From: a virus
Strand: one strand, 5' to 3'
DNA: 24,687 nt
Virus record (IMG/VR): IMGVR_UViG_3300000893_000007
Location: 1-24,687 of that record
Part shown: one piece after another, positions 1 through 24,687 of the stretch
How the letters are laid out: each line of letters starts with the position of its first letter
Position numbering within the stretch: the first letter of the stretch is position 1
The notes under the pieces: generated by a model
What the model was told of the DNA's origin: nothing
Seen by the model: only the letters and a program-made list of their open reading frames with translations
Database searches by the model: none
Made by a program: the position numbers and the translations under genes

Positions 1-146
1 CTTCTCCTCACTTTTGTTTGTGTAAAAGTCCCTCCGGGGGTATTTTTGGGAGCCGGGCGATGCATAGGGGGGGTGTTATTTTTGGTGGCCCCCCCTTATC
101 AAGTTCGACCTCTCTTGTTAAAATTTTTACGAGCTTGGAAAAATTT
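1..146 (-). other. Intergenic G/C-tract region at left edge
   Basis: No gene is visible here. A G7 tract (67-73) faces a C7 tract (89-95) and could form an 8-bp hairpin with a 15-base loop; neither strand has a long U-run after it. On the minus strand CCAAAAATA followed by a C-tract occurs twice, once after each arm of this region. Bases 3-10 read AGGAGAAG on the minus strand, a ribosome binding site for a gene that begins beyond the window. Runs of this kind are known near cohesive-end sites of some Gram-positive phages, so cos is possible but unproven. Confidence 0.45.
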
Positions 147-416
147 TCAAACATTTTCTAAATAATTTTTTGAAACTTTTCTGTGCATTCCTGACACGTT
201 CTCGGCTACGATCTGATCGATTGCATAGTCGATCGCGATGGCCTGGTCGGGCTCCGACAAATCAAAAGAATTATTCACAGTCCTAGCCAGGAGTCCTGGG
301 GTATCATAACCTAAACGTGTATCGTATGCTAACCATTCATTCCATTGTGTGAACGGATCGAATGGATTGTCAACAGTAGTTAGCATGTACCGTGTTGTAG
401 TGTTATCAGCACTCAT
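147..416 (-). CDS. Small conserved phage protein, function unknown
   Basis: This is an 89-residue soluble acidic protein starting ATG two bases after the stop of the RNA polymerase-like gene, so it is very probably co-translated with it. It contains TTVDNPFDPFTQWNEWLAYD near the N terminus, then a stretch DLSEPDQAIAIDYAIDQIV and a basic tail. I recognise this pattern (TTVDNPF-PF--W-EW followed by a helical DLSE-DQ segment) as recurring in phages of Gram-positive bacteria, but no function is established to my knowledge. No membrane segment, signal peptide or metal site is visible. The ribosome binding site is weak (GTGAG inside the upstream gene), consistent with translational coupling. Confidence 0.85.
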   Translation of the reverse strand: MSADNTTTRYMLTTVDNPFDPFTQWNEWLAYDTRLGYDTPGLLARTVNNSFDLSEPDQAIAIDYAIDQIVAENVSGMHRKVSKNYLENV

Positions 417-418
417 GT

Positions 419-3214
419 CTACATCTCACTGATAGCAGCACTGACAGTAGACTGTGATACACCCAACTGTTGTGCTATCTCTGCTTGCGTAAACCCACTA
501 TCAGCCATAACCTTAGCACGTGTACGTTCAGTAGCAGTAAGCTTAGGCTGTGACTTAGGTGTTGCTAGCTTCTTTACTGTCTCCATGTCGGCGTGTCTAA
601 GTACTTCTTCCAACATGTTGTGACTGACAGCGCCTGCTTGTATTGCATTCCACTCAGCCTGTGTTATGTCAATAGCGTGCTTCTTTGCGCCAGTTCTAAT
701 CCTTGCTTCAGTCAATGCTTGATTCTTGATCTTCTTGACGTCTGCTTCTTCCATGCCGGGATTAGCCTGGCGGCGTTGAGAAACCTGGGCGGCTGCCAAA
801 GCCTGGGCTTGTCTTTCAAGAGGCGCATTCTTTTTGGCGGCGTTTAATTTAGCACGGAGACTATCAACTTCATTGGCATGGGTCTTTGCTGCAGACGGGG
901 ATCTTTTAACATGTGGAGTTTCTAGAGCCGTCTTCCTTGCGGTATTGGCCAATGCCTTAAGTCTATTGGAATAGCCAGCATAGATCAGTTCCATAGGCGT
1001 GCCTGGCTCAGACACCAATGATCTAGCATCTTCAGCCAATGCAAGACGCTTGGTTATTGATTGAGCAGGCTTTGTTCTACCTGTGGAAACATAGGTCACT
1101 TTTCCAGTGGTGGGGTCTACTTTACGAACGCGTTCCTGAATCTGGCGCCCGGTTTCAACATAGACCTTCTTACCAGTAAGTGGATCTACTGGTCCGCCTT
1201 GAGATGCTTTCCTCAGCACACGTTCAGGAACACGGACTTCAGCATTGGCTCGAGATAGCAGAGTAGATGCGCCGCCAGGACGTTTGCCTGATGGCTTCGG
1301 CTGATACTTTGCTCTCAGTTGAGCAATACCATTGTCTCGTTCAGATGCTTTGAAATCAAGAGCATGTTTCTCTGAATCAATGACAACCATTGAATGACGA
1401 ACAGCACGAGCCAACTCTTCTGGCCCAGCACCATGAATCGTCATGTCAGTGATCAGATTAGAGATCTTGCCCATCTCCTGTTGTTTGCGTGCAGGAATTG
1501 GGCGATCGCCGTTCTTGAATTCAGTCTTGCGAGTCTTTGCGTTGTATACACCACCATCAATTGTACGCATTCCATCGTGTGGAGCATACGAATGATGTGG
1601 ATCGAATCCTTTCAAACCATCAAGAGCAGGAGTACTTTTGACAGTTCCCTTGTTGTTCGGGATCAGGATTACCGTATCACCATCAAAGTCTGCGCCAGAC
1701 AAACGTTCTGCCACTGAATGATGAATACCGATTGCATCCTTGGCGTGTGGGCCCAACAACTTACGAGCTTCCGGATTACGGTTGTTTACTGTAAGCTGGG
1801 GGATTTCAAACGTGCCACCATGCGGATACCTGATCAATGCAACACGATCGCCATTCTTCAGGTTAGGGGCATGAACTTCACCAGGTTTCATCGAACTGAT
1901 GGGAAGCAACACCTTTGTCGATTGGCCTGGCAAAGCGGCGGCTCGAAGATGAACAGCAGCTGAATCGGTTTCATCAGCAAACGTTTCAAGCAGCTTCTTA
2001 CGAACCGTTGGATTCGTAAGTTTCGTCAGCTTATCGTACTCTTGCAGTCGATGCTCAGCAGTAAGCGCCAATTGAGAACTGGCAAACTTAGGACTTTGCT
2101 TCGACAACATCTGCGAAGCAAGAGTCTTTGACCACGTATCCCAAGAACCTTCGACACCTGATCCTTCTTTGGTAGGGCTACCAACAATGTTGAGTGCTGA
2201 AATCACCTTACCATCAGGACCATGAACTTGTCGAACGATCGATCCAAATGGCAGAATCGGATCGCTGGACAGTTCTTTCATGGCATCCTTCTTGCGACCA
2301 GTATTCGACTTATTGGTGTTGAATACTATGTCGGTTCCCTTAGGCAGATCATCTTTGTAAAGAGCCATGCCTTTGAGATAGTGCGTGCCATCTACGGCAA
2401 TACGAACTTGTCCATAGTTCTTACCACCAAGCGAAAGATCTTTTACACCTGGACGAATGTAGATAACCCCATCTGCTTTGCCGCCACCATCTTCTGCATA
2501 GTTGATGGCAATTCGCCTAGAGCTTACTTGAATTGGATCTTGGACTTTGAGAAACGAGCGACCGTAATCCTCTGAGTAATCGTTGATCAACTGGATCTGC
2601 GAACGATTACGTTGAACTTCACTCAGAGTAGTGCCAGGAATAGCCAGCACTTTACGAGTAGTGTACTTACCCGTTCCAAGCTGTAGATTCTGAATATTGT
2701 GAACCGGATAGCCCTGCTCTTGCAGAACGGCAACAGCAGTCTTGAATCGAGATTCGGTAATGCCGAGCTGACTTGCGTTGCCTTCGCCGATGTCGACATA
2801 CTTCTTCTGATCGACCTGATCCTTGATCATCTTGGACGTCGTCATCAGAGCATCAGCATTGTCAGCAGCGCCAGGTGCAAGTAGAGCTCTTACAGATGAT
2901 TCGCCAGCCAAGCCCATGCGTTGAGCGATCTTACCGTTTGAAAGACCTTTCTCCTTCAAACGTTGAGCCATGAGAACTTGTTCTTGCTTTTGTGAGGCAA
3001 GAGCAATAGATTTAGCAGCACGAAGCTGAGTGGTAGTGATGCCACAACCTTCAGCAATCTGTGCTTCCGACATTCCTTCTTTTCTCAGATTCTCCACATA
3101 ATCAAGAAAGCTTCGATGACGAGTAGATTCTGATCTTCCGGAACCCCAAGGGTATCTTCCGCTACGCCGGAGAATGCCGTAATGCGCTAGATGATCTTCA
3201 TGCGTACGTATCAC
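419..3214 (-). CDS. Single-chain RNA polymerase-like protein with helix-turn-helix ends
   Basis: A 931-residue protein. Residues 506-515 read SGADFDGDTV, matching the catalytic NADFDGD loop of the double-psi barrel in the largest subunit of cellular RNA polymerases and the DFDGD loop of YonO-like and crAss-like phage enzymes. About 50 residues earlier GDRVALIRYPHGGTFEIPQL resembles the barrel strand that carries the NRxPTLH motif. Helix-turn-helix-like segments lie at about 36-66 and 79-112 and at the C terminus (about 895-929, TQAEIAQQLGVSQSTVSAAI). The N terminus carries HYGILRRSGRYPWGSG (11-26), a tag I associate with phage head-region proteins. The start is GTG, overlapping the upstream nuclease stop by four bases (GTGA) after GAGGAGG. 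Inferred role: phage-specific transcription of a gene subset, possibly by a virion-carried enzyme. Catalysis is not proven; the second barrel is not obvious by eye. Confidence 0.75.
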   Translation of the reverse strand: MIRTHEDHLAHYGILRRSGRYPWGSGRSESTRHRSFLDYVENLRKEGMSEAQIAEGCGITTTQLRAAKSIALASQKQEQVLMAQRLKEKGLSNGKIAQRMGLAGESSVRALLAPGAADNADALMTTSKMIKDQVDQKKYVDIGEGNASQLGITESRFKTAVAVLQEQGYPVHNIQNLQLGTGKYTTRKVLAIPGTTLSEVQRNRSQIQLINDYSEDYGRSFLKVQDPIQVSSRRIAINYAEDGGGKADGVIYIRPGVKDLSLGGKNYGQVRIAVDGTHYLKGMALYKDDLPKGTDIVFNTNKSNTGRKKDAMKELSSDPILPFGSIVRQVHGPDGKVISALNIVGSPTKEGSGVEGSWDTWSKTLASQMLSKQSPKFASSQLALTAEHRLQEYDKLTKLTNPTVRKKLLETFADETDSAAVHLRAAALPGQSTKVLLPISSMKPGEVHAPNLKNGDRVALIRYPHGGTFEIPQLTVNNRNPEARKLLGPHAKDAIGIHHSVAERLSGADFDGDTVILIPNNKGTVKSTPALDGLKGFDPHHSYAPHDGMRTIDGGVYNAKTRKTEFKNGDRPIPARKQQEMGKISNLITDMTIHGAGPEELARAVRHSMVVIDSEKHALDFKASERDNGIAQLRAKYQPKPSGKRPGGASTLLSRANAEVRVPERVLRKASQGGPVDPLTGKKVYVETGRQIQERVRKVDPTTGKVTYVSTGRTKPAQSITKRLALAEDARSLVSEPGTPMELIYAGYSNRLKALANTARKTALETPHVKRSPSAAKTHANEVDSLRAKLNAAKKNAPLERQAQALAAAQVSQRRQANPGMEEADVKKIKNQALTEARIRTGAKKHAIDITQAEWNAIQAGAVSHNMLEEVLRHADMETVKKLATPKSQPKLTATERTRAKVMADSGFTQAEIAQQLGVSQSTVSAAISEM

Positions 3215-3768
3215 GACTCCTCCTCTAGCCTTAGCAGTTGGATCTGTCGGTCAAATTCTTGAATCTTTTCCATAATGAACATAATGTCCTCTGGATCAGC
3301 ATCATAGACTAAGACTTCATCAGATTGGTAAATGCGAAGCTCAATGTTGATCTTGAATGGATCGACGTCATACTCAAGACAGAACAACGCAGCATAGATT
3401 TCAAGCTGATGAACCGAACCGGCAACGACTCCAGTTTTCAGATCAAAGATTCGTAGAGTTTTGTAGCGGAAGCTGATTGCATCACACGTGCCAAAGCAAT
3501 TCTCTGAGTAGAAGAGAACTTGCTCACAGGTCATCTTGAACCGAATACAGTCATTGATGTACATGCCCAATGTGCCTACATGACTTGAAAGACGGCCTGC
3601 TTGTATCTCGCCTTGCGCATAGGCGTGCATAGCAATTCCATAGTCTGCAGCCTTTGCTGCAGTCCAGCGTTCAGCCAGTCGATTAGGAGTGTAGTTGACC
3701 CAATGATACTGGCTTGGGCTTAGGAAGGCGTGCTCTCCTTGGAGGTTCAAATGCCTGTTGAAGCGCAA
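3211..3768 (-). CDS. PD-(D/E)XK nuclease, RecB/Cas4-like
   Basis: A 185-residue protein with the motif order of RecB-family nucleases: an early histidine in YGIAMHAYAQGEI, aspartate in FGTCDAISFRY, the DLKTG core (Asp-x-Lys), then QLEIYAALF, which supplies the Gln/Tyr of the QhxxY motif. No iron-sulfur cysteine cluster of the classical Cas4 type is evident. The probable role is an exonuclease in phage recombination or end processing. The start is TTG, chosen because AGGAGG lies six bases upstream and because the LSPSQYHWVNY segment conserved near the N terminus of such phage proteins is then included. This start makes it overlap the VRR-NUC gene by 86 bases, unusually long for this genome, and it overlaps the downstream gene by four bases. 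Confidence 0.82.
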   Translation of the reverse strand: MRFNRHLNLQGEHAFLSPSQYHWVNYTPNRLAERWTAAKAADYGIAMHAYAQGEIQAGRLSSHVGTLGMYINDCIRFKMTCEQVLFYSENCFGTCDAISFRYKTLRIFDLKTGVVAGSVHQLEIYAALFCLEYDVDPFKINIELRIYQSDEVLVYDADPEDIMFIMEKIQEFDRQIQLLRLEEES

Positions 3769-4030
3769 TCAATACCTCCTCTTCATTCTCGGGATAGATA
3801 TAAGCTGCGAATGACATCTCATCTAGACGCCTAACATAGTAATCTTGGTTAGGTTGAACTGGTGCAATCGCAGAACGCTTCACCTCGAGCGAAGCCCACT
3901 TGTCGTTATAGAGGATGGTGAGATCGAGAATACCTTGCCTAAGCCCAGAATCATTCTTCATGATCAAACAGCCGGGAAACATGGTTTCCAAACGCTTGAC
4001 GAGCTTGGCTTGATACTGGTTTTCGGTCAC
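3683..4030 (-). CDS. VRR-NUC domain nuclease
   Basis: About 115 residues covering the minimal VRR-NUC fold: N-terminal TENQYQAKLVKRLE (catalytic Glu), GLRQGILDLTILY (catalytic Asp), WASLEVKRS (Glu-x-Lys) and PVQPNQDYYVRRL (the Q-x-x-x-Y helix). Stand-alone VRR-NUC proteins cut branched DNA such as Holliday junctions in vitro, so a role in resolving replication or recombination intermediates is likely. I place the start at GTG 4030, eight bases after GAGG; a GTG at 4036 is in frame but too close to that site. The C terminus (PPRRARLPKPKP) is basic and overlaps the next nuclease gene. The pairing of two nuclease genes beside the replication block suggests a common pathway. Confidence 0.85.
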   Translation of the reverse strand: MTENQYQAKLVKRLETMFPGCLIMKNDSGLRQGILDLTILYNDKWASLEVKRSAIAPVQPNQDYYVRRLDEMSFAAYIYPENEEEVLIALQQAFEPPRRARLPKPKPVSLGQLHS

Positions 4031-4080
4031 ATACACTACCTCGCTACTAGAATTAGAAAAGACTTATTCTATGTCCTTCC

Positions 4081-4093
4081 GTTATAATCTGCG
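4081..4093 (-). promoter_or_regulatory. Shortened copy of the CGCA/TATAAC element
   Basis: Between the HNH-like and VRR-NUC genes the minus strand reads CGCAGATTATAACGG. Both conserved boxes of the dispersed element are present, but only 3 bases separate CGCA from TATAAC instead of 14, as if 11 bases had been removed. The -10-like box TATAACGG is intact about 50 bases upstream of the VRR-NUC start, so it may still drive the nuclease and RNA polymerase genes. It could also be a chance match. Confidence 0.35.
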
Positions 4094-4113
4094 ATTGAGT
4101 AGCTACATAATAT

Positions 4114-4617
4114 CTATTCTGTATAAACAGCAAATTGTTGATGAGTGGGCCAAACATAATACGCTTCGTCCATCACAGACTTAACCACATCCTCTTCTAG
4201 TAGACCATACTTTCTAGCACACTCGAACGAGTTATCAAAGATCTCCTCAGTTTCAATATCGATGATAGGGAAATCAAACGTTCTCTCAAATGGAAAAACG
4301 AATTGTCTATGGTACTTCTGCGCAAACCATCTGGGTCGCCACCTTAGATTCTCCAAATGATTGTTCCATCGATCGCCATCTAGATTGATCGGCGTATCGA
4401 AAGGTTTGGTATGCCGTGGCATAAAGGCCTTTGCAACCAACAATGGAACTGATCTATGACACTGAATTCCGTCTCGCACCATACCGACTTGAACGAGACC
4501 CGATTGATTCTGATTCAGAGCCAGAATCCTTTCAAATCTGTCCGATCTTATACGCCCGAATGTGCTTACGCTGTAGCCTGGGAAAGAATCTAACTCTTTC
4601 CAGATCTCTATGTTCAT
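4114..4617 (-). CDS. NUMOD4/HNH-like protein lacking catalytic histidines
   Basis: 167 residues. The N terminus (EIWKELDSFPGYSVSTFGRI) is a NUMOD4 motif, normally the DNA-binding front of phage HNH homing endonucleases. The region where the HNH core belongs reads INLDGDRWNNHLENLRW: the helix Asn residues and the closing NLRW are kept, but the two histidines usually just before the first DG (HHIDGN) are I and N. A C-terminal IIDIETEEIFDNSFECARKY resembles a NUMOD1 DNA-binding repeat. It therefore looks like a DNA-binding derivative that has lost nuclease chemistry; alternatively another residue supplies the function. ATG start, four-base ATGA overlap with the upstream gene, so it is co-translated and integrated into the operon rather than a free-standing insertion. 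Confidence 0.8.
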   Translation of the reverse strand: MNIEIWKELDSFPGYSVSTFGRIRSDRFERILALNQNQSGLVQVGMVRDGIQCHRSVPLLVAKAFMPRHTKPFDTPINLDGDRWNNHLENLRWRPRWFAQKYHRQFVFPFERTFDFPIIDIETEEIFDNSFECARKYGLLEEDVVKSVMDEAYYVWPTHQQFAVYTE

Positions 4618-4823
4618 CCTTGAGGTCTCCCGCGCTTATCTTCGTACATGCCTCTTAGAAGCGTTCTACGGGCCTCCTGAAGGCTTTTCTCCAATAATTT
4701 GATGATATCCCTAGGCTCGCCACGAAATACCATGTAGGCGCCCTCAAAATCCTTTGGTTCGCCCAAAGAAATGCGTGTTTTCGCAATCCCGTCATCCGGT
4801 TCACGAATTATTGACCATTCCAT
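4614..4823 (-). CDS. Small conserved phage protein
   Basis: A 69-residue soluble protein: beta-rich N terminus (MEWSIIREPDDGIAKTRISL), then DFEGAYMVFRG and a helix (RDIIKLLEKSLQEARRTLL). The MEW-I-REPDDG---T-I--G--DF-G-YMVFRG pattern is one I associate with small genes in Gram-positive phages, without known function. ATG start with GGGAGG nine bases upstream. It is the first gene after the 411-base non-coding region and is translationally coupled (ATGA) to the HNH-like gene, so its promoter is expected within 4824-5234. Confidence 0.82.
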   Translation of the reverse strand: MEWSIIREPDDGIAKTRISLGEPKDFEGAYMVFRGEPRDIIKLLEKSLQEARRTLLRGMYEDKRGRPQG

Positions 4824-4899
4824 ACGTAGAAACCTCCCAAATTTTTAACGGCGACTCGGGCAAGACACTGCCTTGTGGGCCTAAAATCTCCCTTTGAAC

Positions 4900-5033
4900 T
4901 TGCCAAGATTTTTGTCCCAAAAAGTTTTTATATACGTAGAACCTAATATCTATTTATTTCTCGCGCGTACAGTAGGATTTAGCTATTAGATTTGACCATA
5001 TATAAAAAACTTTTTGCCCTAAAATCTTGGCAA
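4900..5033. repeat. 35-base inverted repeat with 64-base spacer
   Basis: Left arm 4900-4934 begins TTGCCAAGATTTT and ends AAAAAGTTTTTATATA. The right arm 4999-5033 is its reverse complement apart from about five changes and one gap in the middle. The 64-base spacer is AT-rich except for a CGCGCG block. An extruded cruciform or long RNA hairpin is possible. It is placed in the only sizeable non-coding region of the left half. Confidence 0.8.
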
Positions 5034-5195
5034 CCTTTTTCTGGGATTTGCAGGGATTTTTACTGGCCATTTTTGCACAGGCAGACGCTAATATCTAAAA
5101 AGAGGGCTTTTTTGAGTCTCATTTTGACACTCATTTAGCCCCATAAAAGCGCAACCAAACAGTTGCATGTCGAACCCCCATTTCAGCCCAATTTT

Positions 5196-5228
5196 CAAAA
5201 ATGGCCAAAAATGGCCACAAAAATGGCC
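5196..5228. repeat. Three tandem CAAAAATGGCC repeats
   Basis: Copies at 5196-5206, 5206-5216 and 5218-5228 (plus-strand reading), directly after the helicase stop codon. The same 11-mer occurs once in the opposite orientation at 5065-5075 (GGCCATTTTTG). They could be protein-binding iterons; the T-runs on the minus strand lack a preceding strong stem, so this is not a typical terminator. Confidence 0.7.
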
Positions 5229-5234
5229 ACAGAT

Positions 5235-6425
5235 TCATACTCCAAACTCCGATATGTTGACGTCCGATACATTGAAGTTCTTCTTGGCTTTCAAGCTCCT
5301 GAAAATAGCCGTATCGATGAGTGTTTTCGACCTTAAAACGTAGTAATACAGATCGGTATACGACGTATTCATCCGATCTATCCTTCCGTGAGCCTGCTCC
5401 CAGTGCTTGTAGGAGTATGTCAACGAGTAAAACAGCATGGAATCGGTCTCTGTGCAGTTCCAGCTCTCGCTTCCAGCTGCATACTGAACCAGATAAACCC
5501 ACTTATCGCCGTCCGGCAAGGCCTCATGCTTGTGACCGTTGTACTCAGCCACCTCTACGAGCTCTCCTAAGCCCCGTAGAAGCTCCAATTCGTAATCGAA
5601 GTTGTAGAACACTATCAGTCTGTCGTGATGGCTTAGACGCTCTGTAACGGCCTCTAGACGCGATATGTGTGTATTGACGACCCTTCGCATCACCATGAAC
5701 AATTCCGTGATGTCCCGAATCGGTCTGTTGTGATACGGATGCCATCGAGTCTTTATCACCGCATCAAGCATCTCTTCATCATGTTCCACAATAATGTTCT
5801 TCGCGTGACGCACCGTGCCACTGCGATAGGGCATATGAACGAGGATTGATGCTCTATGTCTCTGTAGCTTGTTGACACCGAGATACCGCTGGACCTTTGG
5901 GAATTTGGTAAAAGGTGACCAGACGACGTGCTCTCGGATGAATTCAGTTCGATTCTTATAAAAGCCGTTCGCAACGAATACCGGAATGTAATCAAGCCAA
6001 TTATCTCCGGGCGTGGCACTAAGTAGTATCCAGTCATTGTTCTTGGCTATCTTCAAGAATGCTTTTACCCATGCTCCACTTCCCACGAGCCTCTGCTCAT
6101 CGAAGATGAAGAAGCACCCCTGCATACCTACATACTTCTCTAGATTGTTCCAGCTATCTACCGTCAGAACTCCCGCCAACGTCGCATCCTCATAGCCTAC
6201 AGCTACGTTCGAGAATTCATGAGTCCAGTCGAGACTATCCCGTTTCTTCGCTGTGGTGATGACGAAGATATTCTTTGGCTGCTCGTGTTCGAGGTAATAC
6301 GCTACCGCTACTCTCGTCTTCCCAGTACCCACTCCACCCCAGAGAATGGATCCGTTCTTTAGTTTCTTTAATGCCTCGAGTTGATGCGTTTCCAGCTTTA
6401 CTTTGTAGCCATTTTCTAGGACCAT
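5235..6425 (-). CDS. SNF2/DEAD-type superfamily 2 helicase
   Basis: 396 residues. Walker A GGVGTGKT at 30-37, motif [11 protein letters not shown] (DEQR in place of DEAH) at about 105-113, motif [11 protein letters not shown] at about 134-141, and C-terminal motif [10 protein letters not shown] at 344-351 preceded by [17 protein letters not shown], the typical SNF2-like motif V region. This is the compact architecture of phage SNF2-related ATPases, about 400 residues. It probably acts on phage DNA during replication or recombination, next to the SSB and polymerase genes. ATG start with GGAG five bases upstream. The first part overlaps, in another frame, a zinc-ribbon reading frame. It is the last gene before the non-coding region. 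Confidence 0.93.
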
Positions 6426-6522
6426 GACATCTCCGACAATAGATCAATCCACCTTTTAATCCACACTTTGGGCATTTACCAATCCTGAATTCCTGGGGCT
6501 TTAGGTACTTTATGCGAGGCAC
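6235..6522 (-). CDS. Possible zinc-ribbon protein overlapping the helicase
   Basis: A GTG-initiated 95-codon frame. Its first third encodes a convincing zinc ribbon: CPKC, a GLKGGLIY linker, then CRRC (about residues 18-32). The GTG shares one base with the stop of the preceding small gene (TAGTG), the same coupling used elsewhere in this genome, supporting real translation. The remaining two thirds overlap the helicase gene by 191 bases in another frame and have no recognisable domain, so the natural stop may have been lost or the zinc ribbon alone is selected. The ribosome binding site is weak. It might instead be a remnant of an N-terminal helicase extension. Confidence 0.5.
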
Positions 6523-6692
6523 TAGTGCTCTACTTCTTCTGGGACTTCTTGTGCACCCATGAATCTCCCGAACATCGTGTCTGATGTGCCAATCCCAACG
6601 GTTGTTATCGGTTGTGTTCCTATTATCTTCTGAAGCTCGTTTACTTGCGCATCGGTCAGAATCACATCAATCAACAGCCGGATTCGTTTCAT
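6522..6692 (-). CDS. Small phage protein, 56 residues
   Basis: ATG start overlapping the upstream stop by ATGA; stop TAG shares its last base with the GTG of the next frame. The protein begins MKRIRLLIDVILTDAQVNEL and continues through KIIGTQPITTVGIGTSDTMF to an acidic tail EVPEEVEH. The N terminus has a beta-strand then helix pattern; no membrane span is certain. GGAGG sits one base from the ATG, so coupling rather than free initiation is likely. Function unknown. Confidence 0.72.
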   Translation of the reverse strand: MKRIRLLIDVILTDAQVNELQKIIGTQPITTVGIGTSDTMFGRFMGAQEVPEEVEH

Positions 6693-6937
6693 ACCTCCAC
6701 CGGTTCTTCTTCGACAGCACCTTGCTTGTCAAGCCTATAACATAGACCGGTAGATTTCCAGATGGCGAAGCGCTCACCATCTTCGAAGTCAACCTCTATC
6801 CATGGTCCTTCTTTTCGACCGAGCACCACGAAAAATCCATCATCTCTATCTGGGATCTCGTGCTGGCTATCAATCCGTTGAATCATCACTCCCGGTTTGA
6901 ATCTCAGCAGCTTGTCCAGAGCTTCTCGATTTGTCAT
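6689..6937 (-). CDS. Small conserved phage protein
   Basis: 82 residues from ATG 6937 (AGGAG eight bases upstream; a further-upstream ATG at 6997 would deepen the overlap and lacks a site). It begins MTNREALDKLLRFKPG, has DDGFFVVLGRKEGPWIEVDF in the middle and an acidic C terminus AVEEEPVEV. A small beta-rich fold is likely. It overlaps the preceding gene by 68 bases and the next by four. I do not recognise a named family. Confidence 0.78.
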   Translation of the reverse strand: MTNREALDKLLRFKPGVMIQRIDSQHEIPDRDDGFFVVLGRKEGPWIEVDFEDGERFAIWKSTGLCYRLDKQGAVEEEPVEV

Positions 6938-7151
6938 TTTTACCGCTCCTAGGCGAATCCGGATAACGTTCTTTGAGCTCTTTATCCACACGCTCAACTG
7001 AGTCGACCATGGCCATAAGATGGTTATCGGTCACGATCGCATCAGTCCAGATTGTTATCACCCATGAGTACACACCAGCTGCTGTGCGACGTAGTTCAAT
7101 CGATCCACGACCAGGAACCGGATCTCTATACGGCCTAACGGCATCACTCAT
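6870..7151 (-). CDS. Small conserved phage protein
   Basis: 93 residues. A beta-rich core (SIELRRTAAGVYSWVITIWT) followed by a helix (DSVERVDKELKERYP) and a low-complexity polar tail rich in Ser, Lys and Asp that overlaps the next gene. ATG start eight bases inside the end of the DUF5662 gene. The core resembles short proteins seen in other Gram-positive phages, function unknown. The tail may be unconstrained sequence tolerated because it overlaps. Confidence 0.78.
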   Translation of the reverse strand: MSDAVRPYRDPVPGRGSIELRRTAAGVYSWVITIWTDAIVTDNHLMAMVDSVERVDKELKERYPDSPRSGKNDKSRSSGQAAEIQTGSDDSTD

Positions 7152-7611
7152 CTTTTATCCACCCCAGATTCCGTGCTGTACGTGTCAGAAGATTGTGAAT
7201 CTCGTATCCGAACTCAAACCGACTGCTGTTCGTCTCGATAGACTGGGCAAGATCCCCATCAGAATGTCTCAGAGTTGCTGCCTGCCAGTCACAGAGCATC
7301 TCTATCAGCTGGATCAAGTCCATCCCATGGATGCCTTCTTCAAAATGCTCTGGATGGTGATCATTGAACTTGTAGTGATGCTCAAGACCGGCACCCATTT
7401 CAGAGAGAAACTTCTTATACTCGTCACTTCCATATGTACTGTTTTTCAGCTTTGGAGTGAATTCATTGAAGATAGCCAACTCAGGATCTTCAAGCTTTGA
7501 TCGGTCATGATTCTGAGCTCTGTTCATCAGCAGGATTGCAACAGTCTGCAAGTTCGCTTGAACCACGGCGATGTGAGCATACGTATCAGGAATCGAATTG
7601 TATTCTTCCAC
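7144..7611 (-). CDS. DUF5662 family protein
   Basis: 155 residues from GTG 7611, chosen because GGAGG lies four bases upstream; frames extending further would run through a structured non-coding stretch. Family hallmarks are present: AQNHDRSKLEDPE near the N terminus, then LEHHYKFNDHHPEHFEEGIH and MDLIQLIEMLCDWQAAT. The many conserved His/Asp residues (HD-S-KL, HY--N-HHPEH) suggest a metal-dependent HD-like helical enzyme, but no reaction is established. It is followed with an eight-base overlap by the next small gene. Likely an accessory metabolic gene of the replication region. Confidence 0.9.
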   Translation of the reverse strand: MEEYNSIPDTYAHIAVVQANLQTVAILLMNRAQNHDRSKLEDPELAIFNEFTPKLKNSTYGSDEYKKFLSEMGAGLEHHYKFNDHHPEHFEEGIHGMDLIQLIEMLCDWQAATLRHSDGDLAQSIETNSSRFEFGYEIHNLLTRTARNLGWIKDE

Positions 7612-7793
7612 AAAACCTCCAGAGAAAAATAAAGTGCATGTAACCGGCGGACAGAGACACCTACGGCCCGAATAAGCACGGGAGCTACGCGTAGATGCCT
7701 CTGCCCTATCTCCGACTCGTCGACGAACCGCCACATAGCGGCTGGATGAGGAGTGAACCTATTGGCTCAAATCACCTCCCAATCGGAGAATCT
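7612..7793 (-). other. Structured non-coding leader of the DUF5662 gene
   Basis: 182 bases between two genes. No convincing coding frame is found. The 3' part on the minus strand folds well (see the ncRNA entry). The 5' part contains GGGAGGTGATTTGAGCC, which looks like a ribosome binding site but leads only to a four-codon frame, and a nearby copy of this sequence occurs in the 8392-8675 region. Confidence 0.5.
7646..7732 (-). ncRNA. Candidate structured RNA
   Basis: On the minus strand GGCGG (7732-7728) can pair with CCGCC (7650-7646), enclosing a small hairpin (TCGTCGACGA palindrome) and a 13-bp stem between 7702-7690 and 7665-7653. Two pairs of that stem are G-U on the minus strand but mismatches on the plus strand, so the fold favours the transcribed strand. 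An inner CCCG/CGGG stem continues it. There is no T-loop consensus, so it is not an ordinary tRNA. It lies 35 bases upstream of the DUF5662 start and may be a leader regulator or free RNA. Confidence 0.5.
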
Positions 7794-7907
7794 TTATACT
7801 CTCCAGACAACGCCGTGTTCAGGAAGAAACAAGAGATACTCCCATTCTCCCTCTTCAGGACGTCCTATACCCGCGATCATGTCAGCCAAGAACAGAACTT
7901 TGAACAT
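7794..7907 (-). CDS. Possible 37-residue protein
   Basis: ATG 7907 to TAA, overlapping the end of the RlpA-like gene by 26 bases in another frame. The product begins MFKVLFLADMIAGIGRPEEG and ends LPEHGVVWRV; the composition is protein-like and codon use is unremarkable. No clear ribosome binding site precedes the ATG; an internal ATG (residue 10) would begin just after the RlpA stop codon. Function unknown. The case rests on the absence of an alternative use for the bases and on the good amino acid composition. Confidence 0.45.
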   Translation of the reverse strand: MFKVLFLADMIAGIGRPEEGEWEYLLFLPEHGVVWRV

Positions 7908-8391
7908 AATCAACGCCGTTGAAACCCAGTGCTCCGGCTAAGCCTTGATTCAAATCCCAGACGCGGCCACCAACATACGGACCTCTGTCTTGCACAACTG
8001 CCCACGCCGAACGACCATGATAGGAAAACAGGACTCTTGTGCCGCATGGCAAAGTCTTGTTGGCGACACCTAGGTACGCGTGAAAACCACATGCAGTATT
8101 CCCCCCGTCGTAGTACCAAGATGCCAGCTGAGTGTACATCGGCGGATGTAGCCGTCTCCACCAAGCGTTCTCAGCCACTTTCCAGTAATGCCTCATGCGA
8201 GGCTTACTCACTTTCGGTCTTGCACAATGAATGTAACGAACCAATCTGCGTTTCTCGATTGGCCGAACGGTCTTTGTGCCGTAGTATGTCGCATCAATTG
8301 CTCGAGTAATCATCGGCCCCGTGAAAGTCTTCTTGCAATCGGAGACTTGCAAGGTCGAGGCCAACATGATACTGACAGCAAGATTAAGCAA
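7882..8391 (-). CDS. Secreted RlpA-like double-psi barrel protein
   Basis: 169 residues from TTG 8391 (AAGGAG five bases upstream). A hydrophobic N terminus (LLNLAVSIMLASTLQV) looks like a short signal peptide or anchor. Residues about 90-169 form an RlpA-like domain: ASWYYDGGNTACG, GVANKTLPCGTRVLF, VVQDRGPYVGGRVWDLNQG and ALGF, including the DRGPYVGGRVxDL signature with its conserved Asp residues. RlpA-like domains act on or bind peptidoglycan, some as lytic transglycosylases, so a role in host wall degradation at lysis or entry is likely. A basic, tryptophan-rich linker precedes it. No holin or amidase gene adjoins it, so the full lysis cassette is elsewhere. Confidence 0.85.
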   Translation of the reverse strand: MLNLAVSIMLASTLQVSDCKKTFTGPMITRAIDATYYGTKTVRPIEKRRLVRYIHCARPKVSKPRMRHYWKVAENAWWRRLHPPMYTQLASWYYDGGNTACGFHAYLGVANKTLPCGTRVLFSYHGRSAWAVVQDRGPYVGGRVWDLNQGLAGALGFNGVDYVQSSVLG

Positions 8392-8675
8392 ACCTACTCC
8401 TTGTTAGGGGAAAATAGTCACCGAGCTGTCCAGACACTTACCCGGACCCTAATCGAAGGTAAGCCGACACTTCCCCAGGCCGGACCGGGGTCGCAGATCA
8501 CCTCGAATGGGAGAATCAGGTGATCACACTCGGGAACGAACTTCACTGGCGGCTAGGTTACGAAATCTCCATCAGTCTATCCGGGACGCCTATGTATTTA
8601 AGTGGCGTGCATGCACCCGGCTTTCAACCGACACCCCTACGCCCTTACCTGGAGGTCACGGCCAGTTATACGATC
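8392..8675 (-). other. GC-rich structured non-coding stretch
   Basis: 284 bases without a supported gene; the longest minus-strand frame is 43 codons (see rejected items). Several hairpins can form on the transcribed strand: CCGGG/CCCGG extended by ACGCC/GGCGT (about 8585-8625), GATCACCT/AGGTGATC (8497-8504 with 8519-8526) and CCCC/GGGG near 8473-8490. A GATTCTCC-ATT--GAGGTGAT string resembles one at 7770-7793. No tRNA T-loop is found. It probably holds a regulatory or stand-alone RNA. Confidence 0.45.
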
Positions 8676-8840
8676 CTACTTAAGCTCCGCCTTGCGGAAC
8701 TCTTCCTTCTCCTCTTCCGTGAGCGACTTCCAGAACGCTTGGAACTCCGAAGAGGAGACCTTGTTGTCCGGAGTCGAAAAGTACTTCATGAGCTCACCAA
8801 GGGTGTGCATCTCGTCACGACCGTTATCCGGCTGCCCCAT
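8676..8840 (-). CDS. Small conserved phage protein, 54 residues
   Basis: ATG 8840 with a textbook AGGAGGTGATA site. The product reads MGQPDNGRDEMHTLGELMKY, then FSTPDNKVSSSEFQAFWKSL and ends TEEEKEEFRKAELK. The LGEL-K-FSTPDN-V---EF--FWKSL--EEK pattern is one I associate with many Gram-positive phages. It is an all-helical acidic protein; partner and function unknown. Its neighbour upstream ends 15 bases before its start, so both are in the replication operon. Confidence 0.88.
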   Translation of the reverse strand: MGQPDNGRDEMHTLGELMKYFSTPDNKVSSSEFQAFWKSLTEEEKEEFRKAELK

Positions 8841-8855
8841 TATCACCTCCTAACT

Positions 8856-9185
8856 TTATGCCGCTCTATCTTGTACATCCTCCACAGGGTCGAAATTGGC
8901 CTGGAAGGCCTGAGTTGTATAGACCTTGTAGCCGCGTTCAGTGTATAGGATCCAATCGCCGATGAACGCTTTGCTCTGGCGAGGAACTCTAGGATGATGA
9001 ACGCGAACATGGATGTACTGCTTAGTTGGTTCTATATTGCGACTCTTATCGACGGGTGACTCATCTATATTGCAGATCTCGCCGAAACACCATCTGGCGA
9101 CATCTCCGAAATTCTGCTCCGTCACTTGAACCGCATCGACATAAAGCGGCTTACGAACGTATTTGTTGCTGATGGAGTAGTGCAT
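8856..9185 (-). CDS. Conserved phage protein, 109 residues
   Basis: ATG start five bases after AAGGG. Motifs VDAVQVTEQNFGDVARWCFG and KAFIGDWILYTERGYKVYTT form the core of a widespread small phage family (sequence order: A-QVT--N---VA-WC, then --F-GDW-LY----YKVYT--AF---F). It is mixed alpha/beta, soluble and of unknown function. It lies between the SSB and the 54-residue protein in the same operon with a 22-base gap to SSB. Confidence 0.87.
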   Translation of the reverse strand: MHYSISNKYVRKPLYVDAVQVTEQNFGDVARWCFGEICNIDESPVDKSRNIEPTKQYIHVRVHHPRVPRQSKAFIGDWILYTERGYKVYTTQAFQANFDPVEDVQDRAA

Positions 9186-9207
9186 ACCAACCCTTAGTCG
9201 TGACGAG

Positions 9208-9672
9208 TTATGCTTGATCTAATTCAGCGTACTTCCGCTCTAGAGGGTCCTCTTCGATTGTTACGTAGATGCTTTGAAGATACGCTTTGATTCCACTCTT
9301 CTGATTCACAGTCCACTCATAAGGGCGTACGATCAGGTCGACGTTCTGAATATCAGCCCAGTCGAGCATTTCGATCGAATGTTCATCAAGATTCGTACGG
9401 CCCCTGGAGGTTATGAGCACGACGCGCGGCGGCCGTCCTTTATAGCTGACAGACACCTGAAGGTAGGCTTGTGGGGATTCGTCTTCGTCTTCTTCTCTTG
9501 GACGAAGCCACTTGATGTTCCATCCGTCTTCGGCCATCTGATTAGCAATGGTATCATCAAGTAGGACTGCGAAGTTACGATCCCCTTCGCGGTTGTATTG
9601 CCCTTCCTTGCCTGCGAAGTTACGGAATACAATCCGTACTCCCTCCATAATAACTGTGTTGTCTTGGGGCAT
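9208..9672 (-). CDS. Single-stranded DNA-binding protein, phage type
   Basis: 154 residues, ATG with AAGGAG five bases upstream. The sequence VRIVFRNFAGKEGQYNREGD at the N terminus, then AYLQVSVSYKGRPPRVVLIT and the acidic C-terminal YVTIEEDPLERKYAEL, matches proteins commonly annotated as ssDNA-binding in actinobacteriophages. An OB-fold is expected from the repeated beta strands and aromatic residues. Its place directly downstream of the polymerase and zinc ribbon supports a replication role: coating single-stranded DNA exposed by the fused helicase. Assignment to ssDNA binding is by family resemblance; no diagnostic catalytic site exists to check. Confidence 0.8.
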   Translation of the reverse strand: MPQDNTVIMEGVRIVFRNFAGKEGQYNREGDRNFAVLLDDTIANQMAEDGWNIKWLRPREEDEDESPQAYLQVSVSYKGRPPRVVLITSRGRTNLDEHSIEMLDWADIQNVDLIVRPYEWTVNQKSGIKAYLQSIYVTIEEDPLERKYAELDQA

Positions 9673-9776
9673 CAGTTCTCCTTCACAGTTCGGCCACAGT
9701 TTCTACAGATATAACGACCAGCGCCCAGCTTGACTAGCATCCCGAAAATCTTGCAGTATGGGCACTTTAGCATCAT
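9672..9776 (-). CDS. 34-residue zinc-ribbon protein
   Basis: A compact frame with two knuckles, KCPYCK near the start and YICRNCGRT near the end, spaced by about 16 residues as in zinc ribbons. The start ATG overlaps the polymerase stop (a second ATG follows at once) and its stop TGA overlaps the SSB start (TGATG), so the three genes are translationally chained. Probably a nucleic-acid or protein-binding accessory of the replisome. Very short genes like this are missed by length filters. Confidence 0.82.
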   Translation of the reverse strand: MMLKCPYCKIFGMLVKLGAGRYICRNCGRTVKEN

Positions 9777-12700
9777 TTGACAAACTCCTCGTAAGATCCG
9801 AACTGTTCAATAGTCGCTATGGCTGCAGCTTTTAATTTCTCGAAATATGGCATGTCGATCTGCACATCAGGCAGCTCTTTGGCTATTTCTGCATCCATCC
9901 ATTTGTAGCCCTTGGTGCCTGTGACTGCATAGTACTTGTCGTCTTTGACTCGGTAAAGTGTACCTCCGCCCTCCAGAACAGGTACAAACCGACCTGTACG
10001 GCCAAGATGGCGCATATTACGATAAACAAGGGCTTCACCTTTTTCGTGTTCATCGAAGTCGAGGTACATGCTTCCCTGCACAACGGTTCTACTTTCACAG
10101 AAGTCGTCAAAAGTGAGTTCTTCTCCGGAGAATAGACTCTTGAAGACGTAGGGGTGCTGGAATTGTGTTCCAACCGCTTTCCACTCGGTCCCTTCGCGAG
10201 CGATGTAGACGGCATCGTTCACAAGGCAGAACTTATCGTAGGTAGCCTCGTGCTCGAATTCGTACTGGTAGAACGATCCAATCGTCTTGACATCGACAAT
10301 CGCCTGATCAGTGGCGTTTGGAATCTTGACTGAATCGGTCTTGATGTGTACTACTTTATGACCGAGATTTTGAAGTTGCTCTTTCAAGTCGATCATAAAC
10401 AAAGCACCGCGCTTGGCGACGATGTTGTCAACATTCCTCGGATCTCGGAACGGGTTGTCGAATTTGGCCGACGTCAGGCCATAGACAATGTTCAGCGCGA
10501 TTCGCAAGGCGAAAGCTAATCCGGTCCCATGTTGACCTACTTCTTCCTGCTCGGCACCTTCCAAGAACGGTGCCAATCTACCATCAAGCATGGTTCGAGC
10601 TCGATCGTAATCTCCACGCTTAATGGCCATACGAGCTTCTTTTAGCTGGGAGTACTTTTCTGTATAGGGCCCGAAGAGGTTGAGGACTTCAATTGTTGTG
10701 GGGTGCATCGAAGCCACATCAAGTACGGCAACGTGCTCATAAATCCCGGGCTCAGCGTATACGTACCCCCCTTCCCCAGGATCTTCGTCCTTGTAGGAAC
10801 TCTTGCCCAGCTCAAATTTATATCCAGGAAACTGTGTGGAGAGATCGGTGTAGACAAATTTAGATTGTGGACTTTTATCGTTCCCAAAGATAATCTTAGC
10901 GGTGTGCTTCTGTGTCGTATCATTAACTTCCAATCCACTCAGCTCAGCCAGAATCTGTCTTGCAAGGAAGTCCTGCCAACGATCGTTGAATACAGCCTCA
11001 GTGGCTTTCACATCGTTGACGCAGTAATCGACTACTCTTGGCCAATCGGCTTCATCTACAGGATCCTCCCACGGTAGATCAAGTTCCATGTGATGGATTC
11101 CAAGATCGATCTCGAATTTCTTCAACCCCTGCTTGATCGTGCTGAAGTCCCAGATATCGGCATAAGAGATGCTATAAGCGGCTGGAAACTTGGCGCTTGC
11201 GCGGTTCTGTACGATCAATTTCTGGCTAAGATCGAAAAGTTGCTCCACACTATAGCCCAAACTTGCGGCATAAAGAATGTGGTTATCGTAGTTTCTGTTG
11301 TAGAAACCGACGAGTTTCAGATTGAACAAAGCCTCTACATCAGAGGCACTCGGATTGATCATCCGAACAACGATCGGATCGTCCTTGAATTTCCAGCAAA
11401 TGACGAAGAGATTCTTGTAAACCTCTACGTCGAAGAAGGCCAGCCGGTCGTCTGCTACTTCTACTATTTTCTCAGAATCGATGTCGCCCTCTGACTTGAA
11501 CTTCATCGTCTGAACGGTCTTCACACATATCGAAGCTTGGTGTGTGCTGTTATTCGCAAAGGCCAAGATCCTAGACCGCATATCACTTACGTCATATTTC
11601 ATCCCTGACTCATAGGCTTCTTCGAGAATATGCGCTATGAAGTCGATTGAAGGCTTCGTGCCCGGATGAATTTGCTTCTTAAGGTTCCTGTTGATCAGAT
11701 CCCTAAGGCCTTTCTCGCTTTTGATAGTTTGAGCCTTAAGCATCTTCTCCCTTTTCTGCTTGACAGGAAGCCCTGAACTTATCTCGGCGATAGGTACCGC
11801 ATTGCACTTCGACAATTTTCTACGAAGCGCTGCATCTCCCGTGAAGACCTTGATCTCAATTCCGTCCGAATACGTCGTTGAAAGGACGGAGGTGTCTCCT
11901 TTGTATTTATAATGCAGATGGATTCCGGTTTCCGACTTACTAATCTCAGCGTAGGTCGGTGGCCATTTGCTTGCTGCTTCGAGGTTTCGCTCGAGGGCGG
12001 TATAACCATTCAGCTCCTTAAGGTCGAAGTCGATGACAATGTGGTTTTCAGGTACCTTTACGAAGTGTAACTGAGAGGTATCGATACTCGATAGTGTTGT
12101 AGTGACATTTGCCCACTTTGACTCCGGAACACCATCTTCATTAGCCGCTTGCGCAGGTTGTCCGGCAAATGCGTCATCCAGTAACGATACAGTTTCGTCC
12201 ATGACCAATGAGAAAGCTCGTACTTCATCTCGTGATGGTTTACGAGACTTGAACTTTTCAGCATTGAATCCGCAATAGAGGCTACGAACACGTTCGCCCT
12301 CCACTTCTGCCCGGTCCTTAAATTCGTCGAAGTAGTTGCGGAGCTCCTCTCGCATTTTGTACTGAGGAAGTGGCTTCGCTATCCCGCTCTCAGCACAGTA
12401 TTCAAGATACAACTTGTACGCTTGCTTCAAGGTTATACAGTCTTGTCCCTTGAAGATGTCGTAATATGCCTCGATAAAGTTGAAGAAAACGTCGGTCTGC
12501 AACATCATCTCCAACGGCCTATAATCGTTGTAATAATTCTTGCCCATCTCAAGATATACCTTCAAACAGTGCGCTGCTATGGCTCCTAGTTCAAAGTCTA
12601 TCTGGCTGATGAGCGTGTTGTAATGGTTCACCGGAATATGAACACCGGTTGGATGAACATCGATCAGCCTGCGTATGATACCCGACTTTGCATCAGTTAT

Positions 12701-13531
12701 CTTCACAGGCTGATTTGAACCGATGAACAGCATGGCATCCGCCCGTGCTGTATAACTCGACTTGTACTTCTCGTTCATCGTCATGTGTTCATGCGAGATG
12801 ATCGAATTCAGCCGAGTGTTATCTTCTAGCTTAGATAAGTCACCGTCGTGTTGAATAGCTACCAACGGGTTATGCTTGAAGGCTTCGGTGGCAAACTGAC
12901 TGTCGCTCCGTCCTAGAGCCTTGCCATCGAATGTAGTGCTATACCCTTCAAACAGCTTCTCAATTATCTTGAGGATTGTCGATTTTCCGGAACCGGCAGG
13001 ACCGTAGAACACAAAGAACTTCTGTATGTTCTTCGAGTCACCCGCGACAATTGATCCGATAGCCCACTCAATTTTGGCTCGTTCTTCAACGGAATACAAT
13101 GTCCCCACTAGTTCATTCCAAGCAGATATGTCACCTTCTTCCAAAGCATAAGGAAGCTTTCGTGAAACATAATCTTCCTTCTTCACTTCAGTATCAGCAA
13201 ATGTAATCTTGGAATCAAGCTGATGGCTGTTATCGCTTATCTGGCCCATGAATTTCTTGAACTGTGTCCATCCATTGGAGTTGAAGTTACGAAGAAACTT
13301 GACCATGGACTTCTTTACACCCAGCTTATCAGCTTCACGTTGCAGATCTTCATCCACAATACGTTGAACATCATATTCATCACGAGACCAAAGACCGGCC
13401 TCCTCATCCCAAATGGCGTAGAAGGACCGGCCCTGGACCATCAGATCCTTAGAACGTCCAATGACGAATTCTGGGTAAAGTTCCCGCTCGCCATCTTTCG
13501 TAATTCTGCTTAGGATCCGATAGAAATCCAC
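9773..13531 (-). CDS. Helicase-primase-DNA polymerase B fusion protein
   Basis: 1252 residues, GTG start four bases after GGGAG. N-terminal third: D5/SF3-type helicase with Walker A GPAGSGKST (177-185), acidic segment VAIQHDGDL (224-232), sensor FIGSNQP (269-275) and arginines at 287-288. Middle (about 480-600): archaeo-eukaryotic primase-like segment with HIVIDFDL (Asp 501, 503), ETGIHLHYKY and DGIEIKVF. C-terminal half: family B polymerase with exonuclease motifs FFDVEVY (Asp701, Glu703), YNRNYD (Asn745, Asp749) and YCVND (Tyr836, Asp840), then polymerase motif A LDVASMHP (Asp938), motif B ALNIVYG (Asn1014) and motif C HIKTDS (Asp1066). Motif C has Lys where most family members have the first Asp. 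This single chain could unwind, prime, copy and proofread. It forms a unit with the following zinc ribbon and SSB. Confidence 0.93.
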   Translation of the reverse strand: MDFYRILSRITKDGERELYPEFVIGRSKDLMVQGRSFYAIWDEEAGLWSRDEYDVQRIVDEDLQREADKLGVKKSMVKFLRNFNSNGWTQFKKFMGQISDNSHQLDSKITFADTEVKKEDYVSRKLPYALEEGDISAWNELVGTLYSVEERAKIEWAIGSIVAGDSKNIQKFFVFYGPAGSGKSTILKIIEKLFEGYSTTFDGKALGRSDSQFATEAFKHNPLVAIQHDGDLSKLEDNTRLNSIISHEHMTMNEKYKSSYTARADAMLFIGSNQPVKITDAKSGIIRRLIDVHPTGVHIPVNHYNTLISQIDFELGAIAAHCLKVYLEMGKNYYNDYRPLEMMLQTDVFFNFIEAYYDIFKGQDCITLKQAYKLYLEYCAESGIAKPLPQYKMREELRNYFDEFKDRAEVEGERVRSLYCGFNAEKFKSRKPSRDEVRAFSLVMDETVSLLDDAFAGQPAQAANEDGVPESKWANVTTTLSSIDTSQLHFVKVPENHIVIDFDLKELNGYTALERNLEAASKWPPTYAEISKSETGIHLHYKYKGDTSVLSTTYSDGIEIKVFTGDAALRRKLSKCNAVPIAEISSGLPVKQKREKMLKAQTIKSEKGLRDLINRNLKKQIHPGTKPSIDFIAHILEEAYESGMKYDVSDMRSRILAFANNSTHQASICVKTVQTMKFKSEGDIDSEKIVEVADDRLAFFDVEVYKNLFVICWKFKDDPIVVRMINPSASDVEALFNLKLVGFYNRNYDNHILYAASLGYSVEQLFDLSQKLIVQNRASAKFPAAYSISYADIWDFSTIKQGLKKFEIDLGIHHMELDLPWEDPVDEADWPRVVDYCVNDVKATEAVFNDRWQDFLARQILAELSGLEVNDTTQKHTAKIIFGNDKSPQSKFVYTDLSTQFPGYKFELGKSSYKDEDPGEGGYVYAEPGIYEHVAVLDVASMHPTTIEVLNLFGPYTEKYSQLKEARMAIKRGDYDRARTMLDGRLAPFLEGAEQEEVGQHGTGLAFALRIALNIVYGLTSAKFDNPFRDPRNVDNIVAKRGALFMIDLKEQLQNLGHKVVHIKTDSVKIPNATDQAIVDVKTIGSFYQYEFEHEATYDKFCLVNDAVYIAREGTEWKAVGTQFQHPYVFKSLFSGEELTFDDFCESRTVVQGSMYLDFDEHEKGEALVYRNMRHLGRTGRFVPVLEGGGTLYRVKDDKYYAVTGTKGYKWMDAEIAKELPDVQIDMPYFEKLKAAAIATIEQFGSYEEFVK

Positions 13532-13578
13532 TCAGCTCCCTTCATTTCTCTCTCCACCGCGAAGGAACTTTATGTCTC

Positions 13579-14103
13579 TCAGATACCTACGACTTGGAGA
13601 ACGTAGGCAATCATCTGGTACCAAATCTCGACTTTCGTTTGATCCTCATCCGTGTGTGGCAATGGGAAAAATCCACCTTCCCCATTCGGTTTATAGCGTC
13701 GTTCTATAAGTCGATCGAGAACCTCGTTTATTTCAGCCTTCTGATCAGGGGAAAGTTCGATCCCTTCCATTGAATCAAGGCCGAGATTCTCAATCAGCTT
13801 CCATGCCCACCACTCAGGATCACCGCCAACTTGAAAGGCGACCCTGCGAGAGAGCGCCACCAACACTTCCAGGATTGAGACCCCAAATGGAAATGAATGA
13901 TGACGCCCTCTCATGAACTCACTTCTGAGCTCATATCCGTCGGCTTCACGATTGTCGTCGTGTGGAACCAGCCAGACGAATCTCTTGTGATACATTTCGT
14001 TTAACAGCCCAAGATATCTCTTTTGCCATTCCTCTTCAAGGTGACATTGCTCTACGAGCCACCTGAAATAACGAAATTCCCACTTGCCAATCTTATTCGT
14101 CAT
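13579..14103 (-). CDS. Conserved phage protein, 174 residues
   Basis: ATG start overlapping the end of the preceding gene by 11 bases. It has a tryptophan-rich N terminus (WEFRYFRWLVEQCH), then VPHDDNREADGYELRSEF, SILEVLVALSRRVAF, LIENLGLD and a C-terminal RRYKPNGEGGFFPLPHTDEDQ followed by VEIWYQMIAY. This combination (VP-DDNR--DG-ELR, ENLGL, G-GG-FPL, Q-KVEIWYQM-AY) marks a family very widely kept in phages and integrative elements of Gram-positive bacteria, still of unknown function. No membrane span is seen. It precedes the polymerase by 47 bases. Confidence 0.9.
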   Translation of the reverse strand: MTNKIGKWEFRYFRWLVEQCHLEEEWQKRYLGLLNEMYHKRFVWLVPHDDNREADGYELRSEFMRGRHHSFPFGVSILEVLVALSRRVAFQVGGDPEWWAWKLIENLGLDSMEGIELSPDQKAEINEVLDRLIERRYKPNGEGGFFPLPHTDEDQTKVEIWYQMIAYVLQVVGI

Positions 14104-14887
14104 CGTCGAATCGACGAGGATGCCTTCTTCGAGGTCGAGTAGCCGAGTGTCGAATGGTTCCGCTTACCTGCTCGGCATAACTGCCACGATCACGAATGAT
14201 CTCGAAGTCCAGCTCCAAACGCTCGTTCCGAATATAAACGATGTTGCTGTCTTTAGAGCCATGGCCCCAGTACGGTCCCGACAACCACTCAAGACCGAAT
14301 GTAGCATCCAGATCCTCTTCAATCTGTCTATCCATCGAATCGGCCATGACATCGTCGGCTTCGTAATAGGTGTATGTCACCTGCTCATATTCATGCTCAT
14401 TCTCCTTGAACTCGTCAAGATGAATGATGTACGGAGCATCAGGACTTCGTTTGGCAAGTTCGACTTTGTAGTCCCAAAGATCCATGGGCTCATCGTCGTT
14501 TCCTCTGAAGACGTTCAGAGTCGTTGGTGTCGGCTCATTAACAGGAACTGACGGACGAGTGGGCCTCTCTCTGATGATCTCCTCTTTCTCGACACGTACT
14601 TCATCGATCGGAGGCTTCTGCTGGCGAGCAACATCTTTGGCGTGATAGTGCTCACGGATTCGATGAATCTCATCCGCGGCCAGCTTTGAGTACTTGGTCT
14701 TGAGACGATGGTCGGCAATATAGAAACCTGCCGCAAAGCCCAGACCAATTCCAACTGTCACGCCAAAAGAAAGAAAACCCACATCCCTTCCCGTTATACG
14801 CCGGGTTGCGTCTGCGACTTTCTCGACTCCAACTGCCACCTCGTCGAGACCTTCGGCTGCCTGTTCTGCTAGTTGCTCAGTTGCCAT
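14093..14887 (-). CDS. Single-span membrane protein with conserved acidic C-domain
   Basis: 264 residues, ATG five bases after AGAGG and 19 bases inside the preceding gene. An amphipathic N-terminal helix (EQLAEQAAEGLDEV) is followed by one membrane span (about 38-57, LSFGVTVGIGLGFAAGFYIA), a charged linker, then a conserved domain: RSPDAPYIIHLDEFKENE, YTYYEADDVMAD, GSKDSNIVYIRNERLELDFE. The tail is Arg-rich then acidic. The domain with its PY-I--DEF--NE, TYYE-DDV and VY-RNE--E-DFE signature recurs in related phages, unassigned. The topology suggests the conserved domain faces the cytoplasm. A copy of the CGCA-N14-TATAAC element lies inside the coding sequence near its 5' end. Confidence 0.88.
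   Translation of the reverse strand: MATEQLAEQAAEGLDEVAVGVEKVADATRRITGRDVGFLSFGVTVGIGLGFAAGFYIADHRLKTKYSKLAADEIHRIREHYHAKDVARQQKPPIDEVRVEKEEIIRERPTRPSVPVNEPTPTTLNVFRGNDDEPMDLWDYKVELAKRSPDAPYIIHLDEFKENEHEYEQVTYTYYEADDVMADSMDRQIEEDLDATFGLEWLSGPYWGHGSKDSNIVYIRNERLELDFEIIRDRGSYAEQVSGTIRHSATRPRRRHPRRFDDDE
14793..14816 (-). promoter_or_regulatory. Dispersed element copy inside a coding region
   Basis: The minus strand carries CGCA (14816-14813), 14 bases, then TATAACGG (from 14798), matching the intergenic copies in both boxes and exact spacing, yet lies within codons 24-32 of the 264-residue membrane protein. If active, it would produce a transcript beginning in this gene and covering the next gene and the polymerase. 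Confidence 0.5.
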
Positions 14888-15789
14888 GACAGCCTCTCTC
14901 CTTCTTTATCTCGATCGATCAGATCATAGATAACGCCATCAACATTGAAATCGAGAAGAATCGAGCCTTCACGACCATTCACGAATTCCCTGAACTGGCG
15001 GTTATCATCAAATATGCCGAAATCGACATAGTTCTCTCCGTTAGGAGAAAGAATCCAACCGACTACAGCACCAGCCTTCGAGTCCTCAAATCCAAGCTCA
15101 CGATAGACTTCGTTCAGGAAAAGATGCCCACGGGATCGAAGAAGATCGTTCGCATAGTTCTGCTTACAGTTGAGGAAGATGCGGTTGTACTCCGGTTCCT
15201 TGGACCACGACGTACATGTCGGATCAAAGAAACGAGCATAAACTGAAGGTACCACATCAGCAACACGCGTGACAGTTGTTGTTTTTCCGTCGTCACGTAC
15301 CACGTCAACTTGTTCACTTCCGTAACGAAAGTAACGGTCTTCGTCCTCACCGTACTTCTCTACCACCCGACGGCGGTACTCATCGAATCCTTTCTCAAGA
15401 GCCGCATACGCAGCCATCAAAGCTGTGTTGCGATTGGTAAGGATCCGGTGGGACTTGGTCAGGCAAGCAATGGAAACAACACCCAGACCGACCGCCGGAG
15501 CATAAAGCTTGGTGATCTTCACGGCTGTCTGGACCTTGATGATACGAACGTCGTTCTGACGATCCTGCTCAGAGTACTCGCGGTGCTCGAGAGTCCGAGC
15601 CTTTTTGAGATTGTCTGCGCCCTCGTCGAGAACCTCTTCGAGCTTCAACGTGGCGCGACACGCAAGAACGGTACTGCCGACGACGCCGACAACACCAGCT
15701 CCGAATAGGAGCGTTGGTGAGCTCGCGTCGAGTTTCAAAGCGACTCGCCCAAAGTGTCGAGCGAGTGCGCCGGTTCCTCCAAACATCAT
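14869..15789 (-). CDS. DUF6353-like two-span membrane protein
   Basis: 306 residues with two hydrophobic spans (about 26-44, TLLFGAGVVGVVGSTVLA; and 95-112, YAPAVGLGVVSIACLT) separated by a charged helix. The C-terminal soluble part includes HLFLNEVYRELGF, VVGWILSPNGENYVDFGIFD and a beta-rich end (ILLDFNVDGVIYDLI). The layout matches DUF6353 phage proteins and the shorter paralogue at 17602-18417. Two ATGs are adjacent; AAGGAG is three bases from the first and six from the second (15786), so the second may be used. The function is unknown; a membrane-anchored scaffold or exclusion factor is possible but not shown. The stop overlaps the next gene by 19 bases. Confidence 0.87.
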   Translation of the reverse strand: MMFGGTGALARHFGRVALKLDASSPTLLFGAGVVGVVGSTVLACRATLKLEEVLDEGADNLKKARTLEHREYSEQDRQNDVRIIKVQTAVKITKLYAPAVGLGVVSIACLTKSHRILTNRNTALMAAYAALEKGFDEYRRRVVEKYGEDEDRYFRYGSEQVDVVRDDGKTTTVTRVADVVPSVYARFFDPTCTSWSKEPEYNRIFLNCKQNYANDLLRSRGHLFLNEVYRELGFEDSKAGAVVGWILSPNGENYVDFGIFDDNRQFREFVNGREGSILLDFNVDGVIYDLIDRDKEGERLSWQLSN

Positions 15790-15796
15790 AGTCTCC

Positions 15797-15976
15797 TTAA
15801 AATAATCTACCTTGTTGAGGTGGCTGTTCCTTCTGGGGCAAGGGGTTGGGGTTCTCTAGATTCTTCAAATATATCGCGATGACCTGATCATCAGCCATTC
15901 GATCTACCTGCACACTCCAATTCTCGTTCGGGTACATTGATTTAACGGCATCACGCATTTGAAGAATATTGGTCAT
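15797..15976 (-). CDS. 59-residue conserved phage protein
   Basis: ATG three bases after the preceding stop, no strong ribosome site, so coupled translation is likely. The product begins MTNILQMRDAVKSMYPNENW and continues SVQVDRMADDQVIAIYLKNL with a proline/glutamine-rich tail. The pattern RDAVK-MYP---W---VDRM-D-Q--AIY is one I associate with very many Gram-positive phages. It is a small helical protein of unknown role. Its stop codon lies inside the ribosome binding site of the DUF6353-like gene. Confidence 0.85.
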   Translation of the reverse strand: MTNILQMRDAVKSMYPNENWSVQVDRMADDQVIAIYLKNLENPNPLPQKEQPPQQGRLF

Positions 15977-15979
15977 AGC

Positions 15980-16606
15980 TTAACCGACAGGAACAGGTTG
16001 TGGGAGATCAAGAAGATAACCGTCTCTGGTTCTCGTGACTCCCGAACCTCTAAGCTCTTTCCAGCCCCAGTCCTGATCAACGTATGTTGAGGCAATGCCA
16101 ACCAGTTCATATAGATCAGCAACCGTAATAAACCCATATTGACTCACCACCTCGTACATTTGATCAATTACGTTGTCCGCTTCTGCCCTCGACTGCAACA
16201 CGATCTCATCGAAATCGTGCGAGGATCTTGCTCTACGACTCATGGCCCTTTGCGGACCTGATGATCGTCCCTGCATGTAATACCGGTTATAACTCACAAC
16301 ACCGGTCGGTCCAGAAGGCGGAGTTGTTGATCCTGTTCGACGCCTGTATGAATCACCTCGTACCAGTTTCTCAAAGAACTGGCTGGTGACCTCAACGAAA
16401 GCATCCTGAGCTGCAGGAAGCAATACATCGAACACTACGAAGTTAACTGCACCTTTGGCGTCACCCGCGACAAAATTCTCCCTGAAGCGACTGCCAAGGG
16501 ACTTCTTACGCCGGATGGGATCATCTGAAGTAACGCGCTTAATATTCTTATCTTGAGTCTTGGCTCTATCTCTTATGCGGTTTGAAGGGTAATCCGGGAT
16601 ATCCAT
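15980..16606 (-). CDS. Conserved phage protein, 208 residues
   Basis: ATG five bases after AAAGGA. Regions in order: basic N terminus (YPSNRIRDRAKTQDK), SLGSRFRENFVAGDAKGAVN, a helical VLLPAAQDAFVEVTSQFFEK, a disordered basic Ser/Pro/Arg stretch with PTGVVSYNRYY, then a conserved helical domain (RARSSHDFDEIVLQSRAEAD, TVADLYELVG, DWGWKELRGSGVTRTRDGYL). The C-terminal domain pattern is strongly kept in phages of this kind but lacks an assigned function. Its ribosome binding site follows directly on the U-run of an intrinsic terminator, so expression probably needs terminator read-through. Confidence 0.87.
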   Translation of the reverse strand: MDIPDYPSNRIRDRAKTQDKNIKRVTSDDPIRRKKSLGSRFRENFVAGDAKGAVNFVVFDVLLPAAQDAFVEVTSQFFEKLVRGDSYRRRTGSTTPPSGPTGVVSYNRYYMQGRSSGPQRAMSRRARSSHDFDEIVLQSRAEADNVIDQMYEVVSQYGFITVADLYELVGIASTYVDQDWGWKELRGSGVTRTRDGYLLDLPQPVPVG

Positions 16607-16619
16607 AGTTGTCCTTTAG

Positions 16620-16653
16620 AAAAAAGGAAAGCGCTTGTTCAGCGCCCTCCTTT
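16620..16653 (-). terminator. Intrinsic terminator after the 93-residue membrane gene
   Basis: The minus strand folds AAAGGA-GG-GCGCT around loop GAACA with AGCGC-TT-TCCTTT (two G-U pairs in the middle), a 13-bp stem merging into a T6 run. It overlaps the stop codon of the upstream gene. The next gene starts only 14 bases beyond the run. Confidence 0.85.
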
Positions 16654-16933
16654 ATCGATCCGACTTGTACTCTGTTTTGTTGTTCTGCTGCCTGTTCTCG
16701 AAATTGGCGTACCAGGCAATAGCGCCATCGATCCGACGGTCAACGTGTGCGGAAGCACTTTCGGCCATCATTCCGCCAATGACAAAGCTGCCGATCCAGA
16801 CTCGAGCTTGATCGAATCCGGTAACGACTTCTGTGTTATTGACAATGATGTCCTTGGTGACTTTCGTGACACTCATGACAGTGGCGATATTTGCTACTGC
16901 TTTGATAAGCTTGATTTGCTCAAACGAAAGCAT
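16652..16933 (-). CDS. Small membrane protein, 93 residues
   Basis: ATG with TTAGGAG six bases upstream. The sequence MLSFEQIKLIKAVANIATVM continues to TKVTKDIIVNNTEVV, then a hydrophobic stretch (about 44-60, VWIGSFVIGGMMAESAS) and a polar C terminus with charged and Asn/Gln residues. The KVVKDII-NN motif and the GSFVIG---A segment suggest a family related to other small phage membrane proteins. It has its own promoter-like element 29 bases upstream and its own terminator, forming a complete single-gene unit. Confidence 0.82.
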   Translation of the reverse strand: MLSFEQIKLIKAVANIATVMSVTKVTKDIIVNNTEVVTGFDQARVWIGSFVIGGMMAESASAHVDRRIDGAIAWYANFENRQQNNKTEYKSDR

Positions 16934-16961
16934 AAATAACTCCTAAGTTTAGTGGGGTCTC

Positions 16962-16985
16962 GTTATATGCGATGTTTTATCTGCG
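16962..16985 (-). promoter_or_regulatory. CGCA-N14-TATAAC element
   Basis: CGCA at 16985-16982 and TATAACGAGACCCC from 16967 on the minus strand. The leader to the ATG at 16933 (GACCCCACTAAACTTAGGAG) nearly matches those of the copies at 20054 and 20488, so element, leader and ribosome site form one repeated cassette. The TATAAY box looks like a -10; CGCA is too near to be an ordinary -35. Confidence 0.72.
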
Positions 16986-17032
16986 AACTAACGGGGCACA
17001 TGGCGCCATTTGCTGTCGTTTAAGACTGAGCG

Positions 17033-17062
17033 ACCTTGGGGGCGCAGAGAGCGCAAGTCCCC
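17033..17062 (-). other. GC-rich hairpin after the chaperone homologue
   Basis: The minus strand reads GGGGG-ACTT-GCGC-TCTCT-GCGC-CCCCC, giving two stacked stems with a four-base bulge, starting about 10 bases after the stop codon at 17071. No U-run follows, so it is not a standard intrinsic terminator; it may stabilise the 3' end or isolate the next unit. Confidence 0.5.
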
Positions 17063-17070
17063 CTTGAAGC

Positions 17071-17592
17071 TTACATCTCATCGATAACGATTTCTCCAGC
17101 CACTATCTTCTCTGTGAGTTCCTTCATATCGGGATAGTTTCGTGCTTCAACCTCGGTCATATGTCTTGGTTCGGGTTTTGGCTTAGCCTGCGTGTCATCC
17201 GTTGCCCCCAACTCAGCCATCTGCTCCACAAAGCCAGCAGGCATGATGCCGTTGAAGAACTCGATCGCAGAATCCGGATCAGTGAAGAAGCTCATCATCA
17301 TCTCGGAATATGCTTCCGATGACATGAACTTCTCGCGCTTCTCTTCGTTCTTGATGAATCGCTTTCCGTCAATCGACTTCTCGCCATACGACATCAATAT
17401 GAGCTCTTTGAACTCCTTGAATATCGTCTGGCTATCCCCTGAGTCAAGTGCCTTTTGCATCGCTTCGCCAAGGCCGCCATCAGGGTACTTCATCTGAATT
17501 TCGATCAACTCAGCTTTGGACAGATGGAAGAAGAAGTCCTCCGTGACTTTCTCTCCATTGAAGTCCGTGTACGTGATCGTCTTCTTGAGCAC
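17071..17592 (-). CDS. Tail assembly chaperone homologue
   Basis: 173 residues, GTG start four bases after AAGGAG. KKTITYTDFNGEKVTEDFFF, LSKAELIEIQ, ILMSYGEKSIDGKRFIKN and SEAYSEMMMSFFTDPDSAIE with FFNGIMPAG match the family of phage tail assembly chaperones that normally lie just upstream of the tape measure and coat it before tail polymerisation. Here it lies about 5 kb downstream of the tape measure, ten bases after a membrane protein gene. The C-terminal third is Lys/Pro/Glu-rich then helical. I see no slippery sequence leading to a longer frameshift product before the stop, unlike many such genes. Family membership is by pattern memory. Confidence 0.82.
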   Translation of the reverse strand: MLKKTITYTDFNGEKVTEDFFFHLSKAELIEIQMKYPDGGLGEAMQKALDSGDSQTIFKEFKELILMSYGEKSIDGKRFIKNEEKREKFMSSEAYSEMMMSFFTDPDSAIEFFNGIMPAGFVEQMAELGATDDTQAKPKPEPRHMTEVEARNYPDMKELTEKIVAGEIVIDEM

Positions 17593-17601
17593 TCTTCTCC
17601 T

Positions 17602-18417
17602 TTACCAGTTGTCTGAGTAATGCGGATGTGGATGACTTTCGAAGTCAACTGCTATGCACGCCTGATTATCAGGAGACAGCACAGATGAGATGATCACCTC
17701 TGGATGATCGTCGACACGCCATCCGACATAGTCAGAATATGGCGTAGGATCCAGCCCGATCTTGCCATAGAATGAGCTCAGAGAGGCATAGTCATGAGCA
17801 ATCAAGTCGAAATTGACATCGTTCATGGCTCGACGAATCTTCTCCACATTGCTCTTGAAATATCGACCAGTCAAGACGTCGAAGCAGAGAACATCTCCGT
17901 TGTCGACGATGACGACCTCGCGATTGCCGGGAGTGTTGCTGACCCGATCCTGAATGATCGAATCATGAACATCTACAGCTTTCCTCTCACCGAACTTCTC
18001 GATGACTTTGGCTTTGTACTCCTGGAGTGCTCTTTCAGAGATTCCCGAAGCAACGGTGAGAGCCGCAATCTTCTTAGAGGCCTGGTGATTCGCCATAACG
18101 ATTGCCGTGATTGTCGTGGCTCCGACGAGAACGGGCGGGATGTAGAGTGGCCATACTTCACGAATCTTCTCCTTCGTGGTCATTTCCACCTGATCAGGCT
18201 CGCGAAGATGTGCCTGACGTCCGACAGTCGGGTGTTTCTGAGAACCAGTCCTACGGCGCAGTTCTTCCTTTTCGATCAGCTCAGCTGCCTTGAAGGATGC
18301 ACGTCCGGCGAAATATGCAGTTGTCACCACACCGGTTACGCCCATCCCGGTGAGGATCGTGGTCTGATTGTCACCTGCGAACTGCGTCAGTTTGCTAAAG
18401 ATTCCTGGAAGCGTCAC
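17602..18417 (-). CDS. DUF6353-like two-span membrane protein
   Basis: 271 residues from GTG 18417, overlapping the upstream gene by 23 bases with only a weak ribosome site. Two hydrophobic spans at about 22-39 (LTGMGVTGVVTTAYFAG) and 92-110 (YIPPVLVGATTITAIVMA) frame a basic cytoplasmic helix. The C-terminal domain has DVLTGRYFKSNVEKIRRAMN, SLSSFYGKIGLDPTPYSDYV and ends with a His-rich SHPHPHYSDNW. This is the classical DUF6353 pattern (TGRYF-S-----A-----, FY-K-GL-PT-YSD-VGW) of Gram-positive phages. The function is unknown. A longer, more divergent paralogue lies at 14869-15789. Confidence 0.9.
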   Translation of the reverse strand: MTLPGIFSKLTQFAGDNQTTILTGMGVTGVVTTAYFAGRASFKAAELIEKEELRRRTGSQKHPTVGRQAHLREPDQVEMTTKEKIREVWPLYIPPVLVGATTITAIVMANHQASKKIAALTVASGISERALQEYKAKVIEKFGERKAVDVHDSIIQDRVSNTPGNREVVIVDNGDVLCFDVLTGRYFKSNVEKIRRAMNDVNFDLIAHDYASLSSFYGKIGLDPTPYSDYVGWRVDDHPEVIISSVLSPDNQACIAVDFESHPHPHYSDNW

Positions 18418-18625
18418 GGAGCCGCCTTTCTATATTCTCTAGAGCCTTCTTATCACTATCGGCGATTGTTATTGCTTCTATGACTTTGGCATTCGGCAAG
18501 GTGACACGAACAAAGCGGAGGAACATCTTATCCCTCCGCCTGTTCAAGTAGTCCGAGATCAACCTTCCGATCATGCCACCGATAATCGAGCCTACGACTA
18601 CGGCTACGATCCAGACTGCTGTCAC
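18395..18625 (-). CDS. Small single-span membrane protein
   Basis: 76 residues, GTG five bases after AGGA, overlapping the preceding stop as GTGA. One N-terminal span (about 3-22, AVWIVAVVVGSIIGGMIGRL) is followed by a basic NRRRDK stop-transfer and a soluble cytoplasmic region with a short beta strand and a helix (DKKALENIERRLRDAS). The topology is probably N-out, C-in. Function unknown; part of a string of membrane genes co-transcribed from the element at 18933. Confidence 0.8.
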   Translation of the reverse strand: MTAVWIVAVVVGSIIGGMIGRLISDYLNRRRDKMFLRFVRVTLPNAKVIEAITIADSDKKALENIERRLRDASRNL

Positions 18626-18750
18626 CGCTTCCTCATTTCACGGACGAAGACCCAGATCAGCCACAGACCTCCGGTAAGGCAGGTCAGCGTGCAATCCCAC
18701 ACGAAATTCCAGAAACCGTACTTCTTACGAGACGACACATACACATTCAT
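18622..18750 (-). CDS. 42-residue conserved membrane protein
   Basis: ATG with AAAGGA about six bases upstream. It starts MNVYVSSRKKYGFWNFVWDC, continues TLTCLTGGLWLIWVFVREMR and ends KR. A basic N terminus precedes a single Trp/Leu-rich span with a GGLWLIWVFVREMR end. This is a recognisable small family (YGFW-F--D--LT-LTGGLWLIW-F-REMR) in phages and bacteria, with no assigned function. It is the first gene after the double structured-RNA leader, and is coupled to the next gene (GTGA). Confidence 0.85.
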   Translation of the reverse strand: MNVYVSSRKKYGFWNFVWDCTLTCLTGGLWLIWVFVREMRKR

Positions 18751-18773
18751 AGTTATTCCTTTAGATTAGATAG

Positions 18774-18845
18774 AAAAGAAAAATAAGAGATATCCCGGAA
18801 CTCCTTGAATTCCGAGGTTGCCACTCCTTGAATGACAACTCTCTT
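18774..18845 (-). ncRNA. Structured RNA with two identical GGA-containing loops
   Basis: On the minus strand an outer stem AAGAGA/TCTCTT (18845-18840 with 18790-18785) encloses two hairpins, 18839-18817 and 18814-18796. Both present the same nine-base loop TTCAAGGAG on unrelated stems (GTTGTCA/TGGCAAC with one G-U, and CGGAA/TTCCG). A U-run follows (ATTTTTCTTTTC), so the whole also works as a terminator. The repeated AAGGAG loop fits a Shine-Dalgarno mimic or the ANGGA loop bound by CsrA/RsmE-type proteins. It lies directly upstream of the 42-residue membrane gene. Confidence 0.6.
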
Positions 18846-18847
18846 CT

Positions 18848-18932
18848 AAAAAATGGAGGAGTGGAACGCTGCGTATTACACTACAACATTCCAATGTCTG
18901 CTGCGTATTACACTACAACAAACGTCTCCTCC
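18848..18932 (-). ncRNA. Compact RNA with tandem repeat, closed by its own 5' end
   Basis: Directly after the TATAAC box at 18933 the minus strand reads GGAGGAG (18932-18926), which pairs perfectly with CTCCTCC (18861-18855) just before a T6 run (18853-18848). The enclosed loop has two identical 21-base copies (18900-18920 and 18868-18888, core TGTAGTGTAATACGCAG) 32 bases apart. If transcription starts near 18930 the product is an RNA of about 80 bases with a blunt-closed 5' end and an intrinsic terminator, either a free small RNA or an attenuator of the downstream membrane genes. Confidence 0.6.
18868..18920. repeat. Two direct copies of a 21-base repeat
   Basis: CTGCGTATTACACTACAACA plus a preceding G occurs at 18868-18888 and 18900-18920 without mismatch, with an 11-base spacer. 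Each contains GTA-N6-TAC, a weak dyad. The spacing of 32 bases is about three helical turns, suitable for two protein molecules on one DNA face; alternatively the repeats act in the RNA loop. Confidence 0.85.
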
Positions 18933-18956
18933 GTTATAAGCCGTGTTAATCCTGCG
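18933..18956 (-). promoter_or_regulatory. CGCA-N14-TATAAC element
   Basis: CGCA at 18956-18953 overlaps the last codons of the 167-residue gene; TATAACGG begins at 18938. It drives toward the two structured RNAs and the operon of three membrane proteins and the chaperone homologue. Spacing is identical to the other copies. Confidence 0.72.
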
Positions 18957-19449
18957 AATTGATCCGAAGCCCAATTCGTTCAAACTTTTCACCATCGGGA
19001 AGCGGGGTTCCATAATTTAAATGCTTTGACAGATCATGCTCTGCATAGCCATTTAATTTGGCAGCACGGCGTTGGCTCATGAACTGCTCGCCAGTACGTG
19101 GATTCTGAATGATCCAACTCGGAGGTCCTTGCCGGTTGATCTCCTTGATGATCGTTTGATTTACGACACTGACCGGGTTGAATTGCACTACGGCGTTATT
19201 CCCCGCCTTGGCAATCGTCTGATCTCCGGCTAATCCTGGAATGCTAGGCGTTGGAACGTACCCGCCACGCATTGCAAGATAGACACCACCGGCAAACGTT
19301 AATCCGCCAGCAATTGAAATATACGTCCACTTGTTTCGTCGAAAATGATCGCGAATTTCATCGATATCAACTTCCACAGTGTTCTCCTGATTAGTCTCCT
19401 CATCTTTTACCATCTTGACGAGGAACGACCTATTTTTGAATAACGGCAT
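18946..19449 (-). CDS. Membrane-anchored protein with NUMOD1-like DNA-binding tail
   Basis: 167 residues from ATG 19449 (AAAGGA about five bases upstream; an in-frame start at 19473 would sit in the U-run). A basic and acidic N-terminal cytoplasmic part is followed by one span (about 46-64, YISIAGGLTFAGGVYLAMR). The C-terminal domain IIQNPRTGEQFMSQRRAAKL, DLSKHLNYGTPLPDGEKFER resembles the NUMOD1-type helix-turn-helix of homing endonucleases (TGE-F-SQ--AA---G-----LS-HL-G). This would place a DNA-binding module on the membrane, either cytoplasmic or, if flipped, outside. No nuclease motif is attached. The span-to-domain link is rich in Pro/Gly/Asn. Confidence 0.8.
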   Translation of the reverse strand: MPLFKNRSFLVKMVKDEETNQENTVEVDIDEIRDHFRRNKWTYISIAGGLTFAGGVYLAMRGGYVPTPSIPGLAGDQTIAKAGNNAVVQFNPVSVVNQTIIKEINRQGPPSWIIQNPRTGEQFMSQRRAAKLNGYAEHDLSKHLNYGTPLPDGEKFERIGLRINSQD

Positions 19450-19470
19450 TAGGGTCCTTTCGATTTTGCA

Positions 19471-19541
19471 CAAAAATATAAAAGGAGAGATCTCAGTCTC
19501 TTGCGAGCTAGCTTCCTTTCGAAAGCGCCAGATCTCTCTCC
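19471..19541 (-). ncRNA. Hairpin leader closed by transcript 5' end, with U-run
   Basis: Immediately after the TATAAT box (19547-19542) the minus strand starts GGAGAGAGATCT (19541-19530), pairing with GAGATCTCTCC (19494-19484), 7 to 9 bp depending on register, just before TTTTATATTTTT. The interior holds CTTTCGAAAG, itself a palindrome. This could be an intrinsic terminator/attenuator or short free RNA ahead of the NUMOD1-like membrane gene, in the same architecture as 18848-18932. Confidence 0.6.
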
Positions 19542-19565
19542 ATTATAGGCTATGTAATTTCTGCG
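19542..19565 (-). promoter_or_regulatory. CGCA-N14-TATAAT element
   Basis: CGCA at 19565-19562 lies in the last codons of the 69-residue gene, with TATAATGGAG from 19547. It reads into the hairpin leader of the NUMOD1-like membrane gene. Confidence 0.7.
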
Positions 19566-19759
19566 AGATTCTCTCCGGAATTCCGCTTTTGAATACGGAT
19601 GATCGCCTCGAGCGTCCCTGCGTTCGAGATGAGAATTTGACGAAGCGACTCGAGCTCATTCAGAGTGTAGCTTCTACGTCTCCGCGTAAGCTGGCGCGCT
19701 GCGCCTTCAAGATTGGCCCCGAGTTCGAACAGCACAGCTTCGATGTCCAGGTCTTGCAT
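19550..19759 (-). CDS. Small helical protein, 69 residues
   Basis: ATG 19759 is preferred: AGGAGG lies eight bases upstream, whereas the in-frame GTG at 19768 overlaps that site. It is a basic helical protein: MQDLDIEAVLFELGANLEGA, then ARQLTRRRRSYTLNELESLR and a helical end (QILISNAGTLEAIIRIQK). No membrane span. It follows the terminator of the preceding gene directly and has no promoter of its own visible, so it depends on read-through. Function unknown. Its stop codon lies within the next promoter-like element. Confidence 0.78.
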   Translation of the reverse strand: MQDLDIEAVLFELGANLEGAARQLTRRRRSYTLNELESLRQILISNAGTLEAIIRIQKRNSGENLAEIT

Positions 19760-19776
19760 ATGGTTCACCTCCTTAG

Positions 19777-19814
19777 AAAAAGATAAAAGGAAAGCCCTTT
19801 CGGGCTCGCCTTTT
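19777..19814 (-). terminator. Intrinsic terminator with GAAA tetraloop
   Basis: The minus strand folds AAAAGG-CG-AGCCC around GAAA with GGGCT-TT-CCTTTT and then ATCTTTTT. It overlaps the stop codon of the 71-residue gene; the ribosome binding site of the next gene begins right after the U-run. Confidence 0.88.
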
Positions 19815-20028
19815 ACGACTTCGATCCAACGGTTTCCTTCTTGGTCTCAACCGGCTCGACGTCGATGATCTGGGCCTCGGCAACTTCCCGGCTCACCTGG
19901 CGGCGCAGGCGGATGTAGCGGAAGGTGCAGTAACCTGCAACTCCAGCAACAAACGCGCCAGCGGCAAGGCAAACGGGGTTGATGCGGGACTCAGTCTCTT
20001 CGACGGTCTCAGTGGTCTCGTCAAACAT
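19813..20028 (-). CDS. Small single-span membrane protein
   Basis: 71 residues from ATG 20028 (AAGGAG six bases upstream; a longer reading frame to 20085 would run through the promoter-like element and is rejected). Acidic N terminus (MFDETTETVEETESRINP), one span (about 19-36, CLAAGAFVAGVAGYCTFRY), then a basic stretch RLRRQVSREV and polar tail. Likely N-out, C-in. It has its own promoter-like element and terminator. Function unknown. Confidence 0.82.
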   Translation of the reverse strand: MFDETTETVEETESRINPVCLAAGAFVAGVAGYCTFRYIRLRRQVSREVAEAQIIDVEPVETKKETVGSKS

Positions 20029-20053
20029 GGAATTCTCCTTAGATTGGGGTCTC

Positions 20054-20077
20054 GTTATACGCCATGTAAATTTTGCG
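20054..20077 (-). promoter_or_regulatory. CGCA-N14-TATAAC element
   Basis: CGCA at 20077-20074, TATAACGAGACCCC from 20059. The leader CCCAATCTAAGGAG leads directly to the ATG at 20028 and is nearly identical to that of the copy at 20488. Confidence 0.75.
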
Positions 20078-20114
20078 AGCCTCATGGAGAATTGTCCCCC
20101 CGGGGATTTTTGAC

Positions 20115-20155
20115 AAAAAAAAAATATGAGGAGTCACGTTTGCGACTCCCCACAT
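20115..20155 (-). terminator. Intrinsic terminator with T10 tail
   Basis: The minus strand pairs ATGTGGGGAGTC (20155-20144) with GACTCCTCATAT (20135-20124): 12 pairs including two G-U, eight-base loop, followed by an unbroken run of ten T. It ends the single-gene unit at 20183-20464. Confidence 0.92.
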
Positions 20156-20182
20156 TTCTTAAACTCTTCTTCAGGCTTTACT

Positions 20183-20464
20183 TCACCTGGGCTTGATCAG
20201 CGTGCCCATTGCTCGCGATGTGATGACATTCACGTGCTCGTGGCGAATGATCAGCAGAATTCCTATCAGGTTTGCTCCAACTAGCAGCACGGTATCGGGG
20301 CTCACTCCTGGGGATTTCTCTTCCTCCCTCATTTTGTGTAGCTTGACAATGCCATCCAGCGTCTTTGCATACTGCTCGGATTCGACCGATTGCTCGCCCA
20401 GCTTCTCGAATGCGCGTTCCATTGCGCTCTCAACAAGCGTTGGCTGCTTGGCTCGGGTAAACAT
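20183..20464 (-). CDS. Small membrane protein, 93 residues
   Basis: ATG four bases after AAAGGAG. A charged helical N-terminal half (TLVESAMERAFEKLGEQSV, DGIVKLHKMREEEK) precedes VSPDTVLLVGANLIGILLII, a membrane span at about 56-74, then HEHVNVITSRAMGTLIKPR. The end pattern VSPDT---VGANL-GI--I---E--NVIT--A----KPR belongs to a family seen in related phages, unassigned. The coiled-coil-like N half faces the cytoplasm if the basic end stays in. It is a complete unit with its own promoter-like element and terminator. Confidence 0.85.
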   Translation of the reverse strand: MFTRAKQPTLVESAMERAFEKLGEQSVESEQYAKTLDGIVKLHKMREEEKSPGVSPDTVLLVGANLIGILLIIRHEHVNVITSRAMGTLIKPR

Positions 20465-20487
20465 ATAGCTCCTTTAGATTGGGGTCC

Positions 20488-20511
20488 ATTATACGCCATG
20501 ATTTTCTTGCG
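20488..20511 (-). promoter_or_regulatory. CGCA-N14-TATAAT element
   Basis: CGCA at 20511-20508, TATAATGGACCCC from 20493. The stop codon of the upstream membrane gene overlaps the -10-like box. The leader to the ATG at 20464 reads CCCAATCTAAAGGAG. Confidence 0.75.
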
Positions 20512-20737
20512 TAACCCCAGCCATTGGATGTATGTTCACCCTAAATATAACTTCCTTCTCGTTCTCGAGTTCCTCGGGCTCTCCGGCAAGCTCAAGCAAA
20601 TATAACGTCTTATCAGGCGTATGAGTCACATTGATAGTGCCGCTGTAACCGCTATGACGCACTATAAGAACTCGCATGAAGTAACCAATGAGCAAGCCCA
20701 GGAAAAACACACCGAACGCAAATATAAGCGCATCCAT
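20489..20737 (-). CDS. Small membrane protein with beta domain
   Basis: 82 residues, ATG five bases after AGGAGG. One N-terminal span (about 4-27, LIFAFGVFFLGLLIGYFMRV) followed by a short beta-rich domain: YSGTINVTHTPDKTLYLLEL, EPEELENEKEVIFRVNI. This layout (short span then G-I-V-----D---YL-LEL with an acidic loop) is a common small phage family of unknown role. First gene after the tail module, nine bases after the Gp37-like stop, so also read from the tail promoter. Confidence 0.85.
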   Translation of the reverse strand: MDALIFAFGVFFLGLLIGYFMRVLIVRHSGYSGTINVTHTPDKTLYLLELAGEPEELENEKEVIFRVNIHPMAGVTQENHGV

Positions 20738-20746
20738 AATCGCCTC

Positions 20747-21841
20747 CTAGCCAAGCATTGCCACTGTTGGGAAAGCTTTCTCTCCTGAGTTGTCTTGTGC
20801 GCGAATATACTCGGTAACCCTGGACGTCTGAACAACGCCGCTGTTGCCTTGCACCTCGATGATGTCGCCGAGCGTATAATCGACGTTGTACTGGAACTGA
20901 TGCAAGGGAACAATCGTCCCGTCCACGGCTTTGGCCGCTCGAGCATTGTACAAGGCCTGGCTGGCACGCTGATTGAGGATGCTCTGCATTGTACCCGCGC
21001 TTCCTCCGACCATATCCGTTGTGAGATCCTCTTCCATCGTCATCTCTGCTCGGAGATCGAAACCCGTAGGCCCAGATACAGTTGCAATCCCTGGGTTAGG
21101 CGCCAAACCATCTGGATTCGGCGGACAGAACGAATATACCTGGTTCTTGTAGTTTGCAATGGACTGCAACTCTTTGATACCAGTCAAAGTATCCATCTGA
21201 GGCGAGAATCTCACGATGGAGTTGACGTTTTGCCCGCTGGTGTGGTCAAGGCCCTTGTAGGACTGAAATTGAAGTGAAAATCCGCTGGCAGTAGCTGATT
21301 CCAGCGTTATTCTCATCCCAACTTCATACGCAGTGGCAATAGCTCGCATACCGTCATAAACAGGCCCATAGGGGACCGCGAAATTCTGAGCTGATCCGGA
21401 GTTGTCGTAACTCTTCAGGCTGAGTCCTGGAATTACGAACTGTGCGGGGTTAGGCACTCCCAGAGGATATGCACCAGATATGCACATGTAGTAGATGATT
21501 GCCCACAGAGCCCAACCAGGAGTCCCTGAGAAATTCCAGTACCGATCCTCAGGAGCCGATGTAGCACGGATGAAGCGGTTATTGAGAAACGGAAGCAGAC
21601 CTTGGCCGGAGATCTTGAGCTGCCCTGCCTCGATGTCGATAGTGTCCATCAACATGACTTCTTTACTATCAGTCATGCCTAGAAATATGCCGTTGGGCAA
21701 GGCTTGAATCATGGCTGGAATAGCGGGTACCACAAGCGTAGCGTCGCTATCGCCGTAATATCGCTCTGTCCAGATGGCTGAAGTAAATACGTCGATCTCG
21801 GTCTGCTTGATGAAATTTCGATCCATAGTGTACAGTTCCAC
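20747..21841 (-). CDS. ReqiPepy6 Gp37-like minor tail protein
   Basis: 364 residues, GTG sharing one base with the upstream stop (TAGTG), GGAGG six bases before. Resembles the siphovirus Gp37-like family named after Rhodococcus phage ReqiPepy6: N-terminal ELYTMDRNFIKQTEIDVFTS and RYYGDSDATLVVPA, a middle helical section with VGMRITLE and LQFQSYKGLDHTS, and a C-terminal VDYTLGDIIEVQGNSGVVQT. Such proteins lie after the distal tail protein and form part of the baseplate hub, linking the tail tube to receptor-binding parts. No catalytic motif is seen. Length is typical. Confidence 0.88.
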   Translation of the reverse strand: MELYTMDRNFIKQTEIDVFTSAIWTERYYGDSDATLVVPAIPAMIQALPNGIFLGMTDSKEVMLMDTIDIEAGQLKISGQGLLPFLNNRFIRATSAPEDRYWNFSGTPGWALWAIIYYMCISGAYPLGVPNPAQFVIPGLSLKSYDNSGSAQNFAVPYGPVYDGMRAIATAYEVGMRITLESATASGFSLQFQSYKGLDHTSGQNVNSIVRFSPQMDTLTGIKELQSIANYKNQVYSFCPPNPDGLAPNPGIATVSGPTGFDLRAEMTMEEDLTTDMVGGSAGTMQSILNQRASQALYNARAAKAVDGTIVPLHQFQYNVDYTLGDIIEVQGNSGVVQTSRVTEYIRAQDNSGEKAFPTVAMLG

Positions 21842-22671
21842 TACAGACCTCCATATTTCTCATAATATGTGAGGCGCCAGTCTTGAGACCCGCCGTTGGT
21901 AAGAACTGCGAAGTGATTATCTCCCGGCTGCAAGGTCGGCCAAGCGGAGCCCGCCTGAACACTTGAGAGAAGATTCGTGATTACGCCACTTGACAGGTTG
22001 ACGTTTCGGACATATTTGTTTCCAGAAATGGAGCTCATCTCGAAATCCATCGTAGAGCTCACGCCAGCCAAAACAGTGAACGGCGTAGAGCTATCTCTGA
22101 CCGAAACCGTGATCAATGACGGCGGCGGATCAGCCTGTTTAGTAACCTGAACGTTCATACCGGTTTCGATAGTTCCGTTATAGGTAATCGTCTTAACAGG
22201 ACCAGTCGATGTCCCAGTAACCACGATCGGATCGACGGTTGTGAAATATGGATCCGTGCAGATGATGGAAACCTGGATCTCGAGGTCCGAGGCAAACGGA
22301 TTTACGTTCATATCTTCGATATACCCGAAAATTTCCACCGGGGGTATATCGTCACTGTAAAACACCAATCTCGTCAAAAGCTTGGGCATGAAATATGAAT
22401 AGAGAAGCCTGCGAAGCTCCTCGAATGTCCAGTTCTTCCAATCCGGGTTTGGATGCAAGGTCAGGACGATATTTCGAGTATCTACATCACTACCCGTATA
22501 AGCTGCTCCATCGACAGATCCAAACGGAGCAGTGTTGATAGTAGCTTTGACCGGATCCAGACCCGTAATACCACGAATCTGGATCAGATCGGTTTCTTCT
22601 CTACCAGCATCATCGAGATTGAGTTCGGGTGCTGATAGCCATGAACTGTACGCCTGCATTTTCGTCAACAC
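21841..22671 (-). CDS. Distal tail protein (Dit-like)
   Basis: 276 residues, GTG with AAGGAG ten bases upstream; an ATG at 22659 is an alternative start. N-terminal Dit-like fold: LIQIRGITGLDPVKATINT, DGAAYTGSDVDTRNIVLTLH, LRRLLYSYFMPKLLTRLVFY, GYIEDMNVNPFASDLEIQVS. The C-terminal part is beta-rich and ends WPTLQPGDNHFAVLTNGG and YYEKYGGL, the jelly-roll end seen in siphovirus tail proteins. It follows the tape measure, the usual place for Dit, and would cap the tail tube as the baseplate ring. Confidence 0.9.
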   Translation of the reverse strand: MLTKMQAYSSWLSAPELNLDDAGREETDLIQIRGITGLDPVKATINTAPFGSVDGAAYTGSDVDTRNIVLTLHPNPDWKNWTFEELRRLLYSYFMPKLLTRLVFYSDDIPPVEIFGYIEDMNVNPFASDLEIQVSIICTDPYFTTVDPIVVTGTSTGPVKTITYNGTIETGMNVQVTKQADPPPSLITVSVRDSSTPFTVLAGVSSTMDFEMSSISGNKYVRNVNLSSGVITNLLSSVQAGSAWPTLQPGDNHFAVLTNGGSQDWRLTYYEKYGGL

Positions 22672-22690
22672 AGCTATTCAGCTCCTTTCC

Positions 22691-24687
22691 CTAAGTGGCA
22701 AGAGCACTTCTCAACTGTGACAGCTGGTTCTTCGTCTGCCTGTAGATCTCAATTTCGGATAGTGCCTCAGGCGAGTAGTTGTTCTGCTGATACGTGATCG
22801 ATGTACCGCCTTGAGCAGTCGTATCAGTAGCTCCACCGTCAGCGCTCAGCGTCGAGGAGGATATAGCAGATGCCTGGCCATAGGATACAGTTGGAGTAAC
22901 CGTAGCCGAGGCATTCAGCATATCACTCATCTGATTAGCGCCTTCCTGAACCTGAGTCAGATCCACTACAGGCGTGATCGTCGGATTGAACTCAGCCATT
23001 CCGCCAAGAGTATCTGTCGCATTGCTCAACGTGTCAACCATAGACTGAGCGATGTTCTCTATGGATTTAACTGGCTCATCAGCATTCGCTTCAAGACCAT
23101 TTACCAAGCCTTGAATGGTATCCACACCAATCTCATGAAATACTTTGGATGGCGAACCGATACCCAGCAACTTCTTGACTGCACCAGGAATACCACTTAC
23201 AATACTCTCGGCCTTGGATATGACTTTACCTGCAAGGCTTCCCATGCCGTTGATCATACCCTCACAGATTGCTGAGCCCAGATTGGCACCTGCTGCTATC
23301 AGTTGCGGTTCTCTACTTCGGATTGTGTTAGCCACACCATTGACAAAGTTGATAACCGCATCGGCACCCTTCTGAATCATCTGATTGGAACCGCTGGCTA
23401 TTGCAGATATGAACTTGCCGATAGCATCGACGCCTGCGCTAACCATCTTGCCGAAGTTATTGGCAATACCAGTTACGACATGAACAATCATATCGACGCC
23501 AGCACCAATTACCTTACTTGCACCGCTGCCAATAGCATTGACGAAACTTGAAATCGCATTGGCTCCGGCAGATATAACCTTGCCTATGGCGTTACTTATA
23601 CCACTGACAAGCTGTACGATGATATTTGCGCCGGAATTGATTACACTGCCGATATTGTTGGCGATACCCTGAAGCATCTTAGCCAACACCTGAGCACCCG
23701 CGGATACAATCTCACCAAGATGACTGGCTATTGAATTAAGGAAGGTAACAATGATGGAGGTGACTTGAGCAACCAGCTGCCCCATATTGTTACGAATACC
23801 CGTCAATATAGCCAATAGCATCTTCCAGCCAGCATTGACGATACTCGGCAGGTTATTGACGATCACCGATAGAGCTGCTTGGATAAGCGCGTCAAACGCC
23901 TTGGCAAGTTGTGGTGCCGCAGCAATTACCGCGTTGGCCAGCGAAACGAGGATCTTCCCGAGTGCTGTCACGAACTGAGGAGCAGCATTGGCAATCGAAG
24001 TGACTACCGTCAGCAGTGCCTGTACAACATTCTGCACATACACCGGGATTTGTTCCATGAAGTCAGTGAATGCCTTCAGAAGAATCCCGACTGCGGTAGG
24101 TCCGGCAACAGCAATAGCACTGAGACCTACTCCAATCAGAGCTATGCCCGCGCCCGCCAGGGCCAGGCCTCCTCCAACTAGAACTAGGGCGGCTCCCAGT
24201 GCCAACAACGCAGGCGCAACAGGCTCGAGTAGGATACCCGCAGCACCTAGAATGGCAAACGCTGCCGCAAGCGCGATCATTCCCTTGATTATGTCGCCCC
24301 AGGACTGACCACCCAGCTTTTGCAATGCAGGAGCAAGAATGGCGACGGCTCCAGCTGCAACGATTAGAGCCGCTGCACCGCCAATACTGCCCTGCATAGC
24401 CATCAACCCTACGGCAAGCACTCCGAGGGCCACAGCGAGGCTTACAATGCCCTTTCCGAGCGCTCCTACAGACTGTCCGCCCAAACTTTCGATGGATTTG
24501 CTCAGACTTGAGATAGCAAGCGATACAACCATCAATCCGGCGGCAGTAACTACCATGTTCGTCGGCATGACTTGCATAGCGCCAGCAATGATGACAAGCG
24601 CTGCTGCAATTCCAGCCATTCCCTTGGCAATCTGTTCCCACTTCATCTTGCCGAATGCTTCAACGGCTCGAGCCATAAGGTTCAAAC
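22691..24687 (-). CDS. Tape measure protein, C-terminal part
   Basis: At least 664 residues; the reading frame is open at the window edge so the N terminus is outside. Alternating hydrophobic stretches (GIAAALVIIAGAM, ILAPALQKLGG, GGLALAGAGIALIGVG) are followed by about eight degenerate repeats of 20 or so residues built as I-S-A-G-A-x-x-I-x-x-F-V-x-x-I-x-x (for example NSGANIIVQLVSGI and SAGANAISSFVNAI) and a Gly-rich SPSKVFHEIGVDTIQGLVNG, typical of tape measure proteins. A Thr/Ser/Ala-rich tail precedes the C-terminal helix. It sets tail length and may help DNA pass the membrane. It is followed by Dit, the normal order. Confidence 0.93.
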   Translation of the reverse strand, partial: LNLMARAVEAFGKMKWEQIAKGMAGIAAALVIIAGAMQVMPTNMVVTAAGLMVVSLAISSLSKSIESLGGQSVGALGKGIVSLAVALGVLAVGLMAMQGSIGGAAALIVAAGAVAILAPALQKLGGQSWGDIIKGMIALAAAFAILGAAGILLEPVAPALLALGAALVLVGGGLALAGAGIALIGVGLSAIAVAGPTAVGILLKAFTDFMEQIPVYVQNVVQALLTVVTSIANAAPQFVTALGKILVSLANAVIAAAPQLAKAFDALIQAALSVIVNNLPSIVNAGWKMLLAILTGIRNNMGQLVAQVTSIIVTFLNSIASHLGEIVSAGAQVLAKMLQGIANNIGSVINSGANIIVQLVSGISNAIGKVISAGANAISSFVNAIGSGASKVIGAGVDMIVHVVTGIANNFGKMVSAGVDAIGKFISAIASGSNQMIQKGADAVINFVNGVANTIRSREPQLIAAGANLGSAICEGMINGMGSLAGKVISKAESIVSGIPGAVKKLLGIGSPSKVFHEIGVDTIQGLVNGLEANADEPVKSIENIAQSMVDTLSNATDTLGGMAEFNPTITPVVDLTQVQEGANQMSDMLNASATVTPTVSYGQASAISSSTLSADGGATDTTAQGGTSITYQQNNYSPEALSEIEIYRQTKNQLSQLRSALAT

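Follow-up and report, generated by a model that had tools for sequence, protein, structure and literature searches.

Several phage transcription systems offer points of comparison. YonO of Bacillus phage SPbeta is a characterized single-chain two-barrel phage RNA polymerase, a distant relative of cellular RNAP, whose promoter, and need for a partner factor, were left open by its discoverers (PMC5467207). For the non-virion RNA polymerases of phiKZ and AR9, the late promoter T-3 A T G+1 and the sequence AACA-N6-U-R+1, respectively, have been described (PMC7598289), and gp96 and gp64 of P23-45 are single-chain two-barrel polymerases, each with its own conserved promoter motifs (PMC10770324). A repeated intergenic motif of 50 bp or 43 bp has been reported in the Gordonia cluster DJ phages Vardy, Conley and Mossy, where it was read, within this one cluster, as a sigma-70 -10 or as a translational start (PMC9671010, PMC10868162, PMC11008172).

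The window analyzed here, the whole stretch of 24,687 nucleotides from the viral record IMGVR_UViG_3300000893_000007, for which no DNA-level similarity to named phages was found, encodes on its minus strand a predicted 931-aa single-chain two-barrel RNA polymerase of the phrog_4291 family (419..3214, with DFDGD at 509-513). Dispersed copies of the element CGCA-N14-TATAAY in the same window are quite likely the promoters of this enzyme and are so far the strongest candidate for its recognition sequence. The Gordonia DJ motif is almost certainly the same element, being likewise intergenic, TATAAT-containing and located in the central small-gene region with its membrane-protein genes, and nine exact copies occur in the Gordonia phage Perkunas, which the polymerase search places near Conley. 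The DJ notes mention neither the fixed distances of CGCA and ACA nor the polymerase, and say nothing of where RNA starts or of phages outside the cluster; our searches found neither literature tying the DJ repeat to a polymerase or to other phages nor experimental literature on transcription of these phages. YonO resembles the polymerase described here in being a single chain and in transcribing a set of phage genes; a relationship by sequence was rejected, the single YonO sequence compared having no similarity, and the SPBc2 genome contains no CGCA-N14-TATAAY. The phiKZ and AR9 enzymes are, like the predicted enzyme here, two-barrel phage polymerases with a promoter element reaching the start site, but they are multi-subunit and have another consensus, and AR9 reads uracil DNA. 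The P23-45 enzymes are other polymerases with other motifs, one of them being part of the tape measure protein.

The polymerase matches the phrog_4291 profile over residues 3-930 of 931 (1230 bits) and contains two N-terminal and one C-terminal helix-turn-helix (HTH) domains, and its D-F/Y-D-G-D motif is conserved across 27 sequences. The family comprises 250 database phage records, usually labelled no more precisely than HTH protein or 'RNA-dependent RNA polymerase'. An AlphaFold model of mediocre quality (pLDDT 74.6, pTM 0.49) has QDE-1 as its only significant solved-structure match (E 2e-6, TM 0.3, with poor superposition). QDE-1 is a eukaryotic RNA-interference enzyme that is about 11% identical to the phage polymerase and lacks a fused HTH, and we know of no promoter for it. 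An 89-aa protein, phrog_4303 (147..416, minus strand), adjoins the polymerase, is conserved in every complete relative examined and is a possible accessory factor. Among the other core genes found in the window, no sigma or HTH domain was recognized, and no activator or repressor domain was recognized among the core genes.

All six minus-strand copies of CGCA-N14-TATAAY described in the sequence-only reading are present with exact spacing, and the common core exceeds that description, extending to a T before CGCA, an ACA triplet 7 bases after CGCA and RRRA after TATAAY. In total, the window contains seven exact matches versus 0.07 expected from dinucleotide shuffles. The seventh lies within the tape measure gene (23555-23578, plus strand); it has no internal ACA and is not picked up by the profile, and is therefore regarded as a chance match. 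Scores for the six copies, all on the minus strand, are given here for the full profile and then for a control profile from which the window and its closest relatives were left out. The candidate promoter element CGCAAGAAAATCATGGCGTATAAT (20488..20511; 23.9 and 23.8) has a predicted RNA start at 20487 and a 23-nt leader to the ATG of gene 20183-20464, CGCAAAATTTACATGGCGTATAAC (20054..20077; 38.2 and 36.4) has a predicted start at 20053 and a 25-nt leader to the ATG at 20028 of gene 19813-20028, and CGCAGATAAAACATCGCATATAAC (16962..16985; 35.3 and 33.2) has a predicted start at 16961 and a 28-nt leader to the ATG of gene 16652-16933. The candidate elements CGCAGAAATTACATAGCCTATAAT (19542..19565; 38.9 and 38.7; predicted start 19541) and CGCAGGATTAACACGGCTTATAAC (18933..18956; 33.4 and 31.9; predicted start 18932) each precede a putative structured non-coding RNA. 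A leader said to be common to three copies, ACCCCAATCTAARGGAG, is a ribosome-binding leader that is near-exact at 20054 and 20488 and only approximate at 16962. The weak element CGCAGACGCAACCCGGCGTATAAC (14793..14816; 19.8 and 15.6) is doubtful, as it has the weakest score and lies within the coding gene 14093-14887, and may be coding sequence matching by chance; it also occurs in the near relative G003, where the gene is likewise conserved.

The element is not peculiar to the window and was found in related phages with the consensus TCGCARAAWWWACAYGCCTATAAT followed by RRRA. Across 47 related phage genomes or contigs, a spacing of 14 occurs 220 times and each other spacing from 6 to 25 between 1 and 8 times, and the profile finds 384 sites versus 3 in reversed sequence. 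The sites are asymmetric, oriented with transcription and mostly intergenic, only 2 of 45 genomes carry them on both strands, and they precede whole transcription units, small RNAs and tRNAs among them. A ribosome site and start codon lie within 90 nt downstream of 71% of sites, compared with 20% of random positions, and the median leader from site to start codon is 28 nt. Phages of Actinobacteria and of Firmicutes alike keep CGCA and ACA invariant and at constant distances, and purines are conserved immediately 3′ of TATAAT. Elements of the Rima type have CGCA; natural variants include CGCG in the Mudcat type, TTTTA in the P078 type, yCACA and CTTTAT, the last being the predominant hexamer of phage FP_oengus, in which 15 copies retain the geometry. 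Recurrence in such fixed geometry, ahead of phage transcription units and pointing the same way as they do, is what a promoter for a phage polymerase would be expected to show, and the idea that the repeats are promoters is strongly supported.

The element also co-occurs with the polymerase gene. In an unbiased scan of IMG/VR for contigs of at least 30 kb with the element, using one extra base of spacing as the control, the phrog_4291 polymerase is encoded in 26 of 42 element contigs and in 0 of 25 control contigs (Fisher p 7e-8). Three of the 16 element contigs without it encode the DNA polymerase of the phage family and are probably fragments, and the others may be chance matches in a very large collection. 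Every polymerase-carrying isolate checked (16 of 16) has the element or a variant in the same register, and the element is absent from all four polymerase-less phages of related hosts (ReqiPine5, phiC31, ArV1 and Min1). The expected co-occurrence of element and DFDGD gene is thus borne out, with confounding by shared descent: in isolates, both belong to the core of a single phage family, so that correlation alone cannot single out the polymerase among core genes. Searches with the head protease and with the polymerase give equal counts for the main host genera, and the isolates therefore provide no loss or swap event by which to test the link; isolate relatives without the polymerase, sought to separate polymerase from lineage, were not found. 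One relative with the TTTTA variant, P078, lacks the ESSVR recognition helix, and another, G039, retains CGCA though its proposed recognition helix differs. As the latter contradicts covariation of HTH and motif, this covariation is only suggestive.

Small RNAs in the window indicate where transcription may begin. The 87-nt putative small RNA at 18846..18932 (minus strand) has a closing stem GGAGGAG:CUCCUCC exactly from +1 and ends in a T tract, with two hairpins between them that are each formed from the 20-nt repeat GTTGTAGTGTAATACGCAGC; its fold has an energy of -36.4 kcal/mol (z -6.47), and the closing stem is lost if the start is shifted 6 nt later. The putative small RNA at 19471..19541 (minus strand), ahead of gene 18946-19449, ends in a T-rich tract and has a 9-pair closing stem from +4, with weak extra pairs at +1/+2 in a predicted fold whose z of -1.85 is not significant alone. 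Neither RNA has a match in Rfam. Among the small RNAs predicted to be driven by the element, the stems use bases +1 to +6, and an indirect start-site ruler, which counts 8-mers beginning at +1 that can pair with the terminator arm, gives 25 observed versus 2.7 expected, with a maximum of 8 in 500 permutations and a signal that declines upstream. As the 5′ arm of the terminator stem begins exactly with the base that immediately follows TATAAY, this first purine is the most likely transcript start, not a position 6-8 bases later as for sigma-70. The sigma-70 features are otherwise incomplete: TTGACA-like sequence at 16-18 bp upstream shows no enrichment and is if anything depleted, leaving no -35, and no extended -10 TGn directly precedes the hexamer. 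A-11 and T-7 of the -10 hexamer are kept in most genomes and not in FP_oengus, whose CTTTAT lacks an A that sigma-70 needs. The stem ruler, the absent -35 and the FP_oengus hexamer argue against the initial view, in which TATAAY is a -10 and RNA starts 6-8 bases beyond it.

These data bear on who reads the element. Either the phage polymerase or a host holoenzyme with a phage factor had been proposed, and the former is favored and the latter disfavored. Host-polymerase middle promoters, with TATAAY as a genuine -10 and, at about -30, CGCA as the binding site of a phage activator or altered sigma factor on the model of T4 MotA/AsiA, are an unlikely explanation. The -30 box of a T4-type middle promoter sits where CGCA lies, a positional match, TATAAT is a perfect -10, and the published Gordonia DJ notes name a sigma-70 -10 (PMC9671010, PMC10868162). 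This reading conflicts with small-RNA stems that require bases +1 to +6, with the conserved purines directly after TATAAT, with CTTTAT in FP_oengus and with the lack, besides the polymerase, of any core gene with a recognized sigma or activator domain, although a factor without a recognizable domain, such as phrog_4303, may serve as a T4-type activator. Plain host sigma-70 promoters copied by local duplication, as proposed for Vardy and Conley, would account for the TATAAT hexamer and the placement of copies before genes, and are rendered highly improbable by the lack of TTGACA at 16-18 bp, by the invariance of CGCA and ACA in phages of both phyla and by the absence of the element from polymerase-less phages of related hosts. 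Equally improbable are repressor binding sites that halt transcription (stoperators), as in cluster A mycobacteriophages, which would share the asymmetric, oriented and mostly intergenic arrangement, whereas here complete units follow, including small RNAs and tRNAs with folded 5′ ends from the element's edge, and no repressor is recognized among core genes.

Under recognition by the phage polymerase, host polymerase would make the first phage polymerase molecules, whose fused DNA-binding domains would then read TCGCA (-25 to -21) and ACA (-14 to -12) on one DNA face, about one helical turn apart. TATAAT (-6 to -1) would melt and RNA would begin at the adjoining purine (+1). The enzyme would go on to serve the region from the tail to the replication genes, where its many targets would be small RNAs, tRNAs and small genes transcribed singly; in many relatives it would also transcribe its own operon, which has a copy about 900 nt upstream. 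Sequence comparison shows the element with its exact geometry and placement, the +1 boundary and the association with phages that carry the polymerase, and from these we infer that the phage enzyme rather than the host's reads it, and by which domain. On balance, we also favor a sigma-independent design in which a QDE-1-like polymerase with built-in HTHs reads a promoter of about 30 bp alone, starts at the edge of a -10-like TATAAT and drives the polymerase operon as well as small RNAs and a set of single-gene units, the same design serving phages of Streptomyces, Rhodococcus, Gordonia, Arthrobacter, Microbacterium, Curtobacterium, Faecalibacterium and Lactococcus.

A phage polymerase family comparable to YonO would thereby have a defined 30-bp candidate promoter with natural variants and a predicted first base of the RNA. 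If true, this would provide a ready in vitro assay, possibly an orthogonal system for transcription in actinobacteria, corrections to gene starts together with many unannotated small RNAs, and a way for a cellular-type polymerase to find promoters without sigma. Against the favored reading, the hexamer TATAAT equals a perfect sigma -10 and might still serve host polymerase. A possible decayed copy in the window, TATAAC followed by GGAAGGACATAGAAT (4081..4086, minus strand), scores below the profile threshold and lies ahead of the nuclease-exonuclease-polymerase genes, a place at which 22 other genomes have the element.

CGCA-N14-TATAAY has seven matches in the window against 0.07 expected, and the six minus-strand copies noted in the sequence-only reading (20488, 20054, 19542, 18933, 16962 and 14793) are confirmed. 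Of the six, the 14793 copy has the lowest profile score and falls within a gene; the seventh match was rejected as a chance occurrence. The window, a 24.7-kb IMG/VR virus record, belongs to a siphovirus of the same kind as Streptomyces phage Rima, Rhodococcus phage ReqiPepy6 and Lactococcus phage 1706. It and these phages share tail genes, a DNA polymerase/primase (1252 aa), a helicase, an exonuclease and a polymerase-like protein, phrog_4291 (931 aa). Relatives identified by way of this polymerase have the same pattern. In 47 genomes or contigs, CGCA and TATAAY are separated by 14 bases 220 times, and by any other distance between 6 and 25 just 1-8 times each. The aligned sites yield the consensus TCGCARAAWWWACAYGCCTATAAT followed by RRRA, and with a 30-column profile 384 sites were detected in 45 genomes versus 3 in reversed sequence. 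Exact copies are present in the isolates Rima, ReqiPepy6, ReqiPoco6, Perkunas, LibertyBell, Count, StarLord, CapnMurica and Paella, and same-register variants in Mudcat (TCGCG), Scap1 and Pippin15 (mostly TATAGT or TTTAAT), 1706 and CHPC971 (yCACATGTTTTACAYRYRCTATAGT), P078 (WTTTAWGTTTTACATACCCTATAAT) and FP_oengus (ACGCGAAAAATACAGCCTCCTTTAT). Complete genomes have as core genes the structural and replication genes, the phrog_4291 polymerase and an adjoining 89-aa phrog_4303 protein. The window also encodes two DUF6353 (phrog_2152) paralogues on the minus strand (14869-15789 and 17602-18417), the former present in 38 of 38 large genomes examined.

Judged by their placement, the elements are almost certainly promoters, which bears out the earlier proposal. 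They are concentrated in the small-gene region between the tail and replication genes, and 272 of the 384 sites precede a ribosome site, start codon and open frame within 90 nt (20% of random positions do so), with a median leader of 28 nt. Other sites stand ahead of tRNAs (ReqiPepy6, 41206) or of small RNAs that have terminators. Ten of the 12 Rima sites are 21-33 nt ahead of annotated small genes, and the remaining two overlap seemingly misannotated starts. As the annotated starts of Scap1 genes 23389 and 23702, Rima genes 27046 and 34085 and ReqiPepy6 gene 40228 fall in or upstream of the element, their true start codons are probably downstream. Some tRNA-like genes of related genomes also seem to be transcribed from the element (e.g., G050 16158, G056 36945 and one G073 site), with mutually complementary leader and trailer that would cap the tRNA with the terminator stem.

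Transcripts very probably start at +1, directly after TATAAY, rather than 6-8 bases later as the sequence-only reading had expected, since the bases right after TATAAY form the terminator closing stem of the small RNAs. Of 157 non-redundant sites that have a T tract, 25 carry an 8-mer from +1 whose complement immediately precedes the tract, versus 2.7 with permuted partners (maximum 8 of 500). For 8-mers taken from further upstream the number drops, to 12 from position 0 and 3 from -3. The putative 87-nt small RNA of the window (18846-18932, minus strand; -36.4 kcal/mol, z -6.5) has a closing stem of GGAGGAG paired to CUCCUCC from +1, which is gone if the 5′ end is shifted 6 nt downstream, where a sigma-70 -10 would put it. 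One 20-nt repeat, GTTGTAGTGTAATACGCAGC, underlies both of its hairpins; the RNA has no Rfam match and resembles a display or decoy RNA. A purine occupies +1 in all 384 sites and T occupies -1 in 367, bases that the profile itself favours; in the late promoters of the phiKZ and AR9 two-barrel polymerases, too, -1 is T or U and +1 is a purine (PMC7598289). A related contig (G047, L382:9879-9933, minus strand) carries a Pistol ribozyme scoring above gathering (Rfam RF02679).

A 43-50-bp TATAAT repeat in Gordonia DJ phages has been interpreted as a sigma-70 signal or as a start of translation (PMC9671010, PMC10868162, PMC11008172). By its sequence the element does not appear to be a sigma-70 promoter, because no -35 was found at the profile sites and because the 15 FP_oengus copies, which have CGCG and keep the spacing and purine start, have mostly CTTTAT as hexamer and so lack A-11, the base flipped out by sigma-70 region 2 (PMC7598289).

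The elements are instead likely to be read by the phage polymerase (419-3214, minus strand), whose DFDGD gene they track. When 2.9 million viral contigs were scanned for CGCAN6ACATN4TATAAT, phrog_4291 was encoded by 26 of 42 contigs of at least 30 kb with the element and 0 of 25 with a one-extra-base control, among the matches listed, which are samples of all matches (Fisher p 7e-8). The element or a same-register variant occurs in 16 of 16 polymerase-carrying isolates examined, an association confounded by lineage, as polymerase and lineage coincide there; ReqiPine5, phiC31, ArV1 and Min1, RNAP-less phages of related hosts, have 0 copies. Among the papers covered by the search, none was found that connects such an element with the phrog_4291 family. 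The polymerase has its DFDGD motif at residues 509-513 and three predicted helix-turn-helix units, of which two are N-terminal (about 36-72 and 80-114) and the third is C-terminal (889-928); no recognised sigma or helix-turn-helix domain was found in the window's other core genes. Its AlphaFold model (pLDDT 74.6, pTM 0.49) has QDE-1 as sole significant solved relative, and it has no sequence similarity to YonO, whose promoter was left unknown by its study (PMC5467207). P078, with the distal element TTTTA, lacks ESSVR, a sequence present in the second helix-turn-helix of many CGCA phages; G039, a related genome, is a counter-example to this pairing. The polymerase may well be sufficient on the element without any other factor; the phrog_4303 protein (147-416, minus strand), encoded directly downstream and present wherever the polymerase is among complete relatives, is a candidate accessory factor.

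In 22 genomes a conserved element also lies about 880-1600 nt upstream of the polymerase, before the nuclease-exonuclease-polymerase operon, which suggests positive feedback. The leader GGGATAGAAT often follows it, and the two together are a possible autoregulatory leader. Window positions 4081-4086 (minus strand) may be a decayed copy of the element.
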